This document shows, piece after piece, positions 1 through 64,000 of a DNA stretch of 64,000 nucleotides (the stretch's first letter is position 1; each line of letters begins with the position of its first letter). Source of the stretch: Pontibacter russatus. GTDB taxonomy: Bacteria > Bacteroidota > Bacteroidia > Cytophagales > Hymenobacteraceae. The notes below the pieces were generated by a model. It did no database searches, was not told the DNA's origin, and saw nothing but the letters and a program-made list of their open reading frames with translations. The translations under genes were made by a program, and so were the position numbers. The stretch is taken from assembly GCF_009931655.1 (NCBI RefSeq), contig NZ_CP047984.1, positions 2,683,001 to 2,747,000 of the forward strand, read 5' to 3'.

Positions 1-294
1 ATGAAAGGTTTAGAGGAGGATGCAAGTAGCGCACGGCAGCTGATTGTGTATCCTAACCCGGGCACAGGAGACAGGTTTTATGTGGAGGCAAGGAACTTCG
101 GCAAGAACGAGACTGTCGCCCTCACCATGTCTGATGGACTAGGTCGCCTTATCAAATCCATCACACTTGCCACCGACGGCCAGGGAGCCTTCAGCACGGA
201 GGTGCTATTAGGTGGCCTTGTGAGCCGCGGTGTATATATCCTCAAAGCCAGCGCCGCGTCAGGCGCCGTACAGTCGAGGCTGGTAATCGAGTAA
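1..294 (+). CDS. C-terminal end of a T9SS-secreted protein (partial)
   Basis: The frame is open from the first base of the window, so the real gene almost certainly begins upstream. The visible 97 residues match a type A T9SS sorting domain (Por_Secre_tail): a VYPNPGTGDRF segment near residue 16, a central beta-rich stretch, then SRGVYILKAS and a short basic end. Such domains guide proteins through the Bacteroidota type IX system to the cell surface or medium. The catalytic or binding part is outside the window. It lies just upstream of a GH88 hydrolase and a sulfatase, so it may belong to the same sugar-use locus, but that is inference. Confidence 0.75.
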   Translation: MKGLEEDASSARQLIVYPNPGTGDRFYVEARNFGKNETVALTMSDGLGRLIKSITLATDGQGAFSTEVLLGGLVSRGVYILKASAASGAVQSRLVIE

Positions 295-419
295 AAGGGC
301 TTCATAAAGAAACAAAAGCTCAATTGCCTGCAATAAGCTCTCAAGAATTTCCGGGTATATAAATTTTATCATAAGTAACTCCGACTACTTGATTAGAATA
401 ACCATATTAAATAATAGAG

Positions 420-1595
420 ATGAAGTTTATATTGATAATCTTGTTGTCCTGTCTTGCGCTGGGCTCTGATGCCCAGACACCAGATGCAATTCCTGCGCAG
501 AAAGTAATCAAACTGGCCGAACTGCAATATCAGGCGTATATCGAAAAGTATACTAACAGCAATCAGTATCCCCGAAGCACAAATCCCGATGGGTCTTTAT
601 ACACCACTGGTTCAGGTCAATGGACTAGTGGGTTCTTCCCGGGCAGTTTATGGTACTTATACCGGATCACCAATAAAACGCAATGGCGGCAGGCGGCTGA
701 AAAATGGACCCAAGGCATTGAATCGCAAAAAAGCAACACCAGCACCCACGACTTGGGTTTCATGCTGTACAACTCTTTTGGGAATGGATTAAAGCTTACT
801 AATAACCAGACATATAAAAATATTCTGTTGCAGGGAGCCAACTCATTAGCTACTCGCTTTCATCCGGAAGTCGGCGCTATCAAGTCCTGGGATTTCGGAT
901 CATACTCTTACCCGGTAATTGTTGATAATTTAATGAACCTGGAGTACTTGTTCTGGGCCGCAAAAGCCAGTGGTAATGCTGCATTTTATAAGATAGCCGA
1001 AGCCCATGCTAATACTGATTTGAAAGACCGTTTCCGGGCAGACAATAGCAGCTATCATGTGCTGGATTATGACCCGGTAGCAGGTATAGTGTTAAGGAAG
1101 CTAACGGCCCAAGGGTATGCTAACTCCTCGTGCTGGGCAAGAGGCCAGGCATGGGGTATTTACGGGTATACGGTTCTGTATCGGGAAACTAAAAACATAA
1201 AATATTTGGAACAGGCAAAAAAAGCTGCGGATTACTTTCTGAGCCAGACTGACAAAATAGCTGACCATATTCCATATTGGGATTTTCAGGCACCGGATAT
1301 TCCCAGCGCTCCACGGGATGCCTCTTCAGCAGCCATTGCGGCATCGGCCTTAATTGAGTTGAGTAAATACGCCGGAACAAATAACCCATACCTGAGTAAA
1401 GCCGCCCAATTGATCAATAGTCTTTGCTCCGATAAATATTTAGCCAAGGCTGGCGCCAATAACTACTTCCTTTTAATGCACAGTACCGGCAATATGCCTA
1501 GTAAATCAGAAGTAGATGTACCGGAAGTGTATGCTGATTACTATTTACTGGAGGCAATTTGGCGTTATCAGAACTATGCTACTTTATCATTTTAA
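420..1595 (+). CDS. Glycoside hydrolase family 88 protein (unsaturated glucuronyl hydrolase)
   Basis: Predicted to remove the 4,5-unsaturated uronic acid left at the non-reducing end of oligosaccharides after polysaccharide lyase action. A signal peptide spans about residues 1-19 (hydrophobic core, then DAQ), so it is exported. The body is an (alpha/alpha)6-barrel-type sequence of normal length (391 residues). THDLGFM (Asp111) and IVDNLMN (Asp169) correspond to the two conserved aspartates of GH88, and RGQAWGIYG at about 242-250 is another family hallmark. The neighbouring sulfatase suggests a sulfated uronic-acid glycan as the source. GH105 is a related alternative, but the DLGF and DNLMN motifs favour GH88. 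Its composition is more AT-rich than the core genes in the window. Confidence 0.88.
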   Translation: MKFILIILLSCLALGSDAQTPDAIPAQKVIKLAELQYQAYIEKYTNSNQYPRSTNPDGSLYTTGSGQWTSGFFPGSLWYLYRITNKTQWRQAAEKWTQGIESQKSNTSTHDLGFMLYNSFGNGLKLTNNQTYKNILLQGANSLATRFHPEVGAIKSWDFGSYSYPVIVDNLMNLEYLFWAAKASGNAAFYKIAEAHANTDLKDRFRADNSSYHVLDYDPVAGIVLRKLTAQGYANSSCWARGQAWGIYGYTVLYRETKNIKYLEQAKKAADYFLSQTDKIADHIPYWDFQAPDIPSAPRDASSAAIAASALIELSKYAGTNNPYLSKAAQLINSLCSDKYLAKAGANNYFLLMHSTGNMPSKSEVDVPEVYADYYLLEAIWRYQNYATLSF

Positions 1596-1848
1596 GATTT
1601 CCAGGTTAGCTTAACGTGAACTCGGTAAGTATTCTAATATCCACTAAGAGACTATTTTAAAACCAGTTCAATCGGAAAATTTTAATTTTGTAAAAGTGGT
1701 TAAATGCTGTAAAAATGGCCTCTATGGCTATAGCCTCTGTTCGTTAATAGCTCTTTAGGTTTTAAAACAGCTACTAAACTCTATCCCACCTAATAGTTTT
1801 TATTTCTCCAGCTAAAGGACAGCTTAAAACAGCGAACTATAGTACGCA

Positions 1849-1921
1849 AGGGAATTGGTCACCTCAGATTAAGATAAAGGCCTGCAAGTCATTTATTTTA
1901 ATCTGAGGTGACCAATTCCCT
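1849..1921. repeat. Long near-perfect inverted repeat (hairpin)
   Basis: Bases 1849-1878 pair with 1892-1921 around a 13-base loop. The outer 24 pairs are perfect, then one G-T, then five more pairs. No T-tract follows directly, so this is not a standard intrinsic terminator. It lies in the gap between the GH88 and sulfatase genes. It could be a miniature element or a processed RNA structure. Confidence 0.8.
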
Positions 1922-1994
1922 CAATTATCGAACAATCTCTTTGATGATTTAACTGCCATCGCTGATTTTTGTCGTAATTAATAAGTGACTGAGG

Positions 1995-2049
1995 AATTAG
2001 TAAAAGAGGGGCTATAGTCAACTAAACTGTAGCTCCTCTTTTACTAGTT
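1995..2049. terminator. Hairpin resembling a bidirectional terminator
   Basis: A 20-pair core stem (1999-2018 with 2026-2045, two G-U pairs, 7-base loop) extends outward by several weaker pairs. The arms carry A-rich and T-rich stretches on both sides. It would suit transcription ending after the GH88 gene. From here to the sulfatase start I see no further gene. Confidence 0.5.
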
Positions 2050-2410
2050 TAGCCTTGGCCGATAAGTAATTTTATGTTCGGTAAGCAGGAACTTGCGGCA
2101 TGCTATAGCTTATTATAAAAACTGCGATAAGTCAAACAACAGATTTTATATCCGAGTTCTGTTTTGGCCCAAGCCACTTCGCCCCGGCACTAAGAATGAT
2201 GGCACCCGCCCTCTTGAATTGCAACGTTTTACCGGAGGCTCTCCCAGGCAGTAACCGCTGTAAAGAAGTAAAGCACCCTGTGCTGGCCAGGCGTTTGCGA
2301 CCGTCTTTAGCCCACCTTGGCCTGTGCTTCGGGTAAGCGAAGGTGGCCGGTGTTTGCGGCTATTTCATCCAACCTTTATGCAGTGCAGCGCCTTTTCTTA
2401 TATTTATCAT

Positions 2411-4165
2411 ATGATAGACTTAAAAAGGGCCTTGCTGCTGCTGTTGCACGCTTCCATGCTGGTGCTCTCCGGCTCTTCACAGGGTGTGGCGCAGGGCAAA
2501 GAGCCAAAGCCGAACGTGCTGATAATATTGACAGACGACCAGGGCTGGGGGGATTTAGGCTCTCATGGAAACAAGCTCCTGGAAACGCCCCATCTGGACG
2601 GGCTGGCCAAAATTTCAACGGAGCTCGAAAGATTCTACGTATCACCTGTCTGTGCGCCCAGTAGGGCCAGCCTGCTCACAGGGCGGTACAACCTTAGAAC
2701 CGGCACAAGCTGGGTAACCCACCGGAAGGAGGTGATGAGAAGCCGGGAGGTCACCATCGCAGAACTCCTTGGTTCCCACAACTACAGAACCGGCTACTAT
2801 GGAAAATGGCACAACGGCCAGCAGTACCCCACTGACCCGATAGGGCAGGGGTTTGAGCGGTTCTTCGGATTCAAAGAAGGGCATTTGAACAACTACTTCA
2901 ACACCAGTCTGACAAGTGGTTTTCAGGAGGTGGAGACAAGCGGTTATGTTCCGGACTTGCTGGCCGACAGCGCTATCTCATTCATCAGGAAGGAAGCGCC
3001 TTTTTTCTGCTACCTGGCGTTCAACACGCCCCACAGCCCTTTTCAGGTGCCGGAGGCGTATTTCAGGAAATACAAGGCCAAAGGGCTCGACGATAGAAAC
3101 GCGGCGGTGTATGCCATGGTGGAGAACATCGACATGAACGTGGGGAGAGTCCTGCGGGCCCTCAGGGAATCCGGGAAGGAGGAGGAGACCATTCTCATAT
3201 TTCTTTCCGACAATGGCCCCAATGGGCGGCGCTACAATGGAGGATTGAAAGGGATCAAGGGCTATGTAGACGAAGGGGGAGTGCGGGTCCCTTTCTTTAT
3301 CCGGTACCCGGCAGGTGGAATAGAGAGCGGGAGGGTCAGCCGGCAGTTTGGCGCCCATATAGATATTCTGCCGACCATCGCCGAACTCACTGGCATAAAG
3401 GTGCCCGACAGCCTGCAAATAGACGGCAGAAGCCTGTTGCCCATCATCAAAGGGAAGGGAGTCGCCTATCCGGGACGCGCGTTCTACACCCACCATGTTG
3501 ACCGGGAGTTCGATGCCATACCGGGTGCGGTAAGAACACACCAATACCTGCTTACGCTGATGCCGGAGGACACCTCCTTCTATGACCTCCTCAAGGACCC
3601 TTCCCAGGAGCATGACCTGGCGGACCGGCATCCGGAGCTGGTAAGGGAGTACATCCGGAAGTACCGGGCATGGTTTGGCGAGGTAACCGGAATGGGAGTG
3701 GAGCCTCCTCTTGTTCAGCTGGGAGATTCCCCGGCCCCGCTCACCTGGCTTCCGGCACCCGAGGCCAGCATATATGGGCGGGTGGATTTCAAGGGGGGAG
3801 AAGGCTGGGCGAACGACTGGCTTGTTAACTGGATAGGCCCTGCCGATTCAGCTGTGTGGGAGGTGGTGGCGAAGCGGCCGGGACAATACAGGGTAAGTGT
3901 GCAGCTCTCATCGGAAAAGCCGCTTGTGATTGCCTTGGAGCTGGATGGCAAGACCCACTATACAAAAATTGAAAGCCCGCAACAGGCGGTGCAGGTGCCT
4001 AACCGAGACCGCGTGCCAAGAGGCGAAGTGGAGGAAATGCGGTGGCCTGAAGTGACCCTGGCGACTGTTCAGATTCCGGCAGGTGTTCACCGGCTGAAAA
4101 TAAGCCCGGCAGGGGAGGTGGAGGGGGAACTGGCCATCAAAGCATTGAAATTAACCACGCTGTAA
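2411..4165 (+). CDS. Secreted sulfatase (family S1, Cys-type) with C-terminal beta-domain
   Basis: Hydrolyses sulfate esters, probably on polysaccharide chains. I chose the ATG that begins MIDLKRALLL because a clean signal peptide (about residues 1-27) follows it; an upstream in-frame start would add 29 unlikely residues. Seen: TDDQ at 41-44 (metal ligands), the maturation motif CAPSR with Cys81 to be converted to formylglycine, GKWH at 131-134, and a DNG motif in the second half. These are the standard S1 catalytic elements. The last roughly 120 residues resemble a beta-sandwich domain found behind some arylsulfatases. Cys-type sulfatases need a formylglycine-generating enzyme or anSME, which is not in the window. 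Pairs logically with the upstream GH88 enzyme. Confidence 0.92.
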   Translation: MIDLKRALLLLLHASMLVLSGSSQGVAQGKEPKPNVLIILTDDQGWGDLGSHGNKLLETPHLDGLAKISTELERFYVSPVCAPSRASLLTGRYNLRTGTSWVTHRKEVMRSREVTIAELLGSHNYRTGYYGKWHNGQQYPTDPIGQGFERFFGFKEGHLNNYFNTSLTSGFQEVETSGYVPDLLADSAISFIRKEAPFFCYLAFNTPHSPFQVPEAYFRKYKAKGLDDRNAAVYAMVENIDMNVGRVLRALRESGKEEETILIFLSDNGPNGRRYNGGLKGIKGYVDEGGVRVPFFIRYPAGGIESGRVSRQFGAHIDILPTIAELTGIKVPDSLQIDGRSLLPIIKGKGVAYPGRAFYTHHVDREFDAIPGAVRTHQYLLTLMPEDTSFYDLLKDPSQEHDLADRHPELVREYIRKYRAWFGEVTGMGVEPPLVQLGDSPAPLTWLPAPEASIYGRVDFKGGEGWANDWLVNWIGPADSAVWEVVAKRPGQYRVSVQLSSEKPLVIALELDGKTHYTKIESPQQAVQVPNRDRVPRGEVEEMRWPEVTLATVQIPAGVHRLKISPAGEVEGELAIKALKLTTL

Positions 4166-4174
4166 GGGTGCCTC

Positions 4175-4200
4175 GTCCTGAAATAGATTGACACTTTTTC
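4175..4200 (+). mobile_element. Solo IS3-type end (remnant)
   Basis: Reads CCTG-aa-ATAG-a-TTGACA-c-TTTTTC. This matches 20 of 24 positions of the orfA-side terminus of the IS3-family element at 7.1-8.7 kb, read inward. No transposase follows: the Rhs fragment starts 22 bases later. It is therefore a leftover end marking a deletion or recombination junction. Confidence 0.6.
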
Positions 4201-4222
4201 TACCCTAATCCTCTGCCGATAG

Positions 4223-5026
4223 CACTACGACCCTTGGGGACTGAATTTAGTGGGCATCGAAAAGCAAGGTTTGCCGGACCATAGGTTCCAGTACAACGGC
4301 AAGGAGAAGCAGACCGAGCTGGGGCTGGGTTGGATGGACTACGGGGCCAGGATGTACGACGCGCAGATCGGCAGGTGGCACGTGGTGGACCCGATGGCGG
4401 ATAATCATCATGGCTTTGCTCCTTATATCTACACCTTAAATAACCCGCTCAGATTCACGGATCCCTTTGGGATGGACACGCTCAGCGCCAATACATCGCA
4501 GCTTCCCAAGAAGAGTGATGTAATGTTCACTGATGATGGGTCTACTGCCACTATGAGCTTTGATGCTCCAGAGATAACTACTCAGGGACAAACTGAAGTA
4601 ACTCAAGACCAGGAATCAGGTGTCGATAAGGTTGAAGTAGTCGGAGATGCTAATGACTATATTGGGGGTGTTATTGCTTTGTTCGATCAAGCAGCAAAAA
4701 TTGGGTTAAAGGAGGTTCAGACTCTGAAAGGTATAAATGCTGCTAACATGCTTAGTCAGGCTAAACAATGGACAAAGTATACAGGGAGAGCTGGTATGGT
4801 AAGTAATTTTGTCGCTGTTACGGTAAGTGGCGCAGAAATGTATAATAGTGGGATGACAGTAGAAAGTACCGTAGAATTTGGAGTTGATGTAAGTATATTA
4901 GCTGTAGGCGCTATACCTTATGTCGGGCCTATAGCTTCAACAGCATTAGGTGCTATGAATTCAGGTGGGGCTTTTAATAATTACAAAAAGGATTTTTCTA
5001 ATTATATCAAAGAAAAAATAGAATAG
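4223..5026 (+). pseudogene. Displaced Rhs-core tip with C-terminal toxin-like domain
   Basis: Only the end of an Rhs (polymorphic toxin) protein is present. Rhs homology ([11 protein letters not shown]) begins right after an in-frame TAG; a GTG at 4250 could restart translation and give 258 residues. Seen from that start: the core hallmarks YGARMYD (31-37), [11 protein letters not shown] (41-51) and [13 protein letters not shown] (64-76), which is the usual boundary with the variable tip. The tip of about 180 residues is rich in Gly/Ala/Val with hydrophobic stretches ([16 protein letters not shown]) and ends in a basic segment. I do not recognise a catalytic motif; a membrane-active toxin is possible. 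No upstream Rhs repeats exist here, so this looks like an orphan tip. A small membrane protein gene follows after 2 bases. Confidence 0.75.
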
Positions 5027-5028
5027 AT

Positions 5029-5383
5029 ATGTTGAACTATAAATTTATGTATTATAAATTTTATATTTCCTTCTTAAAAATAGGTAAAGGAGATAATCCA
5101 GAGTTTAAAGCTTTAATATTTTTTACATTTTGGATATTTCTGTATATATTAAATATATATGGTATCATAGTGTATTATTTTGATAATATTCATGTTCCTG
5201 GATGGATAGGCGGAGCTTTAGGTTTGTTACTTCTTATTTGTGAGATCAAGTCAATTTAAAGATAATATTGACCAAAGTCATAAAATTCAGAGGAGGGGCA
5301 GCGTTTTAAATTTGGTAATTACTATAATGTTTTTATCAGCTCCATTCATAGGGATGGCTGTTATGTTTCTTCTATATAATTAG
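5029..5383 (+). pseudogene. Small membrane protein, candidate Rhs immunity, frameshifted
   Basis: Starts 2 bases after the Rhs-tip stop, the usual place of an immunity gene. The first frame gives 76 residues (to 5259) with two hydrophobic segments (FFTFWIFLYILNIYGIIVYY and GGALGLLLLIC). The +1 frame then continues without a stop to 5383 and encodes a basic linker (SHKIQRRGS) plus another membrane segment (LVITIMFLSAPFIGMAVMFL). Joined, they would give about 118 residues with three or four membrane spans. A one-base indel between about 5230 and 5255 explains this; sequencing error or frameshifting are alternatives. Strongly AT-rich compared with core genes, which suggests transfer together with the toxin tip. 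Confidence 0.6.
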
Positions 5384-5540
5384 TGCTATATTGAAGAATA
5401 TATCCTCTTAAGAGGCTGCTCTGCTTTTATACACAATGGCGCTAGCTTGCAGCCCGTGCTTTTATTATTAGCTGCCTAGTATTACGACATGTTATATAAG
5501 AACCGCTGGGGTTGCAAGTAGAGTTATTGAGTTGAAAATA

Positions 5541-5569
5541 AGAGGTCCGTCTGTTAAGGACGGACTTCT
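5541..5569. terminator. Hairpin terminator
   Basis: 11-base arms (5541-5551 and 5559-5569, one G-U) around a 7-base loop, with AT-rich DNA after it. Probably ends transcription of the Rhs/immunity unit. The rest of the gap from 5384 to the resolvase gene also holds an IS3-like end and a dyad just before the resolvase. Confidence 0.5.
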
Positions 5570-5643
5570 ATTATTTAATAGAATTAACGAAAAATCCTTA
5601 TATTTCATTAGTATAATATTTGCAAAACCTGTCTTACTGTTTT

Positions 5644-5663
5644 GTCCTGATATAGCTTGACAC
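5644..5663 (+). mobile_element. Second solo IS3-type end (remnant)
   Basis: Contains CCTG-at-ATAG-c-TTGACA, the same core as the remnant at 4175 and in the same orientation. Beyond TTGACAC the similarity ends. With the first remnant it brackets the Rhs tip and immunity gene as a direct pair, which fits transfer or rearrangement mediated by IS ends. Confidence 0.5.
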
Positions 5664-5744
5664 CAGCCGTCCCATAAACCCCCCGTTTTACGGGATCCGC
5701 GGACGCCCGGAGGAGCAGAGTGCACCGGCCGATTCCCGAATTGC

Positions 5745-5783
5745 CGTCTCACAAATCAAAAGGGATTTGGTATAATTGAGACG
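5745..5783. promoter_or_regulatory. Nested dyad upstream of resolvase (candidate res or operator site)
   Basis: CGTCTCA (5745-5751) pairs with TGAGACG (5777-5783), and CAAATC (5752-5757) with GATTTG (5764-5769). Serine resolvases commonly bind and recombine at sites just upstream of their own gene, and such sites contain inverted subsites. The dyad ends 17 bases before the chosen start codon. Confidence 0.4.
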
Positions 5784-5800
5784 AGTAAATGAGACATAGC

Positions 5801-6367
5801 ATGAAGATAGGATACGCCCGGGTCTCGGCTCAGGACCAGCGGCTGGAGCTGCAGACCGACGCCCTCGCCCAGTGCGGCTGCCAGCAGATCTACAAAGAGA
5901 GAAAGTTGTGCAAGATCAGGGAGCGCCCGGAGCTGGAGAATATGATAAGCCAGCTCCGCCCCGGTGACACGGTGGTGGTATGGAAGCTCGACCGGCTGGG
6001 CCGCTCGCTCCGGGACCTAATAGAGCTGGTGGCCGAGTTCAGGGAGCGGGGGGTGGAGTTCGTGAGCCTGCAGGACGGCATCAACACGGCCACGCCCACC
6101 GGCCGCTTCACCTTCAACGTCTTCGCCTCCCTGGCCGAGTTCGAGCTCATCCGCGAGCGCACCAACGCCGGGCTGACCTCGGCCAGGGCCAGGGGGAAAA
6201 AGGGCGGCAGACCGGCTGGGCTTTCCAAGACTGCGATGGAGAAGGCCAGGTCGGCCAGGATTCTCTATAACTCCAAGACCAAGACGGTGGAGGAGATAGC
6301 CAGCATCCTGGGCATCGGCCGGGCCACCTGCTACCGCTACCTCAGCCAAACGGCCTCCCTGGGCTGA
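5801..6367 (+). CDS. Serine recombinase / resolvase (Tn3-resolvase type)
   Basis: Catalyses site-specific DNA strand exchange through a serine. The start MKIGYARVS is preferred over the ATG four codons earlier because it is where the family begins. Seen in 188 residues: YARVSAQDQ with catalytic Ser9, WKLDRLGRS (about 61-69) holding conserved Asp64, Arg65 and Arg68, GRFTFNVFASLAEFE (about 101-115), the RERTNAGL linker helix, GKKGGRP, and a C-terminal helix-turn-helix (about 160-182, EEIASILGIGRATCYRYL). Length is normal for a small resolvase/invertase. GC-rich, unlike the Rhs cassette before it. It probably came with a plasmid or transposon; no partner transposase is adjacent. Confidence 0.92.
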   Translation: MKIGYARVSAQDQRLELQTDALAQCGCQQIYKERKLCKIRERPELENMISQLRPGDTVVVWKLDRLGRSLRDLIELVAEFRERGVEFVSLQDGINTATPTGRFTFNVFASLAEFELIRERTNAGLTSARARGKKGGRPAGLSKTAMEKARSARILYNSKTKTVEEIASILGIGRATCYRYLSQTASLG

Positions 6368-6801
6368 GCTACTCCGCGTCCCCTGTCCCTGCTGTCCCAC
6401 CCGGAGTGGTTTTGTGTGGTCGGGCACCAGGAGAATAAGATAAGATGGCAGCAAATGACACCACATGACAGCGGCGACCGAAGCGGGCGTCTGGCACCCA
6501 GCCGGTATAGAACCAGTAAAAAGCCGCCTTTCCAACCGGCAACAAACCGGCAAAAGTCACCTCTTGTAGACAGCCCCAAGCCGGTGCCTTTGACAAAAAA
6601 ACTGTCATTGTAGCAAATAAGGCTGTTCCAAGGGCTTCTCCTGTGAAAAAGGCCTCTGAGACAGCCTTCGCTGCCGGGTCCGGAAACAACCGCGCCTGGC
6701 CCAGGCGGTGCAAATAAAAGAGAGAAGCGTTTGCGTACCATATATTATTATATATATTTACATATATAATAACAGATTGTTAAACAGTCAATTCCTACAA
6801 C
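6368..6801. other. Gene-poor gap with a short AT microsatellite
   Basis: No convincing gene was found here. Short open frames on both strands lack family features. Around 6738-6775 there is a simple AT-rich tract of TATTA and ATATAT units, in contrast to the GC-rich flanks. The stretch probably represents decayed or rearranged accessory DNA. Confidence 0.5.
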
Positions 6802-7062
6802 ATGGTGGTAGCTGTCATCTTAACCGGCGTAATATTGCTGCTGGGTATCGCTTGCAGCGCCCTGGCGCTGCTTATGAGCAATGGAGAAGAGACGGGAGTA
6901 AAGCGCAGGGTGAGGTCAAGTCCTAACCCTGAGCCCTGCAGCCCTTCTGTCCCTGTGCCGGGCGCGCCGCGGCGGGTCAGACACCAGCCCCACCGCCTTT
7001 TCCCGGAGCCTGTTGCCATGGAGGCAGCAGCGGAAAAACCGGAAAGAAAGTTAGCGGTGTGA
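6802..7062 (+). CDS. Small putative membrane protein, uncertain
   Basis: Open frame of 86 residues starting MVVAVILTGVILLLG, with one strong N-terminal membrane segment (about 3-25), followed by a Pro/Arg-rich tail with no recognisable domain. It stands alone between the resolvase and the IS3 element. The hydrophobic start is gene-like, but the low-complexity rest and lack of a recognisable family make this doubtful. Confidence 0.3.
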   Translation: MVVAVILTGVILLLGIACSALALLMSNGEETGVKRRVRSSPNPEPCSPSVPVPGAPRRVRHQPHRLFPEPVAMEAAAEKPERKLAV

Positions 7063-7238
7063 GCCCTGTTCCGGGCGATTTGGGATTTCATCTCTCCGCG
7101 TATCAGAATTCGGCCGATTTAAGGGATGAGTACAGGACTGACCCGTCCTGGAAAAGTTGACGATTTTGAGTTGATAATAAATTTAAAGAATTAATACGGC
7201 TATAGCTTGTCAACTGTATTGATTTTGTCTTCGAATGT

Positions 7239-7258
7239 CTAGTTGAGTACTCAACTAG
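7239..7258. repeat. Perfect 20-bp palindrome
   Basis: CTAGTTGAGT followed by its exact reverse complement, inside the non-coding tail of the IS3 element. It may be a terminator-like or binding element of the insertion sequence. No function is assigned. Confidence 0.6.
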
Positions 7259-7294
7259 CTTGACGCTTTTTTATTCGGCAACCACTGTTATCGT

Positions 7295-7345
7295 AGCAGT
7301 GGACTTGTGGGTAACTCTGCAGGCGTTACCCACAAGTCCACTGCT
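7295..7345 (+). terminator. Strong hairpin with T-tract downstream of transposase gene
   Basis: A perfect 21-base stem (7295-7315 with 7325-7345), 9-base loop, followed by six T on the plus strand. On this strand it would stop transcripts entering the element from the left, which protects the transposase gene from outside antisense reading. This is a common arrangement in insertion sequences. Confidence 0.7.
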
Positions 7346-7353
7346 TTTTTAGC

Positions 7354-8257
7354 TTATATGGCATCCCCCTCACTCACGGAAGACTTATTCTTCCACTGCT
7401 TCGCCAAAGGCTCTTCCTCCTGGTGAGCTTGTGAGGGAGTCAAGCAACTACAGCTCATGTGAGGGCGAAGCGTGTTGTAATTGCGGATACCCTTTTCTAC
7501 AGCCCATAGAGCCTCCACATGTGTCTTGAACACCTGGTTGACCCTGGACTCATGCTTTAAGATACCATTCACCCTTTCGGCTATCTGATCCTCGTGCGCC
7601 TCTCCACTGTCTGTCATGCTGATGGCAATATCTGCTGCTTTTAGCTTCTTCACATATCCAAAGCTGCAGTACTGCACGCCCCGGTCAGAGTGGTGAATAA
7701 GCTTGCCGCCTTGTTTCCTGCGTGTGGCGAGCGCCATTTCTAAAGCTTTCAGACAACCTTCTGTGCTTAGAAACTGATGCAGGCAGTAGCCTACGATCTT
7801 CTTGGAATAAGCATCAGAACCAGAGACAGGTAGTTGAAGTCAAAGCCCGCATAGATGTAGGTCATGTCACACACCCAGACTTGCTCGGTCTCCAGAACTG
7901 GAAGCTGTTTGATCAGGTTAGGATACTCTCTTAAACGATGGTTAGAATGTGTGGTCTTGGGCGCAGATCTTTTATGGCGGATGAGCAGACGGTGTCCCCG
8001 GAGCAACTCATGCAGCCGGTCCCTGCCCATGGCAATCCCGCTTTTCTGCAGGGGTTCCCGCAGCAGTAGACACAGCCTCTTTGTCCCCAGCCCAGGAATC
8101 TCCCTCCTGATGGCAGTGACCAGATCCAACGCCAGCATAGCCTGGGCTGCGCGTTGATCCAGGAATACCCTTCGCTGATGAAACGCTTGACGGCTTTTAC
8201 CAAACAGTCGGCAAAGGTTACCGACACCTACCTTTGCTGTTCCCTTATACTGTAGGG
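7354..8257 (-). pseudogene. IS3-family transposase orfB, frameshifted
   Basis: Encodes the DDE integrase part of an IS3 transposase. The N-terminal half (GNLCRLFGKSRQAF through RHKRSAPKTTH to CDMTYIYAGFDFNYLSLVL) and the C-terminal half (KLIHHSDRGVQYCS to AERVNGILKHE) are in different frames. They join through KKIVGYCLHQFLSTEGCLKA if one base is restored near 7815. The three catalytic residues are all visible: Asp in CDMTY, Asp in HHSDRG and Glu in AERVNG. The 5' end follows orfA in the -1 frame, as is usual for programmed frameshifting in IS3 elements. The internal frameshift should abolish a full-length product. Confidence 0.85.
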
Positions 8258-8635
8258 TCAGGACCGTTTGGCGCCAGGCTTTTTTCGAATCGAAATCTTG
8301 GGGCCCTTTTCCGCCACCCCAATCATCGTGTGCAGGGCCAAAATCATGAGATTAGCCTCCTCCAGGGCTTTCTCCAGCTGTTTGTTTCGCTGCTTTAGGG
8401 CTTCCAGGTTTTGCCTTTGCTTCTCAGTCATGGGAGGTAAAGATATAAGCCCCTGCTCAATTTTTTGCTGGTAGCCAGCCACCCAATGATGGATAGTTTT
8501 GACACTGTCAATGCCAAGTTCCTGCATAATTTGCCTGGCATCTTCGCCGCCGAAAAGCACGCGAAAGGCAGCGGCCTCTTTGACTTCCTCGCCATACTGA
8601 TAGCGGTAAAGTAGTTCTCGACTGTGTTCTTCCAT
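8258..8635 (-). CDS. IS3-family transposase orfA
   Basis: Codes for the DNA-binding subunit of the transposase (125 residues). The N-terminal half contains a helix-turn-helix (about 35-55, DARQIMQELGIDSVKTIHHW). A coiled-coil or leucine-zipper region follows (about 70-105, EKQRQNLEALKQRNKQLEKA), used for multimerisation in this family. It ends GAKRS just before orfB, which lies in the -1 frame. The start codon lies close to the inverted end of the element. The frame is intact, but without a working orfB it cannot transpose by itself. Confidence 0.85.
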   Translation of the reverse strand: MEEHSRELLYRYQYGEEVKEAAAFRVLFGGEDARQIMQELGIDSVKTIHHWVAGYQQKIEQGLISLPPMTEKQRQNLEALKQRNKQLEKALEEANLMILALHTMIGVAEKGPKISIRKKPGAKRS

Positions 8636-8684
8636 AGGGATAGTTCGTTTGAAAAACTGTCAACCTATAGCAGGATAAGACCAA

Positions 8685-9123
8685 GTGGGCATGGATAGCT
8701 ACCTGGCCAACGTGCTGCCCCACCAAAAACAGGAAAAGGTGAAGGAACTGCAGGCCAAAGGGGAGTTTGTGGCCATGACGGGCGACGGCGTGAACGACGC
8801 CCCTGCCCTGGCCCAGGCCGATGTGGGTATCGCCGTGGGCTCCGGCACGGACGTGGCCGCCGAGACAGCCGACATCATCCTGGTCAACAGCAACCCGCAG
8901 GATATCGCCTCCCTCATCCTCTTCGGCAAGGCCACCTACCGCAAGATGATCCAGAACCTGGTCTGGGCCACCGCCTACAACGTCATCGCGCTCCCGCTGG
9001 CTGCTGGTGTGCTTTACCAGCAGGGCATCATGGCCCCCCCCCGCCGTGGGTGCCGCTTTGATGAGCCTGAGCACCGTGATCGTGGCCATCAATGCGCAAC
9101 TGCTGCGCAGGCAGCTCAAATAA
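8685..9123 (+). pseudogene. Copper-transporting P-type ATPase, 5'-truncated and frameshifted
   Basis: Only the C-terminal end of a P1B heavy-metal ATPase remains. Seen: MTGDGVNDAPAL (the hinge motif), the DVGIAVGSGTDVAAETADI stretch, and the last two membrane helices around NLVWATAYNVIALPLAAG. After GIMAPP the frame breaks inside a run of nine C (9034-9042). With eight C the protein would continue PAVGAALMSLSTVIVAINA and end LLRRQLK at 9123, the usual P1B end. The metal-binding, actuator and phosphorylation domains are missing because the IS3 element abuts the 5' side. The sequence fits CopA/CopB-like copper or silver exporters. Whether the C-run change is biological or a sequencing error cannot be told here. 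Confidence 0.85.
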
Positions 9124-9148
9124 CTCATCGCTCACATGGTAGCTGCTC

Positions 9149-9590
9149 ATGGAGAAAAGGCACACTTCCGGTTTTCGGGGCACCCAACGGGTAAGTGGCC
9201 TTGTGTATGTCGTTGGGTTTCTGCCGAACCTGATCTGGGAGAATGCGCAGACCCCGCTGTACTTCGGGTACAATGGGTTTTACAGCCATTTTACAGCATG
9301 CCTTGTTGCCGCTGTGGTGGATGCGCTGGCCATCCTGCAGCTTTACCTGCTGCTGGCGGTTTACCACCGGAGCCTGTACTGGCCAATGGGCGCCGGGCCG
9401 TGGCAGTACTTATTCCTCGCGTTTCTCGGCGGGCTGCTGGCCGCTTGGTTTGAGAAATGGGCATTACACGTGGGCCATGCCCCTTGTACCTGTTCTCCGT
9501 GTCGGGCTTCTCCCCCTGCTGCAACTCATGGTGCTCCCGCTTATTGCCTGCTGGGTTAGCTCCTTTGTTGCCCGGAGGGCACGCACCTAA
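9149..9590 (+). pseudogene. Integral membrane protein with a frameshift near its end
   Basis: The first frame (from MEKRHTSGF) encodes three hydrophobic spans, including GLVYVVGFLPNLIWENAQTP and YLFLAFLGGLLAAWFEKWAL. It then loses similarity at about 9465. The alternative frame continues as WAMPLVPVLRVGLLPLLQLMVLP and ends SSFVARRART at 9590, which looks like a proper fourth helix and basic tail. A single indel near GAAATGGGCATTACACG explains the break. The original product would be about 146 residues, of unknown function. It lies between the broken copper ATPase and the intact Met-rich lipoprotein, so a metal-related role is possible but unproven. Confidence 0.6.
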
Positions 9591-9670
9591 AAACTGTTTC
9601 TGTTACATCGCTGAAAATCTAACGTACAAACACATACGATCTTGAAGAAAACAAATTTATATTTTGAGCT

Positions 9671-10135
9671 ATGAAAAACTTTATGTCAGTAGTTGCCGCA
9701 CTCTTCCTGTTTACAACAGCCGGCTGCCAGCGCGAGGCAACCGTGCAGGAGGTAATGAACACGGAGGAGCGGCGCAAGGAAGTATACGCCATGATCATGG
9801 ACAACCCTGAAATGCGACAGGAAATGATGCAGACCATGCGCCAACACCCAGAGGGAGGCATGATGATGGGCCGGGGACGTATGATGTCGGAGGATACCAC
9901 AGGCATGATGATGGGTGACACGGCCATGATGGGTGGCATGAACCGCGAAAAAATGCATCAAATGGTGCAACAGATGATGGCCGCCTGCGCCCAGGACTCC
10001 GCCAACTGTAGCATGATGTCGCGGATGATCATGAACCACCGCCAGATGATGCAGGGCATGATGCGGCAGATGCGCCAGAGAGGCATGATGGATGAGGCCT
10101 GCTACCAACAGATGAGGCGCAGGATAAACCCGTAA
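9671..10135 (+). CDS. Met-rich lipoprotein, probable periplasmic copper binder
   Basis: A lipoprotein signal peptide ends at the lipobox TTAGC (Cys19), so the protein is anchored in a membrane facing the periplasm or surface. The mature part is exceptionally rich in methionine, with repeated MM and MMM groups (GGMMMGRGRMM, GMMMGDTAMMGGM), plus scattered His and two Cys. Clustered Met in an oxidising compartment is typical of Cu(I)/Ag(I) binding. No enzymatic domain is visible. It lies 82 bases upstream of a His/Met-rich outer-membrane protein and belongs to the copper cluster. The metal identity is inferred from composition and neighbours. Confidence 0.75.
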   Translation: MKNFMSVVAALFLFTTAGCQREATVQEVMNTEERRKEVYAMIMDNPEMRQEMMQTMRQHPEGGMMMGRGRMMSEDTTGMMMGDTAMMGGMNREKMHQMVQQMMAACAQDSANCSMMSRMIMNHRQMMQGMMRQMRQRGMMDEACYQQMRRRINP

Positions 10136-10216
10136 CGCCCTATAGTTTCCAGCGGCCTCCAACAAGGTCAGGTTTCATTTGTTCTATCATGACCCACGGC
10201 ATTTTAAACTATAGCT

Positions 10217-11629
10217 ATGAAACATAACTTTTACCTATTGTGGCTGCTTCTAACGGCTGCAACAGCGTCGCCCGCCGCCGCACAGCACGAGCAGCACCAA
10301 AAGCAGAAACAAGTACAGGACACCACCCGCCAGATGCAGCACATGCAACACCAGCAGCAGGGCATGCAGCAGATGGATCATCAGGCGCATATGCAGCACA
10401 CGGGCATGCAGCATGAAAGCACGCCCATGTCGCATGCTTTCTCCCGCAACCTGCCCATGACCCGCAACGCCTCGGGCACAGGCTGGCTGCCCGATGAGTC
10501 GCCGATGTACGGCAACATGTACCACCGCGGCAACTGGATGCTGATGCTGCACTACAACCTGTTTTTGCGCTACAACAGGCAGGATGTCTTTGAAGCCGGC
10601 AACCGTGGTGACAGCCAGTTTGATGCGCCCAATTGGCTGATGCTCATGGGTCAGCGGCCGGTGGGCGAAAAAGGCCTCTTCCGGTTCAGTGGCATGATCT
10701 CCCTAGACCCACTGACGGTAGGCGGCAATGGCTACCCGCTGCTCTTCCAGACAGGCGAGACGTACAATGATCAGCCGCTGATTGACCGCCAGCACCCCCA
10801 CGACCTGTTCAGCGAGCTCTCTATCGGGTACACGCACATGCTCTCAGAAGAGGCCGATGTGTTTGCTTACCTGGGTTATCCCGGTGAGCCTGCCCTGAGC
10901 AACGTTGCCTTTATGCACCGCCCTTCGGCGCTCAACAACCCCGATTCGCCGCTGGGCCACCACTGGCAGGACGCGACCCACATTACTTTTGGGGTGGCTA
11001 CGCTGGGCTTCCGTTACCGGAACATCAAACTGGAGGGATCGTCTTTTACCGGCCGTGAGCCGGATGAGGCACGTTATGGTTTCGACAAGCCCCGCTTCGA
11101 CTCCCGTGCCGTGCGCTTTACCTATAACCCAACCGCCAACTGGAGCCTGCAGGCATCGCATGCCTATGTCAAAAGCCCGGAAGTGGGAGAGCCGGAGGAG
11201 GACGTCTACCGCACCACCGCATCCGCCCTTTATGGCAGGGAACTACCCGGCCATAACCGCTTCCTTACCACCACTCTGAACTGGGGATATAATTACGTGG
11301 ATGCGCACCATAAGGAGCATTCGGTGCTGCTGGAGTCGAACCTGCAGAACGACAGGTTCGCCGTGTACGGGCGCTATGAATATATTCAGAAATCGGCAGA
11401 AGAACTGGGTTTCGAAGAGGATGAGTTTGGCCATGATGCGCTGTTCGGCGTCAATGCCCTGACAGTGGGGGCGAACAGGCAACTGGTGGAATTGGGAACG
11501 GTGAACCTGCACCTGGGGGCGCAGGCCAGCGTGTTCCGGGGCAGCAGCGAGCTGCATGCTGAATATGGGGAACTGCCAGTAAGCGCACAGGTCTATCTGC
11601 GCGTGTTCCCGAAGGTGATGGTGCCGTAG
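10217..11629 (+). CDS. Outer-membrane beta-barrel protein with His/Met-rich N-terminus, copper-associated
   Basis: A signal peptide (about 1-22, ending AAAQ) is followed by a low-complexity region of about 50 residues dominated by His, Met and Gln (QHMQHQQQGMQQMDHQAHM), a likely copper-binding tail. The rest (to 470) has the alternating aromatic/polar pattern of a beta-barrel, with repeated short strands such as GVATLGFRYRNIKLEGSSF. It resembles outer-membrane proteins found with Bacteroidota copper-resistance genes. Similarity to proteobacterial CopB is in layout rather than in a motif I can verify. A strong bidirectional terminator follows it. Confidence 0.65.
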   Translation: MKHNFYLLWLLLTAATASPAAAQHEQHQKQKQVQDTTRQMQHMQHQQQGMQQMDHQAHMQHTGMQHESTPMSHAFSRNLPMTRNASGTGWLPDESPMYGNMYHRGNWMLMLHYNLFLRYNRQDVFEAGNRGDSQFDAPNWLMLMGQRPVGEKGLFRFSGMISLDPLTVGGNGYPLLFQTGETYNDQPLIDRQHPHDLFSELSIGYTHMLSEEADVFAYLGYPGEPALSNVAFMHRPSALNNPDSPLGHHWQDATHITFGVATLGFRYRNIKLEGSSFTGREPDEARYGFDKPRFDSRAVRFTYNPTANWSLQASHAYVKSPEVGEPEEDVYRTTASALYGRELPGHNRFLTTTLNWGYNYVDAHHKEHSVLLESNLQNDRFAVYGRYEYIQKSAEELGFEEDEFGHDALFGVNALTVGANRQLVELGTVNLHLGAQASVFRGSSELHAEYGELPVSAQVYLRVFPKVMVP

Positions 11630-11654
11630 TGTCCGGGGCCGCAAGTGAGGGCTC

Positions 11655-11699
11655 TTAAACCGGAGCGGCCTGTGAGATTCACAGGCCGCTCCGGTTTAA
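11655..11699. terminator. Bidirectional intrinsic terminator
   Basis: A perfect 21-base stem (11655-11675 with 11679-11699) closed by a 3-base loop, with TTTAAA ends on both strands. It sits between the converging outer-membrane protein and copper-storage protein genes. Confidence 0.85.
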
Positions 11700-11716
11700 A
11701 GTGTAGACAGGTGCTT

Positions 11717-12037
11717 TTAGGCGGGCTGGTACTGCTCACAGGCCTCCGCGCACTTGAAGCAGGCCTCCGCGCACTCTTTGCAGTGCTGTGCCTCGTGCTT
11801 CTGGCACTCCTGGCCGCAGTCCCTGCAGATCCTGGCGCACTGCTGCAGGATATCCCCGGCGTAGCGTGAGTCGCGGGAGACATAGTCCAGAGCCTCTTTA
11901 CAGATGGCAGCGCAATCCAGGTCCATCCGGATGCAGGACACCATCATCTTAATATCATCCTCCTGCAGGCAGGAAACAGCGCAGTGGTTACAGGCGGCGG
12001 CGCACTCGGCCAGTGTTCTGATCAAGTCCTTGTTCAT
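11717..12037 (-). CDS. Four-helix-bundle copper storage protein (Csp / DUF326 type)
   Basis: A 106-residue protein with 16 cysteines arranged in CxxxC/CxxC spacing along predicted helices (Cys12, 16, 19, 23, 35, 42, 46, 67, 71, 74, 78, 86, 89, 93, 96, 100). In Csp proteins the cysteines line the core of a four-helix bundle and hold many Cu(I) ions. No signal peptide is visible, so a cytosolic form (Csp3-like) is likely. Together with the Met-rich lipoprotein and outer-membrane protein it forms the working part of a copper cluster whose exporter is broken. Ferredoxin-like annotation sometimes given to such proteins would be wrong: no iron-sulfur fold pattern is seen. Confidence 0.85.
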   Translation of the reverse strand: MNKDLIRTLAECAAACNHCAVSCLQEDDIKMMVSCIRMDLDCAAICKEALDYVSRDSRYAGDILQQCARICRDCGQECQKHEAQHCKECAEACFKCAEACEQYQPA

Positions 12038-12264
12038 AGTCTTTGGTTTTGCAGTGTGATAAAATACTTGAGCTCTTGAGCTATAGTTATACCTGACCAG
12101 GGGCCGGGGGTTTTATACAATTTATGATAAAGGTTACATAATTTCTGCCCAGGCTACGGCTAAAGGCTCTCAGCGCCTGCTCCTGCCACATTCCCGTCAG
12201 CGGCCTTAACCCATCTATTCCTATTCCGTTTAGCAGACAGGGTTAATGCTGATACATCCACCTT

Positions 12265-13278
12265 ATGAAGGTTTTTTACTTGTGCCTTGGCGTTTTTCTT
12301 TATGCGGTCACCGCCCTGGATATCATCAAGACCACGTTTTCCTCTAACGGAGGCGGCATGGTCACCAATGCAGTGTCCCGGACCGTGTGGAGCGCCTTTT
12401 TATCAGCGGCAGGAAAGAGCGGCAGGTCCAGGTTGCTGTCCTATGCCGGACCTGCCGTCCTCGTCTCTGTTCTTTTGACTTGGATCCTGGGGCTTTGGTC
12501 CGGCTTGTTTTTGCTGCTGATGAGTGAGGCTAACTCCGTTGTGAACAGTAAGGACATGGCCAGTGCCAGCGCCCTGGAGAAACTCTACTACGCGGGCTTT
12601 TCCCTCTCTACCCTGGGCGTGGGAGATTTTATTGCATCTGATAGCCTTTGGCGCATTGTCACGAGTGTCGCCGCTTTCTCCGGCTTGGTCTTCATCACTG
12701 CCTCCATCACCTACTTTGTGCCGGTGCTTTCGGCGGTGAACCTGCAGAGCAGGCTGAGCCTCTACATCAGCAGCATGGGGAAGACACCTCAGGAAATCCT
12801 CTCCAAAAGCTGGAACGGGAAGGACTTCTCCGCCTTTTTCGACAACGTCTCTGATATTTGCCAGATGCTGATGCAGCATACCCTCAACCACCACTCCTAC
12901 CCTGTGGTCCACTACTTTCACAACAACCAGCCAAAACTGTCCATCGCCCCGGCCATCGTTTTGCTGCACGAGGCGCTCCTGCTTCTCAAGCATGCCGTGC
13001 CAAAGGAGGCCAGAGGAAACAAGATGAAAACGGCCATGCTCCAAACGGCACTTGACTCTTACCTGGAAATGGTAAGAGGGAACTTCCTCAAAAATCCTTC
13101 ACCAAAAGAGAAAGCCCCTGTACCTGACGTGGGATTACTCGAAGAGCAGCATATACCGCTTCTGGACAAAGAAGAGATAAGGCAGGCGTTCTGTCATACG
13201 CTCCATGACCGGCGTATGCTGCTGACTGCAGCCTTAGAAATGGATGGTTGGTCGTGGCGGGAAGTGTATGGTTCATAA
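12265..13278 (+). CDS. Potassium-channel-like membrane protein (Ion_trans_2 pore)
   Basis: Contains an N-terminal membrane segment (3-20), a second long hydrophobic segment (about 61-87), a pore loop with filter-like TLGVGD (116-121), and a third segment (about 130-155, FSGLVFITASITYFVPVL). TLGVGD is a variant of the TxGYGD potassium filter, with Val in place of Tyr. The remaining 180 residues are cytosolic, helix-rich and of unknown role; no RCK (TrkA_N) domain is visible. Similar two-pass pore proteins with a long soluble tail occur singly in Bacteroidota. The next gene is a fragment on the opposite strand. Confidence 0.75.
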   Translation: MKVFYLCLGVFLYAVTALDIIKTTFSSNGGGMVTNAVSRTVWSAFLSAAGKSGRSRLLSYAGPAVLVSVLLTWILGLWSGLFLLLMSEANSVVNSKDMASASALEKLYYAGFSLSTLGVGDFIASDSLWRIVTSVAAFSGLVFITASITYFVPVLSAVNLQSRLSLYISSMGKTPQEILSKSWNGKDFSAFFDNVSDICQMLMQHTLNHHSYPVVHYFHNNQPKLSIAPAIVLLHEALLLLKHAVPKEARGNKMKTAMLQTALDSYLEMVRGNFLKNPSPKEKAPVPDVGLLEEQHIPLLDKEEIRQAFCHTLHDRRMLLTAALEMDGWSWREVYGS

Positions 13279-13292
13279 GGGAGCACCAGCTC

Positions 13293-13715
13293 TTACTCCC
13301 AGGTGGGACCCTTGTCTTTTTCCTGTTGCCGGTTTATCATGTCCATCACCAGCCCGGACCAGGTAAAATCCTCGCCCCCATTCCCCTTGCCTGTGAAAGG
13401 GTTGTAGTACTCCCGGAAGCCGTTCTGGGTGATGAGCCGCTTAACGCTGAGCAGCAGCTTGCTTGCCTCCTCCCGGTTCCCCTTTTCCAGCAGGTAGCCC
13501 TGCATGAACCAGTTGAACACCACCCAGGTGGGGCCGCGCCAGATGTAGAGGGAACCGTCCGGGTTGAAGGCAGGCTCGTCTGTGGCCAGTGAGTGAACCG
13601 AGTAGGGTACATGAAAGCCATCCTTCTGCAGCAGGTGCCTCTCGAGCACTTCCCTGCAAACCCCGTCCGGCACGCTTTGGAGCGTCACCGGAAAAAAATG
13701 GTAGCCGTTCGCACA
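13293..13715 (-). pseudogene. C-terminal fragment of a six-hairpin glycosidase (GH63/trehalase-like)
   Basis: The readable frame (from a GTG at 13688, extendable upstream through ANGYHFFPV) holds the end of an (alpha/alpha)6 glycosidase. Seen: GSLYIWRGPTWVVFNWF, QGYLLEKG, GFREYYNPFTGKGNGGEDFTWSGLV and a short tail. The YIWRGPxW and FxWSGL motifs are typical for the GH63/GH37-like group. The catalytic N-terminal two thirds are missing and an in-frame TGA lies close upstream. The fragment is directly followed, in the other direction, by the end of a serine recombinase, consistent with a recombination scar. Confidence 0.7.
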
Positions 13716-13739
13716 CGCAGCTTTTCAAAATAATACCCC

Positions 13740-14034
<295 letters not shown>

Positions 14035-14118
14035 CTGTTATGTTGATGCAAAAGTATACTATTAATGTTTACCATGCAAGCTATACCTACCTAAAACCCA
14101 TAAAAAAGTTACTCCCGG

Positions 14119-15933
14119 CTAAAATTTACTTGTTACCCCAAAGTGTATCTTCGAATACTTAAACGACAGCGGCTGCTGCTCTGACTTCCCCAGCGAGTAT
14201 ACCAACTGAAAGATGCCCGCCCCGGTGCTGAAACTGATGCCGCCGCCCACGCCAAAAGGGAAATCCGTCTCCCTGGACTGCTCCAGGTTGCTGCGGTAAT
14301 AGCCTTGGTCATAGAAGAGCAGCACGTACGAATCGGCAGCGGTGAATAGGCGGTACTCCAGCGTGCCGACGGCATAGGAGGAGGCGTAGAAGAAGAAATC
14401 GTCGAAGCCGCGCAGCGAGGAGAGGCCACCCAGTCGGTACATGTCGTTCAGGAAAATCTGGTCGTTGAGCAGGGCCTCGCCCCGCAGGCGCGCAAGCAGC
14501 GCACTGTTCCTGCCTACCCTGAAAAAGTTTTCCAGCCGCAGCGCCAGGCCCAGTTGGGTCGTTTTTATATCTACCGTGTCGTAAAAGCTTTTCTCCAAGC
14601 TGGGATTGCGGAGCAGCTTCTTCGCGCCTGCCGACAGTTGCATCTCCACCAGGCGGCCCCGCCTCGGAAAGTAAAAATCGTCGAGGTTGTTCCAGAGGTA
14701 GTTCAGTCCGTAGGTAGTGGTTTGGGCGTCGGCCAGGTTTAGTTGCCGCAGGCTTTGAGTGCTGACGTCGGAGAGGATGCGGGAGTTGCGCCACTCCGTG
14801 AACACGCTGAACTTGCCGTACTTCAGGGTATAATACGCCAGTTGCAGGCGCGGCTGCACGGTTATAAAAGAAGAGTCCTGCTTGAGCAGGTTAAACTTAG
14901 CGCCCACCTCGAAAGGCGTCCCGAACAGGTTGGGGTGCAGGTACTCGCCGTCCAGTATCACAGAGCCTTTGTTCACGCGCCGCCACTGCAGGCCCAGTTG
15001 CTTGCCGGAGCCTTTTATGTTCCGGATATGCAGGTTGGCCTCGCCCGTTATCAGCAGCTTGTCCGGCCGCGTCGGGTCCGGCAGAAAGCCAACCACGCCG
15101 TCTACTTGGTTTGCCTGCCTGTCGTCTATAAAATAATATACCTTGGCTTTGTCGCGGGCGAAGCGCACCTGCGGCGGCTTGGACACCTTTATATACGGCA
15201 GCGCCGAGAGCATGCGCTGCGAGGCGTTTATCTGGTCCTGGTTGTAGGGCTGGCCCGGCAACAGTTGCAGGTAGCGCATCAGGAACTTCGGCTGCGTCTT
15301 CGTATCGCCCACTATGGCCAGCGTGTCATAGGTCACCACAAAAGCCTTCTCCACCATCAGCGCCGCTTCCACCTTGTTTCCTTCTATATGAATGGAGTCG
15401 AGCCAGACGGAGGCGAAAGGGTAGCCGTTGCGCTCGGCATAATCGAGGATGCGTTGCTGCAACTTCACATACTCGGCAGGCTTGAAAGGGGCGTTGTGAT
15501 AAAACTTCTCCCGGAAGCCGGACTCCACCAGGATCCCTTCGCTCAGGTTGCCGTTGCGCAGCTGCGCCCACGTAAAGGGTTGGCCTATATATAGTTTCAC
15601 GTGGAGCGTGTCGTGGCGGATATAGGACGTGTCGGCGGAGGCCAGCAGGTACGCATCCTGCTGCAGCCTATATACCAGTTCCCTCACTTCCTTGCGGGCT
15701 TCCACCGAGTCTGGGAGAGCGTTGCGGTAATTGTACTGCCGCAGCACCTGTCTGCCCTGCGGTCCGGACGCCTTCACTGAAAGGAAAACCTTCGGCTGCA
15801 CCTTTACCAACTTCGGCTGTGGGGCCTGCTGCTGCACTGGCGGCTGCACCTTCGGAGGCGTCTGCCCGCTCTGCGCCTGCGCCAGCGGCAGCCACAGCAC
15901 GAAGCAGAAGAGTAAGGCCGCTATTTTGTACAT
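14119..15933 (-). CDS. Omp85-family outer-membrane protein (BamA/TamA-like)
   Basis: Predicted to insert or translocate proteins at the outer membrane. Signal peptide about 1-20 (ending AQAQ), then a Pro/Gln-rich spacer, POTRA-like repeats (about 90-270, e.g. GQPFTWAQLRNGNLSEGIL and LLPGQPYNQDQINASQ), and a C-terminal 16-strand barrel (about 275-604). The barrel has the diagnostic loop-6 motif RGF (in LGGLSSLRGF, about residue 510), and the chain ends in an aromatic residue (VTSKF), as barrel substrates do. At 604 residues it is shorter than BamA and closer to TamA-like proteins. Its promoter shares a divergent gap with hemW. Confidence 0.88.
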   Translation of the reverse strand: MYKIAALLFCFVLWLPLAQAQSGQTPPKVQPPVQQQAPQPKLVKVQPKVFLSVKASGPQGRQVLRQYNYRNALPDSVEARKEVRELVYRLQQDAYLLASADTSYIRHDTLHVKLYIGQPFTWAQLRNGNLSEGILVESGFREKFYHNAPFKPAEYVKLQQRILDYAERNGYPFASVWLDSIHIEGNKVEAALMVEKAFVVTYDTLAIVGDTKTQPKFLMRYLQLLPGQPYNQDQINASQRMLSALPYIKVSKPPQVRFARDKAKVYYFIDDRQANQVDGVVGFLPDPTRPDKLLITGEANLHIRNIKGSGKQLGLQWRRVNKGSVILDGEYLHPNLFGTPFEVGAKFNLLKQDSSFITVQPRLQLAYYTLKYGKFSVFTEWRNSRILSDVSTQSLRQLNLADAQTTTYGLNYLWNNLDDFYFPRRGRLVEMQLSAGAKKLLRNPSLEKSFYDTVDIKTTQLGLALRLENFFRVGRNSALLARLRGEALLNDQIFLNDMYRLGGLSSLRGFDDFFFYASSYAVGTLEYRLFTAADSYVLLFYDQGYYRSNLEQSRETDFPFGVGGGISFSTGAGIFQLVYSLGKSEQQPLSFKYSKIHFGVTSKF

Positions 15934-15945
15934 TTGTAACGTGAA

Positions 15946-16080
15946 CTGCTAAATGGTTGAATTGTTAAATGGTTAGCTTTATAAACTCCTCCTAATTATA
16001 TATGGAGGGATATGGCAGCCCTGGCACCAAGCTCCAAACAATTAAACCATGCAGCAATTTAACAATTAAACAATTAAACC
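15946..16080. repeat. Paired AT-rich repeat units between divergent genes
   Basis: Units related to ATTGTTAAATGGTT occur at about 15950-15975. Inverted counterparts (CAATTTAACAATTAAACAAT) occur at 16055-16080, either side of a short GC-richer middle. The same kind of arrangement recurs in four other gaps of this window. It can fold into a long imperfect hairpin. Confidence 0.55.
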
Positions 16081-17208
16081 TTGTCCGGCATATACCTTCA
16101 CATACCGTTCTGCAGGCAGGCCTGCCATTACTGCGATTTCCACTTCAGTACCTCCATGGGGCTAAAGGAGCAGACTGTGCAGGCCATTGCCCGCGAACTG
16201 GAACTGCGCCAGGAATATCTGCAGGGGCAGCCGGTACACACCATTTACTTCGGCGGCGGCACGCCTTCACTGCTGAACCAACAGGAACTGCAACTGCTGC
16301 TGGCAACAATCAAAAAGCTCTATATAGTTTCGGAGGATACTGAAATTACATTGGAGGCCAACCCCGACGACCTGACGCCAGCCAAGCTACAGGAACTGCG
16401 CGCAGCAGGCATGAACCGGCTGAGCATCGGCCTGCAGTCGTTTCATGAGCCGCACCTGCGTCTGATGAACCGCGCCCACAGCGCCACAGAAAGTCTGCAG
16501 TGCGTGAAAGACGCCCAGGCCGCCGGCTTCGACAGCATCACCGTGGACCTCATATATGGCATCCCGGCGACTGACCACCATATATGGCAACAGGATTTAG
16601 AGACGCTGTTTGCGTTGCGGGTGCCCCACGTTTCCTGCTACGCCCTCACCATCGAGCCGGACACGGCCCTGGGGCGCTGGAGCAAAAAAGGGAAATTCAA
16701 GCCCGCGGAGGACGACTTTACGGCGCAGCAATTTGAAATACTGCTCGCGCAGATGGCGAAGCATGGCTATATCCAGTACGAGATTTCCAACTTCTGCCTG
16801 CCCGGCCACGAGTCGAGGCACAACAGCAATTACTGGCGCGGCGTGCATTACCTCGGCGTCGGCCCCAGCGCCCATTCCTTCAATGGCCGCTCGCGGCAGC
16901 ACAATGTGGCGCACAACAAAAAATATGTCGACGCCGTCATGCAGGGCCATATACCTTTTGAGCTGGAGGAACTCACCATGGCCGACCAGGTCAACGACTA
17001 CCTGCTCACCAGCCTCCGCACCATCTGGGGCTGCGACCTCCGGAAAATCAACCACGATTACGGCTACAATCTCCGCGTGAGCCATGCCGGATACCTGCAG
17101 CAACTACAGGACAAGGGCCTGGCCAGCATAGCGGAAGAAGTGCTGTACCTGACAGATAAAGGCAAGCTGCTGGCCGACCAGATAACACTGGATTTACTTA
17201 TCGAATAG
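16081..17208 (+). CDS. hemW: Radical SAM protein HemW (heme chaperone, formerly CPDH-like)
   Basis: Belongs to the HemN/HemW radical SAM group. The start is TTG (MSGIYLHIPF), the standard HemW beginning. Seen: the 4Fe-4S motif CRQACHYC with Cys11, Cys15 and Cys18 (CxxxCxxC), YFGGGTPS at about 56-63 (SAM binding), LEANPDDLT, GLQSFHEPHLRLMNR and the HemW C-terminal domain. At 375 residues it is much shorter than true HemN (about 450), and it lacks the extra HemN N-terminal region. HemW is thought to carry and insert heme rather than oxidise coproporphyrinogen. It stands alone, transcribed divergently from the Omp85 gene. Confidence 0.9.
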   Translation: MSGIYLHIPFCRQACHYCDFHFSTSMGLKEQTVQAIARELELRQEYLQGQPVHTIYFGGGTPSLLNQQELQLLLATIKKLYIVSEDTEITLEANPDDLTPAKLQELRAAGMNRLSIGLQSFHEPHLRLMNRAHSATESLQCVKDAQAAGFDSITVDLIYGIPATDHHIWQQDLETLFALRVPHVSCYALTIEPDTALGRWSKKGKFKPAEDDFTAQQFEILLAQMAKHGYIQYEISNFCLPGHESRHNSNYWRGVHYLGVGPSAHSFNGRSRQHNVAHNKKYVDAVMQGHIPFELEELTMADQVNDYLLTSLRTIWGCDLRKINHDYGYNLRVSHAGYLQQLQDKGLASIAEEVLYLTDKGKLLADQITLDLLIE

Positions 17209-17406
17209 CCTCAGCCTACCTGCTGAGGCGCAGCGGGTTGTACCCGCCAAAATACAAAATGAACTAATTGGGCATATCTTCCGGTTAAGCAGCAGGCTCC
17301 CTTATATCTGCCAGAAATCAATGCGCCCATCGGTTATATATAAAATACTTGATAATGAGTATTCTATATATAAATATAAACACTCATATTTGATAAATCT
17401 TATTAT

Positions 17407-18231
17407 ATGAAAGCACTTTTTACACTTGTCTTACTCACAGTCACTCTAAACTTATTTGCCCAAACGGTGGGTACCAAGGCAGGCCCGCCACAGGCAGCCG
17501 CCGTGGCATTACCGGACACTGCCGGGCAGGAGGCCTTCCGGGAGAACATTGTCAAGATGAACCTTTCCTCCCTGGCCTTTAACAATTACAGCCTCAGCTA
17601 CGAGCGCTCCCTTACCCGCAAGATTTCGTTTGTGGCCGGATACCGGTTTATGCCAGAAACCAGTGTTTCCTCCTTTCCTTTGGCAGAAAGTACAATAGAC
17701 AGGTTCCTGACAGACGAGGAGGATGTGGTGGACGTGATGGACCGGGCTACCCTGGCGAACAACACCTATACCGGCGAAATCAGGTTTTATACCGGCCGCA
17801 AGCCGGGGGCCAGCGGCTTTTACCTGTCGTTGTATGGGCGCTATATGAACATGAGGCCCGCCTACACGCATGACTATGACACAGGCAGCAGAACCTATAC
17901 CCTTCCCTTCGACGGCACGCTGAGAGGGCTCGGGGGTGGCGTGATGATTGGCTCCCAGTGGCTGATTGCCAAAAGAGTAGCACTTGATTGGTATATACTT
18001 GGCGGCCATTATGGCAAGCTGAAAGGCAATTTGTCTGCCACAGCGGACCTTAGCACCATGACGGAGACTGAAAAAAGGGGCCTGCAAGAGGATATAGAAT
18101 TAGCGAATAATAAACTGAATGGCAATGTGGATGTAGAGGCCACGGTTACAGACAGGGGAGTGGATGTGAAGGGAACGGCACCCTTTGCAGGCATCCGGGG
18201 CCTTGGCCTTAGCCTGGGCATCGCCTTCTGA
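17407..18231 (+). CDS. Outer-membrane beta-barrel protein, unknown function
   Basis: 274 residues with a signal peptide (about 1-19, ending NLFAQ). The body shows repeated amphipathic strands: NYSLSYERSLTRKISFVAGYRF, YTGEIRFYTGR, GFYLSLYGRYMNMRP, GLGGGVMIGSQWLIAKRVALDW, and a C-terminal GLGLSLGIAF. This pattern fits an 8-10 stranded barrel of the type often annotated as DUF3575, but I cannot confirm the family. No neighbour gives it a role. An AT-rich 200-base leader precedes it and a strong terminator follows. Confidence 0.65.
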   Translation: MKALFTLVLLTVTLNLFAQTVGTKAGPPQAAAVALPDTAGQEAFRENIVKMNLSSLAFNNYSLSYERSLTRKISFVAGYRFMPETSVSSFPLAESTIDRFLTDEEDVVDVMDRATLANNTYTGEIRFYTGRKPGASGFYLSLYGRYMNMRPAYTHDYDTGSRTYTLPFDGTLRGLGGGVMIGSQWLIAKRVALDWYILGGHYGKLKGNLSATADLSTMTETEKRGLQEDIELANNKLNGNVDVEATVTDRGVDVKGTAPFAGIRGLGLSLGIAF

Positions 18232-18272
18232 TAGCGTCCTGTTGCCGCGCCTGTGTATACTGGCTGCATAAA

Positions 18273-18309
18273 CAGGAGCGCCACCGCTGTTCAGGCGGTG
18301 GCGCTCCTG
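18273..18309. terminator. Bidirectional intrinsic terminator
   Basis: Perfect 15-base GC-rich stem (18273-18287 with 18295-18309), 7-base loop, between the converging barrel-protein and metF genes. Confidence 0.75.
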
Positions 18310-18335
18310 TGATACAACTCTATATGTTCTCGCTT

Positions 18336-19289
18336 CTAAAACAACGCCTCCGCCACTTTTCTAACTGAGCCTGACTTGCCCATGGAGTAGTAGTGCAGGC
18401 ACGGCACCCCAAACTGCATCAGTTCCTTCGACTGCTTGATGGCCCACTCCACGCCCACCTGCGCAGCAGCCTTGTTGTCGGCACAGTTTTCTATCGCATC
18501 CGCCAGGTCGCTGGGGATATCGATGTGGAAGATGCTGGGCAGAATGGTGAGCTGTGCTTTCGTTGTCAGGGGTTTCAGACCGGGTATAATCGGCACGTTG
18601 ATGCCTTCCTCGCGGCAAAGCCGCACAAAATCGAAATACTTCTGGTTGTCGAAAAACATCTGCGTCACGACATAATCCGCCCCCAGGTCAATCTTTTTCT
18701 TCAGCCAGCGCACATCTGCCTTCATGTTCGGTGCCTCGGAGTGCTTCTCGGGGTAGCCGGCCACCCCAATGCAGAAGTCTGTCCCGCTGGTGTTCAGTTG
18801 CTCATCATCCAGGTAGCACCCGTTGTTCATGCCCACCACCTGCTGTATCAGTTCGGTGGCATAATGATGCCCTCCCGGCTCCGGCACAAACCGCGACTCG
18901 TTTTTCACGCAGTCGCCGCGCAGCACCAGTACGTTGTCGATGCCCAAGAAGTGCAGGTCGATGAGGGCGTTCTCTGTTTCCTCCTTGTTGAAGCCGCCGC
19001 AGATCAGGTGCGGCACCGTGTCCACCTTGTAATGGTTCTGGATGGCGGCGCATATGCCTACCGTGCCTGGGCGCTTGCGTGTGCTGATTTTCTCGAGCAG
19101 GCCGTTCTCCCGCTGCTTGTACACATACTCCTCCCGGTGGTAGGTCACGTCGATGAACGGCGGCTTGAACTCCATGAGCGGATCGATGTGCTCGTACAGC
19201 ATCTGCAGGTTCTCTCCCTTCAGGGGCGGCAGTATTTCAAAGGTAAACTGGGTCTTGTCTGTATTGCTGAAATGCTCTGTTACTTTCAA
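18336..19289 (-). CDS. metF: 5,10-methylenetetrahydrofolate reductase
   Basis: Reduces methylene-THF to methyl-THF with an FAD cofactor, supplying the methyl donor for MetH. The 317-residue protein has the MetF TIM-barrel: FTFEILPPLKGEN near the start (catalytic Glu region), FIDVTYHRE, GICAAIQNHYKVDTVPHLICGG, VLRGD (FAD/NADH site), YPEKHSEAPN, and DYVVTQMFFDN (about 205-216). It lies directly downstream of metH on the same strand (about 90-base gap containing a hairpin repeat), so the two are probably cotranscribed under the SAM riboswitch upstream of metH. Confidence 0.95.
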   Translation of the reverse strand: MKVTEHFSNTDKTQFTFEILPPLKGENLQMLYEHIDPLMEFKPPFIDVTYHREEYVYKQRENGLLEKISTRKRPGTVGICAAIQNHYKVDTVPHLICGGFNKEETENALIDLHFLGIDNVLVLRGDCVKNESRFVPEPGGHHYATELIQQVVGMNNGCYLDDEQLNTSGTDFCIGVAGYPEKHSEAPNMKADVRWLKKKIDLGADYVVTQMFFDNQKYFDFVRLCREEGINVPIIPGLKPLTTKAQLTILPSIFHIDIPSDLADAIENCADNKAAAQVGVEWAIKQSKELMQFGVPCLHYYSMGKSGSVRKVAEALF

Positions 19290-19301
19290 CTTGTATATTG
19301 T

Positions 19302-19377
19302 TAAATGGCTTTATTGTTAAATGGTTACCTCGCACCAGCCCTCTCCTAAAAACAGGAGAGAGCTGGGGTGAGGTAAA
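19302..19377. repeat. Intergenic AT-rich units plus imperfect hairpin
   Basis: Two ATTGTTAAATGG units are followed by a 23-base inverted repeat (19326-19348 with 19355-19377, three mismatches, AAAAAC loop). The hairpin lies in the metH-metF gap and could act as an mRNA processing or attenuation element within the operon. Confidence 0.6.
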
Positions 19378-19378
19378 T

Positions 19379-22300
19379 CTACACCGCCTGCTGTGCCAGC
19401 GGCGTCGGCTCGTAGTTGAGGTTCGGGGAGAGCCAGCGCTCCAGTTCCTCCTGCGGCATGCCCTTGCGGCGGGCCATATCGGCCACCTGGTCTTCCCCTA
19501 TCTTGCCGAGGCCGAAGTAGCGCGACTCCGGGTGTGAGAAGTACAGGCCGCTTACTGCCGCCGTCGGGTACATGGCCAGGTTCTCCGTCAGGGTTACGCC
19601 AGACTGCTCCTCCGCATTCAGCAGGTTGAACAGCGTGATTTTCTCGGTGTGGTCGGGGCAGCCGGGGTAGCCCGGCGCCGGACGGATGCCCTGATACTGC
19701 TCCTTGATGAGCTCCTCGTTGCCCAGGTTCTCCTGCGGTGCATACCCCCACAGCTCTTTGCGCACTTTGGCGTGCATCAGCTCCGCAAAGGCCTCGGCCA
19801 AGCGGTCGGCCAGCGCTTTCACCATAATGGAATGGTAGTCGTCGTGATCCGCCTCGTACTTTTCGATGAGTTTCTCGATGCCAAAGCCTGTGGACACCAC
19901 AAAGCCACCTATATAATCGGGTATGCCTGTTTCCTTCGGAGCCACAAAATCGGAGAAAGCCATGTTCGGTACGTTGCCGCCTTTCTTGCCCTGCTGCCGC
20001 AGCGTGTGGAACTCTGTTAGCACGTTGGCACGGGCATCGTCGCTATATACTTCAATGGTATCATCGTCCTCCACATTGGCCGGGTATAAACCCACCACCG
20101 CACGCGCCTCCAGCAATTGGTTATTTACAATCTCCTGCAGCATTTGCTGCGCGTCGGCAAATAGCTTGCGCGCCTCCACGCCCAGATCCGCATCCTCCAG
20201 AATCTTCGGATACTGGCGCTTCAGTTCCCAGGTATGGAAGAAAGGCGTCCAGTCGATATAGGGCACAATCTCGGAAAGCGGGTAATTATTGAAAGCCTTG
20301 CTGCCCAGGAAGCTAGGTTTGACAGGCTGCGTGGCCGCCCAGTCTACCTTAAACTTGTTGGCGCGCGCCTCTTCGATGGTGGCAAAAGCGCGGTCTTTGG
20401 TACGGCTCAGGTGATCTTCGCGCAGCTTCTGGTACTCTGCTTTTATCTCGGCTATATAGGCATCGCGGTTGCTGCCCAGCAGGCTGCCCACCACCGTCAC
20501 GCTGCGGGAGGCGTCGTGTACGTGTACCACCGGCCCGCTATACTGCGGCGCTATTTTCACGGCCGTGTGTACGCGGGAGGTTGTAGCGCCGCCAATCAGA
20601 AGCGGAATCTTCAGCCCGCGCCGCTCCATCTCCTGCGCCACATAGGTCATCTCATCCAGCGAGGGCGTAATCAGTCCGCTCAGGCCAATCATATCCACTT
20701 TCTGCGCCTCGGCCTCCGCCAGAATCTTGTCCAGCGGCACCATCACACCCAGGTCTATCACCTCATAATTGTTACAGGCCAGCACCACGCCCACAATGTT
20801 TTTGCCGATGTCGTGCACGTCGCCTTTCACGGTGGCCATCAGAATGGTGCCCGCCGTTGACTTGGACGTGTCGGAGGCCAGTTTCTCCTTCTCCATAAAG
20901 GGCAGCAGGTACGCCACCGACTTCTTCATCACGCGCGCGCTCTTCACCACCTGCGGCAGGAACATTTTGCCCGCACCGAACAAGTCTCCCACCACCGTCA
21001 TACCGGCCATCAGCGGCCCTTCAATCACATCCAGCGTTTTTACGGCTCTCTGGCGGGCTTCCTCGGTGTCTTCCTCGATGTAATCTACAATACCCTTTAC
21101 GAGCGCGTGCTTCAGGCGCTCTTCCACCGGGGCCTCGCGCCAGGCAGTATCAGCCTGCGCCGCCGCTTTTCCTTTGCCCTTGATGGTATCGGCATAGTTA
21201 ACCAGCCGCTCCGTGGCATCCGGGTGGCGGTTAAAAATCACATCTTCAATCAGGTCGCGCAGGTCTTTGGGAATCTCGTCATATACGCCCATCATACCGG
21301 CGTTCACGATGCCCATATCCATCCCGGCCTGCACCGCATAGTACAGGAACACCGTGTGCATGGCTTCGCGCACCAGGTCGTTGCCCCGGAACGAGAACGA
21401 CAGGTTGCTCACGCCACCGCTCACCAGGGCGTGCGGCAGGTTGGCCTTTATCCACTTCACTGCCTCCAGGTACTCTACCGCATAGTTGTTGTGCTCTTCT
21501 ATACCAGTGGCAATGGCCAGTATATTCGGGTCGAAGATGATGTCCTGGGGCGGGAAACCCAGTTCCTCCGTTAAAATGCGGTAGGCGCGCCCGCATATCT
21601 CTATTCTGCGCTCGAGGGTGTCGGCCTGGCCTTCCTCGTCAAAGGCCATCACCACGGCGGCGGCACCGTACTGGCGCACTTTGCGGGCCTGTGCTTTAAA
21701 GTTCTCTTCGCCCTCTTTCAGGCTGATGGAGTTGACGATGGACTTGCCCTGCACACATTTCAGGCCCGCTTCCAGCACCGTCCACTTCGAGGAGTCGATC
21801 ATGATGGGCAGCTTGGCGATGTCCGGCTCGGAGGCGATCAGGTGCAGGAAGTTGGTCATGGCCTCCTCGGAGTCCAACATGCCCTCGTCCATGTTCACGT
21901 CAATGATCTGGGCACCGCCCTCTACCTGCTGCCGTGCCACCGACAGGGCCTCTTCGAACTTGCTATCTACGATCAAGCGCGCGAATTTCTTGGAGCCGGT
22001 TACATTGGTGCGTTCCCCCACATTCACGAACAGCGTTTCTGGTGTGATGGTAAGTGGCTCCAGGCCGCTGAAGCGCGAATAAGCCGGCAGTTCCGGAACG
22101 ACACGCGGTTTGTGCTGGGCAGAAAGCTCCGCGATGCGGCGGATATGATCGGGTGTGGTGCCGCAACAGCCACCCAGTATGTTCACCAAACCCTCCTGCA
22201 GGTATTCTTCCACCACAGCCCCCATTTCATCCGCAGACTCATCGTAGCCGCCAAAGGCGTTCGGCAAACCGGCATTTGGGTAGGCGCTGATGTGGACATC

Positions 22301-23113
22301 CGCGATGCGGGAAAGTTCCTGGATATGGGTTTTCAACTGACGCGCTCCCAAGGCACAGTTAAACCCGATGCTGATGATGGGCGCGTGGGAGATGGAATTC
22401 CAGAAGGCCTCCACCGTCTGGCCGGATAAGGTGCGGCCGCTGGCATCGGTAATCGTGCCGGATACCATGATGGGCAGTTCCTTGCCGCCGTACTGCACAT
22501 ATTGCTGCGCGGCATAAAGGGCGGCTTTGCAGTTCAGCGTGTCAAACACGGTTTCTATCAGCAGCACGTCGCAGCCGCCGTCTACCAAGCCCTTCACCTG
22601 CTCGTAATATGCCTCCACCAACTGGTCGAAGGTGATGGCGCGGTAACCGGGGTTGTTCACGTCCGGCGAGAGCGAGGCGGTGCGGTTGGTCGGGCCGATG
22701 GCGCCGGCCACGAAACGCGGTTTATCCGGGTTCTGCGCCGTGATTTCATCGGCCGCCTCGCGCGCCAGCCTCGCCGATTCGTAGTTCATCTCATATACCA
22801 GGTCCTCCAGGTGATAGTCGGCCATGGCGATGCGGGTGCCGCTGAAGGTGTTGGTTTCCACGATGTCGGCACCGGCCTCCAGGTACTCTTTGTGTATGGC
22901 CTTGATGATGTCGGGGCGGGTGATGGAAAGCAGGTCGTTGTTGCCTTTCAGGTCGCTGGGGTGGTCGGCAAAGCGCTCACCCCGGAAATCGGCCTCTGAA
23001 AGCTGGTAACGCTGAATCATGGTGCCCATCGCGCCGTCCAGCACGAGCACACGCTCCTTCAGTAATGTATGAATGGGATGGTTGGTCATGGTTGGTGTCG
23101 TCTTGCTTCTCAT
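19379..23113 (-). CDS. metH: Cobalamin-dependent methionine synthase
   Basis: Transfers a methyl group from methyl-THF to homocysteine through cobalamin. All four modules are present in 1244 residues. The homocysteine domain has zinc ligands Cys253 (FNC) and Cys316/Cys317 (GGCCGTT). Next come the pterin domain ([15 protein letters not shown] to [12 protein letters not shown]), the B12 cap and B12-binding domain ([10 protein letters not shown] with the axial His, then [11 protein letters not shown] and GGATTSR), and the C-terminal AdoMet reactivation domain ([33 protein letters not shown]). A second ATG eight codons later (MTNHPIH) is an equally good start. Controlled by the SAM riboswitch just upstream. 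Confidence 0.97.
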
Positions 23114-23130
23114 AAGTCTGCTGCGTTAGG

Positions 23131-23145
23131 CTTATCAAGAAGGAC
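23131..23145 (-). promoter_or_regulatory. Segment complementary to riboswitch P1 (possible switching arm)
   Basis: On the metH mRNA this reads GTCCTTCTTGATAAG, which can pair with the first 15 bases of the SAM aptamer (CTTATCAAGAAAGAC, one mismatch). It lies between the aptamer and the metH start codon. The 5' side of P1 could therefore pair either with the aptamer's own 3' side or with this segment. Confidence 0.5.
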
Positions 23146-23163
23146 ACCGGGGAGGAGTACATT

Positions 23164-23266
23164 CTTATCTTTTCCGGCACGCCGTGTCCGGAAGGGAATT
23201 AGCACCAAGCACTTACATGGTTGCTAAGACGTCGTAGGGCCCTGTCCCTCGGTCTTTCTTGATAAG
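23164..23266 (-). ncRNA. SAM-I riboswitch (S-box leader) of metH-metF
   Basis: The minus-strand RNA begins CTTATCAAGA, then GACCGAGGGACAGGGCCC, TACGACG, TTAGCAACC, a GTAAGTGCTTGGTGCTAATTCC hairpin region and a CCGGACACGGCGTGCCGG hairpin, and closes with GATAAG. These are the conserved S-box blocks in order, including P1 closure by CTTATC/GATAAG. S-boxes bind S-adenosylmethionine and turn off methionine genes when it is plentiful, which suits metH and metF. No classical terminator is seen before metH, so translational control is likely. Confidence 0.92.
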
Positions 23267-23564
23267 AGGTTGCAAGTTAAGCATATATAGGCAGTATATA
23301 AAAATTTTGTTTCGCTAAATTATTCTGCGGGCTCCTTCAGCTATATATGAGTACGCTCCAGGCACTGCCCACCGCCTGGTTTGAATGCCCGCTTCGTGAT
23401 AAAACTGCCCGTTTCGGGCGATGGTCTACAGAATGCGCCTGTTTATATAGTTTGCCCGCATGTTTCTAACGGAAAGGGTAACTTACTTACCGAGGCTCCG
23501 GAATTCCAACACTTAAATTTTAAGCTCAACCCAGCTTACAGGGCCGCTACCAAACCCGAACGCG

Positions 23565-24191
23565 ATGCACTTTAAGACGATTTTCCTGAACGGCACCAGC
23601 GTGTTCCTGGGCCTTATCTTTTTCACCTCGGGCATGGCCAAGCTGTATTTCGAGCACAAATTTCCGGGGCTCATCGGGCCGGTGTGGCTGGAGGACAGGC
23701 TGGCGCAATATGGCCTGGGCCTCTTCGCCCGCTTCATCGCCTACTCGCAAATCACGGTTGGCTTTCTTCTGCTGACGCTGCGCTACCGCACCCTGGGAGC
23801 AATTGCCCTGCTGCCTATGGTCCTCAACATCCTGCTCATCACCATATCCCAAAACTGGCGGGGCACCCCGTACGTGCTCGCGTTCTTCCTGCTGCTGAAC
23901 CTGGTGCTGCTCGCGGCGGAGGCACCCAAGCTGCTGCACCTGGCAGGCTTCAAAACAGCTTATATACCACCGGTTCCGGCAAGCTCGCCAGCTGTCTTCG
24001 GCCTGCTGTGGCTGGCAGGCTATTGCATTGTGCTCATCAGCATTCCCGTATCCTTTTACAGCCTGCCCAGCGGCTATATGCTCTCGGCGGCTGGCGTAGC
24101 GACCGGGCTCGTCTCCTACTTTAAAGGCGGCAGAGCTGGCAAGGCTGCCACAGCACGCAAAAGCAAACCCGTGGAATTTACTGCCCTCTGA
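23565..24191 (+). CDS. DoxX/MauE-like membrane protein
   Basis: A 208-residue membrane protein with four main hydrophobic segments (about 8-24, 55-75, 85-105 and 140-165) and a basic tail. The N-terminal pattern, FLGLIFFTSGMAKLYFEHKFPG, is typical of DoxX/MauE-type proteins, whose role is mostly unknown and often linked to redox functions. No partner gene is adjacent. A second ATG does not occur before the first segment, so the start is secure. Ends just before a perfect palindromic terminator. Confidence 0.7.
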   Translation: MHFKTIFLNGTSVFLGLIFFTSGMAKLYFEHKFPGLIGPVWLEDRLAQYGLGLFARFIAYSQITVGFLLLTLRYRTLGAIALLPMVLNILLITISQNWRGTPYVLAFFLLLNLVLLAAEAPKLLHLAGFKTAYIPPVPASSPAVFGLLWLAGYCIVLISIPVSFYSLPSGYMLSAAGVATGLVSYFKGGRAGKAATARKSKPVEFTAL

Positions 24192-24200
24192 CACAAAAAA

Positions 24201-24230
24201 GAAAGGGTTGCCATATATGGCAACCCTTTC
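24201..24230. terminator. Perfect palindromic bidirectional terminator
   Basis: A 30-base perfect palindrome (GAAAGGGTTGCCATA and its reverse complement), preceded by six A. It serves the converging DoxX-like and rpmA genes. Confidence 0.85.
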
Positions 24231-24267
24231 CCGCTAACGCTACTGCCGAGGCAGTTTGCTGCTGTAC

Positions 24268-24537
24268 CTACGCTTCCGCCTCTACTTTGGGGAGCACAGA
24301 AACGTAAGAACGGTTTTTCTTACCCTTCTTGAACTGCACCACGCCGTCAGTCAGCGCGAACAGGGTGTGGTCTTTACCGATACCCACGTTAACGCTTGGG
24401 TGATGGGCAGTACCTCTTTGTCTTACAATAATGTTCCCGGCGATGATATTCTGTCCGCCGTAAATTTTAACACCAAGTCGTTTGGAATGCGACTCGCGGC
24501 CGTTATTAGAACTACCTGCTCCTTTTTTGTGTGCCAT
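24268..24537 (-). CDS. rpmA: 50S ribosomal protein L27
   Basis: Structural protein of the large ribosomal subunit near the peptidyl-transferase centre. The 89-residue protein starts [16 protein letters not shown] and contains [22 protein letters not shown] and [17 protein letters not shown], all L27 signatures. No N-terminal extension needing cleavage is present. It follows rplU by about 70 bases and is transcribed with it. Confidence 0.98.
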
Positions 24538-24608
24538 GTTTCTTTAACTTTAACCCAGGTCAGCGAAGCGGGCCCGGAAAGATTTCACGATAAATTTCTT
24601 CTTACTGC

Positions 24609-24917
24609 TTATCCAATGCTCTCGATCAGGACTTTAGTGAAGTGCTGGCGGTGGCCGTTCTTCTTCTTATATCCCTTTCTTCTCTTCTTTTTGAAAACGA
24701 TCACTTTGTCGCCTTTCACGTTGCCAAGGATTTTACCAACCACTTTAACACCGCTCACGAAAGGAGCGCCCAACGTAACAGTTCCGTTATCATCAGTAAG
24801 AAGAACATTGGCGAACTCAACGGCGTCACCATCATTGCCGGAAAGCTTGTTAGCGTAGATGAACTTGCCGCTCTCTACTTTGGTCTGTTGACCTGCGATT
24901 TCTACAATTGCGTACAT
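24609..24917 (-). CDS. rplU: 50S ribosomal protein L21
   Basis: Binds 23S rRNA. The start is MYAIVEIAGQQTKVE, the standard L21 beginning; longer in-frame starts upstream would add 45 non-conserved residues and run into the promoter. The 102 residues include KFIYANKLSG, APFVSGVKVVGKI and the basic KKKRRKGYKKKNGHRQ region that ends in the L21 signature. A Bacteroidota-type promoter lies 35-65 bases upstream. Operon order rplU-rpmA is conserved in bacteria. Confidence 0.97.
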   Translation of the reverse strand: MYAIVEIAGQQTKVESGKFIYANKLSGNDGDAVEFANVLLTDDNGTVTLGAPFVSGVKVVGKILGNVKGDKVIVFKKKRRKGYKKKNGHRQHFTKVLIESIG

Positions 24918-24951
24918 CAGCTTCAATGTATATTTAAAAAGATTTAGAGCG

Positions 24952-24982
24952 CAAAGGTACGGTTCATATTTTATATATACAA
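24952..24982 (-). promoter_or_regulatory. Bacteroidota sigma-70-type promoter of rplU-rpmA
   Basis: On the minus strand TTG (24982-24980) is followed after exactly 20 bases by TACCTTTG (24959-24952), matching the -33 TTG / -7 TAnnTTTG Bacteroidota promoter with ideal spacing. The start codon is 35 bases downstream. Confidence 0.65.
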
Positions 24983-25033
24983 TGGCTTGTGCCACAATTT
25001 GTTTGCCTCTTGCACCCGCCCCGCACACATTTT

Positions 25034-25408
25034 TGTGGATAACCTTGTTCACATCTGCGCCAGCACTTGGACAGCCTGTCTAAAACAACTCCAACCTCCT
25101 GCGCAGCAAACAATTACACCGCCAGTCGGCTGCCAAACTTATCCACAAATTGCACTAAAACCCGCATAACCTGTGCGCAGCAACGGCATCCTGCCGCATC
25201 CGCCACCTGCCTGGCTCCGTACATGCACACCAAACCTGCCGCAGCAAGGCCGCTGCGTTTGCATAGGCGCCTGAGCGCGCGCTATATACATACATTTCAA
25301 TATTTTAGCAAGTTTATATATGGCTTTCAGGTGTCAGCCGCAGTGTGGATAACCCTGTGCATTACCCCCTAAAATAGCCTTCCCCCGCATCTGGGAGGGT
25401 GTGCATAA
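25034..25408. promoter_or_regulatory. Cluster of DnaA boxes between rplU and nrdB
   Basis: Three perfect TTATCCACA 9-mers lie at 25034-25042 (minus), 25139-25147 (plus) and 25344-25352 (minus). A TTATNCACA variant, TTATGCACA, lies at 25400-25408 (minus). An AT-rich tract with TATATA units occupies about 25278-25323, between boxes two and three. The 640-base gap has no gene. It is either a candidate replication origin or a DnaA-controlled nrdB promoter region. Confidence 0.6.
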
Positions 25409-25559
25409 ATTGAACAACTTTCAACCGGACTTTCAAGTTCAATTCTATATATTTGAACTCCTGATACAGCAGCCTCCGCTTGACAAGCGCTAAACATATC
25501 CGGCTGCCGGGAGTTTCGAGAACGAACGTTCTTCATCAAACCTTTTAAGTTATTACGAT

Positions 25560-26528
25560 ATGCATGATATGGAGCCGATACTGAAAGAGAACCCCAACCG
25601 CTTCGTCCTGTTCCCGATTCAGAATGACGCGGTGTGGCAGATGTACAAGAAGGCCGAAGCCAGCTTCTGGACAGCCGAAGAGATCGACCTGGGCCAGGAC
25701 CTGAAAGACTGGGAGAGCCTGAACGACGGCGAGCGCCACTTCATCAGCCACGTGCTGGCGTTCTTCGCGGCTTCCGACGGCATCGTGAACGAGAACCTGG
25801 CCATCAACTTTATGCAGGAGGTGCAGATGCCGGAGGCCCGTTGCTTCTACGGCTTCCAGATCATGATGGAGAACATCCACGCCGAAACTTACTCGCTCCT
25901 GATAGACACCTATATAAAGAAGCAGGCAGAGAAAGACTACCTCTTCAATGCCCTGGAGACAGTGCCCGCCGTGAAGAAAAAGGGGGAGTGGGCGCTAAGG
26001 TGGATCAACAGCGAGAATTTCACGGAGCGCCTGATCGCGTTTGCCGCGGTGGAGGGCATCTTCTTCTCGGGCTCCTTCTGCTCTATTTTCTGGATGAAGA
26101 AGCGCGGCCTGATGCCGGGCCTGACCTTCTCCAACGAGCTGATCAGCCGCGACGAGGGCCTGCACTGCGACTTTGCCTGCCTGCTGTACTCGATGCTGGT
26201 GAACAAGCTGCCGGAGGAGCGGGTGCAGGAGATCATCCGCGACGCCGTAACCATTGAGCAGGAGTTTGTGACAGACGCCCTGCCGGTGGACCTGATCGGG
26301 ATGAACGCCAAGCTGATGAGCCAGTATATCGAGTTTGTGGCCGACCGCCTGCTGGTGGAGTTGGGCTGCAAAAAGATATATAACTCCGCCAACCCGTTCG
26401 ACTTTATGGAGATGATTTCGCTGCAGGGCAAGACAAACTTCTTTGAGAAGCGCGTGGGCGAGTACCAGAAAGCAGGCGTTGGCGGCGACAAAGACAAAAA
26501 AGTGTTCTCCCTCGACGAGGACTTTTAA
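25560..26528 (+). CDS. nrdB: Class Ia ribonucleotide reductase, beta subunit (R2)
   Basis: Carries the di-iron centre and tyrosyl radical that drive ribonucleotide reduction. The 322 residues follow the eukaryote-like R2 pattern: [23 protein letters not shown] (radical Tyr97, iron ligands Glu104 and His107), the second iron pair in [15 protein letters not shown], and [14 protein letters not shown]. The end FSLDEDF is the tail that docks to the large subunit. A start at the nearby second Met ([12 protein letters not shown]) is equally plausible. Paired with nrdA about 250 bases downstream. The upstream gap with DnaA boxes may govern its expression. Confidence 0.96.
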
Positions 26529-26530
26529 TT

Positions 26531-26676
26531 GTTAAATTGCTGAATGGTTAAATGGTTGAAAAGCCGAAGTATAAACTTCCTTAAAAGGAGAGTCTATCGG
26601 CAGGAGTATGAATTCGGATTACGCTGAAGCTGCTTTACACCGCCTCCCCGACCAGTTAACCATTCAGCAATTTAAC
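26531..26676. repeat. Inverted AT-rich repeat pair between nrdB and nrdA
   Basis: GTTAAATTGCTGAATGGTTAA (26531-26551, given here once as the unit) has a perfect 21-base reverse complement at 26656-26676, separated by 104 bases. It lies just after the nrdB stop. The pair could bring the two ends of the gap together in RNA or DNA. Related units occur in four other gaps of the window. Confidence 0.8.
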
Positions 26677-26782
26677 CCATCAGCAATCAGCAACCCCTTC
26701 CTGCTGCCCCGACAGCACGATCCTATATACCTGTACCTATTTAATAACCCGGGCCTTTAGAACCCGCAAATTTTATAAGCCT

Positions 26783-29164
26783 ATGTTAGTAGTTAAACGA
26801 GACGGCAGACGCGAATCCGTAAAGTTCGATAAGATTACGGCGCGCATCGAGAAGTTGTGCTATGGCCTGCACATGGATTATGTGTCGCCGATTGAGGTGG
26901 CCAAAAAGGTGATTGACGGCATATATGATGGCGTGACCACCGTGGAGCTGGACAACCTGGCTGCCGAGACGGCGGCCTCCCTCACCACCAAGCACCCCGA
27001 CTATGCGGTGCTGGCGGCCCGCATCGCCATATCCAACCTGCACAAGGTGACGAGCAAGTCGTTCTCCAACACCATGAAGCGCCTCTACACATACGAGGAC
27101 CCGAAGACAGGAGAGAACGCCTCGCTCATTGCCCGCGATGTATATGAGATTGTGCGCAAGCACGCCGCCCTGCTGGACTCCACCATCATCTACGACCGCG
27201 ACTACAACTACGACTACTTCGGATACAAGACACTGGAGCGCTCTTACCTGCTTCGCCTGGACGGCAAGATCGTGGAGCGCCCGCAGCATATGTTGATGCG
27301 TGTAGCCGTGGGTATCCACAAGGAGGACATCGAATCTGCCATTGAAACTTACAACCTGATGTCTGAGAAGTGGTTCACCCACGCCACGCCAACATTGTTC
27401 AACGCTGGCACGCCAAAGCCGCAGCTGTCGTCGTGCTTCCTGCTCACGATGAAGAACGACAGCATACCGGGCATATATGACACGCTGAAGAACTGCGCGC
27501 AGATATCGCAGAGCGCCGGGGGCATTGGCCTGAGCATCCACAACGTGCGCGCCACGGGCTCCTATATAAAGGGAACCAACGGCACCAGCAACGGCATCAT
27601 CCCAATGCTGAAGGTATTTAACGACACGGCCCGCTACGTGGACCAGGGCGGCGGCAAGCGCAAAGGGGCCTTCGCCATATACCTGGAGCCATGGCATGCC
27701 GATATATTCGAGTTCCTGGACCTGAAGAAGAACCACGGCAAGGAAGAGAACCGCGCCCGCGACCTGTTCTACGCCCTCTGGACGCCAGACCTGTTTATGA
27801 AGCGCGTGGAGGAGAACGGCGACTGGAGCCTGTTCTGCCCGAATGAGGCTCCTGGCCTGGCCGAGTGCTGGGGCAAGGATTTTGAGCGCCTCTACGAGAA
27901 GTACGAGCGCGAGGGGCGCGCCCGCAAAACCGTGAAGGCGCAGGAGCTTTGGTTTGCCGTGCTGGAGTCGCAGGTGGAGACGGGTACGCCTTATATGCTG
28001 TACAAGGACCACGCGAACCGCAAGAGCAACCAGCAGAACCTGGGCACCATCAAGAGCTCGAACCTGTGTACCGAGATTATGGAGTACACCGCCGAGGATG
28101 AGATAGCGGTTTGTAACCTCGCCTCGCTGGCCCTGCCGCGCTTCGTGAAGGAGGAGAACGGCCACAAGGTGTTCGACCACCAGAAGCTGTTTGACGTGAC
28201 ATACCACGCCACCGTGAACCTGAACAAGGTGATCGACATCAACTACTACCCTGTGCCGGAGGCGCGCAAGTCTAACATGCGCCACCGCCCGATTGGTTTG
28301 GGCGTGCAGGGCCTGGCCGATACGTTTATTCACCTGCGCATGCCGTTCGAGAGCGACGAGGCGAAAGGGCTGAACAAAGACATCTTTGAGACACTCTATT
28401 TTGCGGCCATGACGGCCTCAAAAGACCTGGCCAAGAAGCACGGCGCTTACGAGACGTTTAAAGGCTCTCCGCTGTCGGAAGGCAAGTTCCAGTTTGATTT
28501 GTGGGGCGTGACGCCGGAGAGCGGCCGCTGGGACTGGGAAGAGCTGCGCCAGGAGGTGATGGCGCACGGCGTGCGCAACTCGCTGCTGGTGGCGCCAATG
28601 CCAACCGCCTCTACCGCGCAGATACTGGGCAACAACGAGTCGTTCGAGCCCTATACCTCCAACATCTACCTGCGCCGCGTGCTGTCCGGCGAGTTTATGG
28701 TGGTGAACAAGCACCTGCTCAAAGACCTGATTGCGCTTGGCATCTGGAACGACAAGATGAAGAACCAGATCATCGCGGCCAACGGTTCGGTGCAGGACAT
28801 CCCGAACATCCCGCAGCACATCAAGGACCTGTACAAGACGGTGTGGGAGATAAGCCAGCGCACCATTATAGACATGAGCGCCGACCGCGGGGCTTATATA
28901 TGCCAGAGCCAGTCGCTGAACCTGCACGTGCAAAACGTGAACTTCGGCAAGCTGACTTCGATGCACTTCCACGCCTGGAAGCAGGGCCTGAAGACGGGCA
29001 TGTACTACCTGCGCACCAAGTCTGCGGTAGACGCTATCAAGTTTACGGTGGAGAAACAGGCTGCCGAGACGCTCTCGCCGGTATATAGCCAGCAGGAGCA
29101 AAACCGCAGCGACATGAGCTGCAGCTTAGATAACCCTGACGCTTGCGAAGCTTGTGGATCGTAA
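26783..29164 (+). CDS. nrdA: Class Ia ribonucleotide reductase, alpha subunit (R1)
   Basis: Reduces ribonucleoside diphosphates to deoxy forms. 793 residues: N-terminal ATP-cone for overall activity control (1-90, [16 protein letters not shown]), then the catalytic barrel. Redox cysteines Cys218 (SSCFLL) and Cys444 (CNLASL), thiyl-radical Cys429 (NLCTEI), [21 protein letters not shown], and the C-terminal shuttle pair CEAC (Cys788, Cys791) are all present. The numbering coincides with human R1, showing this is the eukaryote-like NrdA type. Works with NrdB. Ends just before a strong terminator. Confidence 0.97.
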
Positions 29165-29185
29165 GGGAGTAGATCTGATAATAGT

Positions 29186-29214
29186 AAAAAGGAGGCCTAT
29201 TCGGCCTCCTTTTT
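29186..29214. terminator. Bidirectional intrinsic terminator
   Basis: 12-base stem with A-run and T-run ends (29186-29197 with 29203-29214) and a 5-base loop, between nrdA and the converging dGTPase gene. Confidence 0.85.
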
Positions 29215-29217
29215 GTT

Positions 29218-30705
29218 TTAATATGGCTTAAAAATGGTTTGTGAGTTTTCAGATTTTAACCTTGCATAAAATTCTAAAGCATAGCGATCTGTCATACCAC
29301 AAATATAGTCACAAATTACTCTCCTTTGCAGGAGTTCATCTCCTTCTGCTTTTGCATATAATGCCCTATAGTCTTCAGGCAATAAATCGCTACCGTTACC
29401 TTTTAACAGAGTCTCAAAAATAGTTGTTACTATCTCTTTCCCCCTATACTCTACTACTTTAAGCTTAGGTGATGATATCTGATACTGATAAGTAAAAGCT
29501 TTAAGTACTTCTATCTGTTGCCGAATTTTAGAGTCTATTTTTATTGTAGATAATGCAGGTATACTCTCATTTATCTTATCGATTGAAACAGCCCTAACAA
29601 ATCTTCCAACCAGTTTTGAAGTGAAATTTGATCTATAATAAGAGTCGTTTGAAATGTTATTTGATGTATCAACGGCGACTTGTATACCTAAGAAATGGAG
29701 CTCCTGAAGGTCTTCCTTATTGAGCTTACGAGCGATACCATTACTGCCGAAGTCAAAAGGGACTTCAAAAACTTCTGCAAGAATTTCTCTTATGATTGAT
29801 TTTACATCATTTGCAGATAAGTTGCCACCGTCTTGCTCATTGAGTTTCTTAGCAACGTATTCTATTACCTCTGTTGGAGCAGCCAACAAATCAATTGGTT
29901 TTATAAAGCCCCCTTTGAATGAATCCTCTAAATCATATGTAGAATATGCTATATCATCTGCAATATCCATTATATGGCATTCTACTGTTTTGAATTTCCC
30001 TTCATAAGAATTACCATTGGTCACTGCCAACTTAAATTTGTTAACAATTTCAAGCTCACTTGTATAAAAACCTTTAACAGGCACTAATTTACTTATTATT
30101 CCTTGCTCAAGAAGAACCTCTCTCTCTTTAAAGCTAATAGGAATAGGCAAATCGTACTTAAGTATAGAAGCTAAAGATCTGTAGGTCAAATTAAGGCCAA
30201 CTCTATTGTCAGAGCACACCGCATCTTTGACAGGAGATATTACTTCATCTAAAAGATGTTTTTTCTCGAGCCTTGTTAGCAAACGTAAAGTTTGAGCGTT
30301 TCCTTCAAAACCTCCATAATCCTTCATCATTTCATCAAGAGCTTCCTCTCCTAAATGCCCAAACGGAGGATGTCCTAAGTCATGAGCAAGAGCGGCAAAT
30401 TCTACAATATCAGGCTCAATGGCATAAAGTTTACCATTGCTGCTCTTCTGATTATTGACAATGAACTCATAGTTTAATTTAGAGACTATGGATTTCGCAA
30501 CCTGCGCAACTTCAATTGAATGTGTAAGTCGATTTCTAAAAAAGTCATTTTCTTGTCCCGGAAAAAGCTGCGTTTTTCCCTGTAACCTTCTAAAAGCAGG
30601 TGAATGAACTAAACGTGCATAGTCTCTTCTCCACGAGCTTCTATATGGCTCATCATCCTGTTGAAGAGGGATTAACCTTTCACTGTCTTTGTCTCGATAT
30701 AGCAT
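29218..30705 (-). CDS. HD-domain dGTP triphosphohydrolase (dGTPase)
   Basis: Cleaves dGTP (or other dNTPs) to the nucleoside and triphosphate. The 495-residue protein has the family start (SSWRRDYARLVHSPAFRRLQGKTQL) and metal-binding HD residues: His62 in RLTHSIEVAQ, His108-Asp109 in LAHDLGHPPFGHLGEEAL (also His112, His117), and the later Asp in IMDIADDIAYSTYDLED. The gene is clearly AT-rich, unlike nrdA beside it, which suggests recent acquisition. dGTPases are housekeeping enzymes in some bacteria and anti-phage effectors in others. Its start codon lies 5 bases after an intrinsic terminator, behind a small gene on the same strand, so expression may depend on read-through. The gene symbol dgt is not assigned because the paralog type is uncertain. 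Confidence 0.88.
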   Translation of the reverse strand: MLYRDKDSERLIPLQQDDEPYRSSWRRDYARLVHSPAFRRLQGKTQLFPGQENDFFRNRLTHSIEVAQVAKSIVSKLNYEFIVNNQKSSNGKLYAIEPDIVEFAALAHDLGHPPFGHLGEEALDEMMKDYGGFEGNAQTLRLLTRLEKKHLLDEVISPVKDAVCSDNRVGLNLTYRSLASILKYDLPIPISFKEREVLLEQGIISKLVPVKGFYTSELEIVNKFKLAVTNGNSYEGKFKTVECHIMDIADDIAYSTYDLEDSFKGGFIKPIDLLAAPTEVIEYVAKKLNEQDGGNLSANDVKSIIREILAEVFEVPFDFGSNGIARKLNKEDLQELHFLGIQVAVDTSNNISNDSYYRSNFTSKLVGRFVRAVSIDKINESIPALSTIKIDSKIRQQIEVLKAFTYQYQISSPKLKVVEYRGKEIVTTIFETLLKGNGSDLLPEDYRALYAKAEGDELLQRRVICDYICGMTDRYALEFYARLKSENSQTIFKPY

Positions 30706-30710
30706 AAATA

Positions 30711-30747
30711 AAAAATGGCTAACTTTGAAATAAAGTTAGCCATTTTT
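30711..30747 (-). terminator. Intrinsic terminator between the 53-codon gene and the dGTPase gene
   Basis: A perfect 16-base stem (30711-30726 with 30732-30747) with a 5-base loop, ending in a T-run on the minus strand. It lies between the small gene and the dGTPase start on the same strand. This arrangement would make it an attenuator for the dGTPase gene. Confidence 0.75.
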
Positions 30748-30768
30748 TATGATTATTTTGTTATTGTT

Positions 30769-30930
30769 CTACTTAACTGAGATAACAATTTTACCTGATT
30801 TGACATCCTTTATAACATTAAATTTGCCATTGAATCTTTCAGAAATATAGGCTTTTTCCACTGCTTTCCCTCTTGCAGTGGTAGCCTTAACTTCTGATGC
30901 TTTAAGAGTTGCCTTTGCAGTATTCATCAT
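30769..30930 (-). CDS. Small basic protein (53 residues), possible leader of the dGTPase gene
   Basis: An open frame below the usual size cut-off, from ATG ATG AAT ACT to a TAG. It encodes a Lys-rich protein (MMNTAKATLKASEVKATTAR, later AYISERFNGKFNVIKDV and KIVISVK) with regular hydrophobic/charged spacing. It has no family I can name and no membrane segment. It is AT-rich like the dGTPase gene, on the same strand, and separated from it by a terminator. It could be a regulatory leader, a small partner protein, or an unrelated gene. Confidence 0.55.
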   Translation of the reverse strand: MMNTAKATLKASEVKATTARGKAVEKAYISERFNGKFNVIKDVKSGKIVISVK

Positions 30931-31096
30931 TTATAGTCTTATAGGTTAACTTTTCCTAATGTATATATTATACTTACTTATGTGCGTCCAGGTTTGGGTC
31001 TACAATAGTATATATTTTTTGATTCATTACAATCTATATATGAAAAGTATTTTAGCCTAGGCTATCACCCCACGGAGCAACAGCCTATCCTTCCCC

Positions 31097-31158
31097 CAGA
31101 CGCTCGCAGGAGCCCCCGAAATGCTTCGGGGCAGGCGCGCACGCTGCGAGGTCTTTTT
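31097..31158. repeat. REP-type palindromic repeat, downstream of RAYT gene
   Basis: Begins CAGACGCTCGCAGG and ends CTGCGAGGTCTTTTT, with an inner CCCCGAA/TTCGGGG hairpin. The outer arms are imperfectly complementary. Related copies occur upstream of the RAYT gene and at 57.9 kb. Confidence 0.75.
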
Positions 31159-31162
31159 AGGT

Positions 31163-31777
31163 TTACGCTTCATCTTCTTCTATAAGCGGGGCGATGGGGG
31201 TGAAGTCGGCGGCATTTTCTTCGTGGAACTTCCTGTACCAATCTCTTCCGCCAAACCACTCCAGCACCTCGTCCCGCTGCAGGGCCGTTTTGCTCTTCGA
31301 GAGCATGCTGTGGTACGAGGAGTAGGGCCAGTCGCGGAAATCATCTAGCAGGCCGTGGTGCTGCGGGTTGAAATGGATGTAGTAAATGAGCCTGGTGAAG
31401 TAGGCTTCTGAGGTCACCTCCTTTCTCCCGAACCGGTGCTGGAACAGCCGCCCCACGCGGTCATAGCGGTAGTTGATGGTCTTGGCGTAGGCGTTGAGCA
31501 GGTGGCCTAACTGGCGCTCCACGCTTATCAGCTTTGCCGGGTCTTGTGTCAGCCATCTCGGCTTCAGCGCCTCCTCGTCCTTTACCCGCACCAGGAAGTG
31601 CGTGTGGTTAGGCAGCAGGCAGTAGGCAAACGTATCGGCGTAAGGCGCTATATACTTTTGGTAGAGTTGCAGGAAAAGCGTGTAGTTGTCCGGGTGCCGG
31701 AACAACGTCTCCTTGTTGTTGCCCCGGGTGTAGAGGTGGTAATACTTCCCCGGCTCCAGCGCAATCGTCTTCTGCAT
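31163..31777 (-). CDS. REP-associated tyrosine transposase (RAYT, Y1/HUH family)
   Basis: A single-strand DNA nuclease related to IS200/IS605 transposases that is linked to the spread of REP palindromes. 204 residues: YYHLYTRGNNKETLF at about 12-26, the HUH motif HTH (His58 and His60 in LPNHTHFLV), and the candidate catalytic tyrosine in LIYYIHFNPQHHG (Tyr132/133). The basic region DRVGRLFQHRFGRKEV is also typical. It is bracketed by REP copies (31097-31158 and 31814-31903), as expected for RAYTs. The gene is intact and its composition fits the genome, which suggests a settled resident. Confidence 0.92.
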   Translation of the reverse strand: MQKTIALEPGKYYHLYTRGNNKETLFRHPDNYTLFLQLYQKYIAPYADTFAYCLLPNHTHFLVRVKDEEALKPRWLTQDPAKLISVERQLGHLLNAYAKTINYRYDRVGRLFQHRFGRKEVTSEAYFTRLIYYIHFNPQHHGLLDDFRDWPYSSYHSMLSKSKTALQRDEVLEWFGGRDWYRKFHEENAADFTPIAPLIEEDEA

Positions 31778-31813
31778 CTCAACTTATACGATCCGGTAAC
31801 AAGAAGTATGCAG

Positions 31814-31903
31814 AAGACCTCGCAGCGTGCGCAGGCCCTATAAATTTCCAGAGCTATCGTTCGCCCAGACGCTCGCGGGACCTGCGGACACCGCGAGGTC
31901 TTT
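31814..31903. repeat. Two inverted REP copies upstream of RAYT gene (BIME-like)
   Basis: One copy (31814-31838) is in reverse orientation, AAGACCTCGCAGCGTGCGC. The second (31866-31903) starts CAGACGCTCGCGG and ends CGCGAGGTCTTT. Two facing REPs form a BIME-like unit next to the RAYT start. Confidence 0.7.
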
Positions 31904-31971
31904 AAAAGTCGCCGTTGTTGGTGTATCTGACAGCAACAACGGCGGTTATATATACCTTAAGGGAGCAGCAA

Positions 31972-32370
31972 TTACTTCGCCCCGGCAGGAGAGAAATCCA
32001 CGACAAAGGCATCTTCCAGCACACCCACCTCGCCCAGCAGCGCGCCGAACTTCTTGTGCTCCGGGTGCGGCAAATAGGCATCGCGCGCCGCGGCGTCTTC
32101 AAACGTCACCATATATACGTGCGTGAAGCCGAGGTTCTTGTTTTCGGGGCTGTCGTTCACCCCGTGCTCAAAGGCCACAATGCCGGGTATCTTGTCTTTC
32201 AGGTCGGCGAAGGCCTGGGTGATGGTGTCTATCTGCGCGGGGGTGGCGCTGGGCTTGTACTTAAATACTACGATATGGCGCATTTGTTCTTCGTTTGAGT
32301 TTTGACATCCTGCAAGAAACAGCAGCGCAGAGAATGCCGCTGCCAAAGTGATACCCGTTATCCTTTTCAT
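31972..32370 (-). CDS. Dabb-family lipoprotein (stress-responsive A/B barrel)
   Basis: Signal peptide with lipobox FLAGC (Cys22), then a Dabb (alpha/beta ferredoxin-like dimeric barrel) domain: RHIVVFKYKPSATPAQIDTI, FADLKDKIPGIVAFEHG, and FTHVYMVTFEDAAARDAYL to the end. Dabb proteins form dimeric barrels; some are enzymes of polyketide cyclisation, but most bacterial ones have no known reaction. Membrane anchoring by lipid is common in Bacteroidota versions. No partner gene is adjacent. Confidence 0.85.
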   Translation of the reverse strand: MKRITGITLAAAFSALLFLAGCQNSNEEQMRHIVVFKYKPSATPAQIDTITQAFADLKDKIPGIVAFEHGVNDSPENKNLGFTHVYMVTFEDAAARDAYLPHPEHKKFGALLGEVGVLEDAFVVDFSPAGAK

Positions 32371-32579
32371 GTTTTAAATTGTTGTGTGAGTTGAGTATGG
32401 TTAAAATTCCTTCTATTATAGCCATAATAAACAAGACGCACAACAACAGGGGGCAATTCCGCGCGTGGCCCGGCGGACAAGACGAAAAGAGCCGCACCGG
32501 CATATATAGCAGTTAGCTGCAGAGCTTATATATAGCCAGTATATGCAGCCAGCGCAGCCATTGCGGGAAAAGCGGGAGC

Positions 32580-33002
32580 CTATATATAGTTTTCTTCCCT
32601 GATGGGCCGTTTCAGCCACTCCATGGCGTCTTCCTCCCTGTCGAAGTCGCGGAGGGCAATGCCGCCGAGGCCGCCGCTGCGCGTCAGCATCTGCTCTATC
32701 GCCATCTGGTTGAAGATGTCTTTAGAGACAATGGTGGCCATGCGGCAAAGCGGGCTCTCCAGCAGTTTAGGGATGAACACATCCACCGTCCACTGCTGGT
32801 CCTGCTGCCGGATGGCCTTCATTTTCCGCCGGTCGGCGAGCCAGCGGGTAATCCCGTGCTCATTCACCAACTTCAGGGAGCGGAGCGCCACCTCCTTCAT
32901 GTCGTTGCTGCTCACAAAGCCCTTCCATTCGCCCACGGCCAGTTGCAGTTCCTCGTCGTAGCTAATCCGCATTGCATCGGTGTCATAGTATAGTTTCATC
33001 AT
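32580..33002 (-). CDS. SpoIIAA-like (STAS/SEC14-type) protein, paralog A
   Basis: 140 residues without signal or membrane segment. The pattern is a SpoIIAA-like fold: alternating strands and helices, with WKGFVSSNDMKEVALRSLKL, WLADRRKMKAIRQQDQQW and a C-terminal DREEDAMEWL. Bacteroidota carry several such STAS/SEC14-like proteins of unknown role, possibly stress-related. A second paralog lies about 340 bases upstream on the same strand with the same layout, so they form a duplicated pair. No ligand or partner can be named. Confidence 0.65.
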   Translation of the reverse strand: MMKLYYDTDAMRISYDEELQLAVGEWKGFVSSNDMKEVALRSLKLVNEHGITRWLADRRKMKAIRQQDQQWTVDVFIPKLLESPLCRMATIVSKDIFNQMAIEQMLTRSGGLGGIALRDFDREEDAMEWLKRPIREENYI

Positions 33003-33342
33003 AATCAGCCCTGGTTAAGTTGCCGCCATGGCAGGCACACACCCTGTAGGTTGTGCGTAAGCAGGACAAATATATTAACTTTAAAGGCATGGGCAACAGC
33101 GCCACCGCTACGGCTTCGCTGGTAGCTCAGGAAATGGATGTTCAGTATATATAAATGGGAAAGCGGGCCCGCTGAAGTGGATTTAACGCATTATGGACGT
33201 GTACAGGGTGTTCTGTTTCTCCGTCCTTGATGGTCTTTGCATGGCACAAGCGCCAGACTCGAAAAGAAGCTCTGAACAGCGCCTATATATGGATGAAAAA
33301 GAAATGGTATTTATATATAGGACTGATTGCCGCTGCCCGGTT
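33003..33342. other. Gap between the SpoIIAA-like paralogs
   Basis: No gene is supported. At 33031-33050 there is a GCAGGCACACACCCTGTAGG segment related to the inverted repeat at 36.65 kb. TATATA hexamers are frequent (e.g. around 33147, 33283 and 33312). Probably holds the promoter of paralog A, but I cannot mark it. Confidence 0.5.
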
Positions 33343-33747
33343 TTAAATAGTATTCTGTAGCCACGCCAGCGCTTCTTCCTCCGTCACGAAATCGCGAATG
33401 GTCAGTTCCTCCGAGTCGCTTTTTTTAGCATACAATACCTCCACCGCCGCCCGGTTGTCATCGTCGTGCGAGGGGATGTTTGCCAGGCGCTCGAGCGAGC
33501 CCTCCAGCAGTTGCGGCAGGAAGTGCTGGAGGCTCCACTCCAGATCGACGGGGCGGATGGACTTCATCCTGCGGTTGTCGCCCAGCCAGCCCACCAGGCT
33601 GTGCCTGTCTATCAGGTCCAGGCACAGCAGCACCGCCTCCCGGAACTCGGAGCCCACCAGGTCTCCCTGCCAGACAGCCTTTCCTATCCGGAGATCTCTA
33701 TCGAAATGGATGCTTACGAAGTCGTTCTTGAAGTAGATGTTGTGCAT
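33343..33747 (-). CDS. SpoIIAA-like (STAS/SEC14-type) protein, paralog B
   Basis: 134 residues sharing the layout of the next gene downstream: IYFKNDFVSIHFDRDLRIG / AVWQGDLVGSEFREAVLLCL / WLGDNRRMKSIRPVDLEW / FLPQLLEGSLERLA / EEEALAWLQ. The WL(A/G)D(R/N)RxMKxIRxxDxxW block is shared with the paralog and is the best family marker. Function is unknown. Tandem copies could bind different partners or ligands, but this is speculation. Confidence 0.65.
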   Translation of the reverse strand: MHNIYFKNDFVSIHFDRDLRIGKAVWQGDLVGSEFREAVLLCLDLIDRHSLVGWLGDNRRMKSIRPVDLEWSLQHFLPQLLEGSLERLANIPSHDDDNRAAVEVLYAKKSDSEELTIRDFVTEEEALAWLQNTI

Positions 33748-33916
33748 ATATAAAGGCTGTGCTTAAGCCGGGAAGACGGTTCATGCATCATATAAAAAGC
33801 ACCGGTAACGCAGTGCCTGGTGAGGCTCAGAAAAAAGAAGGGAAGCACAGAAGCCCCTCGTTTCCGGAAAGATACGCATTTCTGATCACAGCCGGAGCAG
33901 CATATAGCCTTTGGTT

Positions 33917-34546
33917 TTACTGGTCTGGTTTGTCGACCACCACAATCTCTACACGGCGGTTCTGCTGGCGGCCCTCCGGTGTTTCGTTGGATGCCTCCGG
34001 ATAATGCTCTCCCAGGGACACTATTTTGATGCGGTTCAGGTCGAATTTGCTGTTTTCGAGCAGCCAGTTCTGCACGGCCTCGGCGCGCTCCATGCCCAGT
34101 TCTTTGTTATATGCCTCGCTGGCCCGCGCATCCGTGAAGCCATATACCCGGATAGTGCCTTCTATGCCCCGCCCTTTAATGTCTTCCACAACGCTCTGCA
34201 GCTTCTCGATGCCGCTGTCGCGCAGGGTGGCCTTGTCGGTGTCGAACATCACGTCCTCGCCAAATGAGTAGATGCGGAAATTGTCGGCCCCGCGCAGCTC
34301 CACCCCGGCTTTGTTTAGTTCTGCATCCTCTATCTCGGGCGCGTTGAAATCTACAACTTTAAACTCTTCCTCGTCCGCTTCCAGCACAGTGCCCGCCATT
34401 AGGTTGTCTTCCTCATACAGCACGGCAGTGTCTTCAGAGGCTATCTCGCGCACATCCCCGGCATTGTCTATTTCTTTGCTGGTTTCGTTGCAGCCCACCA
34501 GCAGGCCGGCAGCCAACAATACAGCAGTTGTCAGTTTTGTTTTCAT
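33917..34546 (-). CDS. OmpA-family lipoprotein (peptidoglycan-binding)
   Basis: A lipobox (LLVGC, Cys19) follows a short signal sequence. After an acidic linker (about 20-90) comes an OmpA-like domain (about 95-209): YSFGEDVMFDTDKATLRDSG, IEGTIRVYGFTDARASEAYN, LGMERAEAVQNWLL, and NETPEGRQQNRRVEIVV. The NxxL/RAxxV and QQNRRVEI motifs bind meso-diaminopimelate in peptidoglycan. It tethers the outer membrane to the wall, as Pal-type proteins do. No Tol genes are adjacent. Confidence 0.88.
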   Translation of the reverse strand: MKTKLTTAVLLAAGLLVGCNETSKEIDNAGDVREIASEDTAVLYEEDNLMAGTVLEADEEEFKVVDFNAPEIEDAELNKAGVELRGADNFRIYSFGEDVMFDTDKATLRDSGIEKLQSVVEDIKGRGIEGTIRVYGFTDARASEAYNKELGMERAEAVQNWLLENSKFDLNRIKIVSLGEHYPEASNETPEGRQQNRRVEIVVVDKPDQ

Positions 34547-34633
34547 AGTTCCTCGTCATTGGTTGTATTAATTTGTACGGAACTGTGGCAGCAGCGTTAT
34601 CGGGCGCTGCGCTGCCAGCGAAGGGGGCGCAGC

Positions 34634-36373
34634 CTATTGCTTGATGAAGCGCCGCGTTTCGCGCTGATGGCCGTTTGTAACAGTCACGAAGTATATCCCC
34701 CTGTTCAGGTGCTGCACCGGCACCACCAGCTCGCCGCCGGTCACGTCGGCAAATTGCGCCACTGCGTTGCCAGCCGCGTTCATCACCACAATGGCTGCGC
34801 TGCCGCTTGTGTGCAGGCGGATGGTCACGTCGGAAGAGGCGGCTGTCGGGAAAACCGTGGATAGCGCGGTGGCAGCCACTCCTGGCCGCTGCGCAACTTC
34901 AAGCGCCACCACCTGCGAGAAGTCTTCGGTCCCGTCAAAGTCTACCTGGCGCAGGCGGTAATAGTTCAAGCCATCGGCAGGGTTGGTGTCGGTGAAGCTG
35001 TAGTTGCTGGCAATGCTGCTGGTGCCCCTGCCTTTTACCTCGCCCACCTGGACAAAAGTTTTGCCGTCCTGGCTGCGCTCCACCACAAACTTCTCGTTGT
35101 TCTGCTCAGAGGCGGTAACCCAATAAAGTGTCGCATTCCCATTTTGGGACGAGGCTTTGAAAGAAGCCAGTTCTACGGGCAGGGTGCCCACAGGCAAGTC
35201 AGGCATTCCCCATGTCAGGTCCCCGATGGCGATGCCCTGCCTTGCTGCGGCGGCATCGTTGTTGTAATACCGGATAAGCACCTTATCCACGTCGCCCACA
35301 AAGCTGATGGTCACGTCGCCCCTGCCGGAAGTGGGCTGGGCATCCACACCGTTCACTTTGGCCTGAATGAACCCGCTGCTGTACTCGTTCGCTATCCTGG
35401 GCAAAATGTTGTTTTTGGTGACAGGCACTCTCTGGGTGCCGTTGTAGCCCACTACCTCCAGCTTATCTGTGTACTGCCCGGCCAGGCGGTCCACATCGTG
35501 TACCGTGAAGGTAAGGCCGGAAACGATATGGCTCAGTTGCAGGCTCACTTCCGTGCCCGTGTTTGCCTGCGCTCCGGCCTGGAACAGGGCCAGCGTCTTT
35601 TTCTTCTGAAAGTCTGTTGTGACAGCGGCCGTCTGCCCGGTCAGCCCTGTTCCGATGGTGGTCTGCTGCCAAGTGAGCGCTACGCCGTCTACTTTATATG
35701 GATTGCCCGCAGTAGTTGCATAAGGGTTCTCGTTCAGCGGTCTGCTGTCCCAGCTAAAGGTGGAAGTGCCCAGCACAGGCGTGCCTTTAATCATGATGTC
35801 GTCGATGGCGTAGAAGTCGGTGTTGGTGTTGTTCACCCTGATTTTCCAGCGGAAGCGCACGTTTGGCTGGTTTTCAACTGCGGCGGGAAGCGCAATGGCA
35901 ACGCCCCCGTTTACGGTACCCCAGGCAAAGAAGGCGGCGCTCGCGGTGTACTCTCCTACCTTCACATAGGGGCCGCCGTTCACGCTGTATTCCAGGCTTA
36001 CGGGGGCGGTGTTGTCAACCTTTGTGAAGTTGCTGTTGACTCCACTGGGTCCGGTCGAGGAGATTTCGTATTTCCCGCCGCTGGTCTTTCTCCAGTACTG
36101 TGTCCGGTAGTCCTTCCAGGTGATGGTGATGTTTCTGAGCTTGTAGGTGGAGATGTAGTTGTTTATCTCCAGTTCGCTGGCAAGGGCATTCGCCTGCATG
36201 TTGCTGCCGGCGGTATACAGGGTATCCGTGTAGGCGGCTGCGGAGGTTTGTGTAAAATTGCCTGAAACACCCGCGATGGTGTTGTTAAAGTTTTCGTGGT
36301 AAACGATTACCTGCGCCTCGGCGGCAAGTGCGAAACCCAAAACAGCTAAAAGAAGTAGGTAAAAGTTTTTCAT
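34634..36373 (-). CDS. T9SS-secreted surface protein, unknown function
   Basis: 579 residues starting MKNFYLLLLAVLGFALAAEAQ (signal peptide); a longer open start would precede it by 37 codons and is rejected. The middle carries two beta-sandwich-like blocks: FRWKIRVNNTNTDFYAIDDIMIKG, and a DVDRLAGQYTDKLEV segment. Near the end comes a fibronectin-like stretch (LYWVTASEQNNEKFVVERSQDGKTF), a common fold before sorting domains, and then a T9SS type A sorting domain (TVFPTAASSDVTIRL, GIYFVTV, RRFIKQ). It is exported to the surface or medium. Binding or enzymatic role is not recognisable. Confidence 0.8.
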   Translation of the reverse strand: MKNFYLLLLAVLGFALAAEAQVIVYHENFNNTIAGVSGNFTQTSAAAYTDTLYTAGSNMQANALASELEINNYISTYKLRNITITWKDYRTQYWRKTSGGKYEISSTGPSGVNSNFTKVDNTAPVSLEYSVNGGPYVKVGEYTASAAFFAWGTVNGGVAIALPAAVENQPNVRFRWKIRVNNTNTDFYAIDDIMIKGTPVLGTSTFSWDSRPLNENPYATTAGNPYKVDGVALTWQQTTIGTGLTGQTAAVTTDFQKKKTLALFQAGAQANTGTEVSLQLSHIVSGLTFTVHDVDRLAGQYTDKLEVVGYNGTQRVPVTKNNILPRIANEYSSGFIQAKVNGVDAQPTSGRGDVTISFVGDVDKVLIRYYNNDAAAARQGIAIGDLTWGMPDLPVGTLPVELASFKASSQNGNATLYWVTASEQNNEKFVVERSQDGKTFVQVGEVKGRGTSSIASNYSFTDTNPADGLNYYRLRQVDFDGTEDFSQVVALEVAQRPGVAATALSTVFPTAASSDVTIRLHTSGSAAIVVMNAAGNAVAQFADVTGGELVVPVQHLNRGIYFVTVTNGHQRETRRFIKQ

Positions 36374-36970
36374 GATGTGTGCTCGTATGCCTGCTCCTAA
36401 GGAAAGAAATATGCCAGCGCATGCAGGCCGAATCTTAACACAGGATGCCCGCTCATTCCAAGGTTGCATCTCCCAGCACATCAAACTGCTAACTATTCAT
36501 AGTCAGCGGTTTACATTACATAAATCAGCAATAAATATTTTCTGAAGAATTCTCGGGCGGGAGGAAGCGGCTGGGGAGTTTTCCCATATATGGAAAAACA
36601 GAGGCTCCGGAGCAGCGCATTTCCCAAATCTGGAATTGCCTTTGAGTGCAGCGCAGGCACACCCTGTAGCTGCTGTTACGCACGGCTACAGGGTGTGCCT
36701 GCGAAAGCTGGGCGGCACGTTGCCGCTATATGAAACCTATATACTCTCCGCTTCCATATACGTGGTCGAACCCTTCCTTGCGATCGGATTTATCAGCGCC
36801 ACACCCATGACCATATATAGCCTTTCGGTTACGCTGTACCTGATGGGTAGCTTCGTCCGCTGCACCGCAAAAAGTGACAATGTGGCTCCCTGTGGCATAT
36901 ATAGCCAAGGAGGCTAAGCCATTTTGACACCAAAGCAGCTCCTGCTTGCCAGCCAGGCCGGCCCCGCTAG
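36374..36970. other. Gap before the Hsp20 gene, with one inverted repeat
   Basis: No gene is supported; a minus-strand frame of 112 residues (36726-37064) overlaps the Hsp20 start and lacks any domain. The main element is the inverted repeat at 36652-36703. TATATA hexamers recur (e.g. 36735, 36816 and 36897). The sigma-54-like promoter lies at its right end. Confidence 0.5.
36652..36703. repeat. Perfect 19-bp inverted repeat with related copy at 33 kb
   Basis: CGCAGGCACACCCTGTAGC (36652-36670) has its exact reverse complement at 36685-36703, with a 14-base loop. A partial copy of the left arm (GCAGGCACACACCCTGTAGG) lies at 33031-33050. No T-tract follows, so it is not a simple terminator. 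Confidence 0.75.
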
Positions 36971-36986
36971 TTGGCACTGCTTTTGC
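36971..36986 (+). promoter_or_regulatory. Sigma-54 (-24/-12) promoter of the Hsp20 gene
   Basis: TTGGCAC-TGCTT-TTGCA matches the TGGCAC-N5-TTGCW consensus with correct spacing. Transcription would begin about 12-15 bases later and a GAGGAG Shine-Dalgarno-like stretch precedes the ATG at 37022. No activator-binding repeat was identified. Confidence 0.55.
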
Positions 36987-37021
36987 ATTGTTCCTCCCGA
37001 ACACGAAAGAGGAGAAAGAAA

Positions 37022-37408
37022 ATGAAGTTGATAAAAGACAAAGAATTCCTGAAGAATATAGCACAGCAGATCGACTTGCTGAACACGCTGGGTGGCGGCG
37101 TGAGTGAGACTTATGTAGATATAAAAAAATACAAGAAGGGCGCTGTTATCAATGTCTGGGCGGCGAGCGTAGACCCCGAGGCGTTTAAAGTAGTGCTGAA
37201 CAACAACCAGCTAAGCGTTTTTTCGGTGCTGCAAAGCAGGGAGAACCCGGCCATGGCGGCCCCGCTGTTTAACCGCACGTTCATGCTGCCCCCGCAGGTA
37301 GACCTGGGCCGCGTGGAAGCTGTCTATAAAGAAGGTCAGTTGATGGTGAAGCTGCCTTACCACGAGAGCACCGGCCAGCCCCGCGAAATCGAAATAAAAC
37401 AGCTATAA
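37022..37408 (+). CDS. Small heat-shock protein, Hsp20/alpha-crystallin family
   Basis: ATP-independent chaperone that keeps damaged proteins soluble. The chosen start MKLIKDKEFLKNIAQQ is supported by a GAGGAGAAAG ribosome-binding-like stretch and removes an Arg-rich, non-conserved extension. The 128 residues contain the alpha-crystallin beta-sandwich: YVDIKKYKKGAVINVWAASVDPEAFKVVLNN, FNRTFMLPPQVDLGRVEAVYKEGQLMVKLP, and a charged end. The I/V-x-I/V anchoring motif is replaced by EIEIK at the tail. An apparent sigma-54 promoter upstream would be unusual for Hsp20. Confidence 0.82.
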   Translation: MKLIKDKEFLKNIAQQIDLLNTLGGGVSETYVDIKKYKKGAVINVWAASVDPEAFKVVLNNNQLSVFSVLQSRENPAMAAPLFNRTFMLPPQVDLGRVEAVYKEGQLMVKLPYHESTGQPREIEIKQL

Positions 37409-37414
37409 GAGAAT

Positions 37415-37456
37415 AAAACGAAGCAGGCTGCCTTAACGGGCAGCCTGCTTCGTTTT
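37415..37456. terminator. Bidirectional intrinsic terminator
   Basis: 18-base stem with AAAA/TTTT ends (37415-37432 with 37439-37456) and a 6-base loop. It serves the Hsp20 gene and the converging small gene. Confidence 0.8.
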
Positions 37457-37464
37457 GGGGCTTT

Positions 37465-37722
37465 CTATACAAATTTCGCTTTAATGATGGATGTCAGGAA
37501 ATCATATACCTCCACCGTCTCTTTGTCGAAATCGAAGGTTTTGTAGGCGTCTGCCGATGATATGGCCACGCGGCAGCCGTTTTCTATCATCATAAACACC
37601 AGCTCGCGGAGGCGGTACGGGTGCCCGGCGATATTCAGCATGCAAACGGCGTCGCTGCTTTCCACATGCAGGAACATGTGCTGCACATGGTGCTCGTTGT
37701 TCATCACATTCTCTTCAGACAT
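37465..37722 (-). CDS. Small hypothetical protein
   Basis: About 85 residues from the start MSEENVMNNEHHVQHMFLHV (a longer start adds 24 Cys/Met-rich residues of doubtful value). Hydrophobic patches (ELVFMMIENGCRVAIS) and a helical C-terminal end (KETVEVYDFLTSIIKAKF) suggest a small folded protein. No family is recognised. It converges on the Hsp20 gene across a shared terminator, so there is no operon link. Confidence 0.5.
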   Translation of the reverse strand: MSEENVMNNEHHVQHMFLHVESSDAVCMLNIAGHPYRLRELVFMMIENGCRVAISSADAYKTFDFDKETVEVYDFLTSIIKAKFV

Positions 37723-37925
37723 AGGCGCTTTAATTACTCTCCTGTGCATAAGTAAGGCAAGGCAACAAAATGCTTGCTCTGCCATATATGCCACCTGCTG
37801 CGCTGGCTGCCGGTATTTTGCCGCAACCGCGAAGGTAGCAGAGGGGCAGGAATTTAACCCACAGGCCCTGGTTCTACAACACAGCTGAATTAAAAAATGT
37901 TTATGCGGGGGAGGAGTGGCAGGAA

Positions 37926-38105
37926 CTAGCGGCGCGGATGCTCCTTTCGCCAGCCCACCACAAAAAGTATAATCCAGACGGAGTACAAAGGAGACAGGAT
38001 AGAGGCAAAGTACGGACCGACGGCGAAAAACAACACCGCCTGCAATACTATTTGCAGCGCCAGTCCTATAAGGGCAATTCTGTAATAGCGGTTTCGGGTG
38101 TGCAT
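37926..38105 (-). CDS. Small two-span membrane protein
   Basis: About 59 residues from MHTRNRYYRIALIGL. Two hydrophobic helices (about 9-27 and 30-49) are followed by a basic end (GWRKEHPRR), giving a likely inside-facing tail. The pattern suits small Bacteroidota membrane proteins of unknown role. It is unclear whether it is expressed with the next minus-strand gene upstream. Confidence 0.5.
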   Translation of the reverse strand: MHTRNRYYRIALIGLALQIVLQAVLFFAVGPYFASILSPLYSVWIILFVVGWRKEHPRR

Positions 38106-38144
38106 GGGCGGGGCGAGTGGAGAAAGGCGTGGCTTACACAAAAA

Positions 38145-38167
38145 ACCCGCCTGTGTCAGGGGCGGGT
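38145..38167 (-). terminator. Intrinsic terminator overlapping a gene end
   Basis: 7-base GC-rich arms (38145-38151 and 38161-38167) followed on the minus strand by a T-run. It overlaps the last codons of the small gene ending at 38156. Confidence 0.5.
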
Positions 38168-38380
38168 GTTCATCAGGCGGAAAGCTTCCGCGCGCGTAAT
38201 ATCCTTCTCAATCACGATCGGAGGGTCATCCTTGGCCACTACCAGCTTAAAGATGTTTTTGCCATCCTGGTAGAAGATAAGGGTTTTCAAGTCCTCATAC
38301 CCCACGCTGAAAATCTTACGCACAGTGCCGTCGCTATAGAATTTATAATTATCCAATGTTATGTTACGAATTAGCTTCAT
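38156..38380 (-). CDS. Small hypothetical protein
   Basis: 74 residues, MKLIRNITLDNYKFYSDGTV followed by KIFSVGYEDLKTLIFYQDG, alternating hydrophobic and charged residues, no membrane span and no cysteine. The beta-rich pattern suggests a small beta-sandwich or barrel, but no family is recognised. The TGA sits inside the terminator hairpin. More AT-rich than the genes to its right. Confidence 0.5.
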   Translation of the reverse strand: MKLIRNITLDNYKFYSDGTVRKIFSVGYEDLKTLIFYQDGKNIFKLVVAKDDPPIVIEKDITRAEAFRLMNTRP

Positions 38381-38595
38381 ATCCCCGCTTCCTCCTGGTA
38401 TTATAATGGTATCATAACTTTTATTACTCCTTCTAACGGTTAATACGTACGGTTTTGTTTCAAAAAGCTCTAAAGGTGCAATAAGAATCCTGACAAAGTA
38501 ATACTTCTGAGAAAACTACTGTTGAGTTTCCGCAACTGCTTTTTAATTTCAGAAGCTTATATTTGCCTGTAAACCGACGCGCAGGACACCAGACG

Positions 38596-39048
38596 ATGCC
38601 CAACCTCCCGATAGATGCTCCTATATATACTGTGCAGGAACTGCATGGGTTGGAGCAAATGCTGGCGCAGCACCCCCTCATCCTGCAGTTGAACCCGGAT
38701 ATGCCCCTGTCCCGCTACCGCGAGTTGCTGCAACTTATGCTGCCGAAGGGCTACCGCATGGTGGCCGCTTTCAACGCCGGGGGCCGTTGCATCGGCCTCT
38801 CGGGCTTCTGGATTAGCGCCAAGCTTTATAGCGGGAAATACCTGGAACCGGATAACTTTGTAGTGGATGCGGCGCACCGCGCTGCGGGGGTGGGCAAACT
38901 GCTGTGGGACTGGATGCTGCAGGAGGCGCAGCGCCACCAATGCGATACGGTGATGCTGGACGCGTACGTCACCAACGCGGCTGCCCACCGGTTTTACTTC
39001 CGCGAGGACTTCCATGTAAAGAGTTTCCACTTCTTCAAAAGCCTGTAA
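38596..39048 (+). CDS. GNAT-family N-acetyltransferase
   Basis: Transfers an acetyl group from acetyl-CoA to an unknown amine. The start MPNLPIDAPIYTV is an ATG; an upstream TTG adds 11 residues without support. The 150 residues hold the GNAT core: GYRMVAAFNAGGRCIGLSGFWI (strands), FVVDAAHRAAGVGKLLWDWM with the pyrophosphate-binding RxxGxGxxL variant AAGVGKLL, and DTVMLDAYVTNAAAHRFYFREDF ending the fold. The substrate is unknown. The next gene overlaps by one base (taATG), so the two are translated together. Confidence 0.82.
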   Translation: MPNLPIDAPIYTVQELHGLEQMLAQHPLILQLNPDMPLSRYRELLQLMLPKGYRMVAAFNAGGRCIGLSGFWISAKLYSGKYLEPDNFVVDAAHRAAGVGKLLWDWMLQEAQRHQCDTVMLDAYVTNAAAHRFYFREDFHVKSFHFFKSL

Positions 39049-39359
39049 TGGATAAGAACTCTGTCAAATACAGCTGGCTGCTTTGGCTCTTCTACTTTGT
39101 TGTTTTTGAGGTGGTTGTGTTTTTTGGGCTGCAGTGGCTGCTGTCGGATATGGGGCTCAGCAACCAGTACCAGGCCGAGAATACTATTGTCCCGAACTGG
39201 GTAAAAGCGGTTACGTTTATACTCCTGTACCTGCTTTGTCTCTTGTTTGTGGTGATGCTGATCAGCAACATGGTGCCAGCCAAGCACCGCCGGCACCTGA
39301 TGCGCTGGGTGTACCTGGCCCTGCTGGGCATGGCCGTGATGCTTTTCCTGATCTTTTAG
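39048..39359 (+). CDS. Small membrane protein in operon with acetyltransferase
   Basis: 103 residues with three hydrophobic segments (about 10-32, 50-70 and 85-103) and little else: WLLWLFYFVVFEVVVFFGLQWLL, VTFILLYLLCLLFVVMLIS and RWVYLALLGMAVMLFLIF. The start codon overlaps the stop of the acetyltransferase gene by one base, which implies translational coupling. No family is recognised. It may help localise the acetyltransferase, but that is inference only. Confidence 0.6.
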   Translation: MDKNSVKYSWLLWLFYFVVFEVVVFFGLQWLLSDMGLSNQYQAENTIVPNWVKAVTFILLYLLCLLFVVMLISNMVPAKHRRHLMRWVYLALLGMAVMLFLIF

Positions 39360-39415
39360 GGTGGAGGCTGCGGCCAAACCAGCACAATATTTGTGGCTTA
39401 TTTAAGTTAAATAAC

Positions 39416-40165
39416 ATGATGAAAAACAGCTTCTTACTCCTGATACTCTGCCTGGCGGCTGGCTACAGCAGCCTGGCCCAGACCGACAACGGCCGCCCGG
39501 CCAGGTACTTCCTGCAACTCCAGAATGGGGAGGTTATATATGGCAACAGAATCCAGTACAAATCCCCCATCTTCAAGTCAAGCCATTTCCTGGTGGACGA
39601 CTCGCTGAAATACAACCCCAGCATGGTGGCCGCCTTCCAGAACGATGAGGGCTTCTTTGCCCGCGTGGAGGCAGGCAACAGCTACGACGACTTCGCCAAG
39701 CGCGTCCTGGACGGCCCGCGCATCGACCGGTACTATACCAGCCGCACCACCTACGACTATGGCTATTCGCCCTACAGCTATGGTTACGGCTACGGTGGCC
39801 CGCGCACCAGCCGCAAGCGCATCTACTTTTTCTCGAAAGACAACGGCCCGCTCTACCTCGTGGACTACCAGAACCTGGAGCAGGCCCTGGCCGACAACGC
39901 CTCCAGCATGAACCTGCTCCGCAGATACAGAAAAGACAAGTGGATTAACACGGGGGTTACCATACTCGGGGGCGGTCTGCTGGCTGCAGGGGCCATATCC
40001 TCTTTCGGGAACTCGCAGGACGTGAACAACGGCGGCAGCATCAGCGTGTCGCCGCTGGTATATGCGGGGGCGGGCATCCTGGGGGCGCAGTTCGTGATCA
40101 ACCTCTTCCAGAAAGACAAGCTGACACAGGCTATGGAGGTATATAATTATCAGCTAAAGCAGTAG
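39416..40165 (+). CDS. Exported protein of unknown function with a Tyr/Gly-rich segment
   Basis: 249 residues starting MMKNSFLLLILCLAAGYSS (signal peptide, ending LAQ). A central Tyr/Gly-rich stretch (about 125-145, YGYSPYSYGYGYGGPRTS) is unusual and surface-like. A glycine-rich hydrophobic region near 185-205 (GVTILGGGLLAAGAISSFG) and another near 215-235 suggest membrane contact. The N-terminal half resembles proteins that measure or modify a cell-envelope state, but no domain is recognised. A 12-base stem terminator follows. Confidence 0.6.
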   Translation: MMKNSFLLLILCLAAGYSSLAQTDNGRPARYFLQLQNGEVIYGNRIQYKSPIFKSSHFLVDDSLKYNPSMVAAFQNDEGFFARVEAGNSYDDFAKRVLDGPRIDRYYTSRTTYDYGYSPYSYGYGYGGPRTSRKRIYFFSKDNGPLYLVDYQNLEQALADNASSMNLLRRYRKDKWINTGVTILGGGLLAAGAISSFGNSQDVNNGGSISVSPLVYAGAGILGAQFVINLFQKDKLTQAMEVYNYQLKQ

Positions 40166-40184
40166 CCTCAACATATATAAAGAG

Positions 40185-40219
40185 AAAGCCGTGGCCGCAC
40201 CGGATGCAGCCACGGCTTT
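40185..40219 (+). terminator. Intrinsic terminator
   Basis: 11-base arms (40185-40195 and 40209-40219), 13-base loop, T-run after it on the plus strand, ending the gene to its left. The rest of the gap to the RlpA gene shows no gene. Confidence 0.75.
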
Positions 40220-40469
40220 TTGCTTATAAGCAGGAAACAAGTACCAAGGCACAAGACTTCTTAAGCTGTATTTAATTGCGGCCAACAGCTTGCGGTGTCC
40301 AATCCATTTATGAATAGCGCAAGTTAATTTTGTCCGGGTGGAGGTGGGGCATATAAGTTCCCGCCGGGTTGCATGGTTGCCCCGGCAGGCCTTACCTTTG
40401 GCAGTAGCCGCCAATATCACCCGATGGTATAATCTGCCACACGGACTGCCGTTTACCTAAGAAGACGCT

Positions 40470-40919
40470 ATGCACATGCCACACCCCTTGCTCCGCCTCA
40501 CCCCACTTATATCCCTCGTAGCTTTCTGGGCGAAACGCGCCGTGGCTGTCGGCTGCATGGCTGCCTGCCTTAGCTCCTGCGCCAGCTCGGCCCCGGCTTT
40601 TGGGGAGCGGGGCTACACCGAGTCGGGCAAGGCGTCTTATTATGCCCGCAAGTTTCAGGGGCGCACGATGGCCAACGGCGAGAAGTACCGCCGCGGCAGG
40701 CTCACGGCCGCGCACAAAACCCTGCCCCTCGGCACCAAGGTAAAAGTCACGAACACGCGGAACAACAGGAGCGTGAAGCTCCGCATCACAGACCGGGGGC
40801 CCTTCGTCAGGGGCCGCATCATCGATTTATCGGAGAAAGCAGCCCGGCGGCTCGACTTCATCAAGGCGGGCGTCGTGCCCGTTACGCTGAAGGTAATTCA
40901 GCCGGCCCCGGCCAAGTAA
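40470..40919 (+). CDS. RlpA-family lipoprotein (septal peptidoglycan hydrolase type)
   Basis: Signal peptide ending at lipobox LSSC (Cys37), then a double-psi beta-barrel domain (about 50-145). Seen: GKASYYARKFQGRTMANGEKY, LTAAHKTLPLGTKVKVTN, LRITDRGPFVRGRIIDLSEKAA. The Asp in TDRGPF is the catalytic residue in RlpA lytic transglycosylases. No SPOR domain follows, so it is the short form. Acts on denuded glycan strands in the wall. Transcribed alone. Confidence 0.88.
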   Translation: MHMPHPLLRLTPLISLVAFWAKRAVAVGCMAACLSSCASSAPAFGERGYTESGKASYYARKFQGRTMANGEKYRRGRLTAAHKTLPLGTKVKVTNTRNNRSVKLRITDRGPFVRGRIIDLSEKAARRLDFIKAGVVPVTLKVIQPAPAK

Positions 40920-41034
40920 AAAGAAAGTTGCCACACAGACCGTCAGCGCTTTACGCCACAGGCATGAAAATACCTGTTCAACAAATTACCCTGTAAACTC
41001 TTTTATTTGCCTGGCTTTATTTCTATTTTTGTGC

Positions 41035-41397
41035 ATGAAAAAACGGTGGCAACAAGTACGCGTGTTTATCCCGATGGCAGCCCTTGTGGTGCTGTGCCTC
41101 GTAAGCGTGCCTTTTGCCCTGGCAAGCATCAACAATAACAACAGCGCCAGCACTACAGCTGCCACCCAACAGACCCAAACCGCCGCCGCTGCGGACAGCA
41201 CCAAGCCAGGCGGGGCGAAACCCAAGCCAGCCAACCGGTCTGTGCTGGATGACGAAATGCTGGACAGCCCCGTTGCTTACTTCAGAGAGGCTTTTTCCTC
41301 CGAAGAAAAGGAGGATGCGGGCAGCTCCCCCGGCCCTGACGCCGTAACGGTGACGGTGAAGGCGCTGTTCGCCGCGCTGCTCGCCACTATCCTATAA
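41035..41397 (+). CDS. Exported hypothetical protein with Ala/Thr/Lys-rich linker
   Basis: 120 residues beginning MKKRWQQVRVFIPMAALVVL, with an N-terminal hydrophobic segment (about 10-30) and then an Ala/Thr/Gln/Lys-rich linker (about 35-65). The end is acidic and helix-forming, with a short hydrophobic tail (VTVTVKALFAALLATIL). A TATTTTTG -7-like box lies just upstream. No domain is recognised; this looks like a small anchored envelope protein. Confidence 0.5.
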   Translation: MKKRWQQVRVFIPMAALVVLCLVSVPFALASINNNNSASTTAATQQTQTAAAADSTKPGGAKPKPANRSVLDDEMLDSPVAYFREAFSSEEKEDAGSSPGPDAVTVTVKALFAALLATIL

Positions 41398-41564
41398 GAA
41401 TGCCTTTTGCGCCACGCGTGCTTGTCCTAACGACGCCCCGGCAGCGATGCAAACCAAAGCTTAGCTAATTGCTAAACATATGCCCGGCCGAAGCCTTCCC
41501 GCTTCGGCCTTTCCTTTGCATAAGCGGCCATATATAAACCAGGCAGCGCAACAGGACCTGACGC

Positions 41565-42320
41565 CTATATAAAATCGCTGGCGAGGGCCAGAGTCAGACC
41601 AAAGAGGGTGGCGATGAGCTTGGTGCGGTTAAAGCGATGGTCGGGGCTTGTCTCGAAAAGGATGGTGGTGGAGATATGCAGAAAGTTGCCAGCCACCAGG
41701 CCCGTCAGGGCGGTATATAACAGGCCGTCCGGCGCCTGTTGCGGTAGCACCACGTTGCTGAAGAAAATGCCCAGCGGCGAGCCCACCGCGAATATCAGCA
41801 GCCACAGAAATGCCTTCCGGAAGTTCTCGAGCCGCGACAGCAGCACCGACATCAGCGCGAAGGCGGCCGGTACGTGGTGCAGCGCCACCCCCAGCAGCAC
41901 CAGGTAAAAATTGTCGCTGGTGGTGTGGGCGTGGCCGGCGTGGGCATGCCCGCCATACTCCACCAGAATGCTCCCCTCCAGAAAAGAATGCACAAACAGC
42001 GAGCCCAACAGCAGGAAAGGCATCGAGCCTATGCGGCCCTGGTGATGGTGTATATGGCCGTGCTCCACGCCCTGCGAGAAAAGTTCCAGCACCAGTTGCA
42101 GGAAAAAGCCCGCCAGCACCCAGTAGCCGACGCCGTAGGATTGGGTGTTGCCGTTCCGGAGCACATCGGGGAGCAGGTGGATGATGGTAATGGTGAAGAG
42201 ATAGGCCCCGCTGAAAGACAGCGCTATCTTCAGCCACCTGCCGTTGTGGGGAGGAAACACCTTCACCAGAAAACCTGATAGTACTACCGTGAAAAACAGG
42301 ACGAGTATGGCTATAATCAT
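41565..42320 (-). CDS. ZIP-family divalent metal transporter
   Basis: Imports divalent metals such as zinc or iron across the inner membrane. 251 residues with eight predicted spans. A His-rich loop (EHGHIHHHQG, about 85-94, and GGHAHAGHAHTT) binds metal. The core motifs of ZIP spans IV and V are visible: FVHSFLEGSILVEYGG and GVALHHVPAAFALMSVLL. It is unlinked to the copper genes at 9-12 kb. No regulator gene is adjacent. Confidence 0.9.
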   Translation of the reverse strand: MIIAILVLFFTVVLSGFLVKVFPPHNGRWLKIALSFSGAYLFTITIIHLLPDVLRNGNTQSYGVGYWVLAGFFLQLVLELFSQGVEHGHIHHHQGRIGSMPFLLLGSLFVHSFLEGSILVEYGGHAHAGHAHTTSDNFYLVLLGVALHHVPAAFALMSVLLSRLENFRKAFLWLLIFAVGSPLGIFFSNVVLPQQAPDGLLYTALTGLVAGNFLHISTTILFETSPDHRFNRTKLIATLFGLTLALASDFI

Positions 42321-42326
42321 CTGCGG

Positions 42327-42872
42327 TTATCTCTTTAGCGCGAATATCATCCGGGCGGCTACTGTCTTCGCGCACGAACGGGTTAAGGTTATAGTAGCAG
42401 AACACTGCTGCAAGGCGCAATCGCGCCATCTTGAAATACTTTGTAGCGCCCTCTTCCCGCAAGGCCCGCCCGGCTCCAGGCTGCTGCCCATGGCCGCTAG
42501 GGCCGCCACATTCCCGGTCCCGTTGTTGAAGTGGGCGAGGCTGGCGAAAAGGCTCAGGAAAAAATCAGGATAAGCCGGTATATATAGATGGCGCATGCCG
42601 TACGCATCGGAATGCAGGCGTGCGCTGCTGAACTGCCTGGCGTGCGCATTGCGCCTCGCCGGGGCAATGCCTATCAGGCTTGTGTAAAGGGAGTGGCGGC
42701 CCCGCCCGCAGGCAAGGCTCGGGATGCGTTTGTGCGGATTTGGTGGGTGGAGGTGGCCCAGCAGTCTGCCCGCAGACAGGTGCGCCTCGTGCAGGTCGCG
42801 GTTGCGATACAGTATATGGTAATACGGAGAGTCGGACCACATACTGAACCACTCGTCTTCCTGTTGCGCCAT
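42327..42872 (-). pseudogene. Class I SAM methyltransferase pseudogene with internal deletion
   Basis: The start WFSMWSDSPYYHILYRNRD, then SLACGRGRHSLY (motif I, normally LDLACGKGRHS), HARQFSSARLHS, YPDFFLSLFASLAHF and LEPGG match a Bacteroidota class I methyltransferase. After LEPGG about 90 residues are missing. The tail reappears as FKMARLRLAAVFCYYNLNPF and RMIFALKR in two shifted frames. Lost catalytic core and frameshifts make it nonfunctional. It abuts the ZIP gene, whose start lies 6 bases beyond the relic's end. Confidence 0.7.
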
Positions 42873-42977
42873 GGAGGTCTAAAGGCAATTGTGTTGCAAA
42901 TATAAGTTTTTTATCTGAACGTGTGCACCTGCAGCCATATATCGGTGACAGGCAGGGATGCGGCAGGGGCAAAAAAA

Positions 42978-43010
42978 AGCCTGCCGCTGCAGGTAAAGCA
43001 GCGGCAGGCT
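42978..43010 (-). terminator. Intrinsic terminator
   Basis: 12-base GC-rich arms (42979-42990 and 42998-43009) with a T8 run on the minus strand. It ends the lipoprotein gene at 43.0 kb. Confidence 0.85.
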
Positions 43011-43029
43011 ATAAGGCGCAGGCCCTTTA

Positions 43030-43308
43030 CTATTCTTTGGTCGAGTCGGCGTTCGTCTCCGTCGCCTCACTGATGCTGTCTCCTTTCATAAGGGAGTTCC
43101 CGCCCAGGTCGTGGTCAGGCATAATCTCCTCATCATGGGCTGGCGGGTACACTTCGTTTACCTTGCCTACGTTGTAGGTGCTGCGCGTGCCGGGCTCCAC
43201 AAAATCCACCGATACTTTTTCCTCCGGTCTCAGGTCCTTGGGCGTGTCGCAGGAGGCCATAGACAAGCCACACACGGCGGCAAATACTGCTATTACGTTT
43301 TTATTCAT
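43030..43308 (-). CDS. Small acidic lipoprotein, unknown function
   Basis: 92 residues with lipobox LSMASC (Cys20). The mature part is short, acidic and probably unstructured (PAHDEEIMPDHDLGG, ending ATETNADSTKE). No domain or repeats. Its own terminator suggests a single-gene transcript. Confidence 0.6.
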   Translation of the reverse strand: MNKNVIAVFAAVCGLSMASCDTPKDLRPEEKVSVDFVEPGTRSTYNVGKVNEVYPPAHDEEIMPDHDLGGNSLMKGDSISEATETNADSTKE

Positions 43309-43392
43309 TTCTGTACGTTTATATATCCTTTTATATATACCCGGCTGCCTGCTGTGCTGGCAAAGCCGTTGTTGTTAATTTACGGCGATACC

Positions 43393-44001
43393 TTAGGATG
43401 GGGTTGTGGGTGCGGCCGGCAGCAGGTTTTTGCGGCGCAGTATGTTTTCCATCAGCCTTATGTCGTTGGCGCTGTTAAAGATGCGGAAAGGAAGGTGAAT
43501 GAAAACCGGCGTCTCGAAATTGCGGGCCACCCAGCCCTTCCAGCCGGTTGGCAGCTGGGCGTCGGCGGCGGGCTGCAGCCACAGCAGGTAAGCGTCCGAC
43601 TTCACCTGGGCCTTCCGGATCATGTCCCAGTTCATGGCCATGCCCTCACGCTCGTTGCGCTTCATCAGTATCTGGCGGTTGTCAATCTCGTAGGTCAGCT
43701 TCTCAAACAGCGGGTTTCCCTGCTCTATCTGCGTCACGCCCATCACCTGCGCCGAGCGCAGCAGCACAAACAGGATGGTCACCACCACGGCGGCGGCCAC
43801 CCACCACCACGAGAAACTGAATACAGCGGGCAGCAACAGCAGCACCAGCGGAACGAGCGCGTACCACCAGTCGTGCCGCCACACCTTCACCAGGGCCATC
43901 TTGGTATACTTCTCTTTGTCTAGCTGGTACTTCTTGGTGCGGATGCCTCCCGGGGGTGGCCCCTGTACGGTCCGGAAACCTCTTTGATTCGGTCGCTGCA
44001 T
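43393..44001 (-). CDS. YcxB-like membrane protein
   Basis: 202 residues: a basic N-terminal region, two hydrophobic segments (about 45-62 and 65-85, WWYALVPLVLLLLP and WWVAAAVVVTILFVLL), and a cytosolic domain with YEIDNRQILMKRNEREGMAMNW, a YcxB-like pattern (PH-like fold), ending MENILRRKNLLPAAPTTPS. YcxB-like proteins are of unknown function. The long N-terminal extension before the membrane part is unusual. It lies next to nadC but on no obvious shared transcript. Confidence 0.6.
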   Translation of the reverse strand: MQRPNQRGFRTVQGPPPGGIRTKKYQLDKEKYTKMALVKVWRHDWWYALVPLVLLLLPAVFSFSWWWVAAAVVVTILFVLLRSAQVMGVTQIEQGNPLFEKLTYEIDNRQILMKRNEREGMAMNWDMIRKAQVKSDAYLLWLQPAADAQLPTGWKGWVARNFETPVFIHLPFRIFNSANDIRLMENILRRKNLLPAAPTTPS

Positions 44002-44105
44002 ATAAGTTTAAAGTCGAAATTCTGTTCTCGTCCGGCGCCACCCGCAGGGCGGATGCGCTTTATTTATAAATCACCTGTGCTGGCGCTCGCAAAGGTAAGG
44101 CGAAA

Positions 44106-44966
44106 TTATTTATAAGCCTTCAGGCTGATGTCGAGGCTGGTGCTGGAGTGGGTGAGCGCGCCCACCGATATATAATCCACGCCCGTCTCGGCCACGGCCC
44201 GTATTGTTTCCGCTGTAATGCCGCCCGAAGCCTCTGTCTCGTACCGGCCCCCAATCAGTTGCACCGCCTCGCGCATTAAGGCAGGGGCCATGTTGTCGAG
44301 CATGATGCGGTGGATGCCGCCTGTCTCCAGCGCCTCCCGCACCTCCTCCAGGTTACGCGTCTCCACCTCAATCTGCAGGTTCTTGCCTTTCTCCCGCAGG
44401 TAGCGCTGCGTGGCGGTGATGGCTTCGCGGATACCGCCGGCATAGTCCACGTGGTTGTCCTTCAGCATCACCATGTCGTACAGCCCGAAGCGGTGGTTGT
44501 AGCCGCCGCCAATCACCACGGCCCACTTCTCCATCATCCGGAAGTTGGGGGTGGTTTTGCGGGTGTCCAGCAGTTTGGCGCCGGTTCCCGCAATCAGTTG
44601 CACCAGAGAGTGAGTGTAGGTGGCGATGCCGCTCATGCGCTGCATGCAGTTCAGCACGAGGCGTTCCGCCGTCAGGATGGACTGCGCCCTGCCTTTTACC
44701 GTCAGGCCGATGTCTCCGTACTTCACAGGGCTTCCGTCCTGCAGCAGCACTGCCACCTGCAGGTTGGGGTCCACCGCCCGGAAGATATAGGTGGCCAGCT
44801 CTACGCCCGCCAGTATGCCGTCTCCTTTTATCAGCAGGCGCGCCTGGTTCTGCGCGTCCGCCGGAATGGCCGCCAGCGAGGAGTGGTCTCCGTCGCCGAC
44901 GTCCTCGGCCAGGGCGCTTGCGATGAACGCGCTGATGCTTTGTTCGGTTAGGTAAGTCGGCTTCAC
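44106..44966 (-). CDS. nadC: Quinolinate phosphoribosyltransferase (nicotinate-nucleotide pyrophosphorylase)
   Basis: Makes nicotinate mononucleotide from quinolinate in NAD synthesis. The start is a GTG (VKPTYLTEQ). An ATG 27 bases upstream lies inside a terminator hairpin and is rejected. The 286 residues contain the NadC motifs: LVLNCMQRMSGIATYT, TRKTTPNFRMMEKWAVVIGGGYNHRFGLYDMVMLKDNH, EVETRNLEEVREALE, RIMLDNM, and EASGGIT near the end. It follows the DUF4783 gene across the terminator, an order conserved in Bacteroidota. Confidence 0.94.
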   Translation of the reverse strand: MKPTYLTEQSISAFIASALAEDVGDGDHSSLAAIPADAQNQARLLIKGDGILAGVELATYIFRAVDPNLQVAVLLQDGSPVKYGDIGLTVKGRAQSILTAERLVLNCMQRMSGIATYTHSLVQLIAGTGAKLLDTRKTTPNFRMMEKWAVVIGGGYNHRFGLYDMVMLKDNHVDYAGGIREAITATQRYLREKGKNLQIEVETRNLEEVREALETGGIHRIMLDNMAPALMREAVQLIGGRYETEASGGITAETIRAVAETGVDYISVGALTHSSTSLDISLKAYK

Positions 44967-44977
44967 GGGGCAAAAAT

Positions 44978-45006
44978 AAAAAAAGCCCGGCATATATACC
45001 GGGCCT
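44978..45006 (-). terminator. Intrinsic terminator between DUF4783 gene and nadC
   Basis: GCCCGG/CCGGGC arms with an ATATAT core and a T7 tract on the minus strand. It ends the DUF4783 transcript and overlaps an upstream in-frame ATG of nadC. Confidence 0.7.
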
Positions 45007-45031
45007 TCCTGAAAATCTTATTTTTATCTGC

Positions 45032-45445
45032 TTAATCTTTTATAAAGTTCATCGAGTGGATCAGGTATTTGCCGTTCGCCGACTTCATCCGGATGAGCAC
45101 CGTGTAGGAGTCTCCTTTGGAGGCATAAGTGCCGATGGCGTAGAGCTGCCCTTTGTCGGAGGCGCCGTTGTGGTTCACACTGAAGTCCACGGGGGCGTTT
45201 TTGGCGAAGAAGTTCTTCATCACGAACTCGGCCTGCGTGCTGCTGTAGTTGGTCGCCTCGCCGCCGTCCAGCGTAATTTCCACCATGCTGCCGAAGTTCC
45301 GCGACAGTTCTTTGGCGGAGCCCGCCTTCATGGCCGACGTCACGCTGCTCATTGCCTCGCCCTGCGCCACGGCCTGCCCTGCCGTGAAAAGCACGGCCAC
45401 CATCACTAAAGAAAATGCTACTACAAGGTGTTTAAAGTTTTTCAT
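45032..45445 (-). CDS. DUF4783 protein
   Basis: 137 residues with a signal peptide (about 1-28, ending AVAQG). The mature domain (about 30-137) shows MSSVTSAMKAGSAKELSRNFGSMVEITLDGGEATNYSSTQ and YAIGTYASKGDSYTVLIRMKSANGKYLIHSMNFIKD, a NTF2-like pattern with a curved beta-sheet. DUF4783 genes sit beside nadC throughout Bacteroidota, but no function is known. Exported, probably to the periplasm. Confidence 0.8.
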   Translation of the reverse strand: MKNFKHLVVAFSLVMVAVLFTAGQAVAQGEAMSSVTSAMKAGSAKELSRNFGSMVEITLDGGEATNYSSTQAEFVMKNFFAKNAPVDFSVNHNGASDKGQLYAIGTYASKGDSYTVLIRMKSANGKYLIHSMNFIKD

Positions 45446-45673
45446 ATCACTGTTTGATATCCCATGCTGCTATCATCCAAAATTATGCCAGGAAAGCGCC
45501 TGCTGTTCGTGTCCCTAAGTTAAGGCTTATCTTCTGAATATAAAATATAAAATCTACTATATAATGAGGCTTGTGGCCTGTGTTAAAACCTTCCGGCCCC
45601 GAAGACAGTAGCCGCTATAAGAGGCCTGCTCCGGAGCGTCTCCACATTTAAAGATTATAGCTATATTTGCACC

Positions 45674-47200
45674 ATGGATAAAAAGGTTCTCTTAATGATA
45701 TTGGATGGGTGGGGCATCGCCACGCATCCGGAAGTTTCAGCTATCGCGAAGGCCAACACGCCTTTTGTTGACTCCATCCTTGCGAAGTATCCGAACACCA
45801 GGCTGCAGGCCTCCGGTGAGGCGGTGGGCCTGCCCGAAGGGCAGATGGGCAACTCGGAAGTGGGCCATATGAACATCGGCGCCGGGCGCGTGGTGTACCA
45901 GGACCTGGTGCGCATCAACAAGGCCATCGCCGAGCGCAAGCTGGCCACCATGCCGGTGCTTGCCAGCGCCTACGCTTACGCCAAAGAAAACAAAAAGCCC
46001 GTGCACCTAATCGGGCTGCTCTCCGACGGGGGCGTACACTCGCACATCGACCACCTGAAGGCGCTCTGCTCGGTGGCCGCCGACCAGGGCCTGCGCGAGG
46101 TATATATCCATGCCTTTACCGATGGCCGCGACACCGATCCGAAAGGGGGCGTGAAGTATATAAACGAACTGGAGCAGCACCTGGAGCAGACAACGGGCAC
46201 CATTGCCTCTGTGGTGGGCCGCTACTACGCCATGGACCGCGACAACCGCTGGGAGCGCGTGAAGCTTGCCTACGACCTGATGGTACACGGCACCGGCACG
46301 CCGTCCCAAAACCTGATTCAGTCGGTGCTGGAGTCTTATAACGCCGGCGTGACCGACGAGTTTATCCAGCCGATTGTGAAAGTGAACGACCAGCAGCAGC
46401 CCATAGCCACCATCCAGGACGGCGACGTGGTGATCTGCTTTAACTTCCGCACTGACAGGGGCCGGGAGATTACGCAGGCGCTGACGCAGCGCGACTTCCC
46501 GGAGCAAAACATGCACAAGCTCAACCTGCACTATGTGATGATGACCAACTACGACGAGAGCTTCCTGGACGTAGCAGCCATCTTCGAGAAAGACAACCTG
46601 AACAACACCCTGGGCGAGGTGTTGGCCAAGGCGGGCAGAACGCAGATCCGCATCGCCGAGACGGAGAAATACCCGCACGTCACGTTCTTCTTCTCCGGAG
46701 GCCGCGAAACGGCTTTTGAGGGCGAGAGCCGCCTGCTGTGCCCGTCGCCAAAGGTGGCCACGTATGACCTGCAGCCGGAGATGAGCGCCTACGACATCCG
46801 CGACGCCATCGTGCCGGAGCTGGAGAAAAAGAGCGCTGACTTTATCTGCCTGAACTTCGCCAACCCCGACATGGTGGGCCATACCGGCGTGTTTGAGGCG
46901 GCCGTCAGGGCCTGCGAGGTAGTGGACCAGTGTGCGGCAAGAGTGATTACGACAGCGCTGGAGAACGGCTATGACACCATTGTGATTGCAGACCACGGCA
47001 ACGCCGACTATATGATTAACGAGGATGGCACGCCCAACACGGCCCACACCACCAACCTGGTGCCCTGCATCCTGGTGAGCAACGACTTTAAGGGAACGCT
47101 GCACGAAGGAAAGCTCGGAGACCTGGCGCCCACCATTCTGGAGCTGATGGGCATCCCGCAGCCTGCCGAGATGGATGGCACATCACTGATCAATAAGTAG
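45674..47200 (+). CDS. gpmI: 2,3-bisphosphoglycerate-independent phosphoglycerate mutase
   Basis: Interconverts 3- and 2-phosphoglycerate in glycolysis, using two Mn ions. 508 residues with the alkaline-phosphatase-like fold: ILDGWGIA (Asp11), QMGNSEVGHMNIGAGRV with the phospho-acceptor Ser61, HIHAFTDGRDTDP, YYAMDRDNRWERV, and the C-terminal metal site VIADHGNADYM plus HTTNLVP. A TATATTTG -7-like box lies a few bases upstream of the ATG, implying a very short mRNA leader. Cotranscribed with the lipoprotein gene behind it. Confidence 0.97.
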   Translation: MDKKVLLMILDGWGIATHPEVSAIAKANTPFVDSILAKYPNTRLQASGEAVGLPEGQMGNSEVGHMNIGAGRVVYQDLVRINKAIAERKLATMPVLASAYAYAKENKKPVHLIGLLSDGGVHSHIDHLKALCSVAADQGLREVYIHAFTDGRDTDPKGGVKYINELEQHLEQTTGTIASVVGRYYAMDRDNRWERVKLAYDLMVHGTGTPSQNLIQSVLESYNAGVTDEFIQPIVKVNDQQQPIATIQDGDVVICFNFRTDRGREITQALTQRDFPEQNMHKLNLHYVMMTNYDESFLDVAAIFEKDNLNNTLGEVLAKAGRTQIRIAETEKYPHVTFFFSGGRETAFEGESRLLCPSPKVATYDLQPEMSAYDIRDAIVPELEKKSADFICLNFANPDMVGHTGVFEAAVRACEVVDQCAARVITTALENGYDTIVIADHGNADYMINEDGTPNTAHTTNLVPCILVSNDFKGTLHEGKLGDLAPTILELMGIPQPAEMDGTSLINK

Positions 47201-47206
47201 CAACCT

Positions 47207-47785
47207 GTGGCCAGCCGTATTTCCGTCTTGTTTCTGGGCCTGCTGCTGGCCGCCGCTGCCTGTGAGCGCCCTGCCCCGCCTGTAATTGCCGACGGGGCAG
47301 AGGCACCTTACAACCTGACAGCCTACCTGGAACAGCAGCAGCAGCGCCTGCAGGAAGAGCAGCCGATGGTGCTGAAGTCGGTGACGACGGAGGAAAAGCC
47401 CACAGAGACCGTCCAAACCTCAGAGATAGACTGGGAAGATGAACTGTCAGTGTTTCTGGAGGCGGACCTGAACCGCCCGGCGCTGCGGGAATATTATACC
47501 CGGCAGGAGCAGATGCTGGCTGACGGCGGCCTTGTGGTGGAATATAATAAAGTGGAGGATGCCGAGCCGCTAGTGCATTCCCTGCGCCTCGAGCTGACCC
47601 CGGACAGGCAACTTCGCCAACTCAACGCCCTCATCCAGGACCAGAACATCCTGTTTTTCTCGCGCCGTAACATCCAGCTCACCACCGAGCCCTCCAGTGG
47701 CAACATCTCCGGCTACCGCGTGCAGGGGGTACAGAAACTGGTGTTCTCCGACTCGCTGCACTACCGGGTGGATGTAAACCTATAG
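47207..47785 (+). CDS. Lipoprotein of unknown function
   Basis: 192 residues from a GTG (MASRISVLFLGLLL) with lipobox AAAC (Cys19). The start lies 6 bases after gpmI, so the two form an operon. The mature region is acidic and mixed alpha/beta, with EDELSVFLEADLNRPALREYY and VEDAEPLVHSLRLELTPDRQLR; no known domain. Conserved next to gpmI in related genomes as far as I recall, but no role is assigned. Confidence 0.65.
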   Translation: MASRISVLFLGLLLAAAACERPAPPVIADGAEAPYNLTAYLEQQQQRLQEEQPMVLKSVTTEEKPTETVQTSEIDWEDELSVFLEADLNRPALREYYTRQEQMLADGGLVVEYNKVEDAEPLVHSLRLELTPDRQLRQLNALIQDQNILFFSRRNIQLTTEPSSGNISGYRVQGVQKLVFSDSLHYRVDVNL

Positions 47786-47893
47786 CCGCATCCTCTTAAA
47801 AACCAGCCTGTAGCAGCGGCAAGTTCTCTGCAATTCGTTATATTGCATCTACAACACGTCCCCTTGTGGGGAGGTGTGTTTTATTCCTGCCGC

Positions 47894-49402
47894 ATGCGCA
47901 CGTTTACCCTAACGGCAACGCTTTGTATGAGCCTTGCCATCGCCAGCTTTGCCCGGCAGCCGGATGCTGTTGCCAGTGCCCGTGGCCGCACCTGCGCCAC
48001 GGAGGCTTACACGGTGGTGCAGCAGGCGCAGGCCCCCGGCCTGAAGGCAAGGCAACAGGCGTTGCAGCAGGAAGTGCAGCAGGCGCTGGCGCAACAGGGG
48101 CGGGGACAGGCCTTGCAGGCGGATGTCGTCGTCACGGTTCCGGTGGTTTTCCATGTGGTTTATAATGATGCCGCAGAGAATATCCCGGACGCCGCCCTGC
48201 TCTCGCAGCTCGAGGTGCTGAACGCCGATTTCCGGCGGCTGAACGCCGACACCCTGAACACACCGGATTATTTCAGGTCTTTTGCCGCCGACACCAAAAT
48301 CCAGTTCTGCCTGGCCTCTGTGGACCCGGAGGGCGACCTGACCACGGGCATCACCCGCACCTCCACCTCCAGCACCTTCGAGTACATCTCCGACAACGTG
48401 AAATACACTAGCAAGGGAGGGGTGGATGCCTGGGACCGGGACCAGTACCTGAATATATGGGTCTGCAAGATCAAGGGAGAAATCCTAGGCTACGCCTCGC
48501 AGCCCGGCGGACCGGCAGCCACTGACGGCGTGGTGCTGCACTACGAGGTGGTGGGGGCGGCACCGGCCAACACCTTTGCCACGAATTATAACAGGGGCCG
48601 CACCGCTACCCATGAGGTGGGCCACTGGCTGGGCCTGGGGCACGTGTGGGGCAGCGGCTATACCTGCTCCGACTCAGACGGCATAGACGACACCCCCAAC
48701 CAGATGGCCGAGAACACCGGGTGCAACACCGGCATCAAATCGTCCTGCGACGACAGCCCCTTCGGCGACATGTACCAGAACTACATGGACTACAGCGACG
48801 ATGCCTGTATGAACCTCTTCACCAGGGGCCAGGCCAGCTACATGCAAACGGTGCTGGCCACCTCCCGCAGCAGCCTTCTCAACTCGCTTGCCTGCAGCGG
48901 CACGCTCCGCTCCGACTTCAAGACAACCTCCGCCAACGACACCCTGACGATGGCGGGCAAGCGCGTTAAATTTTCGGATGCCTCGGTGGGCATTCGCCCG
49001 ACGGCGTGGCTGTGGGAGTTTGAGGGTGGCGTGCCGGCCGCCTCTGCCGAGCAGCACCCGGTTGTGCTGTATCCGCAGCCGGGCAGGTACAGCGTGAAGC
49101 TCACCATCACGAACGGCGACCAGCGCAGCACCGCGGTAAAGGAAAACCTGGTGCATATAACGGTGAGCGACCTGGTAGTATACCCAAACCCGGCCACTGA
49201 CTTTATCACCATCGAGCAGCCCGCCCGCGTAACGGTGCGCCACGTGGAACTCTTGAACCAAATGGGCCAGGTGCTGGTGAGCGAGGAAACAAAAGACCGT
49301 GTGCTGCGCCTCGACGTGCGCCACCTGCCGCAGGGGGTTTATATCCTCCGTATCAAGAGTTCCAGCGGTTTGGAACGAAGGAAGGTGAGCGTGCTTCGGT
49401 AA
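47894..49402 (+). CDS. Secreted zinc metalloprotease (M43/pappalysin type) with PKD and T9SS domains
   Basis: Digests proteins outside the cell. The start MRTFTLTATLCMSL follows the fits-best signal; a longer frame begins 17 codons earlier. 502 residues: propeptide (about 20-75), catalytic domain with VVFHVVYND and RTATHEVGHWLGLGHVWG (HExxHxxGxxH) and the Met-turn region YMDYSDDACMNLFTRGQ, then a PKD domain (FSDASVGIRPTAWLWEFEGG to SVKLTITNG), and a T9SS type A sorting domain (VVYPNPATDFITIEQ to GVYILRIKSS). The layout matches Bacteroidota M43 proteases such as ulilysin-like enzymes. Likely part of nutrient scavenging. Confidence 0.92.
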   Translation: MRTFTLTATLCMSLAIASFARQPDAVASARGRTCATEAYTVVQQAQAPGLKARQQALQQEVQQALAQQGRGQALQADVVVTVPVVFHVVYNDAAENIPDAALLSQLEVLNADFRRLNADTLNTPDYFRSFAADTKIQFCLASVDPEGDLTTGITRTSTSSTFEYISDNVKYTSKGGVDAWDRDQYLNIWVCKIKGEILGYASQPGGPAATDGVVLHYEVVGAAPANTFATNYNRGRTATHEVGHWLGLGHVWGSGYTCSDSDGIDDTPNQMAENTGCNTGIKSSCDDSPFGDMYQNYMDYSDDACMNLFTRGQASYMQTVLATSRSSLLNSLACSGTLRSDFKTTSANDTLTMAGKRVKFSDASVGIRPTAWLWEFEGGVPAASAEQHPVVLYPQPGRYSVKLTITNGDQRSTAVKENLVHITVSDLVVYPNPATDFITIEQPARVTVRHVELLNQMGQVLVSEETKDRVLRLDVRHLPQGVYILRIKSSSGLERRKVSVLR

Positions 49403-49540
49403 GCGTTGAACAGACACAAACATCAGCACACAAGACTTTTATATATGCCGGTATTAGATGGCTGTTATAGCTGCTGATCTGTGCCTGTTCCTTTCAGCGC
49501 CCATATATACCGATTCGGAATTATTAATTCGGAATTCCTC

Positions 49541-49969
49541 CTAAAAGCCCTCTCCCTGCAGCGTGACCACGATGGTGCGTTTTGAGGCATGGTTGCGGTG
49601 CTCGCAGAGGTAAATGCCTTGCCAGGTGCCCATGTTCAACTTGCCGTTGGTGATGGGGATGGTAACAGAACTCCCGAGCAGCGCCGCCTTCAGGTGCGCG
49701 GGCATGTCATCTGGCCCTTCGAGGGTGTGGCGATAATAAGGTTGGTCCTCGGGCACCAGCTGGTTGAAGTGGCTCTCAAAGTCCTGGCGCACGGTAGGGT
49801 CGGCGTCCTCGTTGATGGCGAGGCTGGCAGAGGTATGCTTGATGAAGACATGCGCCAGCCCGGTCTTTATATCCTCCAGCTCCGGCAAATGCGCCTCCAG
49901 CAGGTCTGTGATAAGATGAAAGCCCCTTTTAACGGCAGGCAGCCGTATTTCTCGCTGAAACCACTTCAT
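49541..49969 (-). CDS. YjbQ-family protein (UPF0047)
   Basis: 142 residues typical of the small conserved YjbQ family: ITDLLEAHLPELEDIKTGLAHVFIKHTSASLAINEDADP, then FNQLVPEDQPYYRHTLEGPDDMPAHLKA, ITNGKLNMGTWQGIYLCEHRN. The HTSASLxINE and GTWQGIYL blocks form a conserved pocket. Family members show weak thiamine phosphate synthase activity, but the main role is unclear. Cytosolic, single gene. Confidence 0.9.
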   Translation of the reverse strand: MKWFQREIRLPAVKRGFHLITDLLEAHLPELEDIKTGLAHVFIKHTSASLAINEDADPTVRQDFESHFNQLVPEDQPYYRHTLEGPDDMPAHLKAALLGSSVTIPITNGKLNMGTWQGIYLCEHRNHASKRTIVVTLQGEGF

Positions 49970-50036
49970 AGTTAATTTTGAATGAGTGAATGCCGTCCGG
50001 CATATATAAAATGCGCCGGAAGCTTCCTTATACGCG

Positions 50037-51410
50037 CTAATCTGTGGTTCGCTCCAGAGCGCCCATATCGGGTAGCGTGGTGCTGCGGGTTTCGCCTTTC
50101 AGGTCGGTAGGTAAATCAGGCAGGTACTGCGCCGCACCGCTGGCGGGGGAGAGCGTGTCCAGGCTGAAATCAAATTTGGCGGGCTCCCCGAACTTCGGCT
50201 CCACGTTCAGTTTATTTTCCTTGTCCTGCAACTGATCCATATATACCGATGTCCGGAGCAGGTTGTGGCTTACCTCAGTCGCGGCGCTCAACGGAGACAG
50301 CAGCACCTCGTCCACCATCGCATGGCTGTCGGAGTAGACGATGGAATTGGAGAGGCGCAGCGTTGTGGGCTGGTTGGCTATATCTGTGCCGGGGATAAAA
50401 TCGGTGACGACGAAAAGCGGCGTCTCGCGCACCAGTTGGTTGTTGTAGCTCACGATGGTGGAGTACAGCACCTCGTAATTGCCGCCGCCCAATCCCCCGA
50501 AGCCATACTGGCCGCAGTTATATATCAGGGTGTTCCGCACCTGCACCTCCGAGGTAAATGCCACGATGCCGTCTAGAAAAGCATGCGCCACCATACAACC
50601 CTCTACCAACGTGCCAGGCTTGCCTGGGTTGCCGATGCGCAGGCCATATACCGTGTTCATGATATCGGCGTACCGGATTTCGTTGCCGCCGCTCCTGGTC
50701 AGTATCCGGATGCCTTCCCACTGGCCGGGCGCGGTCTGGTAAGCCTCTTCGCGCCGGTAGCCGCTGAAGGTCACGCGCTCCTCCGGCGTGCCCTCTACCA
50801 GCAGTTGCCCGTTCACCAGCAGCACGGCCTTGCTGCTGCCGTATATATGGCTGCCCTTTTGGATGGTGAGCGTGGCCCCCTCCCGCACCAGCACAGAGTC
50901 GAGGAGCACGTGCGGCTTGTCGTTTTCCCATACCGTGGTGCCAATGGCTCCCTTCCGGTGAAAATAGGCGTTCTGCCCGTATGCCACCAGTTTCACGTTT
51001 TGCTGCTGCCCGTTGGTCCGGAACAGGATGGAATCGGACACCAGGAAAGGCAGGTTTTCGTCGGTTGGGTTGATGTTCACCTTCACCAGCACATACAGGC
51101 TGTCGCCGCCACGGAGTTCCAGGTTGTTTGCCCGCGGGCTCTGTACCCCGTTGATGGTGAGTTGGAAGGGCGAGGCGGCGGCTCCGCCCAATGCAATCTC
51201 GCTGATGCGCACGGCCTTCTCGTTGCGGTTATATACCCTCAGGCGCTTCGTGATGCTGCCCCGGCTCACAAACACGGTGTCGAACAGCACCGTGTCGCCA
51301 GAGAACTCCAGCATGGCCGAAGGGTCGGAGGTGATGACCTCGTCCCGGGGCTCGCAGGAAAACAGGCCCAGCAGCAGGAGCAATGGCAGTAAGACAAGCA
51401 GGTGTTTCAA
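50037..51410 (-). CDS. Lipoprotein with right-handed beta-helix domain
   Basis: 457 residues from a TTG start (LKHLLVLLPLLLLLG); any ATG lies 28 codons upstream and would break the lipoprotein signal, so TTG is preferred. Lipobox LFSC (Cys19 from that start). The mature part begins with an Ig-like region (DTVLFDTVFVSRGSITKRLRVYN) and continues with a parallel beta-helix (about 160-400): repeating strands such as LTIQKGSHIYGSSKAVLLVNGQLLVEG, RYADIMNTVYGLRIG and VRNTLIYNCGQYGFGG. Beta-helices often bind or cut polysaccharides, but no catalytic residues are recognisable. Outer-membrane anchored, possibly surface exposed. Confidence 0.78.
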   Translation of the reverse strand: MKHLLVLLPLLLLLGLFSCEPRDEVITSDPSAMLEFSGDTVLFDTVFVSRGSITKRLRVYNRNEKAVRISEIALGGAAASPFQLTINGVQSPRANNLELRGGDSLYVLVKVNINPTDENLPFLVSDSILFRTNGQQQNVKLVAYGQNAYFHRKGAIGTTVWENDKPHVLLDSVLVREGATLTIQKGSHIYGSSKAVLLVNGQLLVEGTPEERVTFSGYRREEAYQTAPGQWEGIRILTRSGGNEIRYADIMNTVYGLRIGNPGKPGTLVEGCMVAHAFLDGIVAFTSEVQVRNTLIYNCGQYGFGGLGGGNYEVLYSTIVSYNNQLVRETPLFVVTDFIPGTDIANQPTTLRLSNSIVYSDSHAMVDEVLLSPLSAATEVSHNLLRTSVYMDQLQDKENKLNVEPKFGEPAKFDFSLDTLSPASGAAQYLPDLPTDLKGETRSTTLPDMGALERTTD

Positions 51411-51545
51411 TTTGGTTGCTGGTTGTTGAATGGCTAAATTGTTATGGTTAAATGCTTGGCTGTTGATTACTGTATAGCCTTTATATATCCTCACGCATAC
51501 TCAACTTCTACACCCATCTAGCAATTTAACCATTAAGCCATACAA
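51411..51545. repeat. Inverted AT-rich repeat units upstream of beta-helix lipoprotein gene
   Basis: GAATGGCTAAATTGTTATGG-type units at about 51425-51455 face AGCAATTTAACCATTAAGCC at 51519-51538. This is another instance of the paired units found in several gaps of the window. It covers the promoter region of the lipoprotein gene. Confidence 0.5.
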
Positions 51546-51618
51546 AAGAAAAAGGATGCAGCGGCTATATGTGCCGGGCTGCATCCTCTTATATATGGCT
51601 TAACGCACAGCAGGGGTA

Positions 51619-52692
51619 TTATGCTGCGGCGCCTTCTTTCAGTCTCTCGGCGTTCTCCGCGATGCGCAGTTCCTCCACAAAATCCTCGATGCCGCCATCC
51701 ATCACGCTGGGCAGGTTATACACGGTATAGCCAATGCGGTGGTCAGTCACGCGGCCCTGGGGATAGTTGTAGGTGCGGATTTTGTCGGAGCGGTCGCCGC
51801 CACCCACCATGCTCTTGCGCTGGGCGCCTTCCTCTTCCTGCTTCTTGGCCAGTTCCTGCTCATATATGCGCGAGCGGAGCACCGCCAGCGCCTTGTCGAA
51901 GTTCTTGAGCTGCGATTTCTGGTCCTGGCACTGCGCCACAAGGCCCGTGGGGATGTGTGTGAGGCGCACGGCAGAATACGTCGTGTTTACCGACTGCCCG
52001 CCGGGGCCCGAAGAGCAGAACAGGTCTTTGCGGATGTCGTTCATGTCGAGCTCGATGTCGAACTCCTCCACCTCGGGCAGCACCACCACCGACGCCACCG
52101 ACGTGTGGATGCGGCCCTGCGTTTCGGTGGCCGGCACCCGCTGCACGCGGTGTACGCCCGACTCGAACTTGAGCTTGCCATATACGTCTTCGCCTGACAT
52201 GCCCACGATGATTTCTTTGTAGCCACCAGATGTGCCTTCCTGCGCATCGATCAGCTCCACGCGCCAGCCCATCTTCTCAGCGAAGCGGCTGTACATGCGG
52301 TACAGGTCGCCGGCAAAGATGGAGGCTTCGTCGCCACCCGCGCCCGCGCGGATCTCCATGATGATGTCCTTGCTGTCGTTGGGGTCTTTCGGGATCAGGA
52401 GCTCCTTCAGGAAATCCTCCATCTGCTCGCGCTGCGGCAGCAGCTCGTCCAGCTCTTCCTTGGCCATCTCCCGGAAATCCTCGTCCTTCTCGGTGGCAAT
52501 TACCTGCTTGGCGTTGTCGATGTTGCTCAGGATGTTGAGGTACTTCTTATATTCAACTACTATTTTCTCCAGGTCCTTGTACTCCTTGTTCAGCGCCTTG
52601 TATTTCTTCATGTCGCTGGCCACATCGGGCTGGATAAGCAACTGGCTTACCTCCTCGAACCGCTGATTAATGGCTTTTAACTTGTCTAACAT
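51619..52692 (-). CDS. prfA: Peptide chain release factor 1
   Basis: Reads UAA and UAG stop codons and releases finished proteins. 357 residues: the coiled N-terminal part ([18 protein letters not shown]), the catalytic GGQ in [21 protein letters not shown] with the following RxxH pocket, and the conserved C-terminal part ([36 protein letters not shown]). No frameshift autoregulation is seen (that is RF2). A TATCTTTG -7-like box lies about 30 bases upstream. Confidence 0.97.
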
Positions 52693-52987
52693 TTTTCTTC
52701 TCCGATTTCAGACTGCAAAGATACGAAATTGCAGTGTAGTTTCTTTCATACAATTCCGGCGAAGAAGTTGTTCAATCGCCGTAAATCATTCTTTCTTATA
52801 ACCTTGCCGCCCCCGTTTCTAGTTTCAGTTGGCGCGGCTTCCGCCCTAAATCCGGCCCCTTCCCGGCAAAGCAGCCTTAAACTTGCGCCATTTTGCTGCA
52901 TGTCTCGCCTGAAACGATTAATTTTGCACCCGGAAACCAAAAGGATTTCCCGTAACAGATTTTCAACGCTAAAGAACGTATTTATAT

Positions 52988-53308
52988 ATGGCCGTTATAC
53001 AAGCAACCGACACAGATTTTAACGAGATACTCACCTCAAACCAGAAAGTGGTGGTGAAATACTACGCTGACTGGTGCGGCAACTGCCGCCTGTTCGCCCC
53101 CAAGTTCAAGCGCATGTCCGACGACGAGCAGCTCGCAGGCGTCGCTTTCGTGGACGTGAACGCCGAAAAGAGCCCGGAGGCCCGCAAGAAGGCCGGCGTG
53201 ACCAACCTGCCGTTCTTCGCCGTTTTCAAAGACGGGCAACTGGTAGACACCGTGGCCGCCAGCAAGGAAGAGGCCGTTCGTAACCTGGTACAGAAATTAA
53301 ACGCATAG
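52988..53308 (+). CDS. Thioredoxin-like protein with CGNC active site
   Basis: 106 residues with a full thioredoxin fold: FNEILTSNQKVVVKYYADWCGNCRLFAPKFKRM (active-site Cys30/Cys33), AFVDVNAEKSPEARKKAGVTNLPFF with cis-Pro, and KDGQLVDTVAASKE. CGNC instead of CGPC usually lowers the redox potential. It may serve a special partner rather than general reduction. The next gene begins 7 bases later, an operon, and encodes a DUF6952-type protein often found with such thioredoxins. Confidence 0.9.
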   Translation: MAVIQATDTDFNEILTSNQKVVVKYYADWCGNCRLFAPKFKRMSDDEQLAGVAFVDVNAEKSPEARKKAGVTNLPFFAVFKDGQLVDTVAASKEEAVRNLVQKLNA

Positions 53309-53315
53309 CCCCATC

Positions 53316-53558
53316 ATGAAAATACCTGCCATAAAAAAACTTGTTGAGAACAACACCCTGGAAGAGCTGATGGCCGCCGAGGCCGCCATCGTGGACGAGC
53401 AGCAGCCCGCCATAGAGGTAGAGGGCGAGGACGAAGGCGAGCAACTGACGCACGTGCTGGCCGCCGTCTGGATACTGAACGAGATGGGAGACAACGGCAC
53501 CGACTTTAAATCCGCCCTGCGCATGTACACTCAGAAAGTGCGCGTTTCCATCAGCTAA
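53316..53558 (+). CDS. Small acidic protein (DUF6952-like)
   Basis: 80 residues: KIPAIKKLVENNTLEELMAAEAAIVDEQQ, a highly acidic middle (IEVEGEDEGEQ), then LTHVLAAVWILNEMGDNGTDFKSALRMYTQKVR. No signal peptide or membrane span. Bacteroidota genomes keep such a gene right behind a CGNC thioredoxin, suggesting a joint role that is not known. Transcribed with the thioredoxin gene; its stop is 21 bases before a strong terminator. Confidence 0.75.
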   Translation: MKIPAIKKLVENNTLEELMAAEAAIVDEQQPAIEVEGEDEGEQLTHVLAAVWILNEMGDNGTDFKSALRMYTQKVRVSIS

Positions 53559-53578
53559 AAGCTACCCCTATATATAAA

Positions 53579-53618
53579 GCAGCAGGCCCGGAGTTATATA
53601 TGGCTCCGGGCCTGCTGT
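53579..53618. terminator. Bidirectional intrinsic terminator
   Basis: 13-base GC-rich arms (53581-53593 and 53604-53616) with an ATATAT loop. Ends the thioredoxin operon. Confidence 0.8.
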
Positions 53619-53706
53619 ATATATAGATAAAGTCTGTGGCTGCCAAAGTTTAAAAATTCTGCATAGCACTTTTAACCACACATTAGGTTTATAGTCGGAT
53701 TTGATT

Positions 53707-54243
53707 TCAAGCAGACCCATTTATATTGAGATCAAAAAGCTCCTTGGTTGTGAGATTAGCTTTTATCTCCCAATAGTAACTACAGCCATCCAGCGTCATT
53801 TCTCGTTGTCTTTTCCAGTTAACATCGTCCGGCTCTTCATATCCCTTCAACCTGTCGATAATCGTGTACCTGTCCCAGCTTAAATTGATATAAATGATTT
53901 GCTCCCCAGCTTCATTTATATAGCCAAAATATTGACGCCTGTAGTTGCCAAGATTCTTGTGAAGGATAGGGCAACCCCCACCTTGGTTCAGCATAGGGTT
54001 ATTCTCTTTCTTTATTTCAGACCGCAGAATCTTTTCTGCTGCGGAAATATCTTCAATCGAAGGAGTAAATCGAATTCTTTCGAAGCTACATAAAAAGCAC
54101 GGTGCGTTCTCCTTGAAGATTATGCCCCTGTATTTCCCGTTACTTATCAATATTGTTCCATCGGTGGGCTTCTCTATAACTTCCAAGCTGCCTGTACAGG
54201 AAAACAGCAAGAGCATGAGGATATATGACAGATTCCTATTCAT
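53707..54243 (-). CDS. Lipoprotein, AT-rich, unknown function
   Basis: 178 residues with lipobox LFSC (Cys16). The mature protein has a compact pattern: GIIFKENAPCFLCSFERIRFTP, GGCPILHKNLGNYRRQYFGYINEAGEQIIYINLSW, and a C-terminal MTLDGCSYYWEIKANLTTKELFDL. The LDGCSYYWE motif near the end is shared with small Bacteroidota lipoproteins of unknown role. AT content is clearly above its neighbours, which suggests recent arrival. It converges on the thioredoxin operon across its terminator. Confidence 0.65.
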   Translation of the reverse strand: MNRNLSYILMLLLFSCTGSLEVIEKPTDGTILISNGKYRGIIFKENAPCFLCSFERIRFTPSIEDISAAEKILRSEIKKENNPMLNQGGGCPILHKNLGNYRRQYFGYINEAGEQIIYINLSWDRYTIIDRLKGYEEPDDVNWKRQREMTLDGCSYYWEIKANLTTKELFDLNINGSA

Positions 54244-54337
54244 TCAATTTACTACAAACAAACTTAAGGAGGGGCAACTTTCAGGCAGCATCCCAAGAGT
54301 TAAGGCATCATATTCTCATATCTCCTTCTCCTTTACA

Positions 54338-54949
54338 TTACAGGTTGTTCTTGGCGAAGTACTCCTCGGCCATTTTACCGCCCTGCTCGGTGCAGATGCC
54401 CCGCACGTAGTAGAGGTAGATGCTCCGGAACACCTCCGGCAGGCTGTACTTGGCAGGCGGGAAAATGAGGGGGTTGATCATCATGAAAAACTGCTCCAGG
54501 ATAATTTTGGTGACCAGTTGCAGGTTGATGTCCCGCCGGAAGTAGCCCTGCAAAATGCCCCGGTTGAGAATTTCGGTGTTCAGGTGCTGCGAGTAGTTGC
54601 TCAGGTAATCCAGCGTCAGCGCCCATGCCTCGGGGTAGTGCTGCTGCATATCGCTTATAAAGAGCGGGTTTATCGTCTGCATCTGGGCGATGCCGTTCCG
54701 CAGCAGGAGCATGATTTCCTCCACCGGGTTGCTGGCAGTTGCCAGCAGCAGCCGCTGCTCCTCCTTCTGCTTTGCTATGTCAAAAAGCGTCACCCGCTTC
54801 ACCAGGTCTGCCTTGCTGCGGAACAACTCGTGGTAGGTCGACTTGCGGATGTCCAGTTTCCGGATGAGGTCTTCCTCCGCGTTCGCCTCTATTCCTTCTG
54901 CCCTGAAGATGCGCAGCGTCTCCCCCAAGATTGTTTCTGATAAAGTCAT
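54338..54949 (-). CDS. TetR/AcrR-family transcriptional regulator
   Basis: 203 residues from MTLSETILGETLRIF; an upstream ATG adds 21 unconserved residues. The N-terminal helix-turn-helix (about 20-45, GIEANAEEDLIRKLDIRKSTYHELFRSK) and the tetR-like C-terminal ligand-binding part (EQFFMMINPLIFPPAKYSLP) are visible. It lies right downstream of the cruF/crtD carotenoid genes and is read in the same direction, so it may control them or be controlled with them. The ligand is unknown. Confidence 0.8.
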   Translation of the reverse strand: MTLSETILGETLRIFRAEGIEANAEEDLIRKLDIRKSTYHELFRSKADLVKRVTLFDIAKQKEEQRLLLATASNPVEEIMLLLRNGIAQMQTINPLFISDMQQHYPEAWALTLDYLSNYSQHLNTEILNRGILQGYFRRDINLQLVTKIILEQFFMMINPLIFPPAKYSLPEVFRSIYLYYVRGICTEQGGKMAEEYFAKNNL

Positions 54950-55104
54950 ATATAGCTGCTCTGCCCTGTGAAATGCGGGATGCCCTGTGGCGCTACAAAA
55001 ATATCCGCGCAAAGCTATCCTATCCCGAAGTTAAAGAAATCCGGCAAATATAAAAGCAATCAATCACTTACAGAATTGCTATTCTCCGCTTTACACAGGA
55101 ACCG

Positions 55105-55794
55105 TCATAACAGGCTGAAGAGGCATATAAAAAAGATCAGCTGCACAAGGTACACGTACGGGGCCAGCCTGTTCTGCTTAAAAATATTTGCCCTCTGGAA
55201 GTACAGTTGCAGCAACAGCGCCACTCCAAACCAGCCGATGAAGTTGGAGACAGGGATATGGTTGCCCTGCCAGCTCCAGAAATCGTAGCGCATGGCGACG
55301 GGCTCGATAAAATAATCCAGCAGCACCATCAGTAGCGCCCCTACCAGCGCCTTTGCCAGCCAGGGCAGCCCGGTATAGTTGCTGATGTGGCCGGTGGCGT
55401 AGACCAGCATCAGCCAGTTGAGCCCGATGAGCAGCGGCACCTCCCACAGCTTCGCGCCCAGCGCCGCTCCGTAGCTGTAGTCCCCGAAGAGCAGGCCCGT
55501 ATGCACCCCCACTACCTCCGACAAAAAGCCCACCGCAAACACCGCCGCCGCAAAAAGCGCGAAGGCGCCGTTCCAGTGCCGGTGGAAGCTGAAAAGCAGC
55601 GCATTCGTGAGCAGCAGGTTCATCGGCGTCAGCTGCTGAAAATACTCCGGGTCGCCGCTCCACAGCAGGCCCCACAAGCCTACGCCATGGAAGATGAGGA
55701 GCACCGCCAGCGCAAGGGGCAGGGCATATCGTTTGTATCGCTGCAAGGCACTTGGGAAGGCAGAAATTCGCTGTGTGGTTTCGGGCATATACAA
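55105..55794 (-). CDS. cruF: Carotenoid 1',2'-hydratase-like protein (CruF)
   Basis: An integral membrane protein of about 229 residues with seven hydrophobic segments. Conserved blocks: GDPEYFQQLTPMNLLLTNALLFSFHRHW, FAVGFLSEVVGVHTGLLFGDYSYG, LLMVLLDYFIEPVAMRYDFWSWQGN and HIPVSNFIGWFG. These are CruF signatures; CruF adds water to the psi-end of carotenoids, giving 1'-hydroxy products. It is adjacent to a CrtD-type desaturase and follows the order expected for hydroxylated, desaturated carotenoid synthesis. A start two codons later (MPETTQ) is equally plausible. Confidence 0.88.
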   Translation of the reverse strand: MYMPETTQRISAFPSALQRYKRYALPLALAVLLIFHGVGLWGLLWSGDPEYFQQLTPMNLLLTNALLFSFHRHWNGAFALFAAAVFAVGFLSEVVGVHTGLLFGDYSYGAALGAKLWEVPLLIGLNWLMLVYATGHISNYTGLPWLAKALVGALLMVLLDYFIEPVAMRYDFWSWQGNHIPVSNFIGWFGVALLLQLYFQRANIFKQNRLAPYVYLVQLIFFICLFSLL

Positions 55795-55866
55795 AGCAAC
55801 ACAAATTGCAAAACAAAATGTTTTTGGCGGCTCCCGGATTATGACGGCAGCCGGGTTTGTATGCTG

Positions 55867-57351
55867 CTATACTTCTTCTATCGGTAACACGGCGGGTACC
55901 AAATCCCCCACTATTTTGGCTGAAAGCAGGCACAGGGGGATACCGCCGCCCGGGTGTACGCTGCCGCCGCAGAAATAAAGCCCCTCTATCTGCGAACTGA
56001 AGTTCGGGTGGCGCAGGAAGGCGGCCATCCTGTTGTTGGAACTGCTGCCATACAGGGAACCGGCAAAAGACGAGGTGCGGTGCCCGATCAGCAGCGGGTC
56101 CAGCACCTGTTCCTGCTCAATCAGCGGCTCTATGTCTGTGTGCAGCATCCGGCTCAGTTTCCCTAAGACGCTTGCTCTGGTGGCGGCGATCAGTTGCTGC
56201 CAGTCCTGGCCCTGGTCGTGCGGCACGTTCACCATCACAAACCAGTTCTCGCAGCCGGGCGGGGCATCGCCCGGCTCCAGCTTGGAAGTAATGTTTATAT
56301 ATACCGTGGGGTCTGGGCTGATGGTCTTTCGCCGGAAAATGTGCTCAAACTCCTCCTTGTAGTCTTTGCTGAAGAAGATATTGTGCAGGTGCAGGTCCCG
56401 GAACTGTCGCCGGATGCCCCAGTAATAGACAAGCGCCGAGCTGGAGCGCGGTTGCTGCAGCGTTTTCTCCGGGGCCGGGTGGTCGGGGAGGAGCCTGCGG
56501 TAGGTGGGCACCACGTCCATGTTGCTCACCACCACATCCGCGTTAAAATTGCCGTGCTTCGTTTGCACGCTCATCACCTTGCCCGCCAGCGTCACAATCT
56601 GCCCCACCGGTTCGCCATACCGGAACTCCACGCCCAGTTCCTCCGCCAGCTTCACCAGGCTGGCCGCAATGGCATACATGCCGCCCTCCGGGTAAAAAGC
56701 CCCGAGGTTGTGCTCGAGGTGCGGAATGATGTTGAGCGTGCCCGGCGCCTGGTAAGGGTCGGAGCCGTTGTAGGTGGCGAAGCGGTCCAGGAGCTGCACG
56801 AAGCGCTGGTCTTTGAACTTCCTGGCGTTGGCGTCGTGCATCGAGGTGGTCAGGCCGAGATCGGAGAGGCAGCCGAGCGCCTTCAGCACATCCGGGCTCA
56901 GGTAGGTGCGCGCCTTGTGCAGCGATTTGCCCAGGAAAGTGTCGGCGGTGCCGTTATACAGCCGCCTGCTGCGGGCCAGCACCGCCAACACGTCCTGCGC
57001 CGGCACCCCGAGTTGCCGCTCCGCCTCCCGGGCAAATTCCTGCTGGTCAGCGTAGGCTTTCAGGCGGCTGCCGTCGGGCCAGAAGTAGTGCGTAATCGGG
57101 TTGAGGCGGGTGTAGGAGAAGGAATCCGTTGGGTTGCGCCCTGCCAACTCAAAAAGCTCATCCACGAGGTGGGGCAGCGTGAACAGCGAAGGGCCGGCAT
57201 CGAAGCGGTAGCCGCCCAGCCAGAACTCCTGCATCTTGCCGCCAAAGCTGTCGTTGGCCTCGTACACCGTCACCTGGTAGCCCTTCACAGCCAGCCGGAT
57301 GGACGCCGCGATTCCCCCGATTCCTGCTCCGACGATGGCTGCTTTCTTCAT
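55867..57351 (-). CDS. crtD: 1-hydroxycarotenoid 3,4-desaturase type (CrtD), phytoene-desaturase family
   Basis: A flavin enzyme that adds double bonds to carotenoids. 494 residues with an N-terminal Rossmann FAD site (MKKAAIVGAGIGGIAASIRLA, about 1-21), the family block YEANDSFGGKMQEFWLGGYRFDAGPSLFTLP, and the C-terminal substrate/FAD motif LYFCGGSVHPGGGIPLCLLSAK. CrtI, CrtN and CrtD are similar; pairing with CruF and the GGKMQEFW motif favour CrtD. The genes are about 70 bases apart and read as one unit. Confidence 0.85.
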   Translation of the reverse strand: MKKAAIVGAGIGGIAASIRLAVKGYQVTVYEANDSFGGKMQEFWLGGYRFDAGPSLFTLPHLVDELFELAGRNPTDSFSYTRLNPITHYFWPDGSRLKAYADQQEFAREAERQLGVPAQDVLAVLARSRRLYNGTADTFLGKSLHKARTYLSPDVLKALGCLSDLGLTTSMHDANARKFKDQRFVQLLDRFATYNGSDPYQAPGTLNIIPHLEHNLGAFYPEGGMYAIAASLVKLAEELGVEFRYGEPVGQIVTLAGKVMSVQTKHGNFNADVVVSNMDVVPTYRRLLPDHPAPEKTLQQPRSSSALVYYWGIRRQFRDLHLHNIFFSKDYKEEFEHIFRRKTISPDPTVYINITSKLEPGDAPPGCENWFVMVNVPHDQGQDWQQLIAATRASVLGKLSRMLHTDIEPLIEQEQVLDPLLIGHRTSSFAGSLYGSSSNNRMAAFLRHPNFSSQIEGLYFCGGSVHPGGGIPLCLLSAKIVGDLVPAVLPIEEV

Positions 57352-57464
57352 GCTTTTATGTACGGAATTTGCTCTCTTGTACAGCTAACTGCACGGGCCG
57401 GAAAAGGTTTTGCCGGGATGTGGCAACACCTCCCGGCGTGTGACGGACTTATATAAAAAGCCCG

Positions 57465-57908
57465 TTAATGGGCCTTCCCGAACACCTTCCGGTACATAGG
57501 CTTGCGCATGGAGAACTGCCCCAGCATAAGCGGGTAGAGCAGCAGGTCCAGGGCTTTGATACCGGTGCTGTAGGTGATGATGTCGTGGATAACGGCGCCG
57601 CTGCCGTTTCGGGTGACGAGGTGCCTGTGGTGCCAGTAGCGCAGGGGAGGAGGCAGTTGCTGGCCCTGGTCCACAAACCAGGCTTCCGTTTCTGTTACTT
57701 CGCGTTCGGTGATCAGGCTGGTCCAGCGGAAGGATTTTAGGCCCGTTTGCAGTTCCACCCCCACCACGTCGCCGGGCATGCTGCCGTCGAAGCGCAGCAG
57801 CTTCAGGCGCGGGTAGGGCGGCGACAGCCTCCGGAACAGCTGCTCATCAAACGCGTTGAACACGGTCATATAGTCCTGTGCTACCGCTGTTTTCAGGTGG
57901 ATTTGCAT
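57465..57908 (-). CDS. SRPBCC-family protein, first gene of carotenoid unit
   Basis: 147 residues with the SRPBCC (START-like) layout: a first strand MQIHLKTAVAQDYMTVFNAFDEQLFR, SMPGDVVGVELQTGLKSFRWTSLI, GQQLPPPLRYWHHRHLVTRNGSG, and a C-terminal long helix ALDLLLYPLMLGQFSMRKPMYRKV. SRPBCC proteins bind hydrophobic ligands. Position just before crtD and cruF suggests a lipid or carotenoid carrier, but no substrate is proven. No signal peptide. Confidence 0.7.
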   Translation of the reverse strand: MQIHLKTAVAQDYMTVFNAFDEQLFRRLSPPYPRLKLLRFDGSMPGDVVGVELQTGLKSFRWTSLITEREVTETEAWFVDQGQQLPPPLRYWHHRHLVTRNGSGAVIHDIITYSTGIKALDLLLYPLMLGQFSMRKPMYRKVFGKAH

Positions 57909-57927
57909 ATATGCTTGCTGATTGTCT

Positions 57928-57965
57928 CAGACGCTCGCAGGAGCTGCGCACACTGCGAGGTCTTT
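57928..57965. repeat. Distant REP copy
   Basis: CAGACGCTCGCAGGAG to CTGCGAGGTCTTT, clearly the same REP family as the copies around the RAYT gene 26 kb away. It lies between the carotenoid unit and the AT-rich membrane-protein gene. Confidence 0.75.
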
Positions 57966-57993
57966 CTGCTTAAACTTACTCCTGAAGCGAAAG

Positions 57994-58623
57994 TTAGTCT
58001 ATATGCTTTTGAATCTCCTTTAATGCCTGATGCTTTAGTTCGTGAAATCTCTTCAATATTTTATTGATATCATTATGCCATTCCATGCGCAAAAGATTAT
58101 CACGGACAGGATTATATATATTCCCCTGCATACTTTTCCTTGTTTCTTCTATCTTATCAAGTTCAGCCCTGTACTTATCTGTTCTTACTCCTAAATCCTC
58201 TACTATATATAATGTCTCCTTCAGGACGTTATTTTCTTTGATACCATCGAACAGATAGGTGTCATTACTAAGAATGAAACTGATGACCTCATTCTTTTTG
58301 TTTAAAAGAGCACTTACTAAACCTTCAACATTAGGCTCACTAACCATTTCATTGATTAGCAGTTCCGAAATGCTGTTTAGCAATTTTTGAAAGTCTTTGT
58401 ACTCATTATGTCTTAGTGCTGTTTTATTTCTAACAGCTTGAATCTTGATGTTCAACACTACCTGAAAAACGGCAAATACTAACCCTAAAGATGATAACAA
58501 GAAAGTAATAGACTTTTCTTTATCCCACTGAAAACCGAAGTTAAAATATGCAACAAGTGATATAATGAAAATACCCCCTACTAAAATTGATGTAGGAAGA
58601 ATGTATGGCGTAATTTTTTTCAC
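57994..58623 (-). CDS. Membrane protein, AT-rich, unknown function
   Basis: 209 residues with two N-terminal hydrophobic segments (about 8-28 and 40-60), the rest a long helical cytosolic region (KDFQKLLNSISELLINEM, KETLYIVEDLGVRTDKYRAELDKIEETRK). It resembles small membrane-plus-helix proteins seen near defence or mobile genes, but no family is recognised. AT content far exceeds its neighbours (a carotenoid unit and a SNF2 helicase), so recent acquisition is likely. A REP copy flanks its 3' side. Confidence 0.6.
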   Translation of the reverse strand: MKKITPYILPTSILVGGIFIISLVAYFNFGFQWDKEKSITFLLSSLGLVFAVFQVVLNIKIQAVRNKTALRHNEYKDFQKLLNSISELLINEMVSEPNVEGLVSALLNKKNEVISFILSNDTYLFDGIKENNVLKETLYIVEDLGVRTDKYRAELDKIEETRKSMQGNIYNPVRDNLLRMEWHNDINKILKRFHELKHQALKEIQKHID

Positions 58624-58636
58624 AAGCTAGCAGCTA

Positions 58637-61576
58637 TTAACTTAACAGGTTGTCGATGTCGGCTTTCGTGAGGCTCTTGATGATGGTTTCGTCGGTGCTG
58701 ATGAGGTCTGTCACCAGTTGGATTTTGCGGTTCTGCAGCGCCAGTATCTTTTCCTCCACGGAGTCTTTGGTGATGAACTTGTAGGTGAACACCTTGTTCT
58801 GTTGCCCGATGCGGTGGGCGCGGTCCACGGCCTGCGCCTCTACGGCCGGGTTCCACCACGGGTCCAGGATAAACACATAGTCTGCAGCGGTCAGGTTCAG
58901 GCCCACGCCGCCAGCTTTGAGCGAAATCAGAAAAACCCGTATGCTCTCGTCCTGTTGAAATCGCTCCACCTGCTCCTGCCGGTTCCGGGTGTTGCCATCC
59001 AGGTAGGCGTAGGTGATGTGCCGCTCGTTCAGCACTTTCCGGATAATTTCGAGGTGCTTCACAAACTGGCTGAAGATAAGCACTTTGTGCCCCTTTGCCA
59101 CCACGCTCCGGGTCATGCGCACCACCTCCTTCATCTTGCCCGATTCGCCTTCGTAGCCGGGGTCCGTCATCAGCGGGTGGTTCGCAATCTGGCGCAGCTT
59201 GGTGAGGCCCTGCAAGAGCATGAACTGCGTGTTCCCCGGCCCGTGCTCCTCCAGGTTCGTCAGAATCTTGTTGCGGTAGTAGGATTTTGTCTCCTCGTAG
59301 GCCTGCTCCTGCTCCTCTGTCATTTTGCAGAAGGTGGTGTGCTCTATCTTCTCGGGCAGCTCTTTGGCCACCTGCGACTTGTGCCGGCGCAGGATAAACG
59401 GCTTGATGAGCGCGTGCAGGCGGCGCGTCTTGTGCTCGTCCTTCTGTTTCTCAATCGGCTTCAGAAACTCCTTCCGGAAAAAGTGCTGGTTGCCCAGCAG
59501 GCCGGGGTTGATGAACGACATCTGCGCCCACAAGTCCATGGTGCTGTTCTCCACCGGCGTACCCGTCAGAATCAGCCGGTGCCGCGACTTTAGCGAGCGC
59601 ACGGCGCGGGAGGTGCTGGAATCCGGGTTTTTGATGGCCTGCGACTCGTCGAGGATGATATAGTCGAAGTAGTAGGTCTTGAGCAGCTCCGCATCGAGGC
59701 GCACAATGCCGTAGGAAGTCAGGATAACGTCATAGTCCTGGAACTGCGCCACGTTTTTGTCGCGGTAAGTGCCGGTGTAGGTCAGGATGCGGAGGCTGGG
59801 GGTGAACTTCTGCGCCTCGTTCAGCCAGTTATATACCAACGAGGTGGGCATGGCCAGCAACGAGGCGGTTCCGGCGCCGCTCTCCTTGCGCTGCAGCAGC
59901 ATGGCGAGCGTCTGCACAGTCTTTCCCAGGCCCATGTCGTCGGCCAGGCAGCCCCCGAACTTGTAGTTCTGCACAAAGTGCAGCCAGTTGTAGCCCGCTT
60001 TCTGGTACGGCCGCAGCTCACCCACAAAACCCTCCGGCATCGGCTGGTCCTCAATCGTTTCGAACTCGCGCAGTTTCTCCAGCTTCCTTGACATCACCAC
60101 GGTAGCCAGGTTGCCCTCCTGCAGGTCGTTTACCAGCGCCATGTGGTGCTTCCGCAGCGTCAGGTGGTCTTCGCCCTCCGAAAAGGCAAATAGTTCGATA
60201 TACTGCGTGAACCACTCTTCCGGGATGATGGCCACCTGCCCGTTCGGCAGCAGGAACTCATTATTTTTGGTGAGGATATGGTTTTTGAGGCGGATAAACG
60301 GAATCTCGAACTCCCCGAAGCGCACGGTGCCATATATATCGAACCAGTCGTTTTTTTCGGTGATGCCTACATCCAGCGTAATCTCCCCGATAAAGTAGTT
60401 TTTGCCGCTCTTCTCCGACTGCCGCACCGTAAAGCCCAACTCTTCCAACTCCGCCAGGTTGTTGCTCAGCCACGCGAAGGCATCGCTCTTGTCCAGTACC
60501 GCCTGCCCGTTCTTCACCTCCAGCGCGCGCTTGTTCAGCTCTTTGGTAAAGGTCTTCTCGTGGCTGAGGTCGCGGATAAGCTTGTGGAATATATAGGACT
60601 CCGCTGTTTTCTCCATGCTCACGCTGATGCGCTTGCCCGCCGTTTGGGTATGCACCATATACTCGCCGTACTTAAACGACAGGTCGAAAAGTATCTTGCT
60701 CGTAAGCACGGTTCCGCGCTCAGCCCGGCCATCGCCGTTGCCGCCGTTGGCTTTGGCAACAGGTGCCTCGGCGGCGGCTATCTCCGAAAAGGTAAGGTAA
60801 GGGCTTGGCGTGTATTTCTCCGCCCTGATGTCGAAGCCCTTGGCATGCACGTCGAACAACTCCACCAGCGGCGCCACAAACTTGCTGTAGTAATTTTCCT
60901 CCACCGAGCGGGGCACCACAATAAACTTCTTGTTGAGAAAGGGCTGCAGCTTTTTCCCGTCCACCTCCTTCTCGAAGCTATAGATCACATCGTTCAGCAT
61001 CAGCCAGGCAGGCTCATAGCATATAAGCGCGGCGTTGCGGTACTGGAACTCAAGCTTCTGCCCGGCGTATTTCAGGGTGGGGAAGTAATGGGTGTTGTCG
61101 GGGTTGCGCATGAAGTGAAACAGCACCGTCGCCTTCTCTGGTGCTATGCGAACGCGCCTCCAGGTGGGCTCTCCGTCCTTGCCCATGATGAAGGTCATCT
61201 TGTTGCGGAGCAGCTCCAGTATTTTGCCCATGCGCCCCTGTACATAGTGGCCGATGGTTTCCTGCAGCGCCTTGTCGCCCTTCTCCGGGTCATATACCTT
61301 CAGGAAGAAGTCAACGGTTGTCATGCGCTTGGGAGAGAAGCGCTTCAGCACTGCCTCCTGCTGCACCTGGTCTATCAGCGTGATAAGTTTGAAATCGTCG
61401 GCGTCGAGGCGCGCGGAGAACTCGTCCGCATTTTTGGCGGAGATGTTCTGGTGCTGCAACGTAAGGTGCCCTTTTGAGTTGACCTGCACCACGAAGGATT
61501 CAAACAGGTACCCCAGGTACTCATGCTCGAAGAGCGAGTAAATCACCTGAAAAGGCTGCGTGGTGTAGACTTCCAT
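58637..61576 (-). CDS. SWI2/SNF2-type helicase-like ATPase
   Basis: Translocates along DNA, probably to move bound proteins. 979 residues from the ATG beginning MEVYTTQPFQVIYSLFEHEY; an upstream start adds nine. The N-terminal 440 residues are of unknown fold. The helicase core follows: GCLADDMGLGKTVQTLAMLL (Walker A), DYIILDESQAIKN (DExQ instead of DEAH), LTGTPVENSTMDLWAQMSF, and the C-terminal half with LDPWWNPAVEAQAVDRAHRIGQ, a clear SNF2 motif VI. RapA/HepA-like in layout. No restriction or defence partner is adjacent, so a housekeeping role in transcription or repair is most likely. Confidence 0.92.
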   Translation of the reverse strand: MEVYTTQPFQVIYSLFEHEYLGYLFESFVVQVNSKGHLTLQHQNISAKNADEFSARLDADDFKLITLIDQVQQEAVLKRFSPKRMTTVDFFLKVYDPEKGDKALQETIGHYVQGRMGKILELLRNKMTFIMGKDGEPTWRRVRIAPEKATVLFHFMRNPDNTHYFPTLKYAGQKLEFQYRNAALICYEPAWLMLNDVIYSFEKEVDGKKLQPFLNKKFIVVPRSVEENYYSKFVAPLVELFDVHAKGFDIRAEKYTPSPYLTFSEIAAAEAPVAKANGGNGDGRAERGTVLTSKILFDLSFKYGEYMVHTQTAGKRISVSMEKTAESYIFHKLIRDLSHEKTFTKELNKRALEVKNGQAVLDKSDAFAWLSNNLAELEELGFTVRQSEKSGKNYFIGEITLDVGITEKNDWFDIYGTVRFGEFEIPFIRLKNHILTKNNEFLLPNGQVAIIPEEWFTQYIELFAFSEGEDHLTLRKHHMALVNDLQEGNLATVVMSRKLEKLREFETIEDQPMPEGFVGELRPYQKAGYNWLHFVQNYKFGGCLADDMGLGKTVQTLAMLLQRKESGAGTASLLAMPTSLVYNWLNEAQKFTPSLRILTYTGTYRDKNVAQFQDYDVILTSYGIVRLDAELLKTYYFDYIILDESQAIKNPDSSTSRAVRSLKSRHRLILTGTPVENSTMDLWAQMSFINPGLLGNQHFFRKEFLKPIEKQKDEHKTRRLHALIKPFILRRHKSQVAKELPEKIEHTTFCKMTEEQEQAYEETKSYYRNKILTNLEEHGPGNTQFMLLQGLTKLRQIANHPLMTDPGYEGESGKMKEVVRMTRSVVAKGHKVLIFSQFVKHLEIIRKVLNERHITYAYLDGNTRNRQEQVERFQQDESIRVFLISLKAGGVGLNLTAADYVFILDPWWNPAVEAQAVDRAHRIGQQNKVFTYKFITKDSVEEKILALQNRKIQLVTDLISTDETIIKSLTKADIDNLLS

Positions 61577-61756
61577 GCCACAAATCAGTTTTTGGGACAC
61601 CAAATTTAACCTCCACGCGCCTCATTTCCTACCAAAAAAGCACCTTTTCACCACCCCTGCAGCGCCTTTCACCAATTATAGGGCTTTTTACTGTATATTA
61701 TCTCTACCAGCCAGCTATAGCCGCCACAGGTATGATTTTCCGGGAAAGGAGGGGAG

Positions 61757-62980
61757 TTATAAGTTCTCTGTGACCGACATGGCGGCGGCTTTGCGGGCGG
61801 GCCGGATGGAAACCAGGAGCGTGATGACGATGATGGCCAGTCCCGTCATCACAAAGTCTTCCACCTCCATCTTCACCGGGTAGGCCTCCACCACCGAGGT
61901 GGCCATGCCCATGCTCACCAGCCCGAACGTCTGCTGCAGGTTGCATATCAGCATGCCTGTGGACAGGCCGTAGGCGGCCCCGATAAAGGCCACCAGCGCG
62001 CCCTCAAACAAAAAGATATTGCGGATGGTGCTGGCGGTGGCTCCCATCGAGGCGAGAATGGCGATGTCTTTCTTCTTGTCGATGACCAGCATGGAGAGGG
62101 AGAAGAAGATGTTGAGCGAGGCTATTCCCAAGATGAAGGCAAAGGTGATGAACACGAACAGCTTCTCCACCTTCACGGCGCGCAGCAGGCTGGTGTGCTG
62201 CTCGTCGCTGTTCTGTATCTTAAACGCATCGCCCAGCACCTGCTGCAGGGCGGCTTTTACCTCCTCTACCTGCGCCGTCTCCTCCACCTTTATCTCCAGG
62301 GCGGTGCGGCGGCGGCCATACTCCAGCAACTCGGCGGCGAAGTTGAGCGGCACAAACACGTAAGCGTCGTCGTACTGCCGCTCGATGGCAAAGATGCCGC
62401 CGACCGCGATGTTCAGGCTGTTGAAGGCCCCCTCGGGGTTCAGCGGGTTGAACTTGACGTTGCGCGGGTACATAAACTGCAGCGGCACAAACTGGTTGCT
62501 GGGCCTGATGGAGAGCTGGTACTGCACGCCGCGCCCCACCAGCGCATGGTACGCGTTGTTGTATATCAGCTCGCTGCGGCCTTCCACCACCGCCGAGTCG
62601 ATTTCGTTCTGCTCAAAGAAATTCTCGCTCACGCCTTTTACCTTCACCACCATCTGCCGCTCGTTGTAGCGCAAGAGGGCGTTGTCCTCTATCACCTCCG
62701 ACACCACCGCCACCCCCGGCGTTTGCCGGATGCGGTTCATAAACTCGGTGTCCGTCTCGAAGGACTTGCCCTCCACGGCGGTGATCTTCAGGTCGGGGTC
62801 AAAGCTGGAGTAGATTTCGCGGATAAGGTCCTCGAGGCCGTTGAACACAGACAGCACGATGATGAGCGCCGCCGTGCCCACCGCCACCCCTATCATGGCG
62901 ATGTTGGAGATAATGCTGATGATGTTCCTCTTCTTCCTGGAGAAAAAATATCGCTTCGCTATCAGAAAAGGGACGTTCAT
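61757..62980 (-). CDS. ABC transporter permease, LolC/LolE (FtsX-like) family
   Basis: 407 residues. The N-terminal anchor (FLIAKRYFFSRKKRNIISIISNIAMIGVAVGTAALIIVLSVFNGLE) is a hallmark of LolC/E, followed by a periplasmic MacB-like domain (about 50-270). Three more hydrophobic segments near the end include FVFITFAFILGIASLNIFFSLSMLVIDKKKDIAIL and LVSIRPARKAAAM. The role is release of lipoproteins from the inner membrane or a similar extraction task. The matching ATPase (LolD) is not in the window. Confidence 0.88.
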   Translation of the reverse strand: MNVPFLIAKRYFFSRKKRNIISIISNIAMIGVAVGTAALIIVLSVFNGLEDLIREIYSSFDPDLKITAVEGKSFETDTEFMNRIRQTPGVAVVSEVIEDNALLRYNERQMVVKVKGVSENFFEQNEIDSAVVEGRSELIYNNAYHALVGRGVQYQLSIRPSNQFVPLQFMYPRNVKFNPLNPEGAFNSLNIAVGGIFAIERQYDDAYVFVPLNFAAELLEYGRRRTALEIKVEETAQVEEVKAALQQVLGDAFKIQNSDEQHTSLLRAVKVEKLFVFITFAFILGIASLNIFFSLSMLVIDKKKDIAILASMGATASTIRNIFLFEGALVAFIGAAYGLSTGMLICNLQQTFGLVSMGMATSVVEAYPVKMEVEDFVMTGLAIIVITLLVSIRPARKAAAMSVTENL

Positions 62981-63014
62981 TTGGTTCGTTGCTCGTGTTT
63001 CGTTGTTGGTTGTT

Positions 63015-63160
63015 TTTGCTGATTGCTATATGGCTACATTGTTAAATGGCTAAACTGTTAAATGGTCGGGGTATGGCCTTAAGGCAGAAATCAAAAAACA
63101 ACAGTTTAACCATTCAGCCATATACCATTAGGCGCTTTAACAATTTACAACCAGCAATCA
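63015..63160. repeat. Inverted AT-rich repeat units between permease and methyltransferase genes
   Basis: Units such as ATTGTTAAATGGCTAAACTG at 63039-63058 face AACAGTTTAACCATTCAGCC at 63100-63119 and a CTTTAACAATTTAC unit at 63135-63148. It is the clearest multi-unit example of the paired repeats. Confidence 0.65.
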
Positions 63161-63162
63161 AA

Positions 63163-63972
63163 TCACTTCCAGGCTTTCACAATCAGGCCGGTGCCGGAGG
63201 CGTGGTTGCCGTTCACGTCCACCCAGTTCAGCACAAAGCTTACCGGGAAGGTGATGAGGTAATAGAACGGCAGCAGCAGGAAGAAAAGCTTTGAGGTGTT
63301 CAGCAGCAGCATCGGGTACTTCATCGACAGGCGCCACGAAACCTGCCCCGGCTTGCCGTATGAGTAGCGCGCCTGCACCTTGCTGAAGCCCGCCAGTTTC
63401 AGTTTGTCCTGTATCTCCTGTATGTTGTAGCCGTCGCGTACGTGCTCTTCTATAAACGAGGTCTCGTCGTTGCCATGTACATCGGAGCCGCCCTGGTCGG
63501 ATGGCGTGGAGATAAGCAGCATGCCGCCGGGCCGCAGCGACGCCTGAAAATTACGGAACACCTCCACATCCTCCAGTATATGCTCCATCACGTCCACCGA
63601 CAGGATGAGGTTGTAGCTGTTCGGCTGCCGGTACTTCACCAGGTCTGCGATGCGGAACTGCACGTTGTGCCTGCCAATGGCCCGGATAAAGCGGTTGCTG
63701 TCCGATATCTGCTCCTCTTTCACGTCCACGGCCAGTATGCTCCACTTGCGGCTCATGCCCGACAGGTAATAAGTATACTGGCCAAATCCGGAGCCCGCGT
63801 CCAATATATGCTGCTCTTTGTCGCGGCGGTTTGCCGCCCACGCGCGCAGCTCTTTGTGTATGTGCCAGGTGCGCAGCAGGAGCAGGTCCAGGAGCTTGAA
63901 AAACACACGGCGCAGGAAAGGTGTCTTGTTGAACACATCGCCCAGCACTCGCTTTATGGGGTCGTACTGCAT
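63163..63972 (-). CDS. Class I SAM-dependent methyltransferase
   Basis: 269 residues. Motif I HILDAGSGFGQYTYYL (about 55-70), motif II region ILAVDVKEEQISDSN, motif III RIADLVKYRQPNSYNLILSVDVMEHI with the LSVDVMEH variant, and PGGMLLISTP. The rest (GKPGQVSWRLSMKYP, then two C-terminal hydrophobic stretches LLLNTSKLFFLLLPFYYLITF) suggests membrane contact. The substrate is unknown; a lipid or quinone acceptor is conceivable. It reads in the same direction as the permease gene, separated by the paired repeats. Confidence 0.85.
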   Translation of the reverse strand: MQYDPIKRVLGDVFNKTPFLRRVFFKLLDLLLLRTWHIHKELRAWAANRRDKEQHILDAGSGFGQYTYYLSGMSRKWSILAVDVKEEQISDSNRFIRAIGRHNVQFRIADLVKYRQPNSYNLILSVDVMEHILEDVEVFRNFQASLRPGGMLLISTPSDQGGSDVHGNDETSFIEEHVRDGYNIQEIQDKLKLAGFSKVQARYSYGKPGQVSWRLSMKYPMLLLNTSKLFFLLLPFYYLITFPVSFVLNWVDVNGNHASGTGLIVKAWK

Positions 63973-64000
63973 AAGGGAGGGAAGCGGCTATGGCTATTTG

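Follow-up and report, generated by a model that had tools for sequence, protein, structure and literature searches.

A probable displaced Rhs toxin/immunity module in Pontibacter russatus, a genome without a full rhs gene

A model of C-terminal displacement is reportedly due to Jackson and colleagues. Orphan cdiA-CT/cdiI and rhs-CT/rhsI modules of the CDI and Rhs systems have been described by Poole et al. (2011, PMC3150448). In the available text of that work, such orphans consist of a detached toxin tip with its immunity gene, mostly lacking a translation start; their homology has a sharp 5' limit (VENN), they form arrays behind the main gene, and some are damaged by insertion sequences. For Salmonella, the available part of a further study (PMC7043789) describes an orphan rhs whose conserved core end is preceded by a further conserved stretch and which is expressed from a conserved internal promoter, P2. 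The stand-alone cassettes of polymorphic toxins, in the portion of PMC3482391 at hand, are likewise toxin-immunity units; recombination places them onto a 5' gene body that stays constant.

Here we describe a locus in the Pontibacter russatus genome (4,965,849 bases, one contig), located in a stretch of 64,000 nucleotides (genome positions 2683001-2747000), henceforth the window. Like the orphans of PMC3150448, it comprises a detached toxin tip, without an evident translation start at its stub, and an immunity-like gene. Unlike those orphans, as far as they are characterized in the available text, the window module stands alone, in a genome lacking a main gene, and its immunity gene looks broken; the start points found in Pontibacter lie inside the Rhs core. 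The leader found upstream of orphans in sister genomes invites comparison with the conserved Salmonella stretch; unlike the Salmonella orphan as presented in the accessible part of PMC7043789, the window module has no leader, and the Pontibacter leader is a candidate promoter only. Among the papers searched, none names both 'Pontibacter' and 'rhs'.

A single Rhs core in the genome

The orphan frame is made up of an 84-residue Rhs core stub and an unnamed tip (Table 1). TIGR03696 scores 64.9 bits on the translation of 4223-5023, the cut-off being 32.5. In line with a preliminary description of this DNA, the core begins right behind a stop codon (TAG, 4220-4222), near a solo IS-type end, and is not preceded by Rhs repeats, the YD repeat being absent from the entire genome at E 0.1. 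The first listed start codon of the frame is a GTG at 4250. The unit lies 57 nt downstream of the stop codon of a sulfatase gene on the same strand.

A search of the complete genome found one Rhs core, the DNA of the orphan unit is single-copy, and a second Rhs locus was sought in the genome and not found. The main rhs gene that usually, though not obligatorily, lies beside such modules is therefore absent. Together, the sole core and the missing YD repeat indicate an orphan toxin/immunity module without a delivery gene, and with a small membrane-protein gene behind the tip this agrees with the tip and immunity-like gene proposed in the preliminary description. That description also proposed to look elsewhere in the genome for full rhs genes sharing the core, and named the lack of any Rhs locus with this core in the species as evidence against it. 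Full-length rhs genes with this core are present in other genomes of the genus and absent from the genome itself; the lack of such a locus concerns this single genome only. Matches to the whole frame occur in 88 of 204 family genomes, own included.

Table 1. Coordinates of the features of the orphan module and its borders in the window.
Feature	Position	Strand	Remarks
Solo IS/MITE-type end, left	4169..4193	+	Same end as genomic MITE
Spacer, left IS-type end to Rhs stub	4200..4222	+	Closes with TAG; without leader
Orphan Rhs tip frame	4223..5026	+	267 codons and stop; same start as 19 other orphans
Rhs core stub	4223..4474	+	TIGR03696, residues 2-84, E 7.1e-18
Variable tip	4490..5023	+	Last 100 residues (4724-5023) are the toxin domain with relatives L177, L179 and L180
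Immunity-like membrane protein, first 76 residues	5029..5259	+	Open frame; weak profile support
Probable remainder of immunity protein, other frame	5261..5383	+	Hydrophobic; weak profile support
REP-like palindromic stretch	5437..5535	+	Left part repeated in other genomes
Terminator-like hairpin and T run	5540..5575	+	Sequence and fold
Solo IS/MITE-type end, right	5638..5662	+	Left end's orientation

We conclude, with a probability of roughly 0.78, that the locus is a displaced (orphan) Rhs toxin/immunity module, composed of an Rhs core end, a toxin tip and an immunity gene, in a genome that has lost or never had a full rhs gene. The median dN/dS of the stub was 0.09 against full-length cores (7 usable comparisons, the rest being saturated) and 0.12 against orphans (6 comparisons); medians among full-length cores and among orphans were 0.085 (29 comparisons) and 0.082 (40 comparisons), respectively. 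These low values suggest that the divergence of the stub arose mostly under constraint, so that either displacement is recent or exchange maintains the stubs. Combined with an intact tip, a stub value of about 0.09 also implies that any decay is at most recent, which counts against viewing the locus as a relic.

The tip and its membrane-protein partner

The tip is open throughout, a state reached by none of 5000 base shuffles. As the preliminary description had anticipated, it has no nameable domain, with no match in Pfam, NCBIfam or PHROGs. The RxxR and Wx[ST]IP motifs given for the pore-forming Tox-WTIP domain in the available text of PMC3482391 were not seen in it either. The tip is matched in only one of the 204 family genomes, its own, and among 390 genomes of the order by a single relative besides itself (L177, E 4.0e-7; 35% over 81 aa). 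A two-row profile run against 395 genomes of the class gave seven matches besides the own tip. Two of these, L179 (E 3.9e-9, within a 2142-aa frame) and L180 (E 9.9e-6, within a 380-aa frame), are the C-termini of Rhs frames in other families, both frames carrying the TIGR03696 core (E 2.3e-14 and 9.7e-10, respectively), which indicates that the window tip is a real Rhs toxin domain. The remaining five, with E values of 0.002-0.009, were dropped, as inspection by eye revealed no Rhs-like features in their frames. No named toxin domain was found in Pfam for the tips of L179, L180 and L106, and no relatives of the window tip were found in plasmids or viral contigs, nor of its last 100 residues in phages.

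A search of solved structures with the frame gave 17 sequences with E values of 1 or less. They belong to Tc, teneurin-type and other Rhs-type proteins, and all matched within query residues 10-101, covering the core and the beginning of the tip. A match of the tip profile to a solved structure at E 1.3 was taken as chance. The predicted tip structure reached a pLDDT of 30 for the single sequence and 54 with four sequences, and a Foldseek search with it gave no match at E 0.001 or better.

The small membrane-protein gene begins 2 bases past the stop codon of the tip. It appears to be broken near 5259, where its 76-aa frame terminates; beyond this point a hydrophobic continuation in a different frame extends to 5383. 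The preliminary description does not mention this break. Pairing of a tip with a membrane protein recurs across the related tips: the partner of L179 lies 8 nt behind the tip frame (115 aa, three hydrophobic segments), that of L180 4 nt behind (130 aa, four hydrophobic segments), and at L177 a hydrophobic 129-aa frame overlaps the end of the tip and extends past it. Small membrane proteins also follow the tips of L106 and L114, which have no significant similarity to the window tip. In profile comparisons, the partners of L180, L179 and L106 find one another, with 0 of 300 shuffles scoring as well, and that of L114 is recognised less well (4 of 300). Under three profiles, 64, 1 and 9 of 1000 shuffles scored at least as high as the first piece of the window partner, and 7, 44 and 12 at least as high as its second piece; its homology to the partners in L179, L180 and L106 is therefore only suggested. 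A candidate relative of the immunity protein in G183 (E 0.008) was discarded, as it runs antisense to a glycosyltransferase-like frame.

The three to four hydrophobic segments of the partners suggest that the toxin acts on the membrane; neither the solved structures nor the structure prediction lend support to a membrane-acting fold. If such a tip were fused to a full Rhs protein, the shell would carry it into a neighbouring cell, where its helical, glycine- and alanine-rich domain would then probably damage the inner membrane; the small membrane protein would protect siblings.

Start points and leader of orphans in the genus

The window orphan was compared with 24 sister orphans, defined as short frames (≤343 aa) of the same genus among the matches listed, the 24th being a decayed piece in G147. 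Counting the window orphan, 20 of the 25 begin at one codon, H1 (CACTACGAYCC, in some cases with point changes), and the other five at codon F22 (TTCCAGTACAACGG). Most orphans in other genera of the family (9 loci read) retain more of the upstream core, so that the restriction to two start points holds for this genus alone. In G175, 11 orphan tips form an array (L104 and L105, G175:C1:3436600-3459500) whose two runs converge and which is bordered on one side by a full-length rhs frame.

We define a type-A orphan as one that starts at H1 and has a leader of about 70 nt directly upstream; the window orphan has the H1 start and lacks the leader. Directly before 18 type-A orphans, the alignable stretch of about 70 nt consists of a TATCTTTA-like element, a TGCACC-loop-GGTGCA arrangement and the junction. 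The TGCACC/GGTGCA hairpin shows some compensatory changes and many broken pairs, and RNAalifold kept only 3 pairs. The TATCTTTA element, which we take to resemble the Bacteroidetes promoter consensus, gives the leader a promoter-like appearance. A leader model, R1, was built from these 18 orphans, which therefore match by construction, and 101 first-look candidates per genome were scored with it under strict filters. R1 detected the leader at 17 places, spread over 6 of 50 genus genomes; every one of them lies directly before an orphan, so that the leader is detectable before 17 of the 20 orphans that start at H1. The exceptions are one G184 orphan, the G147 piece and the window orphan, in whose genome R1 gave 0 hits, with no leader among the nhmmer hits at this place either. 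The type-B orphans (F22 start) have a different leader in four of five cases; the fifth (G181) is leaderless, and an unrelated 631-aa frame ends 8 nt before it, a placement that resembles that of the window unit behind the sulfatase gene.

That the leader might be the 3' tail of a preceding cassette was considered and set aside, since R1 finds it only before orphans; a role as a tail is possible. The idea came from the resemblance between cassettes (L026, L027, L036, L107, L112 and L029) in the DNA that follows the core, where segments of about 150-720 nt around and behind the immunity genes are similar. The segment 5446-5528 of the window, 74% alike to G181, is not claimed as a cassette end, its left part being a dispersed repeat.

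As a tentative reading, which we hold to be possible though rather doubtful, the orphan tips of Pontibacter may be discrete cassettes with two 5' start points (H1 and F22), most of them with a dedicated, orphan-only leader, and able to settle alone behind unrelated genes. The window unit and G181 would be examples of such lone settling. If this is true, the leader would act in one of two ways: as a promoter common to the orphans that maintains expression of their immunity genes, or as a recombination site that fixes where the junction falls.

Fate of the module and role of the IS-type ends

The module lacks a shell and a leader, has no start codon at the stub and carries an immunity gene that looks broken. 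In all likelihood it is therefore silent and the locus a dormant relic. An alternative that we consider unlikely is that the module is still useful, with read-through from the sulfatase gene or a hidden promoter producing an immunity protein, or a toxin-antitoxin pair, as protection against neighbours. Precedents exist in the available texts of both studies of orphans: orphan modules of E. coli EC93 are transcribed and make immunity protein (PMC3150448), and in Salmonella an orphan rhs driven by its internal promoter behaves as a toxin-antitoxin module (PMC7043789). The window tip frame is moreover intact. However, the break in the immunity frame and the missing leader of the sister orphans both speak against a functional module and for the displaced, silent one.

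The two ends that flank the unit have the same orientation, as the preliminary description had noted. A pattern derived from these two reported sites (TCCTGAWATAGMTTGACA), which therefore match by construction, has 3 matches in the window at up to 3 mismatches, against 0.12 expected. The third (8658-8675, minus strand, 2 mismatches) bounds one side of an IS that spans about 7138-8690 and carries an rve_3 integrase-core gene; the earlier label of IS3-type for the ends agrees with this predicted transposase. Elsewhere in the genome, a MITE of about 185 bp is bounded by the same ends, inverted.

The preliminary description took the unit to be carried or trimmed by these ends. Mobility through them, by composite or one-ended transposition, would account for a cassette framed by two ends of one kind. 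Such ends also occur in 3 of the 12 loci holding the 24 sister orphans, with 5 sites in 103,610 bases at up to 3 mismatches, against 0.2 in shuffles, which indicates that elements of this type do visit rhs loci: one lies about 250 nt behind the immunity gene of an orphan (L106), another about 2.5 kb before an orphan (L113), and three in a region where an integrase-like frame is also present (L107). Nevertheless, none of the 24 sister orphans has such an end at its start. The H1 start shared by the window unit and 19 orphans in sister genomes, moreover, argues that the IS ends did not set the boundary. The window ends themselves are bare and point the same way, with no transposase in 4169-5662 and a single genomic copy of the unit, unlike an IS-borne composite cassette. 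We thus regard mobility through IS ends as very unlikely. For a displaced module, the ends would be remains of mobile elements beside it rather than its means of movement, although loss of the leader may be due to them.

A chance open frame or a misassembly, to which the occurrence of the tip in a single family genome might point, is hardly credible given the core match at E 7.1e-18, the stop-free tip and the relatives that end other Rhs frames.

The surroundings are a mosaic of mobile-element scars. A serine recombinase gene (Resolvase, 5789-6367) belongs to a different repeated element: pieces of 5673-6550 recur in the genome at 4849392-4851404, and similar DNA is found in many genus genomes, multicopy in some. 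Within 7138-9194, the integrase-core gene of the IS is in broken frames, and a P-type-ATPase-like fragment (HAD hydrolase match, 8685-9194), apparently without its 5' part, lies beside the IS. Near-perfect inverted repeats stand between genes at 1849-1921 (35-nt arms, 91%) and 7295-7345 (21-nt arms, 100%). Behind the module, the REP-like repeat GCGCTAGCTTGCAGCCCGTGC (5437-5470) is present in other family genomes too; the folding z-score of 5425-5580, terminator included, is -4.9, and an Rfam search of 3900-6900 gave no match.

Orphan Rhs leftovers are already known from other bacteria, and the window locus, unremarkable as a relic when taken alone, is a further case. With it comes an unnamed family of Rhs tips, whose members in other Bacteroidota have membrane proteins as partners. 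The novel part lies in the leader of the sister genomes and in the restriction of starts to two fixed points. As all 25 orphans examined begin at one of these two points, and given a leader found only before orphans, the capture and retention of tips become directly testable. Related species keep their orphan leftovers as neatly cut units, which are worth closer study.
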